From: a virus
Direction: 5' to 3' (one strand)
Virus record (IMG/VR): IMGVR_UViG_3300043449_001175
Coordinates: 35,139 to 99,138 of that record
Length of the DNA: 64,000 nucleotides
Part shown: positions 1 to 64,000 of the stretch, one piece after another
Layout: each line of letters begins with the position of its first letter
Position numbering within the stretch: the stretch's first letter is position 1
Notes under the pieces: model-generated
Told to the model about the DNA's origin: nothing
Databases searched by the model: none
Seen by the model: the letters and a program-made list of their open reading frames with translations, nothing else
Translations under genes and position numbers: made by a program

Positions 1-869
1 TATTAATTGAACAAAATTTTGCCGGAACTTTTGATGGTGCGATATCAAAGTTTAATATGTATGCAAAACCATTATCGGTTCCTGAAATTCAACACAATGC
101 AAGAATTTTAAGACCAATTTATAATTTTTTAAATCCATATTGTTTAGATTGTGGTGCAAATGTAACACCAACCCCAACACCAACAACAACAGTTACACCA
201 ACACCAACCTCAGTTACTCCAACTCCAACACCTACACCATCGGTAACACCAGGTCTTTCACCAACACCAACCCCAACACCGACAAGTACACCATCACCTT
301 ATTTTGCATATCTATTTATAGAACCTCAATCAGGTTCAACTCTTATTGGTGAATACATGTACAATTTGGGTTCAACATTCTATGGATTTACAAATAACTC
401 AGCGCCAGACAATGACAACACAAATCCTGACTTATTCAATGATGACATGAATAATTATGTGTCTTTCTCAGGATGGAGTAATGGTTCATTCCCTTCAGTG
501 AGAACTCAAACAGTTCCACAGTCTTCGGGTGGTGTTGATTCATTTGGTAATTCAATATCGGCATATAATTTCACAACACACGAAGTACCAATTAATACAG
601 TTAGTGGTAACTCTTGGTATACGTGGATTATCCCAAATGATGCGATAAATGATGGAATACAACAAAAAATTGCTTATAGTGTAAATGGTAATCCAAACGC
701 ATTGACAACATCAATTATGGACAGCTCAATTTATTCTAGTACGTTTACTTATACAGGTACTACAATTCCTGTTGGTACTTATAGAGTTTACACAACATTT
801 GCTGACTTGTCATTCTATATAAATAACAACTTTAATACCGTATATTTTAAAGGTGATACTGTAATTTAA
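1..869 (+). CDS. Tail adhesin/fibre protein, 5' truncated (LamG-like end, Thr-Pro linker, shared C-terminal domain)
   Basis: The reading frame is open from base 3, so the gene begins upstream of the window; the ATG at 57 is internal. The first 50 or so residues (FNMYAKPLSVPEIQHNARIL) look like the closing strands of a concanavalin A-like/LamG carbohydrate-binding domain. Next comes a linker of about 45 residues made almost only of Thr, Pro and Ser, then a C-terminal domain of about 180 residues ending in YRVYTTFADLSFY. That domain recurs, about 60% identical by eye, at the end of the gene at 61296-62288. Inferred role: a surface-exposed virion protein binding host glycans. Four glycosyltransferase genes follow directly. 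The adhesin role is inferred from architecture; no enzymatic motif was seen. Confidence 0.75.
   Translation, partial: LIEQNFAGTFDGAISKFNMYAKPLSVPEIQHNARILRPIYNFLNPYCLDCGANVTPTPTPTTTVTPTPTSVTPTPTPTPSVTPGLSPTPTPTPTSTPSPYFAYLFIEPQSGSTLIGEYMYNLGSTFYGFTNNSAPDNDNTNPDLFNDDMNNYVSFSGWSNGSFPSVRTQTVPQSSGGVDSFGNSISAYNFTTHEVPINTVSGNSWYTWIIPNDAINDGIQQKIAYSVNGNPNALTTSIMDSSIYSSTFTYTGTTIPVGTYRVYTTFADLSFYINNNFNTVYFKGDTVI
162..299 (+). repeat. Thr-Pro linker repeat in the first adhesin
   Basis: Low-complexity ACA/CCA codons encode alternating Thr and Pro with a few Ser and Val. The same type of linker occurs in the adhesin genes at 58700-58815 and 61549-61725. It resembles mucin-type stalks and is rich in potential O-glycosylation sites. 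Confidence 0.85.
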
Positions 870-976
870 AATTTATCCTTTACCTCATCACAAGTATTAT
901 AAAAAAAGGTTTTTAACAATTAATTTTCCTATTAACTTTTCTATTTCTTTAATTAGTTTTATGAAAAACTATTTTA

Positions 977-2224
977 ATGAAAATATTTGTTCAAATTGCC
1001 TCTTATCGTGACCCACAGTTGGTTCACACAATCAAAAACATGATTGAAAATGCGAAGAAACCAAAAAATTTACGATTTGGTATTGCAAGACAATTTCATC
1101 CCAATGATAAATTTGATGACTTGTCAGAGTACGATAAAGATAAAAGATTCAAAATCATTAACATTCCATACGAAGAATCAAAAGGTGTTTGTTGGGCAAG
1201 AAACCTAACACAACAACTTTATGATAATGAAGAATATACACTTCAAATTGATTCTCACATGAGGTTTGCTCCAAATTGGGATGATGAGATGATTAAGATG
1301 ATTAAACAACTCCAAAAGAAAGGTCATGAAAAACCATTACTTACAGGTTATGTTTCGTCATTTGACCCCGACAATGACCCTCAAGGGAGAATGCAAGAGC
1401 CATGGAGAATGGCGTTTGACAGATTTATTCCCGAAGGTGCGGTATTCTTCTTACCTGAAACAATTCCAGGTTGGCAGAACTTAACAGAACCTGTCACATC
1501 TCGTTTCTATTCGGCTCACTACTGTTTCACTTTGGGACAATTCTCAAAAGAAGTACAACACAACCCTGAATACTATTTTCACGGTGAAGAAATATCAATT
1601 GCCGCTCGTGCTTATACTTGGGGTTATGATTTGTTCCACCCACATAAAGTTTTGATTTGGCACGAATATACTCGTAAAGGTAGAACAAAACAATGGGATG
1701 ACGATAAAGCTTGGGGTGAGAAAAACAAACATTCACATTTTACAAACAGAAAGTTGTTTGGTATGGACGGTGAACAACAAGAAGGACATGATGGTCCTTA
1801 TGGTTTTGGTCCCGTTAGAACATTAAGAGATTACGAAAAGTACTCTGGTTTGTTGTTTGAAAAACGTGCGGTACAACAATATACTTTGGATAAGAACTAC
1901 CCACCGAACCCATATAATTTTGAATCTGAAGAAGAGTGGAAGAAAAACTTTGCTCAAGTTTTCAAACATTGTATTGATATTGGATTCTCTCAAGTACCTG
2001 AAAAAGATTATGATTTTTGGGTGGTTGCTTTTCACGGAGAAAATGATGAAACACTTTATAGAAAAGATGCTGACATCAATGAGATTAATAGAATGTTAAA
2101 TGACCCTGATGGATATTGTAAAGTATGGAGAGAGTTCCAAACAGAACATAAACCAAAGTATTGGGTTGTTTGGCCTCACTCAGTATCAAAAGACTGGTGT
2201 GAAAGGATTACGGGGAACCTGTAA
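977..2224 (+). CDS. GT60-type protein GlcNAc-transferase (Pfam GlcNAc family)
   Basis: 415 residues matching the glycosyltransferase family whose known members are Dictyostelium Skp1 Gnt1 and trypanosome polypeptide alpha-GlcNAc transferases. Visible family motifs: an N-terminal IFVQIASYRDPQL strand; CWAR near residue 75; the metal/sugar-nucleotide site LQIDSHMRF with D92-S93-H94; and HGEEISIAARAYTWGYD with G203-E204-E205, followed by a WHEY motif. Known characterised members transfer GlcNAc from UDP-GlcNAc to hydroxyproline or threonine of proteins in the cytosol. The substrate here is inferred only: the Thr-Pro-rich tail adhesin immediately upstream is the obvious candidate. First of four consecutive GT genes; the next starts 15 bases downstream. 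Host-surface modification is an alternative role. Confidence 0.85.
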   Translation: MKIFVQIASYRDPQLVHTIKNMIENAKKPKNLRFGIARQFHPNDKFDDLSEYDKDKRFKIINIPYEESKGVCWARNLTQQLYDNEEYTLQIDSHMRFAPNWDDEMIKMIKQLQKKGHEKPLLTGYVSSFDPDNDPQGRMQEPWRMAFDRFIPEGAVFFLPETIPGWQNLTEPVTSRFYSAHYCFTLGQFSKEVQHNPEYYFHGEEISIAARAYTWGYDLFHPHKVLIWHEYTRKGRTKQWDDDKAWGEKNKHSHFTNRKLFGMDGEQQEGHDGPYGFGPVRTLRDYEKYSGLLFEKRAVQQYTLDKNYPPNPYNFESEEEWKKNFAQVFKHCIDIGFSQVPEKDYDFWVVAFHGENDETLYRKDADINEINRMLNDPDGYCKVWREFQTEHKPKYWVVWPHSVSKDWCERITGNL

Positions 2225-2239
2225 TAATAAAATTAGTTA

Positions 2240-2974
2240 ATGAATATTACTAATATCCCTAAGTTTGTCGTTAATTTAGAAAGACGACCTGACCGATTAG
2301 AACATATCCAAAAAGAAATGGATTATATGGGTTGGGAATACGAGTTATTCAAAGCCGTTGATTTAAATAATCATGGTGGTTGTACTTTATCACACACACA
2401 AATCATTAAACTTGCCAAAGAACGAGGATATGACTCGGTTATGGTGATTGAAGATGATTGTACTTTTTTACCGTATTCGAAGGATTTGATAAATAAAATT
2501 GAAACCGAATCTGATGAGTTTGAATTTGGAATTATTAATCTTGCACCAACCTTAAACCGAGTAGTCAACCGTAGTGAAGAACAACCTTTATTTTTAGATA
2601 TTACAAATTTACCGCCAAAGAAAGAACATGAAAGAGGTATATTTGCAACTAACATGATAATTTATCATAGTTCAATTTATGATAAAGTTTTGGAAATGGA
2701 AAAAAAAGAAAACTTAGGTTATTATGCAATAGATGATTACATTTATCAATTTGTTTTACCAATCAGACAAAGTTATTGTCCAATATTACCAGTTGCCCCT
2801 CAAATGAGTAGTTGGTCTGATGTATCTCAAGGACAATACAATAATTTTTATACTCAAACTTATAATTGGAATTTATATAGTCCGTGTAAAATACCTTCAG
2901 GATATTTACATGGTACATTAACAAACGAACTTAAAACAAATAAACAACATAAAGAATTTACATATGTCAGTTAA
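2240..2974 (+). CDS. GT25-family glycosyltransferase
   Basis: 244 residues with the GT25 signature (family of LPS beta-1,4-galactosyltransferases and collagen galactosyltransferases). The N-terminus VVNLERRPDRLEHI is the donor-binding strand-loop; GCTLSHTQIIKLA and the acidic VIEDDCTF are the conserved catalytic/metal region, followed by a GT25-like variable C-terminal half. It probably transfers a hexose onto a glycan or glycoprotein. It lies 15 bases after the GT60-type gene and overlaps the next gene by 11 bases, implying co-expression. The acceptor cannot be read from the sequence. Confidence 0.85.
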   Translation: MNITNIPKFVVNLERRPDRLEHIQKEMDYMGWEYELFKAVDLNNHGGCTLSHTQIIKLAKERGYDSVMVIEDDCTFLPYSKDLINKIETESDEFEFGIINLAPTLNRVVNRSEEQPLFLDITNLPPKKEHERGIFATNMIIYHSSIYDKVLEMEKKENLGYYAIDDYIYQFVLPIRQSYCPILPVAPQMSSWSDVSQGQYNNFYTQTYNWNLYSPCKIPSGYLHGTLTNELKTNKQHKEFTYVS

Positions 2975-3845
2975 ATTTATTACATCAATATATAGCGATT
3001 TGTATGGTACTGAATACGGTGGTCGAATTGGTAGAGGAGGTCATTATCGATATAGTTTATTATCGCTTTTAAAAATGACTAATGCTGATTTTTTATGTTA
3101 TACATCAGATAGAGAGTTACCTTCATTACTCACATTTTTTTATGAAACACATGGTATATCATCAGATAAACTAAAATTTCAAGTGTTTGATATTGCAAAT
3201 ACAAAATTCAAAGATTTAATTAATCAATATAAAGATGTTGAAGTAACTAAAAAATCAGATAGATGTATTGAAGTACAATATAGTAAATTCCATTGGTGGT
3301 GGAACGAAGATAAGTCTTATGATTATTATTATTGGATTGACGCTGGATTGTCACATTGCGGATTAATCCCAGTTAAATACTTGGTTGGTACTCACCCCGA
3401 ACAAAGATATTATGAATCAACTTTATTCAATAATGATTTTTTGAAGAATCTAATTGAAGATACTGGCGATAAATTCTTAATTCTTGGAAAAGAAAATGAC
3501 CGAAATTATTGGTCAGGCACATTGGACCCTAAATGGTATACTAATTGGGAAAGAGGTGTTCATATTATTGGAGGACTATTTGGTGGTCATAGAGATAATT
3601 GGGATAAAATTGTTACACTATTTGAAGATTATACTAAAAATGTTATTACTGAGGATAAAGGTTTACCCCATGAAGAAAATATAATGACATTAATGTACTA
3701 TAATCATAAAGAATTATTTGAACGTAAACATTTTGATATTTGGTGGTGTAGGGATAATGCACCTGCAGGTGTTTCAGATGAAATGTTTGAACAAAATAAA
3801 AGTTTTTTTAAAATTTTAGAAGAATTTAATAGAATATATGAGTAA
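2964..3845 (+). CDS. HtrL/YibB-like putative glycosyltransferase
   Basis: 293 residues resembling the HtrL_YibB/WlaTC family, thought to act in surface polysaccharide synthesis. Visible features are an N-terminal FITSIYSDLYGTEYGG, an aromatic core ending in YYWIDAGLSH near residue 122 (the family's acidic site) and IIGGLFGGH downstream. It overlaps the upstream GT25 gene by 11 bases and the next gene by 8, so the three are translationally linked. A related domain forms the first half of the next protein. The donor and acceptor are unknown, and the family itself is poorly characterised biochemically. Confidence 0.7.
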   Translation: MSVKFITSIYSDLYGTEYGGRIGRGGHYRYSLLSLLKMTNADFLCYTSDRELPSLLTFFYETHGISSDKLKFQVFDIANTKFKDLINQYKDVEVTKKSDRCIEVQYSKFHWWWNEDKSYDYYYWIDAGLSHCGLIPVKYLVGTHPEQRYYESTLFNNDFLKNLIEDTGDKFLILGKENDRNYWSGTLDPKWYTNWERGVHIIGGLFGGHRDNWDKIVTLFEDYTKNVITEDKGLPHEENIMTLMYYNHKELFERKHFDIWWCRDNAPAGVSDEMFEQNKSFFKILEEFNRIYE

Positions 3846-5511
3846 TATAACTTTAGTAACAGGTCTTTGGAATATTAAGAGAGATGAACTTGGTGAAGGT
3901 TGGTCTCGTTCATTCCAACATTATTTGGATAAATTTGAACAACTACTTAAGGTTGAAAATCCAATGATTATATTTGGTGATTCTGACTTGGAATCATTTG
4001 TTTTTGAAAGACGAAACAAAGATAATACAATGTTTATCTCTCGTAGTCAAGAATGGTTCAAAAACGAATTTTATGACAAAATACAAACAATCAGAACAAA
4101 TCCTGATTGGTATAATCAAGCAGGTTGGTTACCACAATCAACACAAGCAAGATTAGAAATGTACAATCCTTTGGTAATGTCAAAGGTTTTCTTATTAAAT
4201 GATGCCAAAATTATGGACCCATTTAATTCTGATATGATGTTTTGGATTGATGCTGGTTTAACAAATACTGTTCATCCAGGTTATTTTACACACGATAAAG
4301 TTTTGGAGAAATTACCTAACTATGTTAATAAATTTTCATTTGTTTGTTTCCCATATCAAGCCGAAAACGAGATTCACGGATTTAACTTTAATCAAATTAA
4401 TGGAATTGTTGGTGAAAAGGTAGAAATGGTTGCACGTGGTGGGTTCTTTGGTGGTCCAAAACACACAATAGGAGACATTAACGGGATTTATTACAATTTG
4501 TTATCATCCACATTATCTCGTGGACTTATGGGAACTGAGGAGTCAATATTCTCAATCATGTGTTACAAACACTCCGATTTAATTGATTACTTTGAAATAG
4601 AATCTAATGGTTTATTTGGTAAGTTCTTTGAAGATTTGAAAAATGAAACATTAGAAAGAAAAAACAAACAAGGTTTTACACCAATTAATGACGATTTGAA
4701 TCCTGATAACGCTGCTTTGTATGTAATTACATTTAATAGTCCAAAACAATTTGAAACATTGATTGATTCAATGACTCAATATGACAAAGATTTTTTAGAT
4801 AAACCAAAAAAGTTTTTATTGAATAACTCATCTGATTTATCAACTACCGAAAGATACTCGGAACTTTGTGAAATATATGGTTTTGAACATATCAAGAAAG
4901 ATAATTTAGGTATTTGTGGTGGTAGACAATGGGTTGCAGAACATTCTGAAGAAAATGGGTTTGATTTTCATTTTTTCTTCGAGGATGACATGTTCTTTTA
5001 CCCCCAAAAAGGAGATGTGTGTAGAAACGGATTTAATAGATACGTTTCAAATTTATATAAGAACACATTAGAAATAACAAAAAAGAATCATTTTGATTTT
5101 TTAAAGTTTAATTACAGTGAGTTTTATGGTGATAATGGTACCCAATGGTCGTGGTACAATGTTCCACAGAACTTTAGAATAGAACATTGGCCTGAAAAAC
5201 CAAATTTACCTGTTCACGGTCAAGACCCAAATGCTCCAAGAACAAAATTCAAACATGTAAGAACACACAATGGTATTCCATTCGTATCAGGTGAAATTTA
5301 TTATTGTAACTGGCCACAAGTTGTTACTCGTCATGGTAACAAGAAAATGTTTTTAGAAACAACTTGGGCACACCCGTTCGAGCAGACATGGATGAGTTTT
5401 ATTTTTCAAGAAACAATTAAGGGAAAAATCAATCCCGGACTATTACTTATGACCCCAACTGAACATGATAGGTTTGAATTTTATGATGGTTCATTAAGAA
5501 AAGAATCTTAA
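3838..5511 (+). CDS. Two-domain glycosyltransferase: HtrL/YibB-like plus GT-A-like domain
   Basis: 557 residues. Residues 1 to about 280 repeat the HtrL/YibB pattern (TLVTGLWNI, then FWIDAGL near residue 134 and GGFFGGPKHT). Residues from about 290 form a second unit starting ALYVITFNSPKQFETLIDSM, typical of the nucleotide-sugar-binding start of GT2-like GT-A folds, with FFFEDDMFF near residue 382 as the DXD-like metal site. The two domains could add two sugars in succession. The first half is related to the preceding gene, which suggests duplication. Last of the four-gene cluster. The family call for the second half is tentative. Confidence 0.7.
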   Translation: MSNITLVTGLWNIKRDELGEGWSRSFQHYLDKFEQLLKVENPMIIFGDSDLESFVFERRNKDNTMFISRSQEWFKNEFYDKIQTIRTNPDWYNQAGWLPQSTQARLEMYNPLVMSKVFLLNDAKIMDPFNSDMMFWIDAGLTNTVHPGYFTHDKVLEKLPNYVNKFSFVCFPYQAENEIHGFNFNQINGIVGEKVEMVARGGFFGGPKHTIGDINGIYYNLLSSTLSRGLMGTEESIFSIMCYKHSDLIDYFEIESNGLFGKFFEDLKNETLERKNKQGFTPINDDLNPDNAALYVITFNSPKQFETLIDSMTQYDKDFLDKPKKFLLNNSSDLSTTERYSELCEIYGFEHIKKDNLGICGGRQWVAEHSEENGFDFHFFFEDDMFFYPQKGDVCRNGFNRYVSNLYKNTLEITKKNHFDFLKFNYSEFYGDNGTQWSWYNVPQNFRIEHWPEKPNLPVHGQDPNAPRTKFKHVRTHNGIPFVSGEIYYCNWPQVVTRHGNKKMFLETTWAHPFEQTWMSFIFQETIKGKINPGLLLMTPTEHDRFEFYDGSLRKES

Positions 5512-5514
5512 TGA

Positions 5515-5523
5515 GTATTTATA
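5515..5523 (+). promoter_or_regulatory. TATTTAT-type motif before the GNAT-like gene
   Basis: GTATTTATA begins 4 bases after the glycosyltransferase stop and ends 4 bases before the next ATG. If it is a -10 element, the transcript would be nearly leaderless. Confidence 0.45.
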
Positions 5524-5527
5524 ATAC

Positions 5528-6016
5528 ATGGGAAGGTTTATTATATCAGAAAATGAAAAAAAGAGGATATTGGGTTTATATCTTGTTGAATCTGAAGAAG
5601 AAATCACTTTAGTTGATGGTATTGAAAAAAGAATAGACAAAAATCCTAATCCAAAAGTACAGAGTATACTTCCTCCAGGTTTGTTTAAAAGTTATACAGT
5701 TTTATTAAACGGAGAAGAAATAATGGGTGGAAGTCCACAAACCTCAAAAAAATATACCTATGTTGGTTCTAAAGAGGGTGGTTTATTAAACGTAGTTATA
5801 CCTGACGATTCTGACAAGGCTTATGTAATGAATATTAATATTCCTGAAAACCTAAGAGGAAAGGGTATTGGTGCTAAAATATACCAAGCTGTTGCTAATA
5901 AAATTAATCGAACAGTAATTAGCTCAGGAGATAATGAAGCGTTAGGGATGATTGCGTCACAAACACCATCATCACAATCGTTTTGGAGAAAACATAAAAA
6001 TTTTGAACCCAATTGA
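5528..6016 (+). CDS. Small GNAT-like acetyltransferase-type protein
   Basis: 162 residues. The C-terminal half carries MNINIPENLRGKGIGAKIYQ, which fits GNAT motif A (R-x-x-G-x-G) for acetyl-CoA pyrophosphate binding, followed by a helix and a SFWRKHKNFEP ending like the family's last strand. The N-terminal 25 residues (FIISENEKKRILGLYLVES) are a short charged helix similar in style to the leader of the gene at 35631. The domain is shorter than typical GNATs and lacks a clear N-terminal strand pair. Substrate unknown; acetyltransferase activity is an inference from one motif. Confidence 0.5.
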   Translation: MGRFIISENEKKRILGLYLVESEEEITLVDGIEKRIDKNPNPKVQSILPPGLFKSYTVLLNGEEIMGGSPQTSKKYTYVGSKEGGLLNVVIPDDSDKAYVMNINIPENLRGKGIGAKIYQAVANKINRTVISSGDNEALGMIASQTPSSQSFWRKHKNFEPN

Positions 6017-6048
6017 TATATTCATATCACAAATCTAATATTTTTTTT

Positions 6049-6071
6049 CCAAATTGCAAACTCTAATTTGG
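6049..6071 (+). other. Inverted repeat in an intergenic gap
   Basis: CCAAATT (6049-6055) can pair with AATTTGG (6065-6071) across a 9-base loop. A run of eight T lies just upstream rather than downstream, so it does not look like a terminator for the + strand. It would fit a terminator reading the minus strand, where no nearby gene needs one. Function unclear. Confidence 0.25.
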
Positions 6072-6099
6072 TTCCAACATAATAATTTAATTTATTTTG

Positions 6100-6108
6100 G
6101 TATTTATA
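6100..6108 (+). promoter_or_regulatory. TATTTAT-type motif before the 133-aa gene
   Basis: GTATTTATA ends 4 bases before the ATG at 6113, the same spacing as the copy at 5515. Confidence 0.45.
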
Positions 6109-6112
6109 TGTA

Positions 6113-6514
6113 ATGGATTTTAATATTAAAAAAAATGCGACATTACCACTTTTAAAAATGCAAGTGGTTAGAGATGGTAGAAGTGAATACCAATCTTTTA
6201 TGGATTCTTTGGGTAATGCCTCAATTTTCTTTTCTATGATAAATGAAACATCTGGTATACCAAAGATTGTTTCAAAACCCGCATATATTACTGAAGTAAT
6301 TGGTGATGACCCAAACGCATTACCCGAATATTACGTATATTTTAAATTCACCGCTCGTGATACAAATACTATTGGTCGTTATGTTGGACAATTTTTGATT
6401 AAATATAATAACGGTCTTTTGGGTGGTATTGAAGGAAATCTTATTTTACCTCTAAGAGATGAGTTATACATCAATGTCCAAGAAAGTTTCATTATAGATA
6501 GTCCTTGTTGTTGA
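6113..6514 (+). CDS. Hypothetical protein, possibly beta-sandwich virion protein
   Basis: 133 residues, not recognised with confidence. The opening FNIKKNATLPLLKMQVVRDG and the closing GQFLIKYNNG strand resemble the N-terminal beta-sandwich domain of BppU-type baseplate proteins (DUF2479), which attach receptor-binding proteins to baseplates; this is a weak pattern match. It ends in CC. It stands alone between the GNAT-like gene and the polymerase leader with its own upstream motif, so it is probably expressed late, unlike the polymerase. Confidence 0.45.
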   Translation: MDFNIKKNATLPLLKMQVVRDGRSEYQSFMDSLGNASIFFSMINETSGIPKIVSKPAYITEVIGDDPNALPEYYVYFKFTARDTNTIGRYVGQFLIKYNNGLLGGIEGNLILPLRDELYINVQESFIIDSPCC

Positions 6515-6537
6515 CGAGGTTAAATTCAATACCTATA

Positions 6538-6600
6538 CTTTAACCAATGAGTAAGACAAACTCCGTATTTTACGGAAGATAATAGGTCACTCGGTTAAAA
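6538..6600 (+). promoter_or_regulatory. Structured RNA leader before DNA polymerase (candidate translational operator)
   Basis: TTTTAACC (6538-6545) pairs perfectly with GGTTAAAA (6593-6600). GAGT (6549-6552) extends the stem with ACTC (6589-6592) after a 3-base bulge. Inside lies a second hairpin, TCCGTA (6562-6567) with TACGGA (6571-6576), loop TTT. The structure ends 9 bases before the polymerase ATG. In T4, gp43 represses its own translation by binding a hairpin near its start; this element is similarly placed, but that role here is inference. Confidence 0.6.
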
Positions 6601-6609
6601 TTTATAGAA

Positions 6610-9345
6610 ATGATATCAAACGAAGAAATTAAAGCGTTCTTGGAAGGTGGCGACCCCGAACAATTCATTGTGTCCATAGAATTTGATTATGTGACAGACG
6701 CAATCTACAAAATTAAAGAAGTTCCTGGTCAAGGAAAATCAATTCAAAAAGACCATTTTATACCTTTTGCTTGGGTCGGTGACCTAAAAGGTTTGAATTT
6801 TTATCAAGGTTCCAAAGGCTTACAAAAAGAAGCCATGTCAAAACATAAGATTGTTATTGATAAGTTAGAAACCCACGACAATGAAAGATTAGAGAATGGT
6901 TTAACCTATATGGTTAAATGTCTTGGTGGATACCGTTCGTTGGTTCAATTTTTCCGTGATGGTGGTATAGACCCTTGGGGTGATAGAGCAAAAGACAAGT
7001 TTCTTATGTTACCTCCTGTAGAACAATATCTTATTCAGAAAGAAAAAAGACTATTCAAAGGATACGAAGAATACAATGACATAACCCGATTTGTATTTGA
7101 CTTAGAAACGACTTCACTTGAACCAAAGGATGGTCGTATATTCATGATTGGAATGAAAACAAACAAAGGGTTCCACGAGGTAATTGAATGTGCCACAGAG
7201 GAAACCGAAAAGTTAGGTTTGGTTAGATTCTTTGATGCAATTAACGAACTTAAACCATCTATCATTGGTGGATACAACTCATTTAACTTTGACTGGTTGT
7301 GGATTTTTGAACGAGCTAAAGCACTTGGATTGGACATTAAGAAGATAGCTAAGTCACTTAACCCACAACGCACCATATCACAGAAAGAACAAATGTTGAA
7401 GCTCGCCAATGAGGTAGAAAAATACCCACAGACATCAATGTGGGGATACAACATCATTGATATCTTACACTCAGTTCGTAGAGCCCAAGCGATTAACTCA
7501 AACATCAAGTCGGCGGGTTTGAAATACATAACCCAATACTTAGAAATTCAAGATGAAGACCGTGTATACATTGACCACACAGAAATTGGTCCTATGTATG
7601 CTAAAAAGGAAGATTATTGGTTAAATGTTAAAAACGGAAAATACAAAAAGGCTGATAATCCACAATTTGATGACTTAGATACTCGTTTTCCTGGTACATA
7701 TACCAAGACTACAGGTGATAAAATTGTAGAGCAGTACCTTGACGATGACTTAGATGAAACCCTACGTGTGGATGACGAGTTCAACCAAGGTTCGTTCCTT
7801 TTGGCATCGTTGGTTCCCACAACTTATGAGCGTGTAAGTACGATGGGTACGGCAACTTTGTGGAAGATGATTATGTTGGCTTGGTCTTATAAGTACAACT
7901 TGGCTATCCCAGCTAAACAAGATAAGACTGACTTTGTTGGTGGATTGTCTCGTTTGATTAAAGTTGGTTATTCTACATCTGTATTGAAATTGGACTTTAG
8001 TTCACTTTATCCATCTATTCAGTTGGTTCACAATGTATTCCCCGAGTGTGATGTAACAGGTGCGATGAAAGGATTGTTGGGTTACTTTAGAAGTTCTCGT
8101 ATTATGTATAAACAATTGGCTGAAGAGTTTGAAAAGAGTGACCCTAAGAAGTCAAAGTCATATGACCGTAAACAGTTACCGATTAAAATCTTTATTAACT
8201 CAATGTTTGGAGCGTTGTCAGCACCACAAGTATTTCATTGGGGTGATATGTACATGGGGGAACAAATTACTTGTACGGGTAGACAATACTTGCGTCAGAT
8301 GATTGGTTTCTTTATGAAACGTGGATACGAACCATTGGTAATGGATACGGATGGTGTGAACTTTTCATCACCATCAGATGTTCACGAACGTAAATACATT
8401 GGTCGTGGTTTAAATTGGAAGGTAGTGGAAGGTAAAGAATACGTTGGAGCGGCTGCGGATATTGCCGAATACAATGACATATTCATGAGAGGTGAAATGG
8501 CTTTGGATAATGATGGTGTATGGCCGGCATGTATTAACTTGGCTCGTAAGAACTATGCTTTGATGACTGACAAAGGTAAAATCAAATTGGTTGGTAATAC
8601 AATTAAGTCAAAGAAACTACCAGGTTATATTGAAGAGTTCTTGGATAAAGGAATTAAGATGTTACTTCAAGGTAAGGGTAAAGATTTCATTGAATATTAT
8701 TACGAATACCTACAGAAGATTTATGATATGAAAGTTCCTTTGGCTAAAATTGCCCAAAGAGCAAGAATTAAACATTCTTTGAGTGATTATAAATTCCGTT
8801 GTACTCAAAAAACAAAAGCGGGTTCATTGATGTCACGTCAAGCACATATGGAACTTGCAATTCACCATAACTTAAGTGTGAACTTGGGTGATGTGATTAC
8901 ATACGTAAATAATGGTCAAAGAGCATCTCACGGTGATGTGGTAAAAAAAGGTGATAGTTTGGTTTTGAATTGTTATTTGTTGGACCCTGCGGAATTGGAG
9001 GCAAATCCTGATTTAACAGGAAACTATAATGTGGCAAGAGCGATTGCTACTTTTAACAAACGTATCGACCCATTATTAGTAGTATTCAAAGATGAAGTTC
9101 GTGAAGCGTTAATTGTAAATGACCCTGAAAAACGTGGAATATTTACAACCGCCCAATGTGAACTAATTAATGGACATCCATTAGGTGAAGGTGACCAAGA
9201 TGATTTGAATGATGTATTAACAATTTCTGAACAAGAAATGTCTTATTGGGGAAAACGTGGATTGGAACCTTTTTATATCTACGAAAAAGCGGAAGAAGGT
9301 TGGGAAAATCAAATAATTGGGTTACCAAATCTTCAAACCATCTGA
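6610..9345 (+). CDS. 43: Family B DNA polymerase (T4 gp43 type)
   Basis: 911 residues, close to the 898 of T4 gp43. The 3'-5' exonuclease domain shows Exo I FDLETTS (D164, E166), Exo II GGYNSFNFDW and an Exo III-like YLDDDLDET. The polymerase domain shows motif A LKLDFSSLYPSIQL (D462), motif B KIFINSMFG (K526, N530) and motif C MDTDGVNF (D579, D581), so both catalytic centres appear intact. Replicates phage DNA with proofreading; would work with the gp32-like, helicase and UvsX proteins encoded at 36-41 kb. It sits alone on this strand between structural genes, behind the stem-loop leader at 6538-6600. Its 3' end overlaps the convergent gene by 24 bases. Confidence 0.97.
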   Translation: MISNEEIKAFLEGGDPEQFIVSIEFDYVTDAIYKIKEVPGQGKSIQKDHFIPFAWVGDLKGLNFYQGSKGLQKEAMSKHKIVIDKLETHDNERLENGLTYMVKCLGGYRSLVQFFRDGGIDPWGDRAKDKFLMLPPVEQYLIQKEKRLFKGYEEYNDITRFVFDLETTSLEPKDGRIFMIGMKTNKGFHEVIECATEETEKLGLVRFFDAINELKPSIIGGYNSFNFDWLWIFERAKALGLDIKKIAKSLNPQRTISQKEQMLKLANEVEKYPQTSMWGYNIIDILHSVRRAQAINSNIKSAGLKYITQYLEIQDEDRVYIDHTEIGPMYAKKEDYWLNVKNGKYKKADNPQFDDLDTRFPGTYTKTTGDKIVEQYLDDDLDETLRVDDEFNQGSFLLASLVPTTYERVSTMGTATLWKMIMLAWSYKYNLAIPAKQDKTDFVGGLSRLIKVGYSTSVLKLDFSSLYPSIQLVHNVFPECDVTGAMKGLLGYFRSSRIMYKQLAEEFEKSDPKKSKSYDRKQLPIKIFINSMFGALSAPQVFHWGDMYMGEQITCTGRQYLRQMIGFFMKRGYEPLVMDTDGVNFSSPSDVHERKYIGRGLNWKVVEGKEYVGAAADIAEYNDIFMRGEMALDNDGVWPACINLARKNYALMTDKGKIKLVGNTIKSKKLPGYIEEFLDKGIKMLLQGKGKDFIEYYYEYLQKIYDMKVPLAKIAQRARIKHSLSDYKFRCTQKTKAGSLMSRQAHMELAIHHNLSVNLGDVITYVNNGQRASHGDVVKKGDSLVLNCYLLDPAELEANPDLTGNYNVARAIATFNKRIDPLLVVFKDEVREALIVNDPEKRGIFTTAQCELINGHPLGEGDQDDLNDVLTISEQEMSYWGKRGLEPFYIYEKAEEGWENQIIGLPNLQTI

Positions 9346-9657
9346 AGATAAGATATACCAATATTGGTTAATAAAAACAAATTCGACACACGCACCTTTT
9401 TCAATTGTGATTTCATCCCACTCTTCATCAATAGAATTAATGTCGGGTATAATTAATACGTTTGTCATTGCTTTTATTTTAACTCTATCCGTTGTTAACG
9501 AATTTAATTTTAATATACAATTATCAATACCACGAATAACGATTGAATATTCTCCATTCGTGGTATATTGTGGTTCAGAAACAATGGCTAATTCAGAAGT
9601 TCTAATCTGAACACCATTTATGATTTTAATTGCGGGTATAGATTTAATTATTGGCAT
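9322..9657 (-). CDS. Hypothetical protein downstream of neck gene
   Basis: 111 residues from the ATG at 9657, which lies one base after the stop of the upstream gp13-like gene; an in-frame TTG at 9666 overlapping that gene is a less likely start. The protein is rich in Ile, Val and short beta-like stretches (EYSIVIRGIDNCILKL, WYILSSDGLKIW) and has no recognised motif. It looks like a small all-beta virion protein. Position after a neck gene suggests a structural or fibre-attachment role, but this is a guess. Its 3' end overlaps the polymerase gene's end. Confidence 0.6.
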   Translation of the reverse strand: MPIIKSIPAIKIINGVQIRTSELAIVSEPQYTTNGEYSIVIRGIDNCILKLNSLTTDRVKIKAMTNVLIIPDINSIDEEWDEITIEKGACVEFVFINQYWYILSSDGLKIW

Positions 9658-9658
9658 A

Positions 9659-10774
9659 TTATACAACAGTAATTGGTATTGGCATTGCTCTGTATTTTAA
9701 TTGTTTGTTTAAATTTTCAGCAATTGAGGCTTCTTTTTCCATTTGTTTTTCAGGACGAAGTCTTTCTAATCTTTCTTTTAATTCTGTGACTAACATTGTT
9801 TTTTCATCTTTTGACTCGGTAGCCAAAGATGTGTAGTCCATTTGTAGTTCACTGTCTGGTGTTTTTAAATTACCACTGAATTTACCCCTAACACGAGCTA
9901 AGGTCTCTTTACAGTATGCTGTGAACCATCTTCTAACCCATTGTTTTGCGGGGTCATTTAAATCAATCCAGTTCAATTCATCTAATGGAATATCTGAAGG
10001 TAATTTTACAATATCAGGGTTATCTTTAAGACATTGGTCTCTATCAGCATCAGTAGTATCATAATACCAATACCAAACACGACCTCTCATCAATTCACTA
10101 TCACCAAAGTCAAATCTTCCACCAGGTGTGTTATACAACATAACCGCTCTTTTTCCATCAGGAAGTGCCGTTACACGATAACTAACATCAGGTTGGATAA
10201 TTCTTCTTTTAAGGTTTAAATCTTGTTGTCTTGCTAATACGTCATAAGATGAGAACATGAAATATCCTCCACCGGCACCACCTTGAGCAAATCCACCAGG
10301 TCCACCAAGTCCACCATAACCACCAAGACTTTGCATTGACCAAGGGTCAAAGAATAAGTTGTTTTGTTCTGCTGGTGAATACCATAAAAGTTCGTTAATT
10401 TCACGACCTGCGGGTATTTCATATATTTGTACGTTTTGTTGTAGTTCAAAATAATCCTTTTTAAGAACCCAAGGACCTGAATTTTGAAGACCAACAATTT
10501 TAGAATAAGCGTAAGTGTATTGTGTTTCCCAATCAAGACTTCTTCTAATTAAAGCGTTCGCTACTGATTGGGTATCCAAATTCATACCATACAATGTTGT
10601 CCATTGTGATTCAATCAACCAATCATAAAGATATTGTGTATAGTCACCGATGGATAATTCAAGTAACGAATCCATCATTTCAAATTCCAATTCAACAGCC
10701 CTCAATGGAGCACCAAGTTGATTTAAAATTCTGTTATACAGTTTGGTTCTTTCTGGTTCAGCAATAACTACCAT
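9659..10774 (-). CDS. Neck protein, T4 gp13-like
   Basis: 371 residues. N-terminal half is helical with YDWLIESQWTTLYG, a central Gly-rich loop of about 25 residues (near residues 150-175), and a C-terminal portion with WVRRWFTAYCKETLARVRGKF followed by a charged helix. The last part matches the pattern conserved in gp13 neck proteins of T4-like phages, where a helix containing K-E-x-L-x-x-V/I-R-x-K precedes the terminal segment. gp13 and gp14 close the filled head and provide the tail docking site. A gp14-like gene lies at 14206 on the opposite strand, so the pair is split by strand. Family call rests on pattern memory; moderate certainty. Confidence 0.55.
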   Translation of the reverse strand: MVVIAEPERTKLYNRILNQLGAPLRAVELEFEMMDSLLELSIGDYTQYLYDWLIESQWTTLYGMNLDTQSVANALIRRSLDWETQYTYAYSKIVGLQNSGPWVLKKDYFELQQNVQIYEIPAGREINELLWYSPAEQNNLFFDPWSMQSLGGYGGLGGPGGFAQGGAGGGYFMFSSYDVLARQQDLNLKRRIIQPDVSYRVTALPDGKRAVMLYNTPGGRFDFGDSELMRGRVWYWYYDTTDADRDQCLKDNPDIVKLPSDIPLDELNWIDLNDPAKQWVRRWFTAYCKETLARVRGKFSGNLKTPDSELQMDYTSLATESKDEKTMLVTELKERLERLRPEKQMEKEASIAENLNKQLKYRAMPIPITVV

Positions 10775-10785
10775 AGTCTTTTATA

Positions 10786-10793
10786 TATAAATA
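10786..10793 (-). promoter_or_regulatory. TATTTAT-type motif before the gp13-like gene
   Basis: TATTTATA on the minus strand, 11 bases before the ATG at 10774, in the 27-base gap after the SOD gene. It shows that the motif follows gene orientation. Confidence 0.45.
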
Positions 10794-10801
10794 TCAAGTT
10801 A

Positions 10802-12346
10802 TTACAATTGATACAACTTGGCATCAATTGGAAAATAATAAACTCCGTCAATAATTTTTGTATTTGAGTTATCAAAGATTATCATATCATCCAAACGTTT
10901 CATAAAAATCATCCAATTTGTTTGATATTTTTTAACATTTGCGGTACCATCAACTTTATACATGTCATCACTTCTTGTTATATAACTGAATGGTTTTACT
11001 TGTGCAGTTTTTTCAACACCATCAACCATAATCTTAACATCCACACCCGTCATCATGTCTTCTTTGTTTCCAAGTTCACCAATACGAGTTACATTTTCAT
11101 CACCAAATTGTTTCTTAAGTTTTTCAACAACAGCATCTTCAGTTTTATTACCTTTGTCTGAAGTTACCCCCATCACACTCATAATTGTTTTAAATGTTTC
11201 TGACTCTAATGAAAAAACTCTAAACTTAACTTTGTTTAATGTTTTTAACATTCTTGCCATTTCATTGACTTGTTCTCTTTGTGTTTTATCTGAAAATATA
11301 ATTGGTTCTTCACCTATTTTTGTAAGATATTTGTTTAAATCTTTTTTCAAGACACAAAACGCACTGTAATTTGTATTCAAATAATTGATAACCGACCTAC
11401 CTTCACCTTCCAAATCATACACACCCGACATTTGTCCTTTAGCATATTCATCTTTGTTGTAAAATCTGTCAGCAAATGTTTCTTTTAAAATTTGCATTAT
11501 TGCATTTTTGTATAGATTAAGGACATCACGGTTTGTATTGAATAATAATTTTGATGCCATTTTGTCTTGAGTAGAACAAGGTTCACTCTTAACTCCTTCA
11601 GTTAAAAATTCTTTTGCGGTTGTAGATTCTTTTACCGTTTTGTCTAACTTTCTTGAAAGTTCAGATTCTACATAATCCCAATTCACAACTTTCCAAAAGT
11701 TTTTAATATATTCATCTCTTCTATTTCTATATCTTAGATAATATGCGTGTTCCCAAACATCTAACCCTAAAATTGGAAATCCGCCTTGGTCAACAACATC
11801 CATAAGTGGATTGTCTTGGTTGGCGGTTGTCATAATCTTTAATGTTCCTCTTTTTGTGAGAACTAACCAACACCAACCTGAACCAAATCTGTCTTTTGCT
11901 TGACCATCAAATTTCTTTTTAAAGTCAGATAAAGATGAAAAACTTTGATTGATTTTTTTGAGTGTTATTGGACCCGGTTTTGTTGTTTTTGGTGTTAACA
12001 TTTTCCAAAACAATTGGTGGTTGTAAGCACCACCCGCATTATTTCTGATGAACTTGTTGAAACTGTCAATTGTTTTAACAATTTCTTCTAAAGTCATATC
12101 CTCATCATCTTTTAATGCTCCATTTAATTTATCAACATAACCTTTGTAGTGTTTGTTGTAATGAACACTCATGGTTTCGGGGTCAATAAATTGTTTTAGT
12201 GCTGAATAAGAATAGGGTAATCTTTCTATCTTAATATTTTTGGCTTCTGTGACAACTTTTTGTACTTTTTGTTCTTGTTGTCTTTTAATTTCTTTTTTTT
12301 GTAAATCTTCTTCAATTACTTCAATCCTATTTTTAAGATTCTTCAT
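10802..12346 (-). CDS. Mn-type superoxide dismutase fused to a PD-(D/E)XK-like domain
   Basis: 514 residues. Residues 1-40 are a charged helix. Residues 42 to about 230 are a complete Fe/Mn superoxide dismutase: RLPYSYSALKQFIDPETM, metal ligands H62 (SVHYNKHY), H110 (YNHQLFW), D196 and H200 (LDVWEHAYYLRY). G106 and Q177 (ANQDNPL) are the residues that mark manganese rather than iron enzymes. Normal SODs end there at about 200 residues. Here about 280 more follow, including TEDAVVEKLKKQF (E403), GVDVKIM (D436) and AQVKPF (Q449, K451), which fit the acidic/D/(E,Q)xK active site of restriction-type nuclease folds. An LTE-G junction at 248-251 separates the halves. Minus-strand operon with the SNF2 and gp13-like genes. 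SOD call firm; nuclease call tentative. Confidence 0.85.
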   Translation of the reverse strand: MKNLKNRIEVIEEDLQKKEIKRQQEQKVQKVVTEAKNIKIERLPYSYSALKQFIDPETMSVHYNKHYKGYVDKLNGALKDDEDMTLEEIVKTIDSFNKFIRNNAGGAYNHQLFWKMLTPKTTKPGPITLKKINQSFSSLSDFKKKFDGQAKDRFGSGWCWLVLTKRGTLKIMTTANQDNPLMDVVDQGGFPILGLDVWEHAYYLRYRNRRDEYIKNFWKVVNWDYVESELSRKLDKTVKESTTAKEFLTEGVKSEPCSTQDKMASKLLFNTNRDVLNLYKNAIMQILKETFADRFYNKDEYAKGQMSGVYDLEGEGRSVINYLNTNYSAFCVLKKDLNKYLTKIGEEPIIFSDKTQREQVNEMARMLKTLNKVKFRVFSLESETFKTIMSVMGVTSDKGNKTEDAVVEKLKKQFGDENVTRIGELGNKEDMMTGVDVKIMVDGVEKTAQVKPFSYITRSDDMYKVDGTANVKKYQTNWMIFMKRLDDMIIFDNSNTKIIDGVYYFPIDAKLYQL

Positions 12347-12350
12347 AAGG

Positions 12351-12389
12351 TCGGCTTTTATTAATGTTTATTGATTATAAATAAGCCGA
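12351..12389 (-). promoter_or_regulatory. TATTTAT-type motif within a stem-loop leader of the SOD gene
   Basis: On the minus strand TATTTATA occupies 12383-12376, 29 bases before the ATG at 12346. It lies just inside a 7-bp stem: TCGGCTT (12351-12357, + strand) pairs with AAGCCGA (12383-12389). The stem could end the SNF2 transcript or fold in the SOD leader; no T-run follows it. Confidence 0.4.
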
Positions 12390-12396
12390 AGTTTGA

Positions 12397-14166
12397 TTAT
12401 CGCCTCCAATTATTTATAAGTTCCAAAATTTCTTGAACATAATCACCATTGTCCACCTTATCACCCATCACGGTTTCAAAGATGTCTTTCTTCTTTTTGA
12501 GTATGTCATAGATGATTCCTTCAACAGTATTGTCAAAAATTGGATAATAAACTAACACATTATTTTTTTGTCCATAACGGTAACTTCTATCCTCAGCTTG
12601 TGAGTGGTCGGATGGTAAAAATGATAAATCATTCATAACAACAGCTTCACCCGCAGTCAATGTGATACCAACACCCGCGGCTTTTATGTTTCCGACAAAC
12701 ACCATAACATCTTCTTCGTTTTGAAAACGGTCAACAGACATTTGTCTTTCTTTTTGTGACATTTGTCCATCAAGTCTAACTGCCTTTTTTCCAAAATGTT
12801 CCAATATCATCTCCAAAGTTTTGGTGAAGTTAGTAAAGACAATCACTTTCTTACCTTGTTCCACAATGTTCTCACAGATTTCAATTGTTGACGCAACTTT
12901 TTCTTCAGCAATCACCTGTCTTACTTTTGTAAGTTTGGTGAATTGAAGGGTTAAAGAGTCTGACTCTCCATTTTTATCGTACCAATCATAATATTCACCC
13001 ATTAAGGCTTCGTATTCTTTTGATTTAAGTCTTAAGTAAACGGGTGTGATAATTTTATCAGGTAAATCTAACACATTTTCCTTTAATCTTCTTAAAACTA
13101 AAGGTGAGGTTCGGTCTCTTAACTCTTCCAAGTTGGATGCTCCACTAACATTCCAAATTTTTCTTCTTCCTGCTTGGAATTGGAAACCATTACAATACCT
13201 TTTAACGTACGCCATCCAATTCTTGGCTACAGGACATTCAATCAAATTTAACAAATTGAAATAATTGATTGGTCTTGAAGTGATTGGTGTACCTGTTAAC
13301 AACCAAAGTCTATCGACATTGGATACAAAGTCGTTAATCAATTTAGTTCTTTGGGCTTGTTTGTTTTGAATGTAGTGTGCTTCATCAATAATCACCAAAT
13401 CAAACTTTGTTTTTAATAAAACAGAATCTGATTTCTTTTTTTCATCGTGAAAGTTTTTAATAATGTCATAGTTAATGATGATAAAATCACCATCTTCCCA
13501 TTTTTTACCCTCAATAATTGATGTTGGTCTATCTGAATAGTTTTCAATCTCACGTTGCCAGTTAATCTTCAAAGATGCTGGACAAATAATCAATACTTTC
13601 TTTGCTCCCGTTTCCAAAGCGGCAATAATAGTTGAAGTTGTTTTACCCAAACCCATGTCATCGGCAAGAATAAACTTTTTATTTTCAACCAACGATTTTA
13701 TGGCTTCTTTTTGATGTTCAAGTGGTGGACGGTGAGAATACTTTTCATAGTCAATCACCACATCCTTAACTTTATTGTCTTTTATCAAAGCAACCTTTGG
13801 AATCCAAAAGTCATACACTTGTTCTGATTCAAAGTATTTTCCCCAAATATGGTAGGCAGTATCTTTCTCAACCAAAAGTTTTTCAACATATACTTTTGTT
13901 GGAACAGATGAAAGTAATTTATCATTGGCAATTTTTTGTGCAAAGTATGAATCAAGTTCAACCCACTTTTTAGCAACTTTTGGTGCCGTTTCGTGATAAT
14001 TTATAATGTATTCTGCTTGAGCTCGGGTTGGATAAAACTTTTTATTATCAATTTGTTTTTGTCTTAAACGTATGATGTAATTATTGGCACCCTGATACCT
14101 CTCTAACAAATCAAGAGCTTTTCTTTCTAACACAGAGACATTATATGTGTTTTCAGTATTTTCCAA
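12397..14166 (-). CDS. SNF2-family DNA helicase/translocase
   Basis: 589 residues. The N-terminal 150 residues are family-variable. The two-lobed motor follows: motif I DDMGLGKT (about residue 168), Ia VLIICPASLKINW, II IIDEAHYIQN, III LWLLTGTPI, IV VIVFTNF, V AAGVGITLTAGEAVV, and VI QAEDRSYRYGQ. The arrangement matches SMARCAL1/RapA-like SNF2 enzymes rather than T4 UvsW. Such proteins translocate on duplex DNA and can anneal or regress forks, so this may fill the UvsW role in recombination and origin-to-fork switching. First gene of the minus-strand block, divergent from the neck genes with only 39 bases between starts. All ATPase motifs appear intact. Confidence 0.9.
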   Translation of the reverse strand: MENTENTYNVSVLERKALDLLERYQGANNYIIRLRQKQIDNKKFYPTRAQAEYIINYHETAPKVAKKWVELDSYFAQKIANDKLLSSVPTKVYVEKLLVEKDTAYHIWGKYFESEQVYDFWIPKVALIKDNKVKDVVIDYEKYSHRPPLEHQKEAIKSLVENKKFILADDMGLGKTTSTIIAALETGAKKVLIICPASLKINWQREIENYSDRPTSIIEGKKWEDGDFIIINYDIIKNFHDEKKKSDSVLLKTKFDLVIIDEAHYIQNKQAQRTKLINDFVSNVDRLWLLTGTPITSRPINYFNLLNLIECPVAKNWMAYVKRYCNGFQFQAGRRKIWNVSGASNLEELRDRTSPLVLRRLKENVLDLPDKIITPVYLRLKSKEYEALMGEYYDWYDKNGESDSLTLQFTKLTKVRQVIAEEKVASTIEICENIVEQGKKVIVFTNFTKTLEMILEHFGKKAVRLDGQMSQKERQMSVDRFQNEEDVMVFVGNIKAAGVGITLTAGEAVVMNDLSFLPSDHSQAEDRSYRYGQKNNVLVYYPIFDNTVEGIIYDILKKKKDIFETVMGDKVDNGDYVQEILELINNWRR

Positions 14167-14193
14167 TCTAACAAAAGATAATCAATTTCAGTA

Positions 14194-14200
14194 TATTTAT
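14194..14200 (+). promoter_or_regulatory. TATTTAT motif before the gp14-like gene
   Basis: Ends 5 bases before the ATG at 14206, within the 39-base divergent intergenic region shared with the SNF2 gene. The minus strand of this gap has no copy, so the helicase gene is likely controlled differently. Confidence 0.45.
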
Positions 14201-14205
14201 CAAGT

Positions 14206-14721
14206 ATGGCACAACAACTCGTTCCAATTACAAGATTAGGTAAATTTTTTGGTGGGGAAGATTTCTCATTAGACATTTCTATGGGTCGTGAATGGCTTGG
14301 TGGGGATATGAATTTTACCATTGTACTTTACAAGGTTGATAGAACAAAAACCCTTAATGATGATGTTTATGGTGAGGTACAACAAGACGGAATACAATTT
14401 TTAGCTCCCGTATCAATTAATGCTTATGTCAGGATTGAAGAAGCTGGAGCTCAATTTTTGGGTAGTAGTAAAATTATTCAAAATGAACCTGGTTTGTTAA
14501 AGTTTTCCGTTTATAAACAAGAACTCGCTGATTTACAAGTTGATATTGAATTGGGTGATTATGTAGGGTATTGGATTACTGAATCACAAGTTAGATATTA
14601 TTCAATAATGGATGCGGGTATTCCTGATTATGACAATAAACACACTTATGGTGGGTATAAAGGATTTTATTATTCATATACTGCAACACCTGTTAGTGAA
14701 AACGAATTTAGGGGTATATAA
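14206..14721 (+). CDS. Neck protein, gp14-like (tentative)
   Basis: 171 residues. The segment DDVYGEVQQDGIQFLAPVSI, then a beta-rich block with FSVYKQEL, then LGDYVGYWITESQVRYYSI, follows the order seen in T4 gp14 (a short xGED region, a strand block, and a GDLIYFP-like strand), though it is shorter than the 256-residue T4 protein. In T4, gp14 with gp13 forms the neck ring that joins head and tail. The stop overlaps the start of the next gene by one base (ATAATGG), so both are translationally coupled. The assignment leans on position before a gp15-like and sheath gene. Confidence 0.45.
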   Translation: MAQQLVPITRLGKFFGGEDFSLDISMGREWLGGDMNFTIVLYKVDRTKTLNDDVYGEVQQDGIQFLAPVSINAYVRIEEAGAQFLGSSKIIQNEPGLLKFSVYKQELADLQVDIELGDYVGYWITESQVRYYSIMDAGIPDYDNKHTYGGYKGFYYSYTATPVSENEFRGI

Positions 14722-15845
14722 TGGCATTACCAAGAAAACGAAAGGAAATTATTCCGACAATCAATCTTAAGCCCGAAAAAATTCTTTTGGCTCGTAGAGA
14801 ACAATTGCTTGAAGATATTAAGTATGATGGAACTTATTTGCCAAAGTCGTTAATGCACCCCGAGTTAGATAGGGGATTTTTAGATTTTGTTAAAGAAGAT
14901 TTACAAACAACGGTTGCTGGTAGTATAATACCAATGATTGATTTAATTATTACCACACAAAACTGGGCTCAATTTACAGAAACTTGGGACATTCAAGATT
15001 TGAATGGTAACCCAACACTGCCGTTTATTACTGTTGTTCGTCAACCTGAAGTTAAATACGGAAGCAATCCCGCCATTATTTACAACATTCCAAATAGAAA
15101 GGAATATTTTTACGCAGCCGTTCCATCTTGGAATGGAAACATCAAAGGTTTGGATATCTATAAAATTCCACAACCAGTTCCTGTTGATATTACCTACAAT
15201 GTTAAAATTGTTTGTAATAGAATGAGAGAGTTAAATGAGTTTAACAAAAATGTAATTCAAACTTTTGCATCAAGACAAGCCTACAGACAAATCAATGGTC
15301 ATTACATTCCAATTATTATGGGGAGTATTTCAGATGAGTCAGTTGTTGAAGTACAAAAAAGAAGATTTTATATTCAGAACTATGAATTCACAATGTTAGG
15401 GTTTTTATTGGATGAAGATGAGTTTGAAGTTGCCCCTGCGGTTTCTCGTGTGTTTAATACTTTTGAGGTGTCAGCACAAACATCAAGACCAAGAAGAAAA
15501 AAATATCCTGAAAATATTGATGAATATAATTTGGGTGTTTCCGTACCTAGTGGTTCAACACAAACTGATTTAATGGTTGATTATACTGGTGATTTTAATT
15601 TATTAACAAAAATAAATGTTACAAGTTTTGATGTCTACATAAGACCACAAGGACAATTAACATTTGATTATTATGGTAGTGACGTTTCATTAATACAAGT
15701 CAACACCAACGATACTTTAAGACTTGAGGTGACAAGTCGACCTAACGCCACATTACCTTCTACATTCAATTATGCAATTAAATTGTTTGGTGTAAATAGT
15801 GATGTTCCACCACCACCAAATTCAAACGCAAATCCACATTCATGA
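14721..15845 (+). CDS. Tail terminator / sheath stabiliser, gp15-like (tentative)
   Basis: 374 residues. The middle part (PVPVDITYNVKIVCNRM, then a helix NKNVIQTFASRQAYRQING, then YIQNYEFTMLGFLLDEDEF) follows the arrangement of gp15 tail-completion proteins, where a beta-alpha-beta core ends in a strand describing the tail-end ring. About 100 extra residues follow from 265 on, forming a separate beta domain ending PPPPNSNANPHS. gp15 caps the tail tube and sheath and contacts the neck. It is immediately upstream of the sheath gene, separated only by the short minus-strand regulator. Confidence 0.5.
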   Translation: MALPRKRKEIIPTINLKPEKILLARREQLLEDIKYDGTYLPKSLMHPELDRGFLDFVKEDLQTTVAGSIIPMIDLIITTQNWAQFTETWDIQDLNGNPTLPFITVVRQPEVKYGSNPAIIYNIPNRKEYFYAAVPSWNGNIKGLDIYKIPQPVPVDITYNVKIVCNRMRELNEFNKNVIQTFASRQAYRQINGHYIPIIMGSISDESVVEVQKRRFYIQNYEFTMLGFLLDEDEFEVAPAVSRVFNTFEVSAQTSRPRRKKYPENIDEYNLGVSVPSGSTQTDLMVDYTGDFNLLTKINVTSFDVYIRPQGQLTFDYYGSDVSLIQVNTNDTLRLEVTSRPNATLPSTFNYAIKLFGVNSDVPPPPNSNANPHS

Positions 15846-15995
15846 TTCACCATAAATGTCTTTTTTAATTTGACATTTTTCTTTAATCAAATTTTCTAAA
15901 AACCTATACATCTTAATACCGTGTTTATCACAGTATTTCTTTAAAATATCGTGTGACTCCACTGATATCTTCAAATTCTTTATTTTCTTTTCCAT
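15840..15995 (-). CDS. Small ribbon-helix-helix-like regulator
   Basis: 51 residues from the ATG at 15995; a longer reading from 16028 adds 11 residues that run through the palindrome and is less likely. KIKNLKISVESHDILKKYC followed by GIKMYRFLENLIKEK fits the strand-helix-helix pattern of Arc/MetJ/CopG repressors: a short N-terminal strand binding DNA and two helices forming the dimer. It is the only minus-strand gene within the tail operon and overlaps the gp15-like stop by 6 bases. A palindrome lies 13 bases upstream. Possible role: control of the divergent sheath gene. Confidence 0.6.
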   Translation of the reverse strand: MEKKIKNLKISVESHDILKKYCDKHGIKMYRFLENLIKEKCQIKKDIYGES

Positions 15996-16007
15996 AGGTA
16001 GAATAAA

Positions 16008-16025
16008 GGCAGAAAATAATCTGCC
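16008..16025. promoter_or_regulatory. Palindrome between the RHH gene and the sheath gene (candidate operator)
   Basis: GGCAGA (16008-16013) and TCTGCC (16020-16025) flank AAATAA. The perfect 6-bp dyad is GC-richer than its surroundings and sits between two divergent genes, as expected for an operator of a dimeric repressor. Confidence 0.4.
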
Positions 16026-16030
16026 CATAT

Positions 16031-16038
16031 TATAAATA
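16031..16038 (-). promoter_or_regulatory. TATTTAT-type motif before the RHH gene
   Basis: TATTTATA on the minus strand, 35 bases before the ATG at 15995 and directly upstream of the palindrome, so a repressor bound there would block its transcription. Confidence 0.45.
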
Positions 16039-16074
16039 GATATGATAAAGTAAAGTTTTTCTTAATTCTGTGAA

Positions 16075-16081
16075 TATTTAT
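16075..16081 (+). promoter_or_regulatory. TATTTAT motif before the tail sheath gene
   Basis: Ends 35 bases before the sheath ATG at 16117; the leader between is A-rich with no Shine-Dalgarno sequence. Confidence 0.5.
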
Positions 16082-16116
16082 CTATAAAATAAATAAAACT
16101 GAATAACTAAAACAAA

Positions 16117-19100
16117 ATGGCAGTATCAAATAAAGTATTCGTATCTCCTGGTGTTTATACATCAGAGAGAGACCTTAGCTTCGTAGCTCAAAGTGTGGGG
16201 GTAACCACTCTTGGTCTTGTTGGGGAGACATTAACAGGTCCGGCTTTCGAACCAATTTTTATCACAAACTATGATGATTTTGAATCATACTTTGGCGGAA
16301 CGATTCCCGAAAAATTCGTTAACACTCAAATTCCAAAATATGAGTTGGCATACATTGCAAAATCATATCTTCAACAATCTAACCAATTATTTGTAACAAG
16401 AGTGTTAGGTTTATCAGGTTATGATGCGGGTCCGTCTTGGTCAATCACGACAATTGCCAATGTTGACGGTAGTACTGTTGGTTTAAATCCATCAACAGGT
16501 TCAACATATAGTATTAACTTTACCGGTACTACTGGTGGAACTGAAATTACATACTCGACAACTTTCCCAAGTATTATTCAAACAGGTAATACTTACACAC
16601 AATATAATGGTGGTGTATCAACAATTAATACACAATTATATAATCAAATCCAAACAATCATTAATAACTCAGGAACTACTTCGGGAGATTCAGCTTACAT
16701 TTTTGGAACTGTAGCAGCGTCTGATTATGATTCGTTATTGTCAGGATATACTGCTCAGACAAACGTTTATAATGTATCAGGACTTTCTGAGTCTGATGCG
16801 GACTTTACATCACCAAGTGATGATACTTGGTATTATGCAAACTTTGATATTACAACAGGAGATGCTTACACAGGTTATTCTTTCTATAACGTAGTTTCAT
16901 CAATCACTACCGCAGGTTCAGGTGTTTATACTGGTACAATAACAGGTAAGACTTACTCATATTCAGGTACTGCATATGAAGGTTGGAATGACGTAGTTGT
17001 TGCAACTTTACGTTCAAGAGGTATTTCATTGTTTACAACTGACCTTCACGGTCCACAATATCAAATAACAGGAACAACTGATGTTATATTAGATAATTCA
17101 GGTTCTTACTCAGGAATTTCACAAAACCCATTTGCTCAATTTGCAATATCAGGTTATACTGACAATGCTGAAACACCAGCTTCATTCTCATTTGTTACTT
17201 CAATGAATAGTAATGACGCTAACTATATTACTAAGGTATTTGGTATATCTAACTTTGGTAAGAATAGAGTTGAGACTCCATTGTTTGTTGAAGAACAATT
17301 CCAAACAATGTTAACATACGGTTATAATAAAGGTTACGTTAGAGGTATTAATTCATCTTTGATTAGTTTACCAGGTTTAAGAAACCCTGTTACAACAAAT
17401 ACTATCGCTAACTACTTAGAACAATATAAATCACCTGAATCACCTTGGGTTGTATCACAACTTTATGGTTCAACAGTTGAGAGATTGTTTAAATTCTACT
17501 CAATTGCTGATGGTAACAGTGCAAACACTCAAATCAAAATTTCAATTCAAAACATTTCATTTAACAATTTAAGTTTTGATGTGGCGGTTCGTGATTTCTT
17601 CGATACTGATGCTAATCCAGTTATTTTGGAAAAATATACTAATTGTACTATGGACCCAACAACAAATAACTACATTGCGGTTAAGATTGGTACTAGTGAT
17701 GGTGAATACGCTTTGAATTCTAAATACATTATGTTGGAAATGGATGTTGATGCAAATCCTGAATCAGTACCTTGTGGTTTTGAAGGATATGTAATAAGAA
17801 ATTATGGTTCAGCAACTCCTCCATTCCCAGTTTATAAAGTGGCTTACAACTTCCCTGGTGAAGTAATTTATAACCCACCATTTGGTGTTGTTACTAACCC
17901 ACCATTCTCTTACACAGGTTTTGATAATAAAACTGTATCAGGTGGTGACAGAGTAAGAAGTACATATTTGGGTATTTCATCACAAATTGGTTATGACCCA
18001 TTATTCTTTGAATATAAAGGTAAACAAAAACCACTTGATTTATGTGTTGAAAGTGATGCACCATCTTGGAACTACGTAACTAAAGGTTTCCACATGGATT
18101 CAGGAGCAACTGTTGTAAGTATTGTAACAGGTCCAACATCTGGTTCACCAGCATTTGATTGTGGTGTTGCTTCATTCCAAAGAGACCCCGAAACTTCAGC
18201 AAACCCTTACTACCAAATTCAAGCAAGAAAATTCTCTTTCTTATTACAAGGTGGTTTTGACGGTTGGGATATCTACAACGAAAGTAGAACAAATACTGAT
18301 AGATTTATTTTAGGTGGTACTGGTTATCAAGCGGGAGCTTGTCCAACTACAAGATATCCTAACGCAACTGGTTGGGGAGCGTTTAAACCAATTGCAATCA
18401 GCAACTTCACTGACTTCGCAAATACTGATTACTACGCTTACTTGTTAGGTATTAACACATTCTCAAATCCTGAAGCGGTAAATATAAACGTATTTGCAAC
18501 ACCTGGTATTGACTATGTTAACAACTCAAACTTGGTTGAGGATTCTATTTCTATGGTAACATTTGATAGAGCGGATTCAATTTACATTTGTACAACACCT
18601 GATACTGCGATGTTTGCACCTGTAACAAATCCAGCTGATTTCATCTACCCAACTGAAGCGGTTGACAATTTAGATAACACAGGAATTGACTCTAACTACA
18701 CAGCAACTTACTACCCATGGATTTTGGTTAGAGATACTGTAAACAATACACAGATTTACATACCACCAACAAATGAAGTTTGTAGAAACTTGGCGTTGAC
18801 TGATAATATTTCATTCCCTTGGTTCGCAACTGCGGGTTACACAAGAGGTTTGGTAAATGCGGTTAAAGCACGTAAGAAACTTACACAAGAAGATAGAGAT
18901 ACTTTGTATCAAGGTAGAATTAACCCAATTGCAACTTTCTCTGATGTTGGAACTGTAATTTGGGGTAATAAAACATTACAAATTGCTGACACAGCACTTA
19001 ACAGAATTAACGTAAGAAGATTGTTATTACAAGCTCGTAAGTTAATTTCAGCGGTGGCGGTTAGATTGTTGTTTGAACAAAACGATGCTAAAGTAAGACA

Positions 19101-19311
19101 AGATTTCTTGGATTCTGTAAACCCAATCTTGGACGCAATCAGAAGAGACAGAGGTTTATATGACTTTAGAGTTACAGTTAGTAATTCACCTGAAGACTTA
19201 GATAGAAATACTATGACAGGTAAAATTTACTTGAAACCAACTAAAGCATTGGAATTTATCGACATTGAGTTCTTGATAACTCCAACAGGAGCGTCATTTG
19301 AAAATATTTAA
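16117..19311 (+). CDS. 18: Contractile tail sheath protein
   Basis: 1064 residues against 659 in T4 gp18. The N-terminus VSPGVYTSERDLSFVAQSVG and the C-terminal block (RRLLLQARKLISAVAVRLLFEQND, then a GLYDFRVTVSNSPEDLDRN strand and LEFIDIEFLITPTG) are the conserved parts that form the sheath core and interlock neighbouring subunits. The excess length lies mainly between residues 105 and 380, a Ser/Thr/Gly-rich beta region probably exposed on the outside of the tail. Expected to be among the most abundant virion proteins. It follows its own TATTTAT motif and is 7 bases ahead of the HAD gene. Confidence 0.95.
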   Translation: MAVSNKVFVSPGVYTSERDLSFVAQSVGVTTLGLVGETLTGPAFEPIFITNYDDFESYFGGTIPEKFVNTQIPKYELAYIAKSYLQQSNQLFVTRVLGLSGYDAGPSWSITTIANVDGSTVGLNPSTGSTYSINFTGTTGGTEITYSTTFPSIIQTGNTYTQYNGGVSTINTQLYNQIQTIINNSGTTSGDSAYIFGTVAASDYDSLLSGYTAQTNVYNVSGLSESDADFTSPSDDTWYYANFDITTGDAYTGYSFYNVVSSITTAGSGVYTGTITGKTYSYSGTAYEGWNDVVVATLRSRGISLFTTDLHGPQYQITGTTDVILDNSGSYSGISQNPFAQFAISGYTDNAETPASFSFVTSMNSNDANYITKVFGISNFGKNRVETPLFVEEQFQTMLTYGYNKGYVRGINSSLISLPGLRNPVTTNTIANYLEQYKSPESPWVVSQLYGSTVERLFKFYSIADGNSANTQIKISIQNISFNNLSFDVAVRDFFDTDANPVILEKYTNCTMDPTTNNYIAVKIGTSDGEYALNSKYIMLEMDVDANPESVPCGFEGYVIRNYGSATPPFPVYKVAYNFPGEVIYNPPFGVVTNPPFSYTGFDNKTVSGGDRVRSTYLGISSQIGYDPLFFEYKGKQKPLDLCVESDAPSWNYVTKGFHMDSGATVVSIVTGPTSGSPAFDCGVASFQRDPETSANPYYQIQARKFSFLLQGGFDGWDIYNESRTNTDRFILGGTGYQAGACPTTRYPNATGWGAFKPIAISNFTDFANTDYYAYLLGINTFSNPEAVNINVFATPGIDYVNNSNLVEDSISMVTFDRADSIYICTTPDTAMFAPVTNPADFIYPTEAVDNLDNTGIDSNYTATYYPWILVRDTVNNTQIYIPPTNEVCRNLALTDNISFPWFATAGYTRGLVNAVKARKKLTQEDRDTLYQGRINPIATFSDVGTVIWGNKTLQIADTALNRINVRRLLLQARKLISAVAVRLLFEQNDAKVRQDFLDSVNPILDAIRRDRGLYDFRVTVSNSPEDLDRNTMTGKIYLKPTKALEFIDIEFLITPTGASFENI

Positions 19312-19318
19312 TATTTGA

Positions 19319-20155
19319 ATGATTAGAAAAAAAACATTAAACACCACATCGTCATTACTTGAAGGTTTTGACGATGTTGGTACGCCTGACATGAAATATT
19401 ATGCCTTTGATTGGGATGATAATATCATGATGATGCCAACTAAAATTATCCTTAAAGATGAAAATGATAATGAGGTTGGTATGTCAACAGAAGATTTTGC
19501 GGAATATAGAAGTGAAATTGGTGTAAAACCATTTAATTACAAAGGTAGTACAATTGTTGGATATGCTGACGAACCTTTTCGTAATTTCAGAACTGGTGGT
19601 GATAAACAATTTAAAATTGATGCCATGAAAGGTAAACCAGGTCCCGCTTGGTCTGATTTTGTGGAAGCAATCAACAACGGGTCAATTTTTTCAATAATCA
19701 CCGCACGTGGACACAATCCTGAAACAATTAAAGATGCTATTTATAACTTAATAGTTTCCGACCATATGGGTATTAATAAAGATTTATTAATTAAGAATCT
19801 TAGAAAATTCCGTGACTTTACAAACATGGAAGACAAATCGGATATGGAATTAATAAAAGACTATATGGATATGAACAAATATTATCCTGTTAGTTTTGGT
19901 ACAGACGCGGGAGCTGCCAACCCCGAGGAATTAAAAGTCCAAGCAATGAAAGAATTTATTTCATATGTAAAAGGACAGGCAAAAGAATTAGGTAAAAAAT
20001 TATATGTCAAAGATGATGTAAGAAATAACTTTATTCCTAATATTGGCTTTTCAGATGATGATTTAAAGAATGTAGAAGTAATGAAGAAGCATTTTGAAGA
20101 TGAACCAGTTTTAAAGACTTATTCTACTGCTGGAGGAACTAAAACTAGATACTAA
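19319..20155 (+). CDS. HAD-superfamily phosphatase-like protein
   Basis: 278 residues. YYAFDWDDNIMMMPT near residues 27-41 supplies the HAD nucleophile motif DxD (D-W-D), and SIITARGHN provides motif II. The C-terminal half, with GTDAGAANPEEL and IGFSDDDLKNV, could contain the motif IV acidic pair. HAD enzymes remove phosphate from small molecules, nucleotides or polynucleotide ends; the substrate cannot be told. Odd placement between sheath and tube genes. The first 16 residues end in LLE-G, which resembles a T4 prohead protease site, so it may be packaged in the head. HAD fold confident; role unknown. Confidence 0.75.
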   Translation: MIRKKTLNTTSSLLEGFDDVGTPDMKYYAFDWDDNIMMMPTKIILKDENDNEVGMSTEDFAEYRSEIGVKPFNYKGSTIVGYADEPFRNFRTGGDKQFKIDAMKGKPGPAWSDFVEAINNGSIFSIITARGHNPETIKDAIYNLIVSDHMGINKDLLIKNLRKFRDFTNMEDKSDMELIKDYMDMNKYYPVSFGTDAGAANPEELKVQAMKEFISYVKGQAKELGKKLYVKDDVRNNFIPNIGFSDDDLKNVEVMKKHFEDEPVLKTYSTAGGTKTRY

Positions 20156-20209
20156 ACGATGATAATTTTTAAAAAATTAAAGTAAATACAAAAATTTTCA
20201 AACAACGTG

Positions 20210-20217
20210 TATTTATA
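20210..20217 (+). promoter_or_regulatory. TATTTAT-type motif before the tail tube gene
   Basis: TATTTATA, 39 bases before the ATG at 20257, followed by a long A-rich leader similar to that of the sheath gene. Confidence 0.5.
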
Positions 20218-20256
20218 GATAAATAAACTAAAACAAAAAACTAAAAAGAATATACC

Positions 20257-20745
20257 ATGGCTGATTTATTAATGAAAATGCCGGTTCCTTACGAACCAAA
20301 AAGAGCGAACCGATTTATACTAAGGTTTGACACAAGTTTAGGTATTAATGAATGGTTCGTAGAATCATCAGGAAGACCAAGTATTGATATTAACCCTGTT
20401 GAGATACAATTTTTGAACACTTCTACATATGTAGCGGGTAGATTCAAATGGAATCCAATCTCAGTTAAATTCCGTGACCCAATTGGTCCATCAGCAACAC
20501 AAGCTCTTATGGAGTGGGTTCGTTTACACGCTGAATCAGTTACAGGTCGTATGGGATATGCTGCGGGTTATAAAAAGAATGTTGACCTTGAAATGTTGGA
20601 CCCAACAGGTGTTGTTGTGGAAAAATGGATTCTTGAGCAATGTATGATTACAAAATCCACTTGGGATAACGTATCATATAGTGATGACAAATTAGCAGGA
20701 TTAGACGTTACATTACAGATGGACCGTTGTATTTTGGTTTACTAA
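20257..20745 (+). CDS. 19: Tail tube protein
   Basis: 162 residues, the same size as T4 gp19 (163). It has the tube-family opening ANRFILRFDTSLGINEWFVESSGRPSI, split here by position 50 into the characteristic strand pair, a central VKFRDPIGPSATQALMEWV helix and a terminal GLDVTLQMDRCILVY strand. Hexameric rings stack inside the sheath to form the DNA channel. It has its own upstream motif and a strong terminator after it, fitting high-level, separately controlled expression. Confidence 0.95.
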   Translation: MADLLMKMPVPYEPKRANRFILRFDTSLGINEWFVESSGRPSIDINPVEIQFLNTSTYVAGRFKWNPISVKFRDPIGPSATQALMEWVRLHAESVTGRMGYAAGYKKNVDLEMLDPTGVVVEKWILEQCMITKSTWDNVSYSDDKLAGLDVTLQMDRCILVY

Positions 20746-20750
20746 TTTTG

Positions 20751-20757
20751 TATTTAT
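20751..20757 (+). promoter_or_regulatory. TATTTAT motif between the tube gene and terminator
   Basis: Six bases past the tube stop and 67 before the next ATG, with the terminator hairpin in between. A transcript begun here would have to read through that terminator, so this copy may be fortuitous. Confidence 0.3.
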
Positions 20758-20793
20758 TTTTATATTGATAAATTAATTTAATACGGTATATTT

Positions 20794-20824
20794 AACACAG
20801 GGTCTAATCCCTGTGTTTTTTTTT
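20794..20824 (+). terminator. Rho-independent terminator abutting a start codon
   Basis: AACACAGGG (20794-20802), loop TCTAAT, CCCTGTGTT (20809-20817), then an unbroken T-run to 20824. A perfect 9-bp stem. The next gene's ATG begins at 20825, directly after the last T. Confidence 0.9.
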
Positions 20825-21574
20825 ATGGACGAAAATTTATTACAATACGCACAACAAGAATTTAATTTACCACATGATGTCGTAAAATTACCATCTGAAG
20901 GTAAATTCTACAAATCAAAGAAAAAATCTGTTAAGGTTGGTTACTTAACCGCCGCTGATGAGAATATTATTATGGCTTCAAACCCTGATGATATGATTAT
21001 GACATTGGTTCGTTCAAAGTTATATGAACCTGATTTAAAACCTGATGAAATGTTAAATGGTGATATTGAAGCTATTTTAATATTTTTGAGAAATACATCG
21101 TTTGGTCCTGAATATAAAATCAGTGTTAATGACCCCGAGACAGGAAAAAGATTTGCAACTGAAGTATTGTTGGATGAATTGGATTTTAGAAAACCTTCAA
21201 TTGAACCAAATGAAGATGGTACTTTCAATGTTGTACTTCCAAAATCACAAGCAACTGTCAAATTAAAACCTTTATTGTATAAAGAGATTCAAGAAATCAA
21301 CAAAGCGGCGGATGCGTATCCTGCAGGAAGAGTTGCTCCAAGAGTCACAATGAAACTTCAAAAACAAATTTTGTCTGTTAATGGTGATACAACACTATCG
21401 ACAATTATCAAATTTATTGAAGGATTACCAATTATGGATTCAAAATTCATTAGAAAATTTATTGATGAAAATGAACCAAAATTAGACCTAACCAAAACAG
21501 TTATAGCCCCGTCAGGAAACAAGGTAGATGTTGAAATCGCCTTTGGGGTTGAGTTTTTTCGGGTTTTCTTCTGA
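20825..21574 (+). CDS. Tail assembly chaperone / baseplate hub protein, gp26-like (short form)
   Basis: 249 residues from the ATG at 20825; an upstream in-frame GTG at 20813 lies inside the terminator stem and is rejected. VVKLPSEGKFYKSKKKSVKVGYLTAADENI fits the T4 baseplate/gp26 family (an LPSxGxFY opening and a TA-x-DE motif). The gene sits between tail tube and tape measure genes, the position where nearly all long-tailed phages carry the tape-measure chaperone made in short and frameshifted long forms. The short form ends GVEFFRVFF; a second frame (21528-21710) continues with a plausible extension. Expression depends on read-through of the terminator just upstream. Confidence 0.7.
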   Translation: MDENLLQYAQQEFNLPHDVVKLPSEGKFYKSKKKSVKVGYLTAADENIIMASNPDDMIMTLVRSKLYEPDLKPDEMLNGDIEAILIFLRNTSFGPEYKISVNDPETGKRFATEVLLDELDFRKPSIEPNEDGTFNVVLPKSQATVKLKPLLYKEIQEINKAADAYPAGRVAPRVTMKLQKQILSVNGDTTLSTIIKFIEGLPIMDSKFIRKFIDENEPKLDLTKTVIAPSGNKVDVEIAFGVEFFRVFF

Positions 21575-21710
21575 TTATAGAAAATACCAACTAGACGAGT
21601 TTTTTATCATGAGCCGAGATTTACATATATCTTGGACTGATTTTCAAAAAATGCCGACATACGCTCGTAGGTATCTTTTAGACAAATTGATAGAATCGTA
21701 TCAAAAATAA
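21528..21710 (+). CDS. Frameshift extension of the gp26-like chaperone
   Basis: In the +1 frame the peptide GFSSDYRKYQLDEFF, then LHISWTDFQKMPTYARRYLLDKL continues directly where the 0-frame protein stops. The likely switch is UUU UUU CGG at 21554-21562: Phe-tRNA in the P site (21557-21559) can slip one base to UUC while the apparently uncommon CGG waits, giving a 294-residue fusion. Independent start at the ATG 21528 is possible but has poor context, and its first 11 residues are only the overlap with the chaperone. A homopolymer sequencing error in the T-run would also give this picture and must be excluded. Confidence 0.55.
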   Translation: MLKSPLGLSFFGFSSDYRKYQLDEFFIMSRDLHISWTDFQKMPTYARRYLLDKLIESYQK

Positions 21711-21719
21711 AAGTTATTC

Positions 21720-21726
21720 TATTTAT
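21720..21726 (+). promoter_or_regulatory. TATTTAT motif before the tape measure gene
   Basis: Ends 6 bases before the ATG at 21733. Confidence 0.4.
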
Positions 21727-21732
21727 TAGAAT

Positions 21733-23544
21733 ATGCAGGCAGCTACAGGAAATACGGTCTCAAGTACACAGGCGGTAATCAACGATTTAACCAGTACAAT
21801 TAATAAAGGTTATGAAAATTGGTTATCAAGAACAAAAGTATTAGAATTAGAGTTTTCAAATTTTAATGCAAAACTTGCTGGTACTTTTGGTCAAACACAA
21901 ATGGCCATTAGGGGTTTAAGTACTGAGTTGGCGGTTGCAACACCAAGAGTTACAGGGTTAGGAGGTTCATTAACTGATGTAACAAATATACAACAGGGTA
22001 TTGCTGAGAGTTTAAAGACTAATGTTATTACTCTTGGGGAAACTGTTGGTGAATTATATGCTGCGGGTACTGCTGTAGGTATTAGTTCTTCTGAAATTGG
22101 TGACATGGTAAAAGGATTCCAAGATGCGGGAATTCAAACTGGAAATATTAGAGACAACATTCAACAATCAGTTGACATTGCAAGAAAAGTTGGTGTTAAC
22201 ACAAGTGCGGTATTTGGACTTGTTAGAGACAATTTAAGTAACATTAATAAATATGGTTTCGAAAATGGTGTTGCTGGATTAGCTAAAATGTCTGCACAAG
22301 CTGCGGGACTACGTATCAACATGAATGAAATTTTTGGATTTGCTGAAAGGGTGTTTAACCCCGAAGGTGCTGTAGATATGGTATCTACATTCCAAAAGTT
22401 AGGTGTAGCTGCTGGTGATTTGGCAGACCCATTTAGATTAATGTATTTGGCCTCTGAAGATACTGCCGAATTACAGAATCAGGTTGTAAAAATGACCGAA
22501 AAGTTTACATACTTTGATGAAAAAACAAAAGAGTTTAAAGTTTTTCCAAATGCCAAACGTGATTTAAGAGAAATTTCAAACGCTACGGGAATTGCGTATG
22601 AAGACTTAATCAAAATGTCTGAGGGTCAACAAAAGTTAAATAAGATTAGAGGTGAATTTAAAACAACTGGTATTGATGAAGAATCAAAACAATTTATTGC
22701 TAACGTAGCCCAATACAACAAAGATAAGGGTGCCTTTACAGTTAAAATTGGTGACCAAGAAAAGACAATTTCTGAAATTAATACAAAAGACCTTGAAGAA
22801 TTGAAAAAAGCTAACGAACCTGTGACTTTGGAACAATTAGCAAAAGAACAATTAAATCAAGACCAATTAGGAAACGCACTTTTAAAACAATTAGTTGATA
22901 GTGTTGCGGCACCAATTGCTGGTTCAAGAGCCCCAAGAGAATTGAGAGAATTTGGTCGTGGAGCGACCCAAGTAGCATCAACCGCTGCAACTCAAACACT
23001 TGGTAATCAAAGAGGTGCTATAGCATCTATTGATAAATTTTATGACCAAGCAGGACAAAGTATTTTGGATTTATTTAAAGGTGAGGGGAGTCCAACTAAA
23101 ATTGCTGAAATATTTAAAACTGCGGGTATGGATGTACAATCTGGTTTTGCCAATATAAAACAATCAATAAGTGGTATTGATTTTAAATCGGCGATTCAAC
23201 CGTATGTAAGTTCGGGAAACAAAATTGCTGAGGCGGCTGACTTGGCAGTACAAGGACTTACAAAGTTAGCGACAAAAGCCACGGCTTCAGGAACAATTCC
23301 TAATAGAATCGAAGCAAATCAACCACAATCATTTATTAATCAAACAATAAAAGTTGATGATATTAATTACAAGGGTTCAATAGATGTAAAAGTAACAAAT
23401 ACAAATGGAACCACCAGTAATTTAACAGATACTCAAGTGTATGATTTATTTAAAAACGAAACATTTATTAAACAAATTAATAAAATGATTAGTGATGGTA
23501 AGATTAGTGGTAATTATGGTTATACACCAAACAATTCAAAATAA
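21733..23544 (+). CDS. Tape measure protein
   Basis: 603 residues, similar to the 590 of T4 gp29, implying a tail of comparable length if the usual proportionality holds. The first 330 residues are predominantly helical with Ala/Gly-rich patterns (GIAESLKTNVITLGETVGEL, AAGTAVGISSSEIGDMV) as in phage tail tape measures; the C-terminal 60 residues are more polar and beta-like (INQTIKVDDINYKGSIDV). It lies directly after the chaperone gene, which is the strongest support. No lytic or metalloprotease motif and no obvious transmembrane segment was seen. Confidence 0.75.
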   Translation: MQAATGNTVSSTQAVINDLTSTINKGYENWLSRTKVLELEFSNFNAKLAGTFGQTQMAIRGLSTELAVATPRVTGLGGSLTDVTNIQQGIAESLKTNVITLGETVGELYAAGTAVGISSSEIGDMVKGFQDAGIQTGNIRDNIQQSVDIARKVGVNTSAVFGLVRDNLSNINKYGFENGVAGLAKMSAQAAGLRINMNEIFGFAERVFNPEGAVDMVSTFQKLGVAAGDLADPFRLMYLASEDTAELQNQVVKMTEKFTYFDEKTKEFKVFPNAKRDLREISNATGIAYEDLIKMSEGQQKLNKIRGEFKTTGIDEESKQFIANVAQYNKDKGAFTVKIGDQEKTISEINTKDLEELKKANEPVTLEQLAKEQLNQDQLGNALLKQLVDSVAAPIAGSRAPRELREFGRGATQVASTAATQTLGNQRGAIASIDKFYDQAGQSILDLFKGEGSPTKIAEIFKTAGMDVQSGFANIKQSISGIDFKSAIQPYVSSGNKIAEAADLAVQGLTKLATKATASGTIPNRIEANQPQSFINQTIKVDDINYKGSIDVKVTNTNGTTSNLTDTQVYDLFKNETFIKQINKMISDGKISGNYGYTPNNSK

Positions 23545-23577
23545 AAGAAATTATCAAATAAAAAATAGGGGTGCTTC

Positions 23578-23585
23578 TATTTATA
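23578..23585 (+). promoter_or_regulatory. TATTTAT-type motif before the 1619-aa baseplate gene
   Basis: TATTTATA, 14 bases before the ATG at 23600. It may drive the whole hub operon 23600-35377, whose genes overlap one another. Confidence 0.5.
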
Positions 23586-23599
23586 GATGATACATCAAC

Positions 23600-26500
23600 A
23601 TGCCAAGTCGTTTAAGTTTTAGTGCTACGAAATTAAAAAGGGATGAGTTACTTTTAAGGAACTTAAAACCTTACAATAAACCAGGTGTTTATACACCTGT
23701 AGGTAGTCCTGGAGTTAATGAATATATCAGAAGTGATTATTCAGTTATAGATTCCCCTGACGCATTAATTGATGCTGACCCATATGCAGACACACTATAT
23801 ACTAATAATGTCTTCGGACCTTTGGGTGGATACAACAAAGATATTAGTGGTTTAATTAATACACAACAAACATTATCAAATCAAGGTCCTTATACTCAAA
23901 CACCACCATATACCGAAGCGTTACAATTATATTCAGTATCGTTTCAAAAAAGACAATACATTAAGAATGTTTATTCGCCAGGAAACCAGTACACCTATTA
24001 TGATATGGGTGATGTTATTAAAGTACAAAAAAATGCTACTTATTGGGACCCACCAAGTTTTAGACCCTCATCATATTCACCATTTTCAGTTTTATTACAA
24101 GCCGACCCCGTAGGTGATAATGGTCTTGCTAGTGATGATTCAGAATTGGCTAGATTAGGTGTTAAAGGTGCAAAACAATCTTTTCAATATAGAGTTGACC
24201 AAAATGTTAGAACTCAAACATTAGGAAGAGCAAATATATTAAATGGTGTTAAAGACCCCGTTAACTTATCTTTAATTTTAGCAGGAAAACAACCTTTAAT
24301 TTACAGAGATTGGAAAATTACGTCAGGTGGGGGTAATATTATATCACAAGGACAGGACATTGTTCAAAGAATTGCTGGTTTTACATTACCATTTTCACCA
24401 ATACCAGGAAGTTATTACGAACAAAGAGATATTAATTCAACACAATCAGCCATCCGAGCGGCTGGTAACGGAAAACGTGGTGGATTATTTGGGTTGTTTG
24501 GTTCAAGACCAACATCACCATCACAAGTATTTTTAGATTATACAGGTTCAGGTCAAAGAGCTCAATTGACACAGAATTTGGATATGAACAGATTCCGACC
24601 ACAATACAATACAGGTGGTACAGGAATTTTATCTGCTCTTGGAAATGCCATTACAGGAGCTGTTGCTAACAATGCCAGTCAAGGAACATATTATGTTGGT
24701 AGTCCTGAAAGGGAACCAGGTTATTTAACATCACCTCCTGGTGAGGTACCAATTGACCCATTTGGAGCTCAAGTATTAGCACCCGTTTACGGTCCTGATG
24801 TTTTAGGTAAAGAATACGAAGGTGTTGATAAAGACTTTAAATTTGGTTTGGCAGGAAAACCATTTGTTGACGATGGTAGTATTGTCGGTGGATTTAGTTG
24901 GGTAAGTCAAAAGTGGGCACCAAACGCAGGAAGATATCAAAAACCTGGTGGTGATTATGGTGAACAAGACCCAGCATACCCATCAATATCAAATCAATTT
25001 ACTGAAACACAATCAATAAAATATGAATACAAACCAGGTTCAATTTTAGATGATACCCAAAGATTAATTGATTCACAACCAAACTCAGGTGCAAGATTTG
25101 GACACGTAGGTAATGCGATTGACCAAACATCAAAAGTGTTCTTTGATGGTTATAAAGAAATCACAAAAGGTTCACAGATTATTAAGTATTCTGACGGACA
25201 AGCCAATGTTGGTATAGAATATTGTCGTGTTTTTACAAAAGATACACCATATTATACATTTAACAATTTACAGAAAAGAGATGGAAATATTCGTAAGTTT
25301 TCATACTCTGTAATGGATTCAACCTTTAATATTAACATTGCACCTGAAAAAGGTGGTGATAGTATTGTTAATGGTAAAGTAAAAAAATACATGTTCTCAA
25401 TTGAGAATTTGGCTTGGAGAACAGGATACAGAGCGGGTTATAGAGTGGATGATTTACCTGCTTGTGAAAAAGGACCTAACGGTGGTAGAGTAATGTGGTT
25501 TCCACCATATGATTTGTCATTTACTGAGGATACAAGACCTTCATTTAATGAAACAACATTCTTGGGTAGACCCGAGCCAATATATACCTATAAAAACACC
25601 TCACGTAGTGGTACATTGAAATGGAAGATGATTGTTGACCACCCGTCAATTTTGAACCTTATAGTTAATAAGGTGTTGGCAAATGAAGGTGATAGACAAA
25701 AAGTTGATTCTATTGTTGATTCATTCTTTGCTGGTTGTAAAAAATATGATTTATATGAACTTGCAAAGATTTATAATACAGTACCATTAACTGATTTACA
25801 AGCTTGGCAGGAAATTATTACAAATCCTAACGCAACTAATGAAAACATTGTTGCCGCTTCTAAAGCTACCAATACTTCAGCAACAAACTCATTACAAGAT
25901 GGGGGTACAACAGATGATGCCACAGGAAACCCAACTCTAAATGAATATAATGGTTTTGGTTTCTATTTTGATAATGATATACCAAGTCCAACTGCCGTTG
26001 CATACCAAACAACATATTCAAATTACACATCAACGTCAAATAAACAATTGTATAAAAATAATTCAGGTGATGCACAAGTTACAACACAATTTTTTGATGG
26101 TGTGATTGAAGACAACTATAGTCAAATAAAAGAAATGGCTCAAAAAATGTATAATATTTTGAGTCAAAAACAGGCTAGTAGTATTGTTGTGACACTTGAG
26201 GCTAGTGCATCACCATCTGCACCAAAAGAATATAATGAAAAATTGGCGGCAAGAAGAGGTGAATCAGTTATTGAATTTTTTAAAACATATAGTTTTGGTG
26301 CAAATAATAATTCGTTAGGACAATTCATTGGTTCCACACTATCATTTAATACTATTGCGAGGGGTGAAGCAACAAGTGTTACACCAAGAGGTAGACAAAG
26401 TTATAGTACTTATAATTGTTTAGATGATGCACTTAATGATGAGAAGTATACTACAAGAGCTATGGCTTGTAGAACAGTCTTATTAAAAAATGTTGAGGTT

Positions 26501-28459
26501 AAACCAATTGAAAAAAATTCTGAACCAACTTCAACTGCAACTGAAAATAGTGCTGCAAACAACGCAGCTGGAAAACCAAACACAGGACAAAAACCAGGTC
26601 AAACTAATACTGTTGTAAATCAACAACCGCAAAAAGATTTATATAAAGGTGCGTCTAAAAAACTATTAAGATACTTGTTAAATGAGTGTGATTATTTTGA
26701 AGTTTTAAAAGCTGAAAATCCATTTATTTATGACTCAATTAAAGAAAAAATAAAATATTTCCAACCAGCATTTCACTCAACAACACCTGAAGGATTAAAC
26801 TCACGTTTAACTTTCTTACAACAATGTATGAGACCTGGTGAAACGATTCCAACTATAGGAACCAATGGTGAAAAACTTTATAATGATGCTTTAAACACAT
26901 CATTTGGTGCACCACCAATTATGGTTTTACGTATTGGTGATTTTTACAATACTAAAGTTGTTCCAACATCTTTAAGTTTTTCATATGACAAAACTTTTGA
27001 TATGAATCCTGAAGGTATTGGATTCCAACCAATGATTGTTGATGTTAACTTATCTTTTAACTTTGTTGGTGGTTCAGGATTAGCAACACCGATTGACACA
27101 TTACAAAACGCATTGTCATTTAATTACTATGCTAATACAGAAATGTATGATGAAAGAGCTGAAGCTACGGAGGATACATCTAAGTTAGATAAAGAAATTG
27201 TTCAAGCATTAATAAATAATCCACCTGTTGTTGGTGTTGCAAATGTTCAAAATGATAAAACAAATGATGGTGGAAACACAATAGGTGTTTCATCAATTAC
27301 AGGATTAACCGACAGTGGACAAACAGGAACAATTGAATACGCAACATTTACTAATAGATTTGTAGACAAAACTAAAGCATATTACAATGGTGTTATGAAC
27401 ACAATGGATAATATGTTGTTAAATTACAATTATGGTGTTCTTTCAATTTTGAATTATGGTGGTGATAATCAAGGTTATAATACGGGTTCTTTTAATTCTT
27501 CCGTATCAACCACAACATTAATTTATGGTAAGCCAGTTAACACTCAGAAATATGTTGACCAATCTTTTAAAGAATTGTTAAAGGACATTGATGATGATAG
27601 ATTACCAATATTTACATCTGGTGATTTTACAAAATCTATTATTACATCAGCACAAAAAAGATTATTCAAGAAAAACTACTCAAACTATGTTAAAACATAT
27701 AGTAGTAGTTTTTTAAATACGGTAACTTTTGATGTAAATACGTTAACCCAATTACAACAAGATTATGTTTACAATGTTGATAGAATGAATTTTGTCGCCA
27801 GTGGAACTACTATTGGTCATGATGGTAAGTTAAATGAAAAAGGTATTGCGATTATTTATACTACTACAGGTCAAACAGAAACCGTTAATGGTAGTCCTAT
27901 AGACACTTTAACATCTCTTAGAAATGATTATACTTCTATAGCAACCAATAATAATCAGTTCTTGACCGACTTAACCGCGGCACAACTTTATGTGACTAAT
28001 TCATACAAACCTGAAACACCCGGTGTCTTTACTCCACCAACAGGGTATGATTTCTTATCAACACCTGAAAAAACAAGAGAATATCTATTGATGTCAAGAG
28101 CGTTAACAATTGAATCGTTGAGAGATACTTTCTTAAATGCTTTACAAGAAGGTTTAGATGTTTACACTAAACAAGCAGTTGAATCATATTACCGTACAAG
28201 TGCAAATTCTTTACTTATTGAGTGGGGTAAGTTAAATAAATTAGGACTTGATTTAATGGTAACATTTAAAAGTAGTGCTACGGGTAAAAACTATGTTGAT
28301 TATACACCCGCATTTGGTACAACACAAAAAAGAATTGTTGATTTTAGTGAAGACCCAACAGCTTCAAATGACCTTAAAAAACAATTACAAGATATTTACG
28401 CAAATAAGAACAATAGTTCAAATATAAACCCATATAATTTTAAGAGAAAATTTAAATAA
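23600..28459 (+). CDS. Giant baseplate/tube-initiator protein with an OmpA-like domain
   Basis: 1619 residues. Not a clear match to one T4 protein. Around residue 640, MWFPPYDLSFTEDTRPSF and YTYKNTSRSGTLKWKMIV, and around 1110, PPIMVLRIGDFYNTKVVPTS with a following MIVDVNLSFNFVGG strand, look like tube-fold domains as in gp48/gp54, which start the tail tube on the baseplate. Between them (about 835-960) lies an OmpA_C-like peptidoglycan-binding domain: SIVVTLEASASP, YNEKLAARRGESVIEFF and FNTIARGEA. The binding Asn and Arg of the YNxxLxxRR motif are present, but the usual TD aspartate is not obvious. It overlaps the gp53-like gene by one base. Confidence 0.65.
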   Translation: MPSRLSFSATKLKRDELLLRNLKPYNKPGVYTPVGSPGVNEYIRSDYSVIDSPDALIDADPYADTLYTNNVFGPLGGYNKDISGLINTQQTLSNQGPYTQTPPYTEALQLYSVSFQKRQYIKNVYSPGNQYTYYDMGDVIKVQKNATYWDPPSFRPSSYSPFSVLLQADPVGDNGLASDDSELARLGVKGAKQSFQYRVDQNVRTQTLGRANILNGVKDPVNLSLILAGKQPLIYRDWKITSGGGNIISQGQDIVQRIAGFTLPFSPIPGSYYEQRDINSTQSAIRAAGNGKRGGLFGLFGSRPTSPSQVFLDYTGSGQRAQLTQNLDMNRFRPQYNTGGTGILSALGNAITGAVANNASQGTYYVGSPEREPGYLTSPPGEVPIDPFGAQVLAPVYGPDVLGKEYEGVDKDFKFGLAGKPFVDDGSIVGGFSWVSQKWAPNAGRYQKPGGDYGEQDPAYPSISNQFTETQSIKYEYKPGSILDDTQRLIDSQPNSGARFGHVGNAIDQTSKVFFDGYKEITKGSQIIKYSDGQANVGIEYCRVFTKDTPYYTFNNLQKRDGNIRKFSYSVMDSTFNINIAPEKGGDSIVNGKVKKYMFSIENLAWRTGYRAGYRVDDLPACEKGPNGGRVMWFPPYDLSFTEDTRPSFNETTFLGRPEPIYTYKNTSRSGTLKWKMIVDHPSILNLIVNKVLANEGDRQKVDSIVDSFFAGCKKYDLYELAKIYNTVPLTDLQAWQEIITNPNATNENIVAASKATNTSATNSLQDGGTTDDATGNPTLNEYNGFGFYFDNDIPSPTAVAYQTTYSNYTSTSNKQLYKNNSGDAQVTTQFFDGVIEDNYSQIKEMAQKMYNILSQKQASSIVVTLEASASPSAPKEYNEKLAARRGESVIEFFKTYSFGANNNSLGQFIGSTLSFNTIARGEATSVTPRGRQSYSTYNCLDDALNDEKYTTRAMACRTVLLKNVEVKPIEKNSEPTSTATENSAANNAAGKPNTGQKPGQTNTVVNQQPQKDLYKGASKKLLRYLLNECDYFEVLKAENPFIYDSIKEKIKYFQPAFHSTTPEGLNSRLTFLQQCMRPGETIPTIGTNGEKLYNDALNTSFGAPPIMVLRIGDFYNTKVVPTSLSFSYDKTFDMNPEGIGFQPMIVDVNLSFNFVGGSGLATPIDTLQNALSFNYYANTEMYDERAEATEDTSKLDKEIVQALINNPPVVGVANVQNDKTNDGGNTIGVSSITGLTDSGQTGTIEYATFTNRFVDKTKAYYNGVMNTMDNMLLNYNYGVLSILNYGGDNQGYNTGSFNSSVSTTTLIYGKPVNTQKYVDQSFKELLKDIDDDRLPIFTSGDFTKSIITSAQKRLFKKNYSNYVKTYSSSFLNTVTFDVNTLTQLQQDYVYNVDRMNFVASGTTIGHDGKLNEKGIAIIYTTTGQTETVNGSPIDTLTSLRNDYTSIATNNNQFLTDLTAAQLYVTNSYKPETPGVFTPPTGYDFLSTPEKTREYLLMSRALTIESLRDTFLNALQEGLDVYTKQAVESYYRTSANSLLIEWGKLNKLGLDLMVTFKSSATGKNYVDYTPAFGTTQKRIVDFSEDPTASNDLKKQLQDIYANKNNSSNINPYNFKRKFK

Positions 28460-28779
28460 TGGATGCTTACTATAACCGATATCAACAATTTTTGATAAAT
28501 GGTGAACAAACTGTAGTTCCGTTTATACCCCTACAGTCAAAATCATCAGACCAAAGATATATCTACAGAACTGGATTTAGTAGGTTAGATAAAGTGTCTC
28601 AACAATATTATGGAACACCGTTTTTTGGTTGGTTAATATTACAAGGTAATCCTGAATATGGTGGGTTAGAGTGGAATATACCAAACAATGCAATATTGAC
28701 AATTCCTTATCCACTTATATCTTCATTACAAGACTATAAAAATGGTTTAGATAACTATTTCTTCTATTATGGCAGATAA
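28459..28779 (+). CDS. 53: Baseplate wedge protein gp53-like with LysM-like core
   Basis: 106 residues. RTGFSRLDKVSQQYYGTPFF, followed by LILQGNPEYGGLEWNIPNNA and an ILTIPYPL strand, is the gp53 pattern: a LysM-like fold in which D-x-x-x-x-Y-G begins the first helix and N-P the second. T4 gp53 is 196 residues, so this is a compact version. It joins baseplate wedges to each other and to the hub. ATG overlaps the previous stop (TAATGG) and its own 3' end overlaps the next gene by 11 bases, so the three are translated together. Confidence 0.75.
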   Translation: MDAYYNRYQQFLINGEQTVVPFIPLQSKSSDQRYIYRTGFSRLDKVSQQYYGTPFFGWLILQGNPEYGGLEWNIPNNAILTIPYPLISSLQDYKNGLDNYFFYYGR

Positions 28780-31700
28780 TTTTGGAACTACGGACAATAT
28801 CTATATTGACTCCGATTATGATAATATCTTTTTAATTGACCCAAATAAGGTTGAAAACGACCTTGGCCAACCTATAGATAGACCTATTCATCACGAAAAT
28901 CTTGTCATGTATGCTAACTTGGAAGCAAAGATGTTACCAAGAACAAAGTTGGCTGTAGGTTCAGCTCTTACAGATGCAATACAAACAACACCAATAGCCT
29001 CTATTAATTTCTTAAGACCTGGAGGTAAAACAACACTTAATAACAATTATTTAAATGAAATAACAGGTTTAAATACTGTGGATGGTAAAGGAACAAATCA
29101 ACCAAGTAAAACTAGTGTACAACAACAAAATAAGGACAATTCTTTTTATATAAAACAAAACACAATCAATAGTGAGGATACTGGTTTATTAGGTATTGAA
29201 TCAATACGTGTTAAAAACACAAGAAGTTTAACACCAACTGTTGAAATGGTTTTAATTGATACTCAAGGAAGAGCTTTATTTGAAAAGGGTGAAAACTCAG
29301 AATACGCCTGTTTTTTTAATTTACCATACCCAACTTTTTATTTAACATTAAAAGGTTTTTATGGTAAAGCAATAAAATACCAACTTATATTAACTAATTT
29401 TTCAGCGGCTTTTGAAGGAAATACTGGAAACTATAGAATTAATTTAACCTTTTATTCTTACAAATATACTATTTTAGCTGAAACTCAAGTAGGAGCTTTG
29501 TTCGCGGTTCCATTTATGTATACTTCAGACTATAAAGTTAATAGTACCGCGCCTAATTCACCTGGAGTAAACGCAGCTCAAACTTCTAATGGAAATCCTG
29601 ATGTTACAACAAAATCTATCAGGGTAACAAAAGGTGGACAAACAATTAGAGATGTATATAAAAGATATAAAGCTTTAGGTTTAATATCGCCAAATCTTCC
29701 AGAACTTTCATTCCCTGAATTAAGAGCAAGATTAGATTCCTTAGAACAAAATTTACAAAGAAGTTTTGGTCAAACAGATTTTACACCATTGTCTGATTGT
29801 GATACGTATTTTAAATTGTTAACAAATCTTAGAGATAGTGTATTATCGAATGATGATACAAGTTGGTTTAAGAGATATGTTGACCAAGATAAATTTTTCG
29901 CGTTAAATCCAAATGTTGTTGGTGGTAAAACAAATGTTCTAACATACATTTATAATACTAATACAAGAAGTAGTACTCAATTGCAAATTGATGCGTATTC
30001 ACAATTAAAACAATTGGTGGATAGTTTTAAAGCTGATTTGGCTAAAAATAAAACATTAGGTCCTGACACAGGAACATTTACAATTGATGGTAAAAAACAA
30101 ACATCACAAGTTACAAAAATTAATAATTTAAAAATTGATGCTAATACTACAGATACAAACATAACATTAAGTTCAGATTCTGTTAGAAAAAGATTAAATT
30201 CTAGTGATATTAATTGGGCGGAAACATTTAAAATTAGAAGAAAAAGAGAGGCACAAAATCAAAAAGAAATTGATGATTTAGAAAAAGAAGAAAGTATTTT
30301 TTTCCAACCCTTTGAAATACAAACAACTCCAACAGTATTACCAACATACAATTTTGTGTTTGATGGTCCTGGTAACTTTTCAGAGATTATTGATAAAACA
30401 TTTGAAGATTTATCAGGACAAAAAGAAAAAATTGTTCTTGCTTTAAATGAGTTTTTATCTAAAAAAATTGAGGGTAATGATGGTTTAGGATTTAAACCAA
30501 CGATGAGAAATATTATGGCTATGATATTTGCATCGGTTGAAGCTTTTTATAGGTTAATGGATGATGTTCATACTCAGGCTTGGAGTCAAAGATTAAATCC
30601 AATTAGAAAAAACGCTGTTTACGATAATACTAAATCATCGGTTAGTAGTGATAGTAAAAATTTAGTACAACAAACGGCACAAAATAGTTTAAAAGATATC
30701 CCTGTATATCCATGGCCACAATATTTTGTAGAAACAAATGATTCTGAGGGAGAACGATTTGAATTGAGATATCCTGGTGACCCTTCAGAAGTTTCAAAAA
30801 CAAGAGCCAATAATTATGAAGTTTGGCCTGAGGTTGAGTTTGTAGAAGAATATATCAAAGGATTAGCGCAAAGAGCTAGTATTGATATGGGTCCAAATGG
30901 TAGTAATAATGAGGGTAGTGTTATTAGTAGAATTACGGTAAACGCTGTTGAATTTCCAACAACAAATATACCATATAGTGATTACGACACTGTTAAATTT
31001 ATTTATGAAATTTATGAAAGAATTCTATTAGCTACTTATTGGGATAGGTTATCCACATCAGGTGCAAAACAACTATCAGTTTATAACACTTTATCAGATT
31101 TGGAAGTATCTAATATTAGAACAGCATTAGAGTCAACAAGTCCAAGCCTTACAAAGATATTAAAAAATTATGCGTTAACACCACAAAATTTCCCAATTAT
31201 TCTTAGAAACATTTCAAATAATGGTACTGGTACTAGTTGGCAACAGTTTATCAGAGGTGAGTTTACTTCTGAATATTTAAGGACAATAACTAATAATGAT
31301 TTTGCGATTTTAAATAATTCATTTATTAAGTCTAAACCGACTACTAATAAGAATATTCAAACACTAAATAATTTATCTAACTATATTAAATCATCAACTT
31401 CGACACAAACAAACATAATGGATGTTTACCCATTTGTTAATGTTGATTGGCAAAATAAAAATTTGGCAAATGTTAAAGTATCAAAAGGAAATGTTTTTGA
31501 TACGACAAAAAGTTTGTTTTTAAATGATACTCAAAGATATATTACAAACTATCAAAATCCTGATTCTCTTAATGAAAATAGACCATTTGTTAATAATTGT
31601 TTCATTCAACCACTAACAACACCACAACCAACATTAACGATTGGTGGTTCGGGAAATCTTACAGGTACGGCACCGGTAGGAGCGTTAGCGGCTTTTAATC

Positions 31701-34700
31701 AGTTTTATAGTGAAAGACGATTAAATAATAGTCTTTTAGTTACTGAAGGTCCCATAAATTACCAAAACAAAACAGGAAATGTTGATGTATTACAAACAAC
31801 ATCAATGTTAAACACACCTTTCTTTATCAATGCGTTACAAGATGGTGTTGAAAAAGACCGAGCAAATACAAATACAACACCTTACGTTTTACCAGCCTAT
31901 TTGTTTTTAAATTCTTTACCATTGGCAACTTTGAGTGAAAAATATAAAAATATTACAACAACTAATGTTACAGATTTAGATTATATCTTTACGACATTAA
32001 CAAAATATGGTGGTGTCCACAAATTACCATATGCTTGGATTATAAAATATGGTTCTATATGGCATCGTTATAAAAAATATATTGAAACTAATGTTGATAT
32101 ATTAGATACGGTTTGGAAAGATGTTAATATTGCAAATCTTTATGACCCAGTTTCTTCGTCATTACAAAAACAATATACGTTTACATCTTTGACTGAGAAT
32201 TACAATATTGTTGGTCAGGATACAATATCACAACCACCTTTAACATTATCACAAGTACAAATGAATCTTGGGTTTTATCCTAAAATTATTAACGATACTT
32301 ATTTTTTAGTTACAGGTCAAGATTTATTAACAGGATATACTAACACAGATATACAAACAGCTATTAATGAAGGATTGGTTGTTGGGGCAATACCACTAAC
32401 ACAAATTGCAACACAAAATGGTTATAGTTCAACCCCAAATCAAACATTAAAGTTTAACAACTTTTTTACATCATTTGAAACTCAAAATTCACCAAAGTTT
32501 AAATCAAACCAACAATATAAAACTTTGTTGATGCCAAGTTTTGGTACAATTTATAATCAAGTAGTTGCGGAATGTTTTGGAGATACTATAACAGGTTTAA
32601 CCCAAACACAAGAGGTACAAAATAACAAGGCGGTCTTTAATGGTTCTGTTAGACCATTTTGGGCAGCACCAAATTTCGGATACTTTGAATTATCAAGTAT
32701 TAAAAAACCTATGTATAATGAATACATGAAGGAAATTAATCCCGAAACATCAATTCAAGATGTTGTCAAATTTGGACAAACATATTCAAAAATTGATGAT
32801 GTTTTTGGTACATTCAAGGCAGAGATTTTAGATTCTTTTGAATTAGAGTTTTTAAATTTTTCAAAATCATTTACAGATTTAACGTCTGAAGATTTGTCGG
32901 ATTCAAATTATGCGAATAGAAACTTTCAAGGATTAATGTCACAAATGTTATTGGTTCCAACAATTACATTAACAAGTAGTTTAGACCAATATGTAACAGA
33001 TTGTGGAAACGCTCAATTAAAACAAGCCAATACTGTTGTACAATCTTTTGTAAACTATGACGTTGTGTTTAAATATGGAAACCCAAGTAATTTTAATAGA
33101 CGTGTTTTTGGTACTTTTACAACATTAGACACAATAAGTTTTAATAAAGTTGTTGACCCATATCCATATAATGCTTATGTACAAAACAGTTTACCGGTTA
33201 CCAACGGTCCTGTGACACAGATAACATTAGTACAATCTAAATTGGCTTATCCCGAAGCTTGGAAAGCTATGGAAACTTATGTTGGATTTGCAACAACAAC
33301 AGGGTTAACCTATTCAAATTCAGGTAGTTATTATACAGACTTCTTTCCAACATTAAATGTTGAATTTACTGAAGGTAATGTTAAAAACTTTTCATCCCTT
33401 ATAAAAATATTTGGAACACAAAAATCATTAAATAATGGTGTTTATACTAATACAGATTTTATAACGGCAATTAACAATTATTATGTAAATAATGATGAAT
33501 ATTTAAATTATGTTTTAGGTCAGTTAATGTTTACGTTACAAAAAGAATTACCTGATGTAACACAAACAACTGAAAAACCAATATTATCTGCGGTTGATGG
33601 TTTACAACCAAAAATTGAACTTTATGATGCGTTTAAAGCATTTAACGATAAATGGATTGCAGGTAGTGAATTTAAAGATAGAACTTTATATCAAGACGTT
33701 ATGTTTTTAGATAGAGCTAACAGAGACATTGGTGATAAGGTGTTAGTTGATGTTTATAAATTAAAAGATTTCTTTTCAGGTACAACATCACTTAATACAA
33801 GAATTATTGATTTTGTTAGTAGAATTATTGCTGACAACCAATTTCAAATGATGCCACTACCGGCATATATGAATTTTTGGGGTGCTGGTGAAGTTACACA
33901 AGGTGCTCCACCAAGAACTGAAACTTCTAATAATTTAGCAAATTCACTATTTGGTACGTTTTTAGATGTTGATTATAGAGAATCACAACCAAAGTTTGTT
34001 TGTTACTACGCAGGAAAACCAAGTGAACATTTGGATATGAGGGAAAATGCCGATTATAGATGGAGAAGTGATGCTTTTGATTTATCAAGGTCATCTGACA
34101 ACCCATTGGCTACAGGTCAAAAAAGTACAAAAACAGATTGGGCCCAATCAAATAAGGTTGTTGGTTTTAATGTTGATTTTGGAATTAGAAATCAAAGTGT
34201 ATTTTATAGTATACAACTTGACCAAAACAATGCCGCTGCGACAACTGAAGCTAATAGAGTTATAACGGACATGGGTAACCAAGCTGGTGGTAGGAGAACG
34301 AATACACAAAACGTTAGTTTGTATAATTTATATAAAAACAGAAGTTATGAATGTAGAGTAGAATCAATGGGTAACGCCATGATTCAACCAACAATGTATT
34401 TTAACTTAAGAAACGTACCAATGTTTAGAGGTCCGTATATGATTCAATCGGTTGAACATACAATTAGTGCTGGTGAGTTTAAAACATTCTTTAGTGGTGT
34501 TAGAATGCCAATATATTCATTACCTTTAATTACAAAACAATTAGTTTCAATTAACGCCAATTTATTAGGACAATTAGTACAAATCTTAAAAAGACAAAAA
34601 GAAACTGAAGTTGCTGCGACACAACCAACAATAAATGTTATTACTATTGGTAATAGTGTCCAAGATAATGTTAAATATTCATCTGGTTTCATATCACAAT

Positions 34701-35377
34701 GTCAAGCAGATATGTTAACAACAAATCCAAGATATCGAAATTATGTTGGTATTGATGAAAATACCCAACAATCAATATCATTTGCCGACTTGTCGAAAAT
34801 AATAAGAGACAATGTCACATCTGGTCCTGCAAGAGCAATGGTATTATTTACTGCGTATGTTAATGGTCATGATGATAATTCTGTGTATACATTTAATTTT
34901 GATTTAGGTAATACACCATTAGGTGGTTCAACATTCCCAAAACAAATTAACTATGGTGGTAGAGAAAAATATTTTCAAAAACAATTTGGTTGTAAGATTA
35001 ACCAAAATGGATATGGTGAACCAAGTGCAGTATTTACAACTGGTACATCTGGTGAGTCATTTACAAATTCTGTTAAATTTATAAATGATTATTATCTTAA
35101 TGAACAAGTATTATCAAAAAGTTTACTGTTTGCACCATTGTTAATAGTAAATGACCAAAATCAACAAGTTTTATCACCACCAAAATGGGTAACAAAAAAA
35201 GATTATATTGATAATATGTATCAAATTTGGATTAGATATTGGCCACAAAACAGATTTCAAACAAACGAAGATTATGAAAAATGGGAAAAGGCCAATGCAA
35301 ATATGGGAAAAACGTTTATAACTGCAGCTGAAAATGTGGCTGAATTATTATCCAAATACAAACTTGTTAACTTTTAA
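28769..35377 (+). CDS. Giant baseplate hub-like protein, possible cell-wall hydrolase-like C-terminus
   Basis: 2202 residues, the longest gene here. The N-terminal 250 residues (ESIRVKNTRSLTPTVEMVLI, LPYPTFYLTLKGFYGKA, YRINLTFYSYKYTILAE) and residues 1720-1900 (YECRVESMGNAMIQP, FRGPYMIQSVEHTISAGEF) resemble the two parts of gp27/gpD hub proteins: an oligomeric beta core and the 'Y-x-I-x-x-V-x-H' strand. The last 200 residues contain ARAMVLFTAYVNGH and SFTNSVKFINDYYLNE, reminiscent of glucosaminidase folds but without a clear ESGWG glutamate. It would occupy the place of T4 gp27 plus gp5. The middle 1300 residues are unrecognised. Overlaps the gp53-like gene. Confidence 0.6.
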   Translation: MADNFGTTDNIYIDSDYDNIFLIDPNKVENDLGQPIDRPIHHENLVMYANLEAKMLPRTKLAVGSALTDAIQTTPIASINFLRPGGKTTLNNNYLNEITGLNTVDGKGTNQPSKTSVQQQNKDNSFYIKQNTINSEDTGLLGIESIRVKNTRSLTPTVEMVLIDTQGRALFEKGENSEYACFFNLPYPTFYLTLKGFYGKAIKYQLILTNFSAAFEGNTGNYRINLTFYSYKYTILAETQVGALFAVPFMYTSDYKVNSTAPNSPGVNAAQTSNGNPDVTTKSIRVTKGGQTIRDVYKRYKALGLISPNLPELSFPELRARLDSLEQNLQRSFGQTDFTPLSDCDTYFKLLTNLRDSVLSNDDTSWFKRYVDQDKFFALNPNVVGGKTNVLTYIYNTNTRSSTQLQIDAYSQLKQLVDSFKADLAKNKTLGPDTGTFTIDGKKQTSQVTKINNLKIDANTTDTNITLSSDSVRKRLNSSDINWAETFKIRRKREAQNQKEIDDLEKEESIFFQPFEIQTTPTVLPTYNFVFDGPGNFSEIIDKTFEDLSGQKEKIVLALNEFLSKKIEGNDGLGFKPTMRNIMAMIFASVEAFYRLMDDVHTQAWSQRLNPIRKNAVYDNTKSSVSSDSKNLVQQTAQNSLKDIPVYPWPQYFVETNDSEGERFELRYPGDPSEVSKTRANNYEVWPEVEFVEEYIKGLAQRASIDMGPNGSNNEGSVISRITVNAVEFPTTNIPYSDYDTVKFIYEIYERILLATYWDRLSTSGAKQLSVYNTLSDLEVSNIRTALESTSPSLTKILKNYALTPQNFPIILRNISNNGTGTSWQQFIRGEFTSEYLRTITNNDFAILNNSFIKSKPTTNKNIQTLNNLSNYIKSSTSTQTNIMDVYPFVNVDWQNKNLANVKVSKGNVFDTTKSLFLNDTQRYITNYQNPDSLNENRPFVNNCFIQPLTTPQPTLTIGGSGNLTGTAPVGALAAFNQFYSERRLNNSLLVTEGPINYQNKTGNVDVLQTTSMLNTPFFINALQDGVEKDRANTNTTPYVLPAYLFLNSLPLATLSEKYKNITTTNVTDLDYIFTTLTKYGGVHKLPYAWIIKYGSIWHRYKKYIETNVDILDTVWKDVNIANLYDPVSSSLQKQYTFTSLTENYNIVGQDTISQPPLTLSQVQMNLGFYPKIINDTYFLVTGQDLLTGYTNTDIQTAINEGLVVGAIPLTQIATQNGYSSTPNQTLKFNNFFTSFETQNSPKFKSNQQYKTLLMPSFGTIYNQVVAECFGDTITGLTQTQEVQNNKAVFNGSVRPFWAAPNFGYFELSSIKKPMYNEYMKEINPETSIQDVVKFGQTYSKIDDVFGTFKAEILDSFELEFLNFSKSFTDLTSEDLSDSNYANRNFQGLMSQMLLVPTITLTSSLDQYVTDCGNAQLKQANTVVQSFVNYDVVFKYGNPSNFNRRVFGTFTTLDTISFNKVVDPYPYNAYVQNSLPVTNGPVTQITLVQSKLAYPEAWKAMETYVGFATTTGLTYSNSGSYYTDFFPTLNVEFTEGNVKNFSSLIKIFGTQKSLNNGVYTNTDFITAINNYYVNNDEYLNYVLGQLMFTLQKELPDVTQTTEKPILSAVDGLQPKIELYDAFKAFNDKWIAGSEFKDRTLYQDVMFLDRANRDIGDKVLVDVYKLKDFFSGTTSLNTRIIDFVSRIIADNQFQMMPLPAYMNFWGAGEVTQGAPPRTETSNNLANSLFGTFLDVDYRESQPKFVCYYAGKPSEHLDMRENADYRWRSDAFDLSRSSDNPLATGQKSTKTDWAQSNKVVGFNVDFGIRNQSVFYSIQLDQNNAAATTEANRVITDMGNQAGGRRTNTQNVSLYNLYKNRSYECRVESMGNAMIQPTMYFNLRNVPMFRGPYMIQSVEHTISAGEFKTFFSGVRMPIYSLPLITKQLVSINANLLGQLVQILKRQKETEVAATQPTINVITIGNSVQDNVKYSSGFISQCQADMLTTNPRYRNYVGIDENTQQSISFADLSKIIRDNVTSGPARAMVLFTAYVNGHDDNSVYTFNFDLGNTPLGGSTFPKQINYGGREKYFQKQFGCKINQNGYGEPSAVFTTGTSGESFTNSVKFINDYYLNEQVLSKSLLFAPLLIVNDQNQQVLSPPKWVTKKDYIDNMYQIWIRYWPQNRFQTNEDYEKWEKANANMGKTFITAAENVAELLSKYKLVNF

Positions 35378-35380
35378 TGA

Positions 35381-35387
35381 TATTTAT
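35381..35387 (+). promoter_or_regulatory. TATTTAT motif before two small genes
   Basis: Directly after the hub stop, 15 bases before the ATG at 35403. Confidence 0.45.
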
Positions 35388-35402
35388 TGAGAAACTATAG
35401 TT

Positions 35403-35627
35403 ATGAATATTAAACAACATTTAGACAATTATCTTGGTAAGAACACAAGATATACAGAAAAAAATGCCGGAAATGGATTTACTGAAGTATGTGATTTAGA
35501 CACTGGTAATTGTTATACAGTTAGAGACAGAGACGGTCTTATTGAAAGAGTTGATAACACAATGAGAACAAATAAAAGAGTTCAAGTAGAAACACCACAA
35601 GGTGTTAAACAATTATTAAACGGTTAA
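35403..35627 (+). CDS. Small hypothetical protein
   Basis: 74 residues, unrecognised. It has a helical start (NIKQHLDNYLGKNTRY) and a two-strand hairpin CDLDTGNCYTVRDRDG with two Cys seven residues apart, ending in VQVETPQGVKQLLNG. Followed after 3 bases by the next gene, so both are expressed together. Confidence 0.6.
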   Translation: MNIKQHLDNYLGKNTRYTEKNAGNGFTEVCDLDTGNCYTVRDRDGLIERVDNTMRTNKRVQVETPQGVKQLLNG

Positions 35628-35630
35628 AAA

Positions 35631-36287
35631 ATGGCTATTGATAAAAAAATTATTGAAGAAATAAAAAGACACAATTCTATTAATAGATATATTGTAGAAC
35701 AAGATGCTTTAGGTGATTTACCAACACCACCTGCAGACCCGGCAGCACCTGCAGACCCGGCAGCACCTGCAGACCCAACATTAACAACACCACCAACAAC
35801 ACCTGAAGTTATTGATACAGAAACAGATACTGAAGTTGAAAAAATTGATAGTAACGGAAATAGTGAAGACGGTGAAAGTAGTTCTGAAGAATTGGATATT
35901 ACTGATTTAGTAAATTCACAAAAAAATATTGAAAACAAACAACAAGAATATTTTGACATGATGTTTAAACAAATTGAGGACATGCAGAGTAAATTAAATT
36001 CTATGGACCAAGTATTTGAAAAACTAAACTCAATGGAAGAAAAAATTGAACAAAGCAGACCAAAAACACCACAAGAAAAATTGGAATTGAGAAGTTTGGA
36101 CAGTGGTCCATTCCATCAAAAATTATCTGATTTTTTCCAAGACAAACAAGAAGATTTAACAAAGTCAGGAAAAAACGAATACGTATTAACTTCGGACGAA
36201 GTTGAAAATATAGTTCCTTCAGATATCAAAAAATCTTTTGACAATTATGGTGATGAACCAACAGGAACATCTTTCAAAATGAATTGA
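35631..36287 (+). CDS. Acidic coiled-coil protein with a Pro-Ala-Asp repeat
   Basis: 218 residues. N-terminal helix IIEEIKRHNSINRYIVEQ, a PADPAA repeat segment (residues 34-50), an acidic stretch to about residue 90, then a probable coiled coil (NSQKNIENKQQEYFDMMFKQ and on to residue 145), and a polar tail. Acidic, heptad-bearing proteins of this size in T4-like phages are often head scaffold or internal proteins, but nothing specific is recognised. A strong terminator follows, ending the late block before the replication genes. Confidence 0.65.
   Translation: MAIDKKIIEEIKRHNSINRYIVEQDALGDLPTPPADPAAPADPAAPADPTLTTPPTTPEVIDTETDTEVEKIDSNGNSEDGESSSEELDITDLVNSQKNIENKQQEYFDMMFKQIEDMQSKLNSMDQVFEKLNSMEEKIEQSRPKTPQEKLELRSLDSGPFHQKLSDFFQDKQEDLTKSGKNEYVLTSDEVENIVPSDIKKSFDNYGDEPTGTSFKMN
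35730..35776 (+). repeat. 18-bp tandem repeat (2.6 copies)
   Basis: CCTGCAGACCCGGCAGCA repeats at 35730, 35748 and partly 35766, encoding PADPAA. It is much GC-richer than the surrounding sequence and probably expanded by slippage. Confidence 0.85.
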
Positions 36288-36312
36288 TTTTTAACAACTT
36301 TTTACTATATTA

Positions 36313-36338
36313 AAGGGGTCACGTTGTGGCCCTTTTTT
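36313..36338 (+). terminator. Rho-independent terminator after the coiled-coil gene
   Basis: AAAGGGGTCAC (36312-36322), loop GTT, then GTGGCCC and a six-T run (36333-36338). The stem has one G-T pair. It separates the structural genes from the gp32 promoter. Confidence 0.88.
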
Positions 36339-36353
36339 ATTTGGCGAAATAAT

Positions 36354-36382
36354 TTGACGAACAGAAAAATAACAACTATAAT
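36354..36382 (+). promoter_or_regulatory. Sigma70-like promoter for gp32
   Basis: TTGACG (36354-36359), a 17-base spacer, and a perfect TATAAT (36377-36382), 32 bases before the gp32 ATG and just after a terminator. It differs in kind from the TATTTAT motif, consistent with early or middle expression by host polymerase. Confidence 0.65.
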
Positions 36383-36414
36383 TTATAAACTAACAATCTA
36401 ATTAAACAAAAAAC

Positions 36415-37263
36415 ATGATGAGTTCACTTGACGCAGTACTTTCACAGTACGAAAAAAACACACAGTCTTTCGGAGACTCTAACCGAATGTCCCAAGAGGA
36501 AAGAATGAAAAAGTATTTTGCTTGTATTCTTCCACAAGGGCAATCTCAAGGACAACGTAGAGTACGTATCCTTCCTACACCCGATGGTTCTTCACCTTTT
36601 AAAGAAGTTTGGTACCATGAACTACAAGTGGGTGGTAAATGGCAAAAATTCTATGACCCAGGTAAAAATGACAATGAACGTTCACCTTTGAATGAGGTTT
36701 ACGATGAGTTGATGGCAACTGGCAAAGAGTCAGATAAAGAATTGGCTAAACAATACAAATCCCGTAAATTTTACATCGTAAAGGTTGTTGACCGTGATGC
36801 TGAAGAAGAAGGTGTAAAGTTTTGGCGTTTTAAACACAATTACAAGAATGATGGTATTCTTGACAAAATTATTCCAATTTGGAGACAAAAGGGTGATGTA
36901 ACTGACCCCCAAAAAGGTAGAGACCTTATTGTACAGTTGGTTAAATCTAAAACTCCTGGTGGAAAAGATTACACAACAATCCAAACTATTATGCACGATG
37001 ACCCAGCACCTCTTCACGAGACCGCTAATGTTATGGAAGAGTGGTTGAAAGATGAGTTGACATGGAATGATGTTTACTCTAAGAAACCTGTAGAATATTT
37101 GGAAGCAATCTCTCGTGGTGAAGAACCTCGTTGGGATAGTGAAACAGGTAAATACTTGTACGGTGATTCAGGAGATATGATGATGGGTGGTTCTAAACCA
37201 AAAACATCGGTTCCTACTGACCCACAATTATTTGACGAACCTGCTGAGGACTTACCGTTCTAA
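36415..37263 (+). CDS. 32: Single-stranded DNA-binding protein, gp32-like
   Basis: 282 residues (T4 gp32: 301). QRRVRILPTPDGSSPFKEVWYHEL and the KFYIVKVVDRDAEEEGVKFWRF strand fit the OB-fold core; EGVKFWRFKHNYKNDG is a typical gp32-family block. Only one Cys (ACILPQ) occurs in the region, so the zinc site of T4 gp32 appears absent. The tail is acidic and ends DEPAEDLPF, like the protein-interaction tip of bacterial SSB. It coats single strands during replication and recombination and should recruit UvsX, helicase and polymerase. Starts MMSS; the second ATG at 36418 is an equal candidate. Promoter at 36354, stem-loop after the stop. Confidence 0.85.
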   Translation: MMSSLDAVLSQYEKNTQSFGDSNRMSQEERMKKYFACILPQGQSQGQRRVRILPTPDGSSPFKEVWYHELQVGGKWQKFYDPGKNDNERSPLNEVYDELMATGKESDKELAKQYKSRKFYIVKVVDRDAEEEGVKFWRFKHNYKNDGILDKIIPIWRQKGDVTDPQKGRDLIVQLVKSKTPGGKDYTTIQTIMHDDPAPLHETANVMEEWLKDELTWNDVYSKKPVEYLEAISRGEEPRWDSETGKYLYGDSGDMMMGGSKPKTSVPTDPQLFDEPAEDLPF

Positions 37264-37274
37264 TAAAACAAAAC

Positions 37275-37310
37275 ATCGTGTATGGTATCTTGTTTGGTAC
37301 CATACACGAT
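37275..37310 (+). other. 13-bp perfect stem-loop between gp32 and uvsX
   Basis: ATCGTGTATGGTA (37275-37287) pairs with TACCATACACGAT (37298-37310) around a 10-base loop. There is no proper T-run after it (TTAATTT), so termination would be weak; it could protect the gp32 message 3' end or act as an operator for uvsX, whose ATG is 15 bases on. Confidence 0.75.
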
Positions 37311-37325
37311 TAATTTATAACACAC

Positions 37326-38336
37326 ATGGCAATCAAGAAAAACGATTTTAATTCAGTAAAGAAGAAATTCTCAACTTCGGCGAAGTATAAACCACAAAGA
37401 TACTTTGACTTGGGTAAAGATTTCTTGGATGCTGTAGGACTACCAGGACCCGCCATAGGACACTTAAACATGTTCTTGGGTCACTCTGATACAGGTAAGA
37501 CAACGGGTCTTGTAAAAGCGGCCGTATCAGCTCAGAAACAAAATATTCTTCCCGTGTTCATAATCACCGAACAGAAGTGGAGTTTTGAACACGCAAGACT
37601 TATGGGTTTTGATTGTGAAGAAGTAGTTGACCCCGAAACAGGGGAGTTGGATTGGGATGGATTTTTCATCTTCAACAACAACTTCTCTTACATTGAACAA
37701 ATTACAGATTATATTAATAGTTTGTTGGACGCTCAAGAAAAAGGTGAATTGGAATATGATTTATTGTTCCTTTGGGATTCAGTAGGTTCGGTTCCTTGTA
37801 AGATGACTTACGAGGGTAAAGGTGGTAAACAACACAACGCTGCGGTTCTTGCCGACAAGATTGGAATGGGTATTAACCAACGTATTTCAGGTTCTCGTAA
37901 ATCTGATTCAAAATATGAAAACACATTGGTTATTGTTAATCAGCCTTGGGTTGAACTTCCTGACAATCCATTTGGACAACCAAAGATTAAAGCAAAAGGT
38001 GGTGAAGCAATTTGGTTAAACTCATCTTTGGTATTCTTATTCGGTAATCAGAAAGGTGCGGGAACAAACAAAATTTCAGCAACCAAAGACAAACGAACTG
38101 TTAAGTTTGCAATTCGTACAAAAGTTTCTGTTATGAAAAACCACATCAATGGTTTGGGATATGAGGATGGAAAAATCATCGTAACACCACACGGATTCTT
38201 GGCAGGAAAAGACGCGGCTGAAGAAAAAATATCTATTGAACAATACAAGAAAGAAAACGCTGAGTATTGGAAAGAGATTATTGGGGCTGATGGAGATTTC
38301 AGCTTGTTTGAGGAAAAAGAAAGTGAAACAGTATAA
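37326..38336 (+). CDS. uvsX: UvsX-like RecA recombinase
   Basis: 336 residues (T4 UvsX: 391). Walker A GHSDTGKTT near residue 52, Walker B LLFLWDSVG near 146, and the NTLVIVNQ strand near 200 with the KAKGGEAIWL loop give a complete RecA/UvsX ATPase core. It catalyses strand exchange for recombination-dependent replication, loading onto gp32-coated DNA. It sits in a replication cassette gp32-uvsX-rnh-unknown-helicase-RNR, with gaps of 8 to 62 bases. No UvsY-like mediator was found nearby. Confidence 0.93.
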   Translation: MAIKKNDFNSVKKKFSTSAKYKPQRYFDLGKDFLDAVGLPGPAIGHLNMFLGHSDTGKTTGLVKAAVSAQKQNILPVFIITEQKWSFEHARLMGFDCEEVVDPETGELDWDGFFIFNNNFSYIEQITDYINSLLDAQEKGELEYDLLFLWDSVGSVPCKMTYEGKGGKQHNAAVLADKIGMGINQRISGSRKSDSKYENTLVIVNQPWVELPDNPFGQPKIKAKGGEAIWLNSSLVFLFGNQKGAGTNKISATKDKRTVKFAIRTKVSVMKNHINGLGYEDGKIIVTPHGFLAGKDAAEEKISIEQYKKENAEYWKEIIGADGDFSLFEEKESETV

Positions 38337-38346
38337 ACAATAAATT

Positions 38347-39357
38347 GTGAAGACACTCTTAGTAGATGGTGATAACCTATTCAAAATCGGATTTCACGGG
38401 GTCAGAGACCTCTTCGTGGAAGGAAACCATATCGGGGGTGTCTTTCATTTTATTAATACCCTCAGAAAACAAATTGATGAACACAACTACGACAAAATTA
38501 TTGTCTTTTGGGACGGTGACGACAACTCTGCCGTTAGACGTAAATTATATCCTAACTACAAGTTAAACCGTAGACAGAGTATGAACGAGTTTAAACTTGA
38601 GTCATACCATATCCAAAAAGAAAGAGTAAAAGAATACCTTGAAGAATGTTTCGTTCGTCAGGTAAGAGCAACTGAATGTGAGGCTGATGATTTAATAGCC
38701 TACTATTGTCAGATTGCTAATGAAGAATCAAAAACAATATTATCGGCAGATAAAGATTACTTTCAATTGATTGATGGACACACATCAATTTATTCACCAA
38801 TTTCCAAAGTAACGTTTAAAAATGGTGATAAAGTTAAATTTGGTGATACAGAATTTCCACACTATAACGTATTAACCCTTAAGATATTAACTGGTGATAA
38901 ATCAGATAACATCAGTGGTATATTAAGGTTGGGTGAAAAGACCATTGTAAAATACTTTCCTGAGATACTTGATTCTATGGTAACTTTTGACCATATTTTA
39001 ACAAAGGCTGAAGAACTTTTAGAACAAGATAAGAAAAACACAACTTTAAAAAATATTGTAAGTGGAAAAACAAAAGACGGAGAATTCGGAGAATCATTCT
39101 ACCAAACAAACAAAAAAATCGTGGATTTACAAAATCCGCTTATTTCTGATGAAGGTAGGTTACTTGTTGAACAATATTATGCCGACACTTTAGACCCTGA
39201 AGGTAGGGGTTACAAAAATCTAATTCGTATGATGACAGAAGATGGATTCTTCAAATATCTCGGTAAGAGTGATGATGAATTCATAAAATTTATACGACCT
39301 TTGATGAAATTGACAAGAAAAGAAAAAAGACAACACAAACAACAAATAGAAAAATAA
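38347..39357 (+). CDS. rnh: RNase H / 5'-3' flap exonuclease
   Basis: 336 residues from a GTG start 10 bases after the uvsX stop. Metal-binding motifs of the FEN/T4 RNase H family are in order: LLVDGDNL (residues 4-11), VFWDGDDNSAVRRKLYP, CEADDLIAYY, SADKDYFQL and TGDKSDNISG. The last is the helix-hairpin-helix entry. It removes RNA primers and flaps on the lagging strand. Length is close to the T4 enzyme (305). Confidence 0.92.
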   Translation: MKTLLVDGDNLFKIGFHGVRDLFVEGNHIGGVFHFINTLRKQIDEHNYDKIIVFWDGDDNSAVRRKLYPNYKLNRRQSMNEFKLESYHIQKERVKEYLEECFVRQVRATECEADDLIAYYCQIANEESKTILSADKDYFQLIDGHTSIYSPISKVTFKNGDKVKFGDTEFPHYNVLTLKILTGDKSDNISGILRLGEKTIVKYFPEILDSMVTFDHILTKAEELLEQDKKNTTLKNIVSGKTKDGEFGESFYQTNKKIVDLQNPLISDEGRLLVEQYYADTLDPEGRGYKNLIRMMTEDGFFKYLGKSDDEFIKFIRPLMKLTRKEKRQHKQQIEK

Positions 39358-39365
39358 AAAAAATT

Positions 39366-39815
39366 ATGAAAGAAACAGATGTAATTAAAATGGAGTTCTT
39401 GATTACCTTGAACAACAACATCGTAATCCAACGTTACTTTAACGTAAGAGATTACAATCCACAAGCTCGCAGTTCTATGGAATTGTATCAGTATTTAAAG
39501 AACTTTGTTGACGGGTTTGAATACGGACAAAAGATGCGTTCGGTTGTTTACCTTTTAGAAAACAAAGATGAAATTTTGGAGAATCCAAGTATCTTGCAAA
39601 CGTCAAATACAGAGGGTTCAGAAACATTTAACTTTTTAATAAAGGTAGGAGAACAGACAATTTGTCATAGAATTTTGGACGCTAAATTGTTCCCACCTAA
39701 AATAAGATACACCGTAGACATACGCCAGCAAGTAAAAAGTGTATTGAAGGACTTAACTGACATTTTTTCAGACGAAAAATTTGTTACTAGTTACATGACT
39801 TATAGCTTAATCTAA
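39366..39815 (+). CDS. Hypothetical protein in replication cassette
   Basis: 149 residues, unrecognised. FLITLNNNIVIQRYFNVRDY is a strand pair followed by helices (SMELYQYLKNFVDGFEYG) and a second strand-helix unit ending ILDAKLFPPKIRY. Nine bases after rnh and 35 before the helicase. In T4 the helicase loader gp59 is near rnh and gene 32, so a helicase-accessory role is possible, but no similarity to gp59 was visible. Confidence 0.65.
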   Translation: MKETDVIKMEFLITLNNNIVIQRYFNVRDYNPQARSSMELYQYLKNFVDGFEYGQKMRSVVYLLENKDEILENPSILQTSNTEGSETFNFLIKVGEQTICHRILDAKLFPPKIRYTVDIRQQVKSVLKDLTDIFSDEKFVTSYMTYSLI

Positions 39816-39818
39816 TAG

Positions 39819-39825
39819 TATTTAT
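39819..39825 (+). promoter_or_regulatory. TATTTAT motif before the helicase gene
   Basis: Ends 25 bases before the ATG at 39851. The only copy in front of a replication gene. The leader also holds AAGGA ten bases before the start, one of the few Shine-Dalgarno-like sites in the window. Confidence 0.4.
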
Positions 39826-39850
39826 CAAAACTAACAAGGAAATTTTAATT

Positions 39851-41236
39851 ATGTCAAACAAGAATTTTGAGTATCTAGGTAACACGTTTCAACTACAATT
39901 ATTAAATCAGATTATCTTAGATAAGGACTTCTCACATTCTATCATTGATGTAATTGAACCCTCACACTTTGAAAACAAATATTTCAAAACACTTCTCCAA
40001 TTGGTGAAAGAGTACTATGTAAAATACGATTGTACTCCATCATACGAAACACTTTCACAAATGGTGAAAAGTGAGTTTCCACAAGAGTTGATGTTGAAAA
40101 TTCTAAACGACACTATCAAACAGATACAAACTGCTTCTACAGAGGGGGCAACATTTGTACAAGAAAAATCATTGAAGTTTTGTAAACAACAAGAACTTCA
40201 AAAGGCTATCACCAAATCACAGAAAATACTTGATAGTGGAGAATTTGAAAACTATGACAAACTTGAAGAACTCGTAAGAAGTGCTCTTCAAGTAGGAGAA
40301 AATGGAAACAAGATTGAAGATGTTTTCCAAAACTTGGAAGATGTTTTGAACGAAGATTTCCGTCATCCAATTCCAATGGGAATTACAGGTATTGACAAGT
40401 TATTAAAAGGTGGATTGGCAAAGGGTGAATTGGGTGTAATCTTGGCACCAACTGGTGTGGGAAAAACTACAGTCCTTTCAAAAATTGCTAACTCAGCATT
40501 TAATAATGGTTACAATGTTCTTCAGTTATTCTTTGAGGACAATCCAAAAGTAATCCAACGTAAACACTTCACAATGTGGACAGGTATACCACCTGATGAA
40601 CTCCCATTACACCGTGAAGAAGTTCTTGAAAAAGCACGTCAGGTTAAAGAAGAAATGACCAACAAATTGTTCTTGAAAAAATTACCTTCAGACCAATTTA
40701 CTATGACACAAATTAAGAACATGATTAGAAAGATGGTTGCTGATGGACACAAGATTGATATGATTGTTTTAGATTATATTGATTGTATTGTACCTGACAG
40801 AAATATGGGTGATGAGTGGAAAAGTGAGGGTTCCGTTATGAGAGGTTACGAAGCTATGTGTCATGAACTTGGCGTAGTGGGATGGACCGCAACACAGGGT
40901 AACAGAAGCTCTATATCTTCTGAGGTTGTTACTACCGACCAAATGGGTGGTTCTATTAAAAAGGCACAAGTTGGACACGTTATCATTTCCGTGGCTAAAA
41001 CTTTACAACAAAAAGAAATGAATTTGGCAACCATCGCAATTACCAAGTCTCGTGTGGGTAAAGATGGGGTTATCTTTGAAAACTGTAAGTTCAACAACGA
41101 ATTGTTGGAGATTGATACTGAAAGTTCTGTTACCTTCTTAGGATTTGAAGAAAAGAAAGAAGAAAAGAACAGAGATAGAATCAAAGAACTTATGGAGAAA
41201 AGAAAAGAACGAGCACAACCAAATAACTTTAATTAA
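39851..41236 (+). CDS. 41: Replicative DNA helicase, DnaB/gp41 type
   Basis: 461 residues (T4 gp41: 475). N-terminal helical domain with LLNQIILDKDFSHSIIDVI; RecA-like motor with Walker A LAPTGVGKTT near residue 198, Walker B MIVLDYIDCI near 305, then GVVGWTATQGNR (motif H3) and AKTLQQKEMNLATIAITKSR (motif H4 with arginine finger). The C-terminal 30 residues are highly charged. Unwinds the fork 5' to 3' on the lagging strand as a hexamer. No primase domain is fused. Confidence 0.93.
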   Translation: MSNKNFEYLGNTFQLQLLNQIILDKDFSHSIIDVIEPSHFENKYFKTLLQLVKEYYVKYDCTPSYETLSQMVKSEFPQELMLKILNDTIKQIQTASTEGATFVQEKSLKFCKQQELQKAITKSQKILDSGEFENYDKLEELVRSALQVGENGNKIEDVFQNLEDVLNEDFRHPIPMGITGIDKLLKGGLAKGELGVILAPTGVGKTTVLSKIANSAFNNGYNVLQLFFEDNPKVIQRKHFTMWTGIPPDELPLHREEVLEKARQVKEEMTNKLFLKKLPSDQFTMTQIKNMIRKMVADGHKIDMIVLDYIDCIVPDRNMGDEWKSEGSVMRGYEAMCHELGVVGWTATQGNRSSISSEVVTTDQMGGSIKKAQVGHVIISVAKTLQQKEMNLATIAITKSRVGKDGVIFENCKFNNELLEIDTESSVTFLGFEEKKEEKNRDRIKELMEKRKERAQPNNFN

Positions 41237-41262
41237 TAAAAAAAAATAGTATTTTAAATAAA

Positions 41263-43122
41263 ATGGACGCATCACAAAAGATTTTGTCGGACCTAACGGT
41301 TCACATGAAGTATTCAAAATTTATTCCTGAGTTGGAAAGAAGAGAGACTTGGGAAGAGCTTGTAACAAGAAACATGAATATGCACATTAAGAAATACCCA
41401 CAAATCGCTGGTGAAATTGTGGATGTATATCAATATGTGTATGATAAAAAAGTATTACCTTCAATGAGGTCAATGCAATTTGGTGGTAAACCAATTGAGA
41501 TTTCTCCAAACAGAATCTACAATTGTGCTTACCTTCCTATTGACCACTTGGACGCATTTTCAGAAACAATGTTCTTGTTGTTAGGTGGAACTGGAGTAGG
41601 TTACTCAGTTCAAAAACATCACGTAGAAAAATTACCTGAGATTAGAAAACCAAACCCAAATAGAACAAGAAGATTCTTGGTTGGTGATTCTATTGAAGGT
41701 TGGGCTGACGCAATTAAAGTATTGATGAAATCTTACTTTGGTGAACATTTGTCAACACCGGATTTTGATTTTTCTGACGTTAGACCAAAAGGTGCACAAC
41801 TTGTAACATCAGGTGGTAAAGCACCAGGTCCTCAACCTTTGAAAGATTGTATTCACAAATTAAAAGGTATGTTGGACGCTAAAGAAGATGGTCAAAAATT
41901 ATCTTCAATAGAAGTTCACGATATGATATGTCACATTGCAGACGCAGTTCTTGCTGGTGGTATTCGCAGAGCAGCTTTGATTTCTTTATTCAGTGCTGAT
42001 GACAACGAGATGATTGCTTGTAAGTCAGGTGCTTGGTGGGAAACAAATCCACAAAGAGGTAGGGCTAATAATTCAGCGGCTTTGGTTAGACACAAAATCA
42101 CAAAAGAATTCTTTATGGATTTGTGGAAACGTGTTGAAGCATCAGGAGCAGGTGAACCTGGTATCTACTTTACAAACGACAAAGATTGGGGAACTAATCC
42201 ATGTTGTGAAATCGCTTTGAGACCAAACCAATTCTGTAACTTGTGTGAGGTAAATGTTTCTGACATTGAATCACAAGAAGATTTGAACAACCGTGTTAAA
42301 GCGGCCGCTTTTATCGGAACACTTCAAGCGGGTTACACTGATTTCCATTATTTGAGAGATGTATGGAAACGTACAACCGAAAAAGAAGCGTTGATTGGTG
42401 TGTCTATGACAGGTATCGGTTCAGGTGTTGTATTAGGTTACAATATGAAAGAAGCTGCTAAACTTGTAAAAGAAGAAAATGCAAGAGTTGCTGAGTTGAT
42501 TGGTGTTAACAAGTCTGCTCGTACAACTACTGTAAAACCTGCAGGGACTACATCTTTGACATTGGGAACATCTTCAGGTATCCACGCATGGCACAACGAT
42601 TATTACATCCGTAGAGTCCGTGTAGGTAAGAACGAAGCAATCTACCAATACTTGGCAATGTATCACCCTGAGTTGGTTGAAGATGAGTTCTTCCGTCCAC
42701 ACGACACAGCGGTTATTTCTGTTCCGCAAAAAGCACCTATTGGAGCAATCTTAAGAACAGAATCACCATTCCAATTGTTGGACCGTGTTAAGAAAATCAC
42801 ACAAGAGTGGGTTAGACCTGGACACAGAACAGGTTCAAATACTCACAACGTATCTGCAACAATCAGTTTAAAACCTGAAGATTGGGAATTGGCTGGTGAG
42901 TGGATGTGGGAAAACAGAGACTTTTACAATGGTCTATCAGTATTACCTTATGATGGTGGAAGTTATATTCAAGCACCATTTGAGGATTGTACTGAAGAAG
43001 AATATGAAAGATTATTCTCTAAATTACAGTCAATTGACCTATCAAGAGTTGTTGAATTACAAGACAACACAGATTTGAGTGGTGAGTTGGCATGTGCTGG
43101 TGGAGCTTGTGAAATTAAATAA
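41263..43122 (+). CDS. nrdJ: Adenosylcobalamin-dependent (class II) ribonucleotide reductase, monomeric RTPR-like
   Basis: 619 residues; the Lactobacillus leichmannii RTPR model is 739. Active-site residues: C88 (RIYNCAYL), the N312-P-C314-C-E316 motif holding the thiyl Cys and Glu, and the partner Cys in FCNLCEV. The C-terminus ACAGGACEIK carries the swinging Cys pair that is re-reduced by thioredoxin. No radical-carrying small subunit gene or glycyl radical site is present, fitting class II. It makes deoxynucleotides without oxygen, provided the host supplies cobalamin. Follows the helicase after 26 bases; a terminator lies downstream. Confidence 0.88.
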   Translation: MDASQKILSDLTVHMKYSKFIPELERRETWEELVTRNMNMHIKKYPQIAGEIVDVYQYVYDKKVLPSMRSMQFGGKPIEISPNRIYNCAYLPIDHLDAFSETMFLLLGGTGVGYSVQKHHVEKLPEIRKPNPNRTRRFLVGDSIEGWADAIKVLMKSYFGEHLSTPDFDFSDVRPKGAQLVTSGGKAPGPQPLKDCIHKLKGMLDAKEDGQKLSSIEVHDMICHIADAVLAGGIRRAALISLFSADDNEMIACKSGAWWETNPQRGRANNSAALVRHKITKEFFMDLWKRVEASGAGEPGIYFTNDKDWGTNPCCEIALRPNQFCNLCEVNVSDIESQEDLNNRVKAAAFIGTLQAGYTDFHYLRDVWKRTTEKEALIGVSMTGIGSGVVLGYNMKEAAKLVKEENARVAELIGVNKSARTTTVKPAGTTSLTLGTSSGIHAWHNDYYIRRVRVGKNEAIYQYLAMYHPELVEDEFFRPHDTAVISVPQKAPIGAILRTESPFQLLDRVKKITQEWVRPGHRTGSNTHNVSATISLKPEDWELAGEWMWENRDFYNGLSVLPYDGGSYIQAPFEDCTEEEYERLFSKLQSIDLSRVVELQDNTDLSGELACAGGACEIK

Positions 43123-43321
43123 GAAAGATATAAAAACATCTAATGAGGGGGAAAGTGAACAACTTTCCCCTTCTTCTTTTTATATTGAAAATGGAAAATA
43201 TGTCTTCACAAAAGAATTTCATTTAAGTCGTGGTTACTGTTGTGGAAATGGTTGTCGTCATTGTCCATATTTTCCTGCTCACAAAAAAGGGAATACAACT
43301 ATATTTATTGACAATGGCTGA
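43109..43321 (+). CDS. DUF5522 small cysteine-rich protein
   Basis: The family core is plain: YVFTKEFHLSRGYCCGNGCRHCPYFP, here broken for reading as YVFTKEFHL then SRGYCCGNGCRHCPY. Four Cys and a His suggest metal or Fe-S binding; no function is established. No ATG is available in frame; GTG at 43109 is chosen, with other GTGs at 43079-43100, so the start is uncertain and overlaps the RNR end. A terminator hairpin lies inside its 5' part. It overlaps gp25 by 8 bases. DUF5522 proteins are, to my knowledge, common in Bacteroidota and unusual in phages. Confidence 0.7.
   Translation: MKLNKKDIKTSNEGESEQLSPSSFYIENGKYVFTKEFHLSRGYCCGNGCRHCPYFPAHKKGNTTIFIDNG
43148..43181 (+). terminator. Rho-independent terminator after RNR, inside DUF5522 reading frame
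   Basis: GGGGAAAGT (43148-43156), loop GAACA, ACTTTCCCC (43162-43170), then TTCTTCTTTTT. A perfect 9-bp stem with a T-rich tail. Confidence 0.88.
43302..43308 (+). promoter_or_regulatory. TATTTAT motif before gp25
   Basis: Lies within the end of the DUF5522 gene and stops 5 bases before the gp25 ATG at 43314. It would restart late transcription after the replication cassette. Confidence 0.45.
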
Positions 43322-43775
43322 TGGTAAAACATATGGATTAACGTTTCCCTTTGTAGAATCGTATAATGGTAAGTATTTGGACCTTTCAGATTACCCTGCT
43401 GAAGAAATCAGGAGTAATTTGATTCACTTGTTATTAACAAGAAAAGGTACTAGATATTTTTTACCTGATTTTGGAACCGCATTATTGGAATACATTTTTG
43501 AACCATTAGATGGTCCAACATTTAAAAATATTGAATCTGAGATTAGAGATTCTGTTGAAAAATTCATGCCTCAGTTACAATTAACAAATATATCTATTAC
43601 GGCACCAACTGGTGAAGCGGCTGGAGCGACAGTAACAACTGCGGGGAATGTTGTTAATCCTGAATTACAAATGACGAATCAAGATGTAACGGAGTATACA
43701 GCCACGGTAAGAGTTGATTATTCTATAACTAATGATGTCTTTAATACAAAAGATTTTATAATACTAAATATTTAA
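43314..43775 (+). CDS. 25: Baseplate wedge protein gp25
   Basis: 153 residues from the ATG at 43314; a longer upstream reading in the same frame enters the DUF5522 gene and is discarded. YGLTFPFVES, EEIRSNLIHLLLTRKGTRYF and PDFGTALLEYIFEP are the GPW/gp25 core. The family docks sheath and wedge and is lysozyme-like in name only. A Thr/Gly-rich insertion (TGEAAGATVTTAGN) precedes the terminal strand. Directly followed by gp6, the usual order. Confidence 0.93.
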   Translation: MADGKTYGLTFPFVESYNGKYLDLSDYPAEEIRSNLIHLLLTRKGTRYFLPDFGTALLEYIFEPLDGPTFKNIESEIRDSVEKFMPQLQLTNISITAPTGEAAGATVTTAGNVVNPELQMTNQDVTEYTATVRVDYSITNDVFNTKDFIILNI

Positions 43776-43780
43776 CATAA

Positions 43781-45622
43781 ATGGCTCAAAGAAGAATATC
43801 ATATACTGTAAGGGATTTCCAAGCAATTCGTCAGGAACTTATTAATTATACAAGAACTTATTATCCTGAATTAATTGATAACTTCAATGATGCATCAGTT
43901 TTTTCTGTATTTTTAGATTTAAACGCAGCCGTAGCCGACAACTTACATTATCATATTGATAGAAGTATTCAAGAAACAGTTCTTCAATATGCACAACAAC
44001 GTTCATCAATTTATAATATAGCAAGAACTTACGGATTAAAAATTCCTGGTCAAAGACCATCTGTAGCCTTGGTTGATTTTTCAATTACCGTACCTGCTTT
44101 TGGTGATAAAGAAGATGAAAGATATTTGGGTACACTAAGAAGAGGTAGTCAAGTTCAAGGTTCAGGTCAGGTATTTGAAACAATTTATGATATAAATTTT
44201 GCATCACCATTTAATGAAGATGGTTTTCCAAATAGATTGAAAATACCAAATTTTGATGCAAACAATAACTTATTAAATTATACTATTACAAAAAGAGAAA
44301 CTGTTGTTAATGGTATTACAAAAGTATTCAAAAGAGTTATAACTCCAAATGATGTTAGACCATTCTTTGAATTTTTCTTACCTGAAAAAAACGTATTAGG
44401 TGTTACATCAATAATTCAAAGAGATGGAACAGCATATTCAAACGTACCTACGGCACAAGAATTTTTAGGTGCTCAAGGTAGATGGTATGAAGTATCGGCT
44501 CTTGCTGAAGATAGAGTTTTTATTGAAGACCCAACAAAACCATCTGATGACCCTGGAATTAAAGTTGGAAGGTATATTCAAACTCAAGATAGATTTATTA
44601 CCGAGTACACACCCGAAGGTTTTATTAAATTAACTTTTGGTGGTGGTACCAATACTGCTGAAGACCAACTTAGAGAGTTTACAGCACTTAACGTACCATT
44701 GAAGATTCAGAGATATCAAAACAACTCAATGTCTTTGGGTAACGCACCACAAGCAAACACAACAATGTTTATTCAATACAGAATTGGTGGTGGTCAAGGT
44801 ACCAACTTGGGGGTTAATGTTATTAATCAAATTGGTTCAGTGGATTTCTTTGTTAATGGTCCATCAGATATTTTAAACAATTCAGTAATTAATTCTTTGG
44901 CGTGTAATAACGTAACGGCAGCCATTGGTGGTGCGGGATATCCTTCAACAGAAGAAGTTAGAAATTATGTAACATTTAACTTTGCAGCTCAAAACAGAGC
45001 GGTAACAATAAATGATTATGAAGCCATAATTAGAAACATGCCAGGTCAGTTTGGTGCTCCTGCTAAAGTTTCAATAACTGAAAATAATAATAAAATCAAT
45101 ATTAATGTTTTGTCTTATGATGCTACAGGTAATTTAACATCTGAAGTTTCACAAACCATGAAGAAAAATTTGGCAGAATATTTGTCAAATTATAGAATGA
45201 TTAATGACTATGTTGCTATTGGAAGTGCTGAAGTTATTGATTTAGGTTTAGACATATCAATAGTGTTGGATGCGGCACAAAATCAGGGTGTTGTTATATC
45301 AAATGTTATTGATAGGGTGACAACATTCTTTAGTCCGACTGTAAGAGGTTTGGGTGAGAACATTGTATTATCTGAATTAAACAGAATTTTACAAGCTGAA
45401 AATGGTGTGTTAAGTGTTACTGATATTTCAGTATTTAATAAAGTTGGTGGTCAATACAGTTCAGCACAAACATCAATGCCATATGAAAACGCCGCAACAA
45501 AGAAAATTTCTTTAGTTGACAATACAATCTTTGCGGAACCAAATCAAATTTACCAAGTTCGTTTTCCTGCAAAAGATATTACGGTAAGAGTTAAAAATTA
45601 CCAAACAACAAACTTCTCTTGA
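43781..45622 (+). CDS. 6: Baseplate wedge protein gp6 (baseplate J-like)
   Basis: 613 residues (T4 gp6: 660). N-terminal YTVRDFQAIRQELINYTRTY and FLDLNAAVADNLHYHIDRSI with a QETVLQYAQQRSSIYNIA helix match gp6/J proteins; the central AAQNRAVTINDYEAIIRNMP helix and the C-terminal LGLDISIVLDAAQNQGVV strand are further family blocks. gp6 dimers form the ring that holds the wedges together. Five bases after gp25. Confidence 0.92.
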   Translation: MAQRRISYTVRDFQAIRQELINYTRTYYPELIDNFNDASVFSVFLDLNAAVADNLHYHIDRSIQETVLQYAQQRSSIYNIARTYGLKIPGQRPSVALVDFSITVPAFGDKEDERYLGTLRRGSQVQGSGQVFETIYDINFASPFNEDGFPNRLKIPNFDANNNLLNYTITKRETVVNGITKVFKRVITPNDVRPFFEFFLPEKNVLGVTSIIQRDGTAYSNVPTAQEFLGAQGRWYEVSALAEDRVFIEDPTKPSDDPGIKVGRYIQTQDRFITEYTPEGFIKLTFGGGTNTAEDQLREFTALNVPLKIQRYQNNSMSLGNAPQANTTMFIQYRIGGGQGTNLGVNVINQIGSVDFFVNGPSDILNNSVINSLACNNVTAAIGGAGYPSTEEVRNYVTFNFAAQNRAVTINDYEAIIRNMPGQFGAPAKVSITENNNKININVLSYDATGNLTSEVSQTMKKNLAEYLSNYRMINDYVAIGSAEVIDLGLDISIVLDAAQNQGVVISNVIDRVTTFFSPTVRGLGENIVLSELNRILQAENGVLSVTDISVFNKVGGQYSSAQTSMPYENAATKKISLVDNTIFAEPNQIYQVRFPAKDITVRVKNYQTTNFS

Positions 45623-45672
45623 TAATTTATTTTATTCATTCTTTAACTACTATTATAAAATAGTGTATAAAC

Positions 45673-45679
45673 TATTTAT
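45673..45679 (+). promoter_or_regulatory. TATTTAT motif before the gp7-like gene
   Basis: Ends 17 bases before the ATG at 45697. A small hairpin (ACTATT 45649-45654 with AATAGT 45659-45664) lies just upstream. Confidence 0.45.
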
Positions 45680-45696
45680 GAAAGAAAGTAAAAGGA

Positions 45697-48600
45697 ATGT
45701 CCAAAACTTATAGAATACGTACTGAGGTCGGTGTTGATAGACAAGTTAACATACAATTAGAACAAGACTTTGACCAATTAGAGATTTTATCTTTAAAAGT
45801 TAGGGGTGAAGATGTCTACACAAGAATGTGTGCGGACTATGGTGTAATTGTTGGTCGTGTTCTTGCTAATGGTGGATACGGTGTTCCAAATGTAAAAGTT
45901 TCAGTTTTTATTCCGATAACTGAAGAGGACCTTACTAATGAAATCATTTATGATTTATATCCTTATCAAAGTATTAACGATGTAAATGTTGATGGTTATA
46001 GATATAATCTTTTACCTTACGAACAACAACATACTGGACACGTACCAACAGGAACTTTTCCAAGTAAAAATGATATTTTAACAAACCCAGCCTTAATTGA
46101 AGTTTATGACAAGTATTATAAATTCACGGTTAAAACGAACGGTAGTGGTGATTACATGATAATGGGTGTTCCAATTGGAACATATACTGTTGTTATGGAT
46201 ATGGATTTGTCTGACATTGGACCATTTTCATTATCTCCACAAGATTTAATTAGAATGGGAAGGGCAACAGCCGACCAATTTGATGGTGTAAACTTTAAAA
46301 GTTCAACCAACCTATTTGAATTACCACAAATTTTAACTTTAAATCAAAGTGTAAACGTACAACCATTTTGGGGTCAACCCGAAATTTGTCAAATTGATAT
46401 TACAAGAACTGATTTTGATTTAAGACAATCAGGTATTAATATATTGCCAACAGCAATGTTCATGGGTTCTTTAGTAACCAACAGTAAAGATAATGCATTA
46501 CCAAAGAACTGTAAACCACCACAAGATTTAGGTAGTCTTTGTTCTTTAGAGACAGGACCTGGTGAGATTATTGGTGTAAGACAAACTATTTTTCAAGATA
46601 CTGAAGGTAGACCAATATTAGAACAAGCCCAATTTCCACAAGGTGTAAAAACAATTGACAACGATGGAACATGGTTATTAGAAGTCCCAATGAATTTGGA
46701 CTATGTAACTACGAATGAATTTGGTGAGCAAGTTTTAAGTCCTGACCCAAAAATTGGTATTCCGACTAAAGGAAAATATAGATTTAAAATTAAGTATTCA
46801 CAACCAGCCAACTTTGCAAAAGACGAAGTTAGACGAGCGTATTATTTAGTACCGAATATTAAAGAGTATGGTTGGGATACTGCTGACCCATATAATGACC
46901 CTATTTATAGACCAGATAATAATAGTGGATATCAAGAACTATTAGGTTCGTATTACTTTGGATTAGATTGGAGTGGATATACCAATCAACAAGACGCGAT
47001 TGAATGTAAAGATACATTTTATGAATTTCAATATAATAAAGTATACACGGTATCTCAATTAATAGATGAGTATAAAAAAGGTACTAATAGAAAAAAGTTT
47101 ATTGGTATTAAAGAAATTACTAATACTGAATGTGAAAGTGAGAACAATAGATTTCCCGCAACAGATGGACTTAGACAAAATTTTAGTATAATACCAACCT
47201 TAGTAACATATTTGTTATATGTTTCTTCATTAACAACTTTAGTATTATTACCTGTTGTACATATATTGGCGTTTATATGGCCGGCTATTAGATTATTAAT
47301 AACGATTGTTTATGGTACAGTGTTATCACTTATTGCTACTATTTGTAGAGCGATTAATTTGGTGAGTAAAAAAAGTAACCAAATTGAATGTCCTAAACCG
47401 GCAAATTTTCAAAACATTTTCAAATCGTTAACCAATCCATTTACTAAGATTACATTACCAAATTTAACGTATCCTGAATGTCAGTTTTGTGAATGTAAAC
47501 AAGAACCTGTACCACAAGACAATGATGAGTTAAGTGCGCTTCAAGAAGCTAGTGCACAAAATTCATTATCATTGAATGCCGATTTTTTTGTGTATGACAA
47601 TTGGAATCCAAGCCAATCTGATGTAAACGAACACAGAGAAGTTTTTGCTGGGTCAGGATTTAATGCTGAAAGTATTAGGGTTCCAATAAGACAAGTAGAT
47701 GGTAAAGATTTTGATTTCATAGATAAATTACCTACATGGGAAATCATTAACAAGTTCAATTTAAAATCAAAGTATTTTGATACAGACCCATACGCTGGTT
47801 CAAACAGAATTAAAGTTCAAATTGAACCAAAATATAATTCAAATACATTTCACTTTGATAATATTATGGCGGTATTTGTTGACCCAGATACCCAAACTTT
47901 TTTTGAATCAGGACAGTTAATTTCATTTCAAGAATTAACAAAATCAACCGACCCAAATACAAGTGGTGCAACAGATACTATAGATACAGGTATTACAGGA
48001 ACAACAAATGTTGGAAAAAGTGTTACTATGACATTTGCAAATCCAACATCACCAAGTTCATCAAATAGTGTAATATACAATTTCCCTACAGTACCTAATG
48101 AAGTTAAATCTTACAAGTTTCCAACTGACATTGAATATTTTCAAGTTATTACTGGTGTAACTTATACTGATTTTGTTAATCAAAATGCTGCTTACGCTCC
48201 TGGACCATCAGTTTGTAATTATATTTTTTATACAGTAACAAATAATACAAAAAACCCAATTATCATAAATTATACTGATAATAATGGTAATTCACAATCA
48301 ATTACTGTAGGTGTTTACATAGATAATGACACTAACACTACGTATGGCGCACAAACATCTTTTTGTGCTTGTGAAAACAGTCTAACATCATCTAGTAGTT
48401 TTACAATTGATAATCAAGAATCATGTTCTATTCCACCACAAGCTGGTTCGGTTTTACCAGGAAATTTATTAAGTCAATTAACTCAACAAATTGAATTGTT
48501 TAGGAATGATGGAAAGGACGGACATGACTTTTATAACTCATATATTGGACAATGGATTGGTGGTGAAATTAGTTTAATCTTTATGGTTAGAGGTGTTGAC

Positions 48601-50751
48601 CCACACAGTGGACGTAAATCAATCAAATATGATTTATCAAGAATTTTTGGTTACAGTAGTTACGGTAAAAAAGTTATTAGTGGTGATTTTTACATGAACG
48701 TACCAGTTCAAGCAGGATTAAAAACTGTTAGAAATAGTGAATTAACAAATAATTTACAAATTAATTCAAATGGTTATTTGTATTTTGAGTCCTTCCAATA
48801 TACTGCGGGAACTCAATACAAAGCGTATTCGACAATACTACAAACATATTATTCGGCATTAGATTTAACTCAAGTTGACAAATATGAAATTAAAAAATCA
48901 AACCCTGATAGTTTGTTAACAAGTGCAATGGTTTATAATGGTGGTAGCGGAGAGTTAGTTGCCAACAGTAGTACCGAAGGGTATGTTCAGGGTGAATATA
49001 TTGAAGGTGGTTCATTTATATGGGCAGAAAAAGCTAAGGGCTTAAGTAAAATTAAAAAAGATAAAAACGGTAATGATAATAATAATACAAGACCGTGGCT
49101 TTATTTTGCACCATCTTGGGCTAGATACGCACCAGGAAAAATGGTTGTTTATAGTCAAAAAATGGTCATGAGGTCTGATAGATTACCTGTTGGAACAATC
49201 TTTGATGGTAGTGAAAATAATTATTTTGCTTGGCAGGCATCAAACGCTTTACCATATATTTTTGTTGATGATGATGGTACGTCAAACACTCAAACTGTTG
49301 TTCCATCATTTGATTTTACTGACCCCACGTCAAATCCTGATATAACTACAGGGGCTACATTTAATGCAATTGCTAATTCATTCACTTGTGGTGGTATGGT
49401 TGATTTATCTTGTTATCAAGGTGACGGTGTTAATTTTACGGCTTTACCAGCGACTAATGAGTGTAATAAAAATTTTGGTGGTGAAGTAGTTGTTAAAGGT
49501 TGTTATACGTTGGTAAATAAACCATTTGTAACTTTATTACCAATTGGTCAACCTAATAATGATTATGCTTTAATCCTTGAGTGGATTTCAAGACTTAGAT
49601 TAATGATTGCTGTGTGTCAAGGAACTTTCTCACATACATTTGTCAATTCTTGGGTTAATGGAACTTTATTTGCGTTCCCATTTCAAAACGCTGTAAGATT
49701 TAATGCTAAAAATGAACCAATTGAAAGAACTGTTGTTTTAAATAAGGCTTTTTATAATTTTTGTGCCGATACAATTGTGTATGAACCACAATCTAATAAT
49801 TTCTATTATCGTTCAAGTCCGTGGGATGGTCAAAATTTTATTGGACAATATCCACCATCAGGTCTATTCAACTCACCGGTGAATGATAGAAACTTGTTGT
49901 ACCCAACTACTATAATGGACTTAGGTCCAAAGTTTATTTGGAGTAAAGATGTTAATAAGAGTCCTGAATATTTTGGATATCAAATGGACAGGTTCAATGC
50001 AACTTCTTGGAACAATGTATCTGACTTATTACAATTATTTATAATTTCAAGATTGTCAAACTCTATTTATTTAAAATCTATTGTTGGTAGTGGTGATGCA
50101 TCTATTCGTGGTTTCTTTAGTAGACCACAATTAAGAGTGGATGGTGATTATGCACAAATGTTACAGATTAACTCACAGTATGGTATTGTACCTTATACCG
50201 CTGATAATTACTTTGATGACCCCGCAACAACAACTGATAATGTTGTTTATGTGTCTGTTGATAATCAAAATAATTCTGTATTTGGTATTTTTTATAGTGG
50301 ATACACAGAAGACCGAGATTTGATTTCACCACGAAGAATTGATAGAACTTTTACGGGTAATACGTTAATTGCTGATTATTTGGGAACCAAATCACAAGAA
50401 GTACCATTTTATAGATGGTCAAATACCGCTTACGATTCAGTTAGTGCTCAACCATCAATATTTGGTAGTGATGAAAACAATTGGTATACTGACGGTAATG
50501 CTTACAAAGCAAAATATCAAAGTATTGACAGAATGGTCAACCCAATGTTTATTGGTGAGAACAATCAAATACAAAATAGAAGAGGTTACGTATACCAAAC
50601 AAATTCAAAAGGACAATACGCACCAACACCACCAAGAGGTAATAACAGATTAACCTTAACTAGTGCACCATGGTACTTCTATTTTGGTTTAAAGAAAGGT
50701 TCATCTGCAATGGATAAATTCACACAGTTATATATTCAATCAACAGAATAA
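45697..50751 (+). CDS. Giant baseplate wedge protein (gp7 position) with a hydrophobic segment
   Basis: 1684 residues; T4 gp7 has 1032. Position after gp6 and size suggest gp7, but sequence similarity is not obvious. An early beta-sandwich (VIVGRVLANGGYGVPNVKV, then YMIMGVPIGTYTVVMDMDL) resembles carboxypeptidase regulatory-like domains. Residues about 496-555 are strongly hydrophobic (FSIIPTLVTYLLYVSSLTTL, LPVVHILAFIWPAIRLLITI) and would score as two or more membrane helices. A Cys cluster (PECQFCECKQE) follows near residue 595. Remaining 1000 residues are beta-rich and unrecognised. Next gene's ATG overlaps the stop. Confidence 0.6.
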   Translation: MSKTYRIRTEVGVDRQVNIQLEQDFDQLEILSLKVRGEDVYTRMCADYGVIVGRVLANGGYGVPNVKVSVFIPITEEDLTNEIIYDLYPYQSINDVNVDGYRYNLLPYEQQHTGHVPTGTFPSKNDILTNPALIEVYDKYYKFTVKTNGSGDYMIMGVPIGTYTVVMDMDLSDIGPFSLSPQDLIRMGRATADQFDGVNFKSSTNLFELPQILTLNQSVNVQPFWGQPEICQIDITRTDFDLRQSGINILPTAMFMGSLVTNSKDNALPKNCKPPQDLGSLCSLETGPGEIIGVRQTIFQDTEGRPILEQAQFPQGVKTIDNDGTWLLEVPMNLDYVTTNEFGEQVLSPDPKIGIPTKGKYRFKIKYSQPANFAKDEVRRAYYLVPNIKEYGWDTADPYNDPIYRPDNNSGYQELLGSYYFGLDWSGYTNQQDAIECKDTFYEFQYNKVYTVSQLIDEYKKGTNRKKFIGIKEITNTECESENNRFPATDGLRQNFSIIPTLVTYLLYVSSLTTLVLLPVVHILAFIWPAIRLLITIVYGTVLSLIATICRAINLVSKKSNQIECPKPANFQNIFKSLTNPFTKITLPNLTYPECQFCECKQEPVPQDNDELSALQEASAQNSLSLNADFFVYDNWNPSQSDVNEHREVFAGSGFNAESIRVPIRQVDGKDFDFIDKLPTWEIINKFNLKSKYFDTDPYAGSNRIKVQIEPKYNSNTFHFDNIMAVFVDPDTQTFFESGQLISFQELTKSTDPNTSGATDTIDTGITGTTNVGKSVTMTFANPTSPSSSNSVIYNFPTVPNEVKSYKFPTDIEYFQVITGVTYTDFVNQNAAYAPGPSVCNYIFYTVTNNTKNPIIINYTDNNGNSQSITVGVYIDNDTNTTYGAQTSFCACENSLTSSSSFTIDNQESCSIPPQAGSVLPGNLLSQLTQQIELFRNDGKDGHDFYNSYIGQWIGGEISLIFMVRGVDPHSGRKSIKYDLSRIFGYSSYGKKVISGDFYMNVPVQAGLKTVRNSELTNNLQINSNGYLYFESFQYTAGTQYKAYSTILQTYYSALDLTQVDKYEIKKSNPDSLLTSAMVYNGGSGELVANSSTEGYVQGEYIEGGSFIWAEKAKGLSKIKKDKNGNDNNNTRPWLYFAPSWARYAPGKMVVYSQKMVMRSDRLPVGTIFDGSENNYFAWQASNALPYIFVDDDGTSNTQTVVPSFDFTDPTSNPDITTGATFNAIANSFTCGGMVDLSCYQGDGVNFTALPATNECNKNFGGEVVVKGCYTLVNKPFVTLLPIGQPNNDYALILEWISRLRLMIAVCQGTFSHTFVNSWVNGTLFAFPFQNAVRFNAKNEPIERTVVLNKAFYNFCADTIVYEPQSNNFYYRSSPWDGQNFIGQYPPSGLFNSPVNDRNLLYPTTIMDLGPKFIWSKDVNKSPEYFGYQMDRFNATSWNNVSDLLQLFIISRLSNSIYLKSIVGSGDASIRGFFSRPQLRVDGDYAQMLQINSQYGIVPYTADNYFDDPATTTDNVVYVSVDNQNNSVFGIFYSGYTEDRDLISPRRIDRTFTGNTLIADYLGTKSQEVPFYRWSNTAYDSVSAQPSIFGSDENNWYTDGNAYKAKYQSIDRMVNPMFIGENNQIQNRRGYVYQTNSKGQYAPTPPRGNNRLTLTSAPWYFYFGLKKGSSAMDKFTQLYIQSTE

Positions 50752-52442
50752 TGAGCGAAAGTAATTATTTAATAGTAAAACCTGACTTAAGATTTAAATC
50801 GGCTCCCGATTCGGACATAACTTTTGTCACAGAACTTAATCAAACGCAATCTGAGGTTGTTGATTATGATAGAACGGTTAACATTAACTTGGCAACTTTG
50901 TTTAATGTTGAAAGACAAAAATCTGTTATATTTAGACCAACAGTTAAATTATCTTACATTTATGAAAATGGTTTGGTTGGATATAGTAATTATAGACCAT
51001 TTAGAGATAATCTATATTATGTTAACCCTGAGCAATCGGTTATTAATGGTGTTTGGAGTGGATTACCAACATATGAAGAATTTGAATTTATTAGAACAGA
51101 TGTTGATTCAACACAATTAAATTTTGTTACAAAAAGTGCATCATCGTACAATTGGAATGTTGTTTTATCGTATCCATATGAAAATGATTATTCGGTACCA
51201 ATGCAATATTATTTTTCAAATGGTTTATCATTAACACCTTGGGTGTCAGGTGATGGAATACCATTTCAAATTTCACAAGGTACTGAGAACGGAACACCAT
51301 TAATCCAATTTACTTGTCCTGTTCCACACGGATTATCGGTTAATGAATATGTTGAATTATCTTTTGATTATAGTGGTGTTAATACATTTCAAGTTTCTTT
51401 CTTAGGTAATAACACACTTGGCTCTGATGAATACATTTTTAATATATATAATGTAGGATTTACAGGAACAACATTTAATAGTGGAAATCAAGGTGTCTTC
51501 AAAAGAATTATTGATATTAATAACTCAGGAGAAACAAAATCAAAGTACTACGTTAGATTACACAAAATTATTAGTAATCCACACGATTCAATTATTACAA
51601 GAAACGGATTTGAATTAAATCCATTTAATGATGGTGCTGCGTATCAATTTTCCTCTTTAACACCAAACAACGTTGGAAGGGTTGTTAATTATCAAAGTTC
51701 AAACACTTACAATATTACAATGGCTCGTGATTTGGAGATAACCAATCAGGTTGATAATAATAAAAAACCTGTAACACAAGTGTTCGCAACATTTCAAAAT
51801 GTTGGATACTTTGGTTGGTTTAACCAATTAAGAAAAGGTTGGGCGTTTAATATGACATCGAAAGAAACAAACCCATGGTGGTCAACAACAAATCCTACAT
51901 CTTTGGAGAACAATATAACATCAGGTTATACCAAAGTTCAAAGTGGTGATACGTATAATTTTACGGTTAACTTACCAAGATATAGTGGTGACACAATGTA
52001 TGGTGATTGGTGTGAATGGAACGAAAGTGACCAATCGGAGAGAGTTGTTTCAAACTATATGAACAAAATGACTTACTACCAAAAAGCGTTTGATATTGCA
52101 CCAACGGCATCCACAAATCCAAATGGTTTTTATTATCAAGTTCATTACCCAATTACTTTAAAAGTTTTTTCTGATTATCTTGAAACTGCTGAACAAAGTG
52201 GAACAATAGGAATTCCTTATTGGGCATACTTTAGTAATAATAACAAGTTATGGTTTTGGAGAGATATTTACGAATATGGTTATATAGATAATTTAGGTAG
52301 GGGTGTTGATTATCCGTATTTAAATAGTTCTCATTATCCTTTCCAAGATATTGTTTTTAGGTTGTATCCTGAAGGCGCGTCATTTGACATAACAGAATTG
52401 TACCAAATTGTACCAGACCCGATAATAGATGGATGCGAATAA
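50751..52442 (+). CDS. Structural protein, baseplate wedge region (gp8 position)
   Basis: 563 residues, unrecognised with certainty. It begins LIVKPDLRFKSAPDSDITFV and is beta-rich throughout; the C-terminal block LWFWRDIYEYGYIDNLGRGV, then DYPYLNSSHYPFQDIVFRLY is the most distinctive part and recalls the surface-attachment end of wedge proteins. Follows the gp7-like gene with a TAATG overlap and overlaps the next gene by 14 bases. Position in T4 order would make it gp8; sequence alone does not prove that. Confidence 0.5.
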   Translation: MSESNYLIVKPDLRFKSAPDSDITFVTELNQTQSEVVDYDRTVNINLATLFNVERQKSVIFRPTVKLSYIYENGLVGYSNYRPFRDNLYYVNPEQSVINGVWSGLPTYEEFEFIRTDVDSTQLNFVTKSASSYNWNVVLSYPYENDYSVPMQYYFSNGLSLTPWVSGDGIPFQISQGTENGTPLIQFTCPVPHGLSVNEYVELSFDYSGVNTFQVSFLGNNTLGSDEYIFNIYNVGFTGTTFNSGNQGVFKRIIDINNSGETKSKYYVRLHKIISNPHDSIITRNGFELNPFNDGAAYQFSSLTPNNVGRVVNYQSSNTYNITMARDLEITNQVDNNKKPVTQVFATFQNVGYFGWFNQLRKGWAFNMTSKETNPWWSTTNPTSLENNITSGYTKVQSGDTYNFTVNLPRYSGDTMYGDWCEWNESDQSERVVSNYMNKMTYYQKAFDIAPTASTNPNGFYYQVHYPITLKVFSDYLETAEQSGTIGIPYWAYFSNNNKLWFWRDIYEYGYIDNLGRGVDYPYLNSSHYPFQDIVFRLYPEGASFDITELYQIVPDPIIDGCE

Positions 52443-53202
52443 GATAAGAGTGTTGTTTAACAACCAACCAAAAGATTTGGTTATTCCTCTTCAACAAGAG
52501 TGGGACTTCTATGGTCAACAACAAGCCATTGAACAATATGAATCAACTATAATTGAAAAAATATTGAATCAAGGTGATGACTATGAGGTGACAAGGTTTG
52601 ACCATCAGTTGTATGATAATACAAAAAGTTCACTTAATTATGATTTCTACTTAAGAAACCCAACCAATAGGTTGTGGCAAAATTCTTATTTATCAAAATT
52701 TACAACAAACCAAATCTATTATTTTCAACAAGCGTTTACAAAATCTTTTTGGAAACTTGATTTTTATGATACTCCAACCACAAGAACACAAAAGTCTTAT
52801 TTTACTGTAATACTACCAGTACAACAAGGTAAATTCCAATCAGCCGTATTGAATAATACAACAAACGTTACAATCAAACGACCAAGTTATCAGTTAGACT
52901 ATATTGGTGATAAAGAAGGGTTTTTTCTTTATTGGTTAAAATCAAGACAATTCTTAAACATCAATACTTTTTATATGACGGCAAAATTCTTCAATGGTGC
53001 AACAGGTCAATTTATTAAGATGATGAAAGCACCGCAAAGTACTTTACCAAATTTCTTTGATTTCCCTGCTGAAGAATATTTTTATTATAAAGTTGATTTA
53101 GATTATATAACACAAACTTACCAAGTGTTTGATTATCCACTAGGTACAAGAGCCGGAACAACATCAAATCCGATAAAATGGTATGAATACGTAAACCCAT
53201 AA
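52429..53202 (+). CDS. Structural hypothetical protein
   Basis: 257 residues, unrecognised. Rich in Tyr, Phe and Gln; no membrane segment or catalytic motif. KDLVIPLQQEWDFYGQQQAI and RPSYQLDYIGDKEGFFLYW are beta-like, with one helix between. Its ends overlap both neighbours (14 bases and 1 base), so it belongs to the same translational unit and is probably a baseplate or fibre-network component. Confidence 0.55.
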   Translation: MDANKIRVLFNNQPKDLVIPLQQEWDFYGQQQAIEQYESTIIEKILNQGDDYEVTRFDHQLYDNTKSSLNYDFYLRNPTNRLWQNSYLSKFTTNQIYYFQQAFTKSFWKLDFYDTPTTRTQKSYFTVILPVQQGKFQSAVLNNTTNVTIKRPSYQLDYIGDKEGFFLYWLKSRQFLNINTFYMTAKFFNGATGQFIKMMKAPQSTLPNFFDFPAEEYFYYKVDLDYITQTYQVFDYPLGTRAGTTSNPIKWYEYVNP

Positions 53203-54281
53203 TGGATACACAAGTAATGAATATAAGGGTATCACCCGAAGTCTTGAATACAATCATTCACGATGTTACTTACTCAGGTGAAACATTTGGGGTGTATTCT
53301 TCTATGACCCAAACATTAACCAGTGGTATCAATAACACATCAAGTTTAACAGGTCTTACGGTCCCAATTCTATTAACACAAAATACAATTGATTTAGGAT
53401 ACTATTCTGTTTTTGATGGTGCTGTTTCACAAATAAATGTGGTAAACAATTTTATATTTTCATCCACAACTGGTAATCCGTTTACTTGGTATGTTTATAA
53501 TACTGCTGATGTTGAGTTTAATGCTTACCTTCAGTTGTCAACATATTTTTTGGATTGGGGGGATGGAACACCATTACAACCAATAAACACATACGCACCA
53601 AATTCTATTGTACACACTTATAATACAAACCCAAGTAAATATACAATAACTTTATTTCAAAATAATCCTTGGGGCAACACAACAGTTTCTAAAAATATTC
53701 AGACACCATATGTTGATGTGCCTGATTTTAATCCACAAGGAACAGCATACTTTACACCAAACGTTGGTTCTTGGAGTGCAACACCAATATCGTACAATTA
53801 TATTTTTACTGGTGATAGTGTTAATTTAGTTGAAGACCAAGTTTCATCGGCATATGTTTCAGTACCATTTACTGTTAGTGGATATACGGATTCAAGAATT
53901 AATGACTTGGCATTTTACGGAACACCAAAATTTAAATTATTAGTACCTGTTCAAAAAAATAATGTTGATTATGGTATTATAACCGATATTAATTTAGTTT
54001 ATACTGCATACACAATACAAAACATTGACTATGTTGATTTTGCAGACGGAACAACAATTTTCTTCCTTCAATCGTCAGGTTTAACTGAAAATTGGATGGT
54101 ACAAGAACCTTTAGTAAAAGATGAATTATTATTAGGAATAATTTCTCAAGCAGAAGTGCAATCCAATGTATTTATAGAAAGAGGTAAAAACTCGGCCTAT
54201 GAAAGAATACAAAGAATAGGTGAAGTAGATAACCTTGGAGATTTAATAAAATATGGATATTACTTTTTTAACGTAACATAA
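53202..54281 (+). CDS. Structural protein with PKD-like domain
   Basis: 359 residues. STYFLDWGDGTPLQPIN, then IVHTYNTNPSKYTITLF near residues 112-150 is the PKD signature (x-W-G-D-G-x, H-x-Y, and a closing strand), an Ig-like fold found in extracellular adhesins and phage surface proteins. Flanking regions are beta-rich. Likely an exposed baseplate or fibre-attachment protein. TAATGG overlap with the upstream gene. Confidence 0.6.
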   Translation: MDTQVMNIRVSPEVLNTIIHDVTYSGETFGVYSSMTQTLTSGINNTSSLTGLTVPILLTQNTIDLGYYSVFDGAVSQINVVNNFIFSSTTGNPFTWYVYNTADVEFNAYLQLSTYFLDWGDGTPLQPINTYAPNSIVHTYNTNPSKYTITLFQNNPWGNTTVSKNIQTPYVDVPDFNPQGTAYFTPNVGSWSATPISYNYIFTGDSVNLVEDQVSSAYVSVPFTVSGYTDSRINDLAFYGTPKFKLLVPVQKNNVDYGIITDINLVYTAYTIQNIDYVDFADGTTIFFLQSSGLTENWMVQEPLVKDELLLGIISQAEVQSNVFIERGKNSAYERIQRIGEVDNLGDLIKYGYYFFNVT

Positions 54282-54282
54282 T

Positions 54283-55191
54283 ATGGCAACTGGAACATAT
54301 GGAACTATAAGACCCGCTGATGTATCACCTGAAGATGTGAGTATCGTCATGAATTACACACCGTCAAGAGATGTAACGGACAATTTTGTCCTTACAACCT
54401 TGGACGCTACATCAATATTGAGACCTTATTTTAATAACGCAGCGACTGGCGGAAATTCAAATGAAATATTGGGTGGTTTGTATAATCTTAGATTACCTGC
54501 CGAAACGTTTACACAGTTGGGTATTTACACTCTTTATATAAGACCTGCAGAAATCAGAACAAGTATTACTGACTGTGGTGTTTTATCGGCATTACCAAAC
54601 GTAAAAGGTATTGTTATTGATTTGAGTAATGTACCTAGTCAATTTGTAAATAAATTTGTTGCTCAAGGTTTAGTTGGATTTAGAGTTGAATATTTAAATG
54701 CTGATGGTAGTAAAATACCAAATTTCTTTAGAATAGTTACTTCAAATTTTTATTGTGAACCTGTAATTCAAAATTTAACAAATACATTACAGAAAGCTGT
54801 AAGATACAGATATACGGAAGGTCAAACTAATTTAGTGTTTTGTACATTATCACCAAGTTCGTCACCAACAAACAAACCAAACGCCACTCCATATATTGGA
54901 CAACCAGCTCAAAATATTGTATTGTCAAATACGTTCTTCAACCCATTAATGTTAGAAGTACAAGTTTCTCAATACGACATTGATACATTGGGTATTGCTT
55001 TATATGGTAATCAAACTAAATCTATGGAGGATGGTATCTACACAATCTATGATGCTCAAAACAACATCTATCAACAGTTTAACTTGTATGAAATTAAAGA
55101 TGACTTTAATAACTTGTTGTATGAGGTTAAAGATAATAGAGGTACTAACATTGACTTCAGTAAAAGTTATCAAAATATTACAGCTCAATAA
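54283..55191 (+). CDS. Structural hypothetical protein
   Basis: 302 residues, unrecognised. Contains LGIYTLYIRPAEIRTSITDC and VRYRYTEGQTNLVFCTLSPS, beta-strand rich with scattered Cys, and ends with a hairpin FNNLLYEVKDNRGTNIDFSK. Starts one base after the PKD gene's stop and its stop overlaps the next ATG. Presumably a virion component by context. Confidence 0.55.
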   Translation: MATGTYGTIRPADVSPEDVSIVMNYTPSRDVTDNFVLTTLDATSILRPYFNNAATGGNSNEILGGLYNLRLPAETFTQLGIYTLYIRPAEIRTSITDCGVLSALPNVKGIVIDLSNVPSQFVNKFVAQGLVGFRVEYLNADGSKIPNFFRIVTSNFYCEPVIQNLTNTLQKAVRYRYTEGQTNLVFCTLSPSSSPTNKPNATPYIGQPAQNIVLSNTFFNPLMLEVQVSQYDIDTLGIALYGNQTKSMEDGIYTIYDAQNNIYQQFNLYEIKDDFNNLLYEVKDNRGTNIDFSKSYQNITAQ

Positions 55192-58148
55192 TGGCTAAAA
55201 CTTTCATACCAAACACAGCGGCTTCAGGTGCCGGAACACCCTTTGATAATATCGTAGGGTTACAAACTGTGCAAGGTGGTGGACTAACACAAGGTAATTT
55301 TGAATTTGATTTAGGAATATCGGAAAAAACAAATAGAACTTTTAATATTGGAACATTTCAAAATCCAGTGTCATTAGAAAATTTAGATTTAGATTCTATA
55401 AATGCCTCGAGAGAATTATTGGCAAAAGAATATAGGGTCTATCCAAATTATGATTTATCTGTTGTTACAAATTTCACAATATTTGGTTCTTTACAAAAAC
55501 GATTTGAGGTATCAATTCAAAAAATATTAAACTTTTTTCCTGCGGCGATTGAGGTTGATGCGATTTATTATGATTTTACATCAGGATTAACTGCTGAGAA
55601 TATTGTATACAGTCCAGTTCCAAATGAAACAGAATTTACAATTGATGTTGCTAGAATTAAGAATCCATTTAATATTGATTATTCTGTTAATTCGGTAATT
55701 AATCTTCAAAACAGAGAACAATTATTTTCACCGATTAGAGATTTAACAAATAGGTATAGAGATTATAGTTTATTTGTTAATGGTGTTGAATATCCAATTA
55801 TTGACTTAGACCCAACAACAACTTTAAATTCAGGAACTCTAAAAGTTATTGTTACGGGACAACCATTTGTTGGTGTTACTTCAACAGTTGATTCAATTTA
55901 TATTAAACCAAACACATATTACACTGAAAAAGGTTTTGCTGAAGATTTTGATGAGGTTGAAAAGTTTTTATTAAATAGATTGGCAACACCACCATACACG
56001 GCAACATTTAATGTTCCTGTTGAAACCGATTCGGGTGTTGTTGCAATACAAACATCAACAGTAACTTGGCCTAAAGATGGTCTTTGGAATTTAGATATAA
56101 GAACACCATTATTCACAACGTATCTTGAAAAGTTAAATGAAATTGCCGTTAATTTTGATTTGTTTAAAACAAACTTAATTACTCGTTTTTTAACAACAGA
56201 ATCGTTTTTAGAATTTGACACACCAGACCATAGAGTTGCTAAGGTTTTACAAATATATGGTAGAAGTTTTGACCAAGTAAAACAATTTATTGACGCTTTG
56301 GCGTATATGAATTCTGTTAACTACACACCTGGTAATGACATACCATCCATGTTATTAAAAAATCTTGCTCAAACTTTGGGTTGGAGTACAAACATATCAC
56401 CAATTACAAATGAAAACTTTTTAGATTCGGTTTATTCATCAACTGGTGTGACACAATATGCTGGATTTTCAAGAGAACTTACACCATCAGAATTAAATTA
56501 TCAATTTTATAGAAATTTAATATTAAACTCGGCATATCTTTTCAAATCTAAAGGAACAAGACGTTCAGTTGAATTTACATTAAGATTGGTTGGAGCTCCT
56601 GAAGCACTTGTTGAGTTTAATGAACACGTTTATGTTGCTGACCAAAGAATCAACATGAGACAATTTGGTGAACAATACGCTCAAATTACTGGTGGAACAT
56701 ATATTGAAAATGTAACTCAATTATCTGCGGGTGACACATATAGAATATATGGTCAAACATACACAGCCTTTACTTCATCAACAAACACTTTTTTTGTAGA
56801 CCAAATAATTGAAGATTATCCCGTTGATGAATTTGGATTTCCAAGAGCACCAATTGAAACTTCGGATTATTATTTTGAAAAAGGTGCTGGATGGTTTGAA
56901 TCAACACCACAACATAGAAGTCCACAAATTGTAAATCAAACAACTTCTGTTTTTACAGGTAATAGTCCAAATGTTCAAACAACTTTACAACCTTTTACTT
57001 ACGGACAAGAATATTTTAATAGGTTTAGAAATTTCCCATACATGAATTTGGGTTTTAATTTAAAACTTGTACCTGATAATAAAAAAAGTTGGCAACCACC
57101 TGTATATAGGGTTAGTGTTGAGTCAGGATACAATGCCTATTATGTAGTATCTGATGAAAGACTAGTACTTAATGCGAAAAATGTTGATTTGTTCATGAAC
57201 CCTGGACAAGGTATTCTTTATAATGTTTGGTCAATGTCCAAGAATTATAATTATCCAATTCCTAATTCAGGGATGACATCACCATACCCAAGTTTGGGAA
57301 CTTATGATTGGACATATATTAATCCTGAAGCAAACAAAAAAACATTCTTTGAATTTGCACAAACATTTGTTAACAATACAATTAATATTAGAGATAGGTG
57401 GTACTCAACAGATGGTAAAACAGGTGGATATCCAACACTATTAAATATTTTTTACAATTACCTTCTTTCTGAAGAAAATGTTGGAATTCCAAATGATAAT
57501 TTTACATATCAAAAATTAATTGAATATGTTGATGGTCTTGGTCCATATTGGATTAGATTAACTCAACAAATGATACCAGCCTCCACAATATGGAACACTG
57601 GTACTCGTTTAGAAAATTCAGCATTACAAAGACAAAAGTATGTCTACAGAAGACAACGAGGTTGTCAGTTAGTACAAATTGAAAATGACCCATGTTTGGC
57701 GACAAGTCAATTATTTACATTTGATTGTACTAGACAAAGTGCTACGTGTTCGATATATCCTTGGATTGGACCAAACCCTGGTGATGTTACATCATTCTCA
57801 CAAATACTATATAATGTCCTATACAATTATTTAGATACACAAGGTTATCTTCTATCAGATTGTAATGCGAATTCATTATACTCCCAATGGTATGTGGATG
57901 TTAAAATTGATGGTGTTACTGTTATTCAAAATAAATTCTTTGATGGTTATGGTACAGGACAAGTTCCAACAAATAACCAATGGAAAACAGCACTTATTTT
58001 GAATCTACAACAATTAATTGACGATGGTTATTTCTTTTATGTGAACGGTAATTCGGTTACAATTTATAACTTGAATTGTGTGTCAAGTTCAGAACCAATT
58101 ACGTTACAAATAAACGTTGGTATTAATATAGACATTAGTTGTCAGTAA
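55191..58148 (+). CDS. Large tail/baseplate structural protein (tail protein I-like segment)
   Basis: 985 residues. Residues 400-500 contain SELNYQFYRNLILNSAYLFK followed by SKGTRRSVEFTLRLVGAPEA, the helix-KGT-helix pattern common in phage tail protein I (gpI) and its relatives, which link baseplate to fibres. The last 90 residues (VDVKIDGVTVIQNKFF, QVPTNNQWKTALILNLQQLI) match the end of the next protein, indicating a shared attachment module. N-terminal 400 residues are beta-rich and unrecognised. Last of the coupled genes 50751-58148. Confidence 0.6.
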   Translation: MAKTFIPNTAASGAGTPFDNIVGLQTVQGGGLTQGNFEFDLGISEKTNRTFNIGTFQNPVSLENLDLDSINASRELLAKEYRVYPNYDLSVVTNFTIFGSLQKRFEVSIQKILNFFPAAIEVDAIYYDFTSGLTAENIVYSPVPNETEFTIDVARIKNPFNIDYSVNSVINLQNREQLFSPIRDLTNRYRDYSLFVNGVEYPIIDLDPTTTLNSGTLKVIVTGQPFVGVTSTVDSIYIKPNTYYTEKGFAEDFDEVEKFLLNRLATPPYTATFNVPVETDSGVVAIQTSTVTWPKDGLWNLDIRTPLFTTYLEKLNEIAVNFDLFKTNLITRFLTTESFLEFDTPDHRVAKVLQIYGRSFDQVKQFIDALAYMNSVNYTPGNDIPSMLLKNLAQTLGWSTNISPITNENFLDSVYSSTGVTQYAGFSRELTPSELNYQFYRNLILNSAYLFKSKGTRRSVEFTLRLVGAPEALVEFNEHVYVADQRINMRQFGEQYAQITGGTYIENVTQLSAGDTYRIYGQTYTAFTSSTNTFFVDQIIEDYPVDEFGFPRAPIETSDYYFEKGAGWFESTPQHRSPQIVNQTTSVFTGNSPNVQTTLQPFTYGQEYFNRFRNFPYMNLGFNLKLVPDNKKSWQPPVYRVSVESGYNAYYVVSDERLVLNAKNVDLFMNPGQGILYNVWSMSKNYNYPIPNSGMTSPYPSLGTYDWTYINPEANKKTFFEFAQTFVNNTINIRDRWYSTDGKTGGYPTLLNIFYNYLLSEENVGIPNDNFTYQKLIEYVDGLGPYWIRLTQQMIPASTIWNTGTRLENSALQRQKYVYRRQRGCQLVQIENDPCLATSQLFTFDCTRQSATCSIYPWIGPNPGDVTSFSQILYNVLYNYLDTQGYLLSDCNANSLYSQWYVDVKIDGVTVIQNKFFDGYGTGQVPTNNQWKTALILNLQQLIDDGYFFYVNGNSVTIYNLNCVSSSEPITLQINVGINIDISCQ

Positions 58149-58175
58149 ACTACTTTATAATCATATTTAATAGTT

Positions 58176-60914
58176 ATGGCGTTAGTAAATAAATTATTTC
58201 AAAATTGTTTCAATTATACAGGAGATACAATTTATAAAACATTTACAATTGATGATGCTAGTGGATGGACAACAACACAAAGTTACGTTATTTATAGTGG
58301 TGATGGAGCTTGTTATGTTTACTTGGGTACTACTTTGGGTAGTCCAGTATCAACATATCTATCACCTACTGGAACAAATGTTAGTGGTGCTTGTAATTCA
58401 TCAACAGGATGTCCGTCAGTTAACACCAACATGTACCCAAACAATTTGTTTTACACGTTTTCGGCGTGTTGTGATGGGTCAACATTTAGTTTTAGACGTG
58501 GTGACATTGAATTGGGTTCCGATTATGTTAATGGTACGACAATGGCTCTTAGTTATGTTGGGACTGGTGGTACTTTTAATGGTTGTGCAACTGTAATCAC
58601 AGGATATACCGGTTCAACAATATATACCGACAATAATTGTACTTTTAGTTATTTATCAACATTCTCGGATTGTTCTGATTGTGAAATATATTCTCCTTGC
58701 CCAACACCAACTACAACACCAACACCAACTACAACACCAACACCAACTATAACTCCAACACCAACTATAACTCCAACACAAATACCGCCAAGTCCAACAC
58801 CAACCTCAACACCATTTAATAATGGTAATACTTTTGCATATACGATAACAGTAACGGGCGCTTGTGAGACTGGAATTGGTGCGGCATTACTCACCGCAAG
58901 TGGTGGTACTCCACCATATACGTTTGATTGGTACAATCCTAATTTAGGTACTGGACCGTATAAATCAAACTTATCTGCCGGTACATATTTTGTTAGAGCT
59001 AATGATTCAACAGCACCAACAAATAATGAATTTTTTATTAATGTTGTTATTGGTTCTGGTTTGACAATAGGATTTCAAAGTGAAATTGCAACAACATGTG
59101 GATTAAATAATGGTTCATTAACAGTAACTGCAGAATCAAGTTGTAATGTAATTAATTATTATTTATATTCGGCTTATGGATTTGTTGATTCTCAAACAAA
59201 CTCAACAAATATTGCGACATTTGATAATTTATCTGCGGGTACTTATTCAGTAACTGCGATTGATTGTGGTGGTTGTTCAGGAACTTCAGAAACATGTATT
59301 ATATATTCATCAAACACTCTTGATTATGGATTTTATATTGTAAATGATACTGAATGTGCTAGTCCGACAGGAAAGGTATACGTTACTGGTGTTACAGGTA
59401 ACTCACCATTTACTTATGAGTGGTCTAATGGTGTAACAGGTGATACTATTACAGGATTAACAGCTGGTGGTTATGGAGTTACAGTAACATCATCGGATGG
59501 TTGTGTTTTATCTAAAGTTGCCACGGTTGATTTTGTTCCAAGTATTGGGTTAGGTTCATGGACTGCGGTTACACCATCTTGTTTTGTTGCTGATGGTTCA
59601 TTAACATTAACAATAACGGGAGGAACAGGTCCTTATTATTATTCAGGTTCAAATGGTACCGTAGCAATAACATATGCGACTTCATATGTATTTTCAGGTT
59701 TATCTTCAGGACCATTCTCTGTTGATATTACCGATGCTGCTTTATGTAAAGCAACATTCTCAACCGTATTACAAACGCCAAACACATTTAATAGTTTAGA
59801 TGTAACAACAACAAATTCTAATTGTAGTAGTAATGATGGAAAGATATCAATCACTTTGGATGGTGGACAAATACCGTACACATATACTTTAGTTTATCCT
59901 GATTCATCTGTTGTTAATGCGGTTTCAAATTCAACCGCATATGATTTTGTTAATCTTGAAAGTGGAACTTACACTGTATATGTTTCTGATAATACAAGTT
60001 GTGTTTACCAAGAAGAAACAACAATTATCGCTGAAAATTTATATACTGTAACAACAACAAGTACGGGTTCAACATGTAATTTGTCTAATGGTAGTGTTAC
60101 ATTGGTATTATCAACAGGTGGAACCGCACCATATACATATCAATTAAGTACCGGACAATCATTAAATACTAGTTTTAGTGCTGCTACATTTGGGGGATTA
60201 TCAACAGGAACTTATGTTTATAGTGTAACGGATGCTACAGGATGTGTCCAAACAGGAAGTGTTAGTGTGTCATTTGGTACACCATTACAATACTCTTTAT
60301 ACCCAACAGGATGTGGTACGGGTTCAGGTGGAACAATTACTGCTTTAATTAGTTCAGGTACACCACCATTTACGTTTACTTGGTCTGATAATATTAGTGG
60401 TAATCCTCAAAACATTGTCGTAACTGGTCTTACGGGTGGAACATATAGTTTAACAATTGTGGATGCTTCAGGATGTACTCAAACAAGAAATACGGTTATT
60501 AGTTGTACGGCAATTGAATCTACATATCAAATTTATACGATGTGTGAGAGAGAATTTGAATATACGTCAGGTACTGAAAGAGGAATTCTTCAAATGTTAA
60601 ATGAAGGTTATAATGATATTATTTCTGGTCACACAAATTGTTTATTAAGTGCTGCGACATTTGTTGCTCAAGTTGAGGTTAGTGGTACGACATATACCGA
60701 TTCATTTTACACTGGTACCACACTATTAGACATCCCAACAAATCAACAATGGTATGATGCTGTTGAAACATTATTATTATCAATACCCGGTGTTAGTAGT
60801 GTTACAATTGATACTACATCAAGTGTTGTAACAATAGCAACAGAAGGTGAATTAGCAAACCAACAAATAATAATTGACCTGATAATTCAATATGACATTA
60901 ATTGTGTGAGTTAA
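58176..60914 (+). CDS. Tail adhesin with Thr-Pro linker and SprB-type repeats
   Basis: 912 residues. Residues 1-170 form a Cys-rich domain (about 12 Cys). A Thr-Pro linker follows (about 175-213). Residues 225-790 hold about seven repeats of some 80 residues with the SprB pattern: a leading C-x-x-x-x-G, then GGTPPYTFDWYN-like, LSAGTY and V-x-D-x-x-G-C. SprB is a gliding adhesin of flavobacteria, where these repeats bind surfaces. The C-terminal 110 residues resemble the end of the preceding protein (IPTNQQWYDAVETLLLSI). Inferred role: host recognition. No membrane anchor is present. Confidence 0.78.
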   Translation: MALVNKLFQNCFNYTGDTIYKTFTIDDASGWTTTQSYVIYSGDGACYVYLGTTLGSPVSTYLSPTGTNVSGACNSSTGCPSVNTNMYPNNLFYTFSACCDGSTFSFRRGDIELGSDYVNGTTMALSYVGTGGTFNGCATVITGYTGSTIYTDNNCTFSYLSTFSDCSDCEIYSPCPTPTTTPTPTTTPTPTITPTPTITPTQIPPSPTPTSTPFNNGNTFAYTITVTGACETGIGAALLTASGGTPPYTFDWYNPNLGTGPYKSNLSAGTYFVRANDSTAPTNNEFFINVVIGSGLTIGFQSEIATTCGLNNGSLTVTAESSCNVINYYLYSAYGFVDSQTNSTNIATFDNLSAGTYSVTAIDCGGCSGTSETCIIYSSNTLDYGFYIVNDTECASPTGKVYVTGVTGNSPFTYEWSNGVTGDTITGLTAGGYGVTVTSSDGCVLSKVATVDFVPSIGLGSWTAVTPSCFVADGSLTLTITGGTGPYYYSGSNGTVAITYATSYVFSGLSSGPFSVDITDAALCKATFSTVLQTPNTFNSLDVTTTNSNCSSNDGKISITLDGGQIPYTYTLVYPDSSVVNAVSNSTAYDFVNLESGTYTVYVSDNTSCVYQEETTIIAENLYTVTTTSTGSTCNLSNGSVTLVLSTGGTAPYTYQLSTGQSLNTSFSAATFGGLSTGTYVYSVTDATGCVQTGSVSVSFGTPLQYSLYPTGCGTGSGGTITALISSGTPPFTFTWSDNISGNPQNIVVTGLTGGTYSLTIVDASGCTQTRNTVISCTAIESTYQIYTMCEREFEYTSGTERGILQMLNEGYNDIISGHTNCLLSAATFVAQVEVSGTTYTDSFYTGTTLLDIPTNQQWYDAVETLLLSIPGVSSVTIDTTSSVVTIATEGELANQQIIIDLIIQYDINCVS
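58700..58815 (+). repeat. Thr-Pro linker repeat in the SprB-type adhesin
   Basis: ACACCAACACCAACT-type codon repeats encode TPTPTTTPTP and TPTPTITP units; several 15-18 bp blocks are identical, suggesting slippage. Confidence 0.85.
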
Positions 60915-60915
60915 T

Positions 60916-61218
60916 ATGGCAATGATTGAAATAATATCGATTACAGGTACTTCACCATATCAGGTGTATGTGTCAGATGTATATGGTAATAATCAAACTT
61001 TTGTTGGAACAATTTCAGGGTCAGTACCACCTGTTGAAAATTTTTATTTACCAACAATATTTGATAACGCACCAGCAATCATGTTAACAATAACTGATTC
61101 CGATGGATGTTCTAAATTCAAAATACTTGAATGTATTTATGGTTGTGGATTCGCAATTCAAATTGTTGCAAGTGATTGTATTTTTACAATTGCATTTGAA
61201 CCACCAAACAATCCTTAA
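60916..61218 (+). CDS. Small SprB-repeat-like protein
   Basis: 100 residues beginning 2 bases after the adhesin stop. GTSPYQVYVSDVYGNNQTF and IMLTITDSDGCSKFKILEC resemble half of a SprB unit (the GTxPY opening and the xDxxGC end), and five Cys are present. It might pair with the adhesin or with the next gene's N-terminal domain. Otherwise unrecognised. Confidence 0.55.
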   Translation: MAMIEIISITGTSPYQVYVSDVYGNNQTFVGTISGSVPPVENFYLPTIFDNAPAIMLTITDSDGCSKFKILECIYGCGFAIQIVASDCIFTIAFEPPNNP

Positions 61219-61232
61219 ATAAGTTAGTGTAA

Positions 61233-61254
61233 TTTTAGGACTAATATTCTAAAA
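61233..61254 (+). other. Weak hairpin between two small tail genes
   Basis: TTTTAG (61233-61238) and CTAAAA (61249-61254) can pair over 10 bases. It is AT-only except one pair and has no T-run, so it is not called a terminator. Confidence 0.25.
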
Positions 61255-61269
61255 AGTACAAACTCATTG

Positions 61270-61276
61270 TATTTAT
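61270..61276 (+). promoter_or_regulatory. TATTTAT motif before the second Thr-Pro adhesin
   Basis: Ends 19 bases before the ATG at 61296. Confidence 0.45.
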
Positions 61277-61295
61277 TAAGAAATTAATTCTATAG

Positions 61296-62288
61296 ATGGC
61301 AGAAATTTATGATATTATTGTGGTTAATGAAGCGAGCGGTTGTCAAAACGCTGTAACCAATCAATATACCATTACAGGTTGTAATCAAACAGTCCTTGTT
61401 AAATTTGACGGGACAAACAATGCTGTTGGACCATTTGACATCTATACGGGTAGTACTGGAACAACGGCTGTATATACAGGTGTTACAAGAACTGAAATGA
61501 TATATGGTGTTGTATTAACACTTACAGACCCATCAGCATTTTGTGGTACACCAACACCTACACCTACTCCAACAATAACACCATCTTCGGTAACACCAAC
61601 ACCTACACCAACATCAACAGTTACACCCACACCATCGGTTACTATTGGTATTACACCAACACCTACATCTACAACAACACCAACACCGACACCTTCAATC
61701 ACACCATCAAGCACACCGTCAGTTGGAACTGCTTATCTATTTATTGAACCTCAATCTGGTTCAACCAACATTGGTCAATATATGTTTGATGGTGGATATA
61801 ATTTCTATGGGTTTACAAACTTATCGGGACCTGATACCTCGTCACAAGTCCTCTTTAGTAATGATATGAATGGATACGTATCATTTACAGGTTGGACTGG
61901 TGGTGTTTTCCCAACAGTTAGGACACAATCGGTCCCACAAGTAAGTGGTGGTGTTGATGCTTACGGTAATAGTATTGTTGCTTACAATTTTACAACACAT
62001 GAGGTACCAGTGAATACAGTTTCAAATCAAGCTTGGTACACTTGGATTATTCCAACAGGTGCAACTAATAACTTAATACAATATCAAATTGATGTTGATT
62101 CTTTTGGTAATCCAAATTCTATGACAACATTAACTATGGATTCAACAATATACACAAAAACATTTAATTACACTGGTTCAACAATTCCTACAGGCGTTTA
62201 TAGAGTTTATACAACATTTGCAGATTTATCGTTTTATTTAGATAATGGTGGAAACACAATTTATTTCAGAGGTAATTCAGTAATATAA
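61296..62288 (+). CDS. Tail adhesin/fibre protein with Thr-Pro linker and shared C-terminal domain
   Basis: 330 residues. N-terminal domain to residue 84 (IVVNEASGCQNAVTNQYTIT, DPSAFCG) may attach to the virion; a Thr-Pro-Ser linker spans about 85-145; the C-terminal domain from YLFIEPQSGSTNIG to YFRGNSVI is the paralogue of the one in the truncated gene at 1-869. NFTTHEVPVNTV, AWYTWIIP and YRVYTTFADLSFY are nearly identical in both. The domain itself is not recognised; beta-rich, likely receptor-binding or trimerising. Two copies behind different N-termini suggest a modular tip. Confidence 0.72.
   Translation: MAEIYDIIVVNEASGCQNAVTNQYTITGCNQTVLVKFDGTNNAVGPFDIYTGSTGTTAVYTGVTRTEMIYGVVLTLTDPSAFCGTPTPTPTPTITPSSVTPTPTPTSTVTPTPSVTIGITPTPTSTTTPTPTPSITPSSTPSVGTAYLFIEPQSGSTNIGQYMFDGGYNFYGFTNLSGPDTSSQVLFSNDMNGYVSFTGWTGGVFPTVRTQSVPQVSGGVDAYGNSIVAYNFTTHEVPVNTVSNQAWYTWIIPTGATNNLIQYQIDVDSFGNPNSMTTLTMDSTIYTKTFNYTGSTIPTGVYRVYTTFADLSFYLDNGGNTIYFRGNSVI
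61549..61725 (+). repeat. Thr-Pro-Ser linker repeat in the second adhesin
   Basis: Repeats of ACACCAACACCTACA type encode TPTPTPTITP and TPTPSVT units, the longest of the three linkers in the window. Confidence 0.85.
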
Positions 62289-62311
62289 AGATTAAATGAT
62301 ATTTAATAATA

Positions 62312-64000
62312 ATGAGCAATTTAGACTATACTAATCCAATAACATCTAATCAATTATCTTCACAACAATCGGTTGTAAAAAATTCGGTTTTTGGTGTTAC
62401 TTTTTCAGTTTTAAATTCAGGTGGGTACATGGAAGTGTACAATTTGTCTGATTTACAATTTGTGTACACTGGTGGTACAGGTCTAATTACAGGGTCAACA
62501 ATTCCAATTCAATTTAACAAAGGTATTAATAATACGTTTAGTCCTGATGTATTAACTTTAAGTAATGATTTAATTACTTCAGGAAGAAGAAGATTGGGAA
62601 TGCTTGCTTATGTTCAAGAAACAGGTTTAATATACCAATTTACAGTACCAAACTACGATTATTTATGGTCTGCAGTTACTGCACAAACAGGAACATCAGC
62701 CGTTACTTATACCGATTACTCAACATTAGTTAATAATCGTTCACAAGCAGGTCAAGATTTTATTAATGTTTGGACAGCATCAACAATTGATGGTTATAAC
62801 GCTCCTTGGAGTGGTGCAACATGGAGAGTTTTACCAGGTTCATATCCAGCCATTACAGGAGGAACATATAACTCAGGAACAACTACATTAGAATTATTTA
62901 ATTCAACAGGTGGAACAATATCTATAAGTGGATTTACATCAGGAGGTGGGGGTAGTCCTTTAACTGTTGACGGCATTTCGAATGTCACTAACATTACATT
63001 TAGCGGTGCTTCAGTTGTTGATGATGGTGGTGGTGCAATTACGGTGGTTATTAGTGGTGGTACGGGAACTTCAGGTACTAGTGGTACATCAGGAACATCA
63101 GGTTCAAGTGGTACATCAGGTGAATCAGGAACTAGCGGTACTTCAGGAACATCAGGTGAATCAGGAACTAGCGGTACTTCAGGTGAGTCAGGAACTAGCG
63201 GTACATCAGGTGAGTCAGGAACTAGTGGTACATCAGGTGAGTCAGGAACAAGTGGAACATCAGGAACTTCAGGTGAGTCAGGAACTAGTGGTACTTCAGG
63301 AACTTCAGGTGAATCAGGAACTAGCGGTACTTCAGGAACATCAGGTGAGTCAGGAACTAGTGGTACTTCAGGTACATCAGGTGAATCAGGAACTAGCGGT
63401 ACTTCAGGAACCAACGGTACTTCAGGAACATCAGGTGAATCAGGAACTAGTGGTACATCAGGTGAATCAGGAACTAGCGGTACATCAGGAACTAGTGGTA
63501 CATCAGGTGAATCAGGAACTAGCGGTACATCAGGAACTAGTGGTACATCAGGTGAATCAGGAACTAGCGGTACTTCAGGAACATCAGGTGAATCAGGAAC
63601 TAGCGGTACATCAGGAACTAGCGGTACTTCAGGAACATCAGGTGAATCAGGAACTAGCGGTACATCAGGAACATCAGGTGAATCAGGAACTAGCGGTACA
63701 TCAGGAACTAGCGGTACTTCAGGAACATCAGGTGAATCAGGAACTAGTGGTACATCAGGTGAATCAGGAACTAGCGGTACATCAGGAACTAGTGGTACAT
63801 CAGGTGAATCAGGAACTAGCGGTACTTCAGGAACTAGTGGTACATCAGGTGAATCAGGAACTAGCGGTACTTCAGGAACTAGCGGTACATCAGGAACATC
63901 AGGTTCAAGTGGTTCTTCAGGATTGAGTGGTGTAGATGGAACATCAGGTTCAAGTGGCACATCAGGTGAATCAGGAACTAGCGGTACTTCAGGAACATCA
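62312..64000 (+). CDS. Tail fibre with collagen-like Gly-Thr-Ser repeat, 3' truncated
   Basis: Open from the ATG at 62312 through the window end (at least 563 residues). Residues 1-250 form an N-terminal region: [40 protein letters not shown] (a pattern common near the base of phage fibre proteins) and [12 protein letters not shown]. From about residue 251 the protein is an uninterrupted series of Gly-x-Ser triplets, GTS with GES every third or fourth unit. Glycine at every third place is the collagen rule, though proline is absent. Collagen-like stalks in phage fibres form trimeric rods. The distal tip lies outside the window. Confidence 0.8.
63062..64000 (+). repeat. 9-bp-phased repeat encoding Gly-Thr-Ser / Gly-Glu-Ser triplets
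   Basis: Units such as GGTACATCA, GGAACTAGC and GGTGAATCA alternate for over 900 bases and continue past the end. Synonymous variation (ACTAGC or ACTAGT, ACATCA or ACTTCA) is scattered, so units have diverged at silent sites while the peptide is kept, apart from rare changes such as GTN near 63411. Confidence 0.95.

Follow-up and report, generated by a model that had tools for sequence, protein, structure and literature searches.

Glycosyltransferases of family GT60 are retaining GT-A enzymes in which a DxH motif replaces DxD, and Skp1 Gnt1 of Dictyostelium and Toxoplasma and TcOGNT1/2 of Trypanosoma cruzi share these features, and membership in PF11397, with the phage enzyme described here (PMC7185993). 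In T. cruzi, GT60 activity yields GlcNAc-alpha-O-Thr on mucins, the acceptor being a Thr in mucin-like proteins, and the sugar is then extended further, Galf included (PMC9472816). In contrast to its eukaryotic counterparts, the enzyme presented here is encoded by a phage, presumably cytosolic, and sits in an operon with exchangeable extension genes, while its donor and acceptor are putative.

Among phages, mycobacteriophages encode enzymes that add glycans to their virion proteins and shield the virion (Freeman et al. 2023, via PMC12619734), which is the same idea as that proposed below. However, those glycans are carried by capsid and tail tube subunits at their C-termini, and neither a GT60/HtrL cassette nor Thr-Pro (TP) linkers appear in the account given in PMC12619734. 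Pelagimyophages and cyanophages carry islands of hypervariable glycosyltransferases beside their tail-fibre genes, as is the case here, but those islands are taken to modify host LPS; their most frequent family is GT8, and GT60 is not mentioned in the available portion of that paper (PMC7029224). The virions of phage XacN1 contain at least two reported glycoproteins, and its authors proposed two annotated glycosyltransferases, including ORF334, as their makers (PMC5852040). The earlier note on this DNA was aware of no described phage system of such a make-up, a claim that has to be tempered, as the link between enzyme and virion had thus already been drawn for XacN1 and is not entirely new.

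The window analyzed here is a stretch of 64,000 nucleotides of viral DNA. Near its left end lie four open reading frames in the same direction, separated by a gap of 15 bases and then by two short overlaps, as had been noted from the letters:

977 to 2224, + strand: GT60-type (PF11397, Pfam) glycosyltransferase of 415 aa; conserved 5' bookend and proposed initiator of polypeptide O-glycosylation.
2240 to 2974, + strand: GT25-family glycosyltransferase (PF01755); belongs to the exchangeable middle cassette.
2964 to 3845, + strand: HtrL1, an HtrL/YibB-like glycosyltransferase by profile-profile comparison; belongs to the exchangeable middle cassette.
3838 to 5511, + strand: two-domain HtrL/YibB + GT-A (TAGT/GT2-like) protein (PF09612); conserved 3' bookend.

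Profile searches bore out the naming of the first two genes in the earlier note. The GT60 gene product matched PF11397 (GlcNAc) along the greater part of the domain, over positions 96–350 and in an N-terminal piece (E=1.1e-67, 229 bits against a cut-off of 21), and the GT25 product belongs to PF01755 according to Pfam (E=2e-13, 51 bits against a cut-off of 24). The two HtrL/YibB-like assignments fared unequally. The fourth protein matched HtrL_YibB (PF09612) on residues 3–251 (E=7e-18, 65.6 bits against 24.1). It also matched NCBIfam TIGR02192 (E=2.5e-21), but since the score of 76.6 bits lies below the equivalog cut-off of 264.9, it appears to be a relative of YibB and not YibB itself. The third protein, HtrL1, had no Pfam match at E<=1 and stayed below the PF09612 cut-off, but a profile-profile comparison matched its family with the HtrL domain encoded by the fourth gene (prob 97.9), which makes it a probable distant HtrL_YibB relative. 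Homologues of HtrL1 were found by alignment in XacN1 (ORF332) and in phage RAS14 (WAX21639).

The GT60 protein carries its DxH motif as D92-S93-H94, and both D92 and H94 are conserved without exception across 24 sequences from phages and bacteria. An AF2 model (pLDDT 92, pTM 0.88) was compared with the PDB, and almost all of the 36 closest folds are those of mucin-type polypeptide GalNAc-transferases, the best matches being GalNAc-T2/T4/T10/T12, at E about 6e-11, prob 1.0 and about 12% sequence identity. A sequence search of solved structures with the GT60 and bookend profiles gave no meaningful match, and fold comparison alone helped. The gene product is thus a bona fide GT60-type enzyme with a predicted GT-A fold near that of the polypeptide HexNAc-transferases. 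These best structural matches belong to GT27, which shares the DxH motif and acts on Thr/Ser within Pro-rich mucin domains, although the phage enzyme is not itself a GT27 member. Median identity among diverged relatives is 84% for GT60 and 73% for the DNA polymerase encoded next to it, suggesting that GT60 is the more strongly constrained of the two. Phage GT60s occur at no fewer than three places in the GT60 tree.

The earlier note missed a further, C-terminal domain in the fourth protein. This domain gave weak matches to the TAGT family PF20691 (E=1e-4, 22.4 bits, below the cut-off of 27.5) and to phrog_842, a beta-glucosyl-HMC-alpha-glucosyltransferase (E=3e-5). Matches of this bookend to the collagen glycosyltransferases LH3 and COLGALT1 were set aside, its AF2 model being of low overall confidence (pTM 0.52). 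Glycosylation of DNA is a familiar trait of phages, and the weak resemblance of the domain to T4/T6-type and TET-associated DNA glucosyltransferases would suit a cassette that acts on modified phage bases to evade restriction; a paper on moraphages also mentions DNA glycosylation in connection with the core glycosyltransferases of a comparable aquatic lineage (PMC12619734). However, GT60 is a polypeptide-type family, and the bookend is also found beside GT60 in bacterial chromosomes, where its C-terminal domain fits GT2 better than TAGT. The source record is a 99-kb fragment, and a hydroxymethyl-pyrimidine pathway was sought in relatives. No Tet/JBP match was found in nine large relatives, a weak negative as no control genome matched either. 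The thymidylate-synthase family was not found in two of the largest relatives, of 295 kb and 242 kb, and the readable copies in four others have the synthase-type Asn, which leaves room for dUMP-type hydroxymethylases. Action on DNA would also leave unexplained the coupling to TP linkers described below, and the sulfotransferases, pyruvyltransferases and UDP-galactopyranose mutase are surface-glycan enzymes. We consider this explanation quite unlikely.

Comparison with relatives shows a constant frame around a variable interior. GT60 stands at the 5' edge and the 3' edge is formed by the two-domain HtrL/YibB + GT-A protein, while the genes between them are hypervariable, with 22 layouts and 47 families among 69 loci, including GT25, PLOD-type, GT10, sulfo-, carbamoyl-, methyl- and pyruvyltransferases. 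The GT25 family of the window occurs in 31 of these loci. GT25 and HtrL as constant partners were accordingly rejected, and the earlier picture of a four-gene system survives only for the two bookends, GT25 and HtrL1 being one of many alternative middles. One close relative, L078, captures such a difference:

2218 to 3824, + strand: interval swapped in L078; blastn of the window against L078 finds unrelated DNA here, between flanks that are 96–98% identical.

The replacement in L078 carries GT2, GT-D and pyruvyltransferase genes (Pfam/NCBIfam), and the exchange looks like a recombination-like swap. The same frame recurs in the XacN1 ORF334–ORF330 cluster and in the Stenotrophomonas phages RAS14 and CM1, where a GT60 44–47% identical to that of the window (47% for ORF334) and a full-length homologue of the two-domain bookend (41%) stand at the ends of a short cassette. 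These phages also encode TP-rich proteins, as the phage of the window does, but they infect an unrelated host group, their GT60 is not directly 3' of a TP protein, and their middle genes differ: a carbamoyltransferase, HtrL1 and, in XacN1, one more.

A variable glycosyltransferase island beside tail-fibre genes invites another reading, namely that the cassette alters the O-antigen or capsule of the host and blocks superinfection, as proposed for pelagimyophages and cyanophages (PMC7029224, PMC7824862). The middle genes do resemble O-antigen enzymes, and the genome of the window has another large sugar operon further upstream. However, none of 258 cassette proteins has a membrane-like segment, so that a flippase, polymerase, ligase or phosphoglycosyl transferase is not expected among them, and the cassette does not class as a lipid-carrier O-antigen or capsule locus. 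The polypeptide-type GT60, more conserved than the neighboring polymerase, and the association with TP linkers also sit poorly with host-surface remodeling, which we regard as unlikely.

Proteins with Thr-Pro linkers, or related to such proteins, are encoded at both ends of the window:

3 to 869, + strand: 3' part of a 942-aa putative tail adhesin; a 64-aa T/P/S-rich linker (residues 47–110 of this part) is followed by a 187-aa C-terminal module.
6113 to 6514, + strand: small protein orf133, which in relatives runs on into Thr-Pro linkers.
58176 to 60914, + strand: SprB-repeat fibre-like protein of 912 aa (PF13573, E=6e-26), with a 60-aa Thr-Pro linker at 58,656.
61296 to 62288, + strand: 330-aa protein with an 80-aa Thr-Pro linker at 61,512–61,751 and a C-terminal module shared with the protein before GT60.
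62312 to 64000, + strand: Gly-Thr-Ser repeat fibre, ending at the window edge; a possible acceptor, with homologues near GT60 in L050–L060.

The linker protein directly before GT60, the two further linker proteins and the Gly-Thr-Ser fibre at 58–64 kb had all been pointed out beforehand and were all found. The gene for the 942-aa protein starts at 33,179 of the source record (G000) and at L084:15179. The protein has no Pfam or PHROG match, and its position and architecture suggest an adhesin. Its C-terminal module and that of the 61296–62288 product share 66% identity, and we propose these two proteins and the 58176–60914 product as GT60 acceptors. The relatives of orf133 include 411-aa forms with TP stretches of about 62 aa (L050, L056 and L059), a 709-aa form (L046) and others in L636 and L641, so that the cassette can lie between two TP proteins. 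A fourth and far longer TP linker, of 311 aa, lies outside the window and adjoins the major capsid gene. The suggestion that the phage decorates its own fibres therefore stands for the linkers of fibre-like proteins, but the candidate targets are not fibres only. Shuffling the pooled proteome 20 times produced one such TP stretch, and the linkers are thus not a matter of chance composition.

The co-occurrence of GT60 with TP linkers, which the earlier note had suggested checking across phages, extends well beyond this genome. TP stretches were found near GT60 in 73 of 80 phage loci among the matches listed; the other seven have none nearby, some of these loci being truncated. GT60 lies directly after a TP protein, among virion-type genes, at many loci, and in the diverged phages L634 and L640 it is inside the tail-fibre cluster, beside a TP protein. 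Contigs chosen solely for TP repeats carried GT60 in 12 of 40 cases, against 0 of 50 for PA/TG repeats (p=2e-5, among the contigs listed). The RaK2-like jumbo phages that have GT60 (XacN1, RAS14 and CM1) contain 29, 19 and 19 TPTPTP sites, respectively, whereas five relatives without it contain none; XacN1, which according to its description has no tail fibres, encodes at least 13 TP-rich proteins, among them ORF350, ORF372, ORF384 and ORF232–237, and its proteome is deposited as PXD008065 (PMC5852040). Close relatives without GT60 were rejected as a within-lineage control, apparent absences at polymerase-anchored loci being mostly long cassettes or short contigs.

In bacteria, a first ORF-based adjacency test was weak, with 10/225 against 11/524 (p=0.09), while a distance-based test with Burkholderiaceae left out placed TP stretches within 2 kb of GT60 in 16/217 against 3/333 slots, a significant difference. 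The threshold and the exclusion, made since a fimbrial adhesin is found there instead, were chosen after seeing the data, so that the TP-contig control and the RaK2-like comparison are the cleaner evidence; the TP-stretch thresholds were themselves chosen during the analysis. One bacterial GT60 adjoins a T9SS-sorted TP protein. In 18 Burkholderiaceae/Neisseriaceae loci, fimbrial adhesins are encoded 39–124 bp upstream of GT60, and as those of Burkholderiaceae generally have no TP linker, the acceptor of GT60 in general may be something other than Thr-Pro. PF11397 searches across whole phyla added few bacterial loci: among about 400 genomes from the phylum to which Jiulongibacter belongs, the sole strong match was the one already known, and another phylum yielded 3 of 289.

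Overall, the coupling exceeds both chance and a single lineage. This bears on a further explanation, that a mobile accessory cassette hitch-hikes by tail genes with no tight link to TP proteins, both being typical of large aquatic phages. Such phages do carry many glycosyltransferases (PMC12619734), and several TP-rich viral contigs of 47–181 kb have neither GT60 nor the HtrL bookend, so that TP linkers do not require GT60, although these contigs may be incomplete. Hitch-hiking would nevertheless account poorly for the coupling within the RaK2-like clade (3/3 against 0/5), for its decay with distance in bacteria, for its persistence where GT60 sits elsewhere in the genome (L634, L640) or for the constraint on GT60 relative to the polymerase, and we think it very improbable.

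We therefore favor, as the likely explanation, a phage-encoded, cytosolic O-glycosylation system that acts on the TP linkers of the phage's own virion proteins. GT60 would place an initial sugar, probably alpha-GlcNAc or else a different HexNAc, on Thr in the linkers of freshly synthesized virion proteins. Extension and decoration of this sugar would fall to the middle enzymes (GT25 and HtrL1 in this phage), and the constant two-domain HtrL protein would supply additional or capping sugars. As phages that are otherwise near-identical exchange their middle genes, the glycan on the particle surface may differ from phage to phage in a serotype-like manner. The likely benefit would be stiff, protease-resistant linkers, a virion that is hidden from bacterial recognition or kept from adhering to a wrong surface, or adsorption that is tuned. 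The core of this proposal, that GT60 starts O-glycans on the phage's own linkers, was already put forward in the earlier note and gains support from the co-occurrence with matched negatives, the bacterial adjacency, the predicted GT27-like fold, the soluble cassette free of lipid-carrier enzymes and the XacN1 glycoproteins.

Phage virion glycosylation is known from few cases, and this locus offers a named initiator, a predicted acceptor motif and swappable decorating enzymes, in a cassette that many aquatic phages have in common with three jumbo phages in culture and with adhesin loci of bacteria. We lean, if only somewhat, towards a broader picture in which mucin-type O-glycosylation is widespread in bacteria and phages, with GT60 starting glycans on the TP linkers of adhesins and the phage cassette, held between two fixed glycosyltransferases and driven by recombination, rewriting the sugar coat of the virion. 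XacN1, RAS14 and CM1 make the glycosylation idea testable at once. If true, it would explain why unexplained glycosyltransferases are so numerous in large phages and predict virion glycan serotypes; bacterial GT60 genes would gain a function, and the TP linkers of phage fibres would become a testable glycosylation target.

All four genes of the glycosyltransferase cluster described in the earlier note are present, overlapping or within 15 bases of one another as claimed. GT60 (977-2224) is unambiguous in the profile search and GT25 (2240-2974) is clear. Of the two genes called HtrL/YibB-like, the fourth in the cluster (3838-5511) indeed encodes an HtrL/YibB domain, followed by a second GT-A-like domain, while the third (2964-3845) gave no match in a Pfam search and is a distant relative of HtrL. 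The virus record is 99,138 bases long, the window being bases 35,139-99,138, and includes a recognisable gp23-like major head protein, tail sheath, tail tube and baseplate wedge. The record probably represents just part of a larger T4-like myovirus genome, and contigs related to it are as long as 295 kb. Named-phage relatives are full-length for two of the glycosyltransferases, and only distant ones exist for the DNA polymerase. Jumbo phages of aquatic Bacteroidota include a described lineage, the moraphages, with four core glycosyltransferase orthogroups (PMC12619734).

The AF2 model of GT60 is confident (pLDDT 92). Almost all of its top PDB matches are polypeptide GalNAc-transferases, enzymes that start animal mucin glycans. 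D92-x-H94 is invariant across 24 phage and bacterial sequences, and DxH in place of DxD has been described for GT27 and GT60 (PMC7185993). In T. cruzi, the GT60 enzyme forms GlcNAc-alpha-O-Thr on mucins, and Gal and Galf are added to it later (PMC9472816).

Thr-Pro (TP) linkers of 64, 60 and 80 aa are encoded within the window, and one of 311 aa lies outside it, in part L083 of the same record:

L083:5261-6664, TPTETPTNTP repeat protein (311 aa), immediately after the major capsid gene

This is a possible head decoration protein. Among related phage loci, which are partly redundant, 73 of 80 have a T/P/S-rich stretch near GT60; the stretches run to as many as 816 aa and frequently belong to the gene immediately preceding GT60. 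When contigs were picked solely by TPTPTPTPT codons, GT60 was found in 12/40, against 0/50 picked by PAPAPAPAP or TGTGTGTGT (Fisher p=2e-5), among the matches listed; for contigs of 36-75 kb only, the counts were 4/23 and 0/44 (p=0.01), again among the matches listed. Contigs from such collection scans are non-random samples. A further comparison used complete genomes from the RaK2-like group and from its outer branches, with RAS14 and CM1 grouped with XacN1 by shared genes. XacN1, RAS14 and CM1 have 29, 19 and 19 TPTPTP sites, respectively, and all three have GT60, while RaK2, Atu_ph07, SCTP-2, CBB and slurp01 have neither. XacN1 encodes at least 13 TP-rich proteins. The GT60 gene of the diverged phages L634 and L640 has no accompanying HtrL bookend and sits within the tail-fibre cluster, adjoining a TP protein. 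Phage GT60s occupy at least three separate positions in the tree, and the coupling to TP linkers is thus not a single inheritance. Neither GT60 nor the HtrL bookend was detected in the very TP-rich viral contigs of L295, L281, L326, L331 and L268; these phages may rely on a different initiator, or the contigs may be incomplete.

GT60 and the two-domain HtrL gene were both found in 69 of the 80 viral loci fetched for comparison, and the genes between them represent 47 families in 22 layouts. Representatives match glycosyltransferases (GT25, PLOD-type, GT10, GT2 and GT1/4), three sulfotransferase families, carbamoyltransferase, FkbM and other methyltransferases, polysaccharide pyruvyl transferase, UDP-galactopyranose mutase and a HAD/nucleotidyl-transferase fusion. 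Up to where GT60 ends, the related contig L078 shares 96% identity with the window, and once the HtrL bookend begins the identity is 98%. Between these nearly identical flanks it carries an unrelated 2.4-kb gene set in place of 2218-3824, as would be expected of cassette exchange by recombination in the two fixed genes. GT60 is the most conserved of four genes compared: its median identity in diverged pairs is 84%, versus 73% for the adjacent DNA polymerase, and it is the higher in 122 of 132 (non-independent) pairs.

Just 3' of the cassette, a 162-aa gene (5528-6016) with only sub-threshold GNAT acetyltransferase matches has no counterpart in contig L001, which is otherwise 99% identical, and thus appears to have been recently inserted or lost. 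The small orf133 (6113-6514) corresponds to the start of longer TP-linker proteins in L050, L056, L059, L046, L636 and L641.

By a simple hydropathy test, which flagged 2 of 41 window ORFs, none of 258 cassette proteins has a membrane segment, making lipid-carrier assembly within the cassette unlikely. On the simplest reading, the enzymes would modify cytosolic virion proteins directly; which sugar is donated, the precise acceptor residues and the benefit are inferred. Proteomics detected at least two glycoproteins in XacN1 virions, and the authors proposed ORF328 and ORF334 as their makers (PMC5852040). ORF334 is a GT60 homologue, and after it come a carbamoyltransferase, HtrL1 and the HtrL bookend that is also present in the window. 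The record has another large sugar operon, outside the window:

G000 (the virus record) 14.8-30.5 kb (L083:14827 to L084:12503), minus strand: several GT2, GT11, UDP-sugar dehydrogenase, DegT aminotransferase fragment, WbqC
Same operon, minus strand: hexapeptide acyltransferase, methyltransferases, PhyH dioxygenase

This operon may be a source of unusual sugars for the cassette.

Bacterial TP stretches cluster within 2 kb of GT60, by a distance test that was partly post hoc. A Saprospiraceae GT60 neighbour has a T9SS sorting domain. In 18 Burkholderiaceae/Neisseriaceae loci (from among L103-L140, and L102), a fimbrial protein gene lies 39-124 bp upstream of GT60, in one case with an MrkD-like receptor-binding domain; this placement suggests glycosylated fimbrial adhesins. 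Some genes about 4-5 kb downstream in these groups also have long TP- or PE-rich tails; one resembles VgrG. The Jiulongibacter sediminis locus (L094, 5945-13148) bears a striking resemblance to the phage cassette: it has two GT60 genes, a TP-linker protein, an FkbM-HtrL fusion and a carbamoyltransferase-like gene in the same place as in XacN1. Several phage cassettes have carbamoyltransferases as well.

Glycosylation of virions is in itself known, and had already been suggested for XacN1. Co-occurrence and genomic context support, and extend, the proposal that the phage glycosylates its own fibres, and argue for a conserved initiator coupled to a hypervariable decorating cassette. This reading makes predictions that could be tested with cultured phages.
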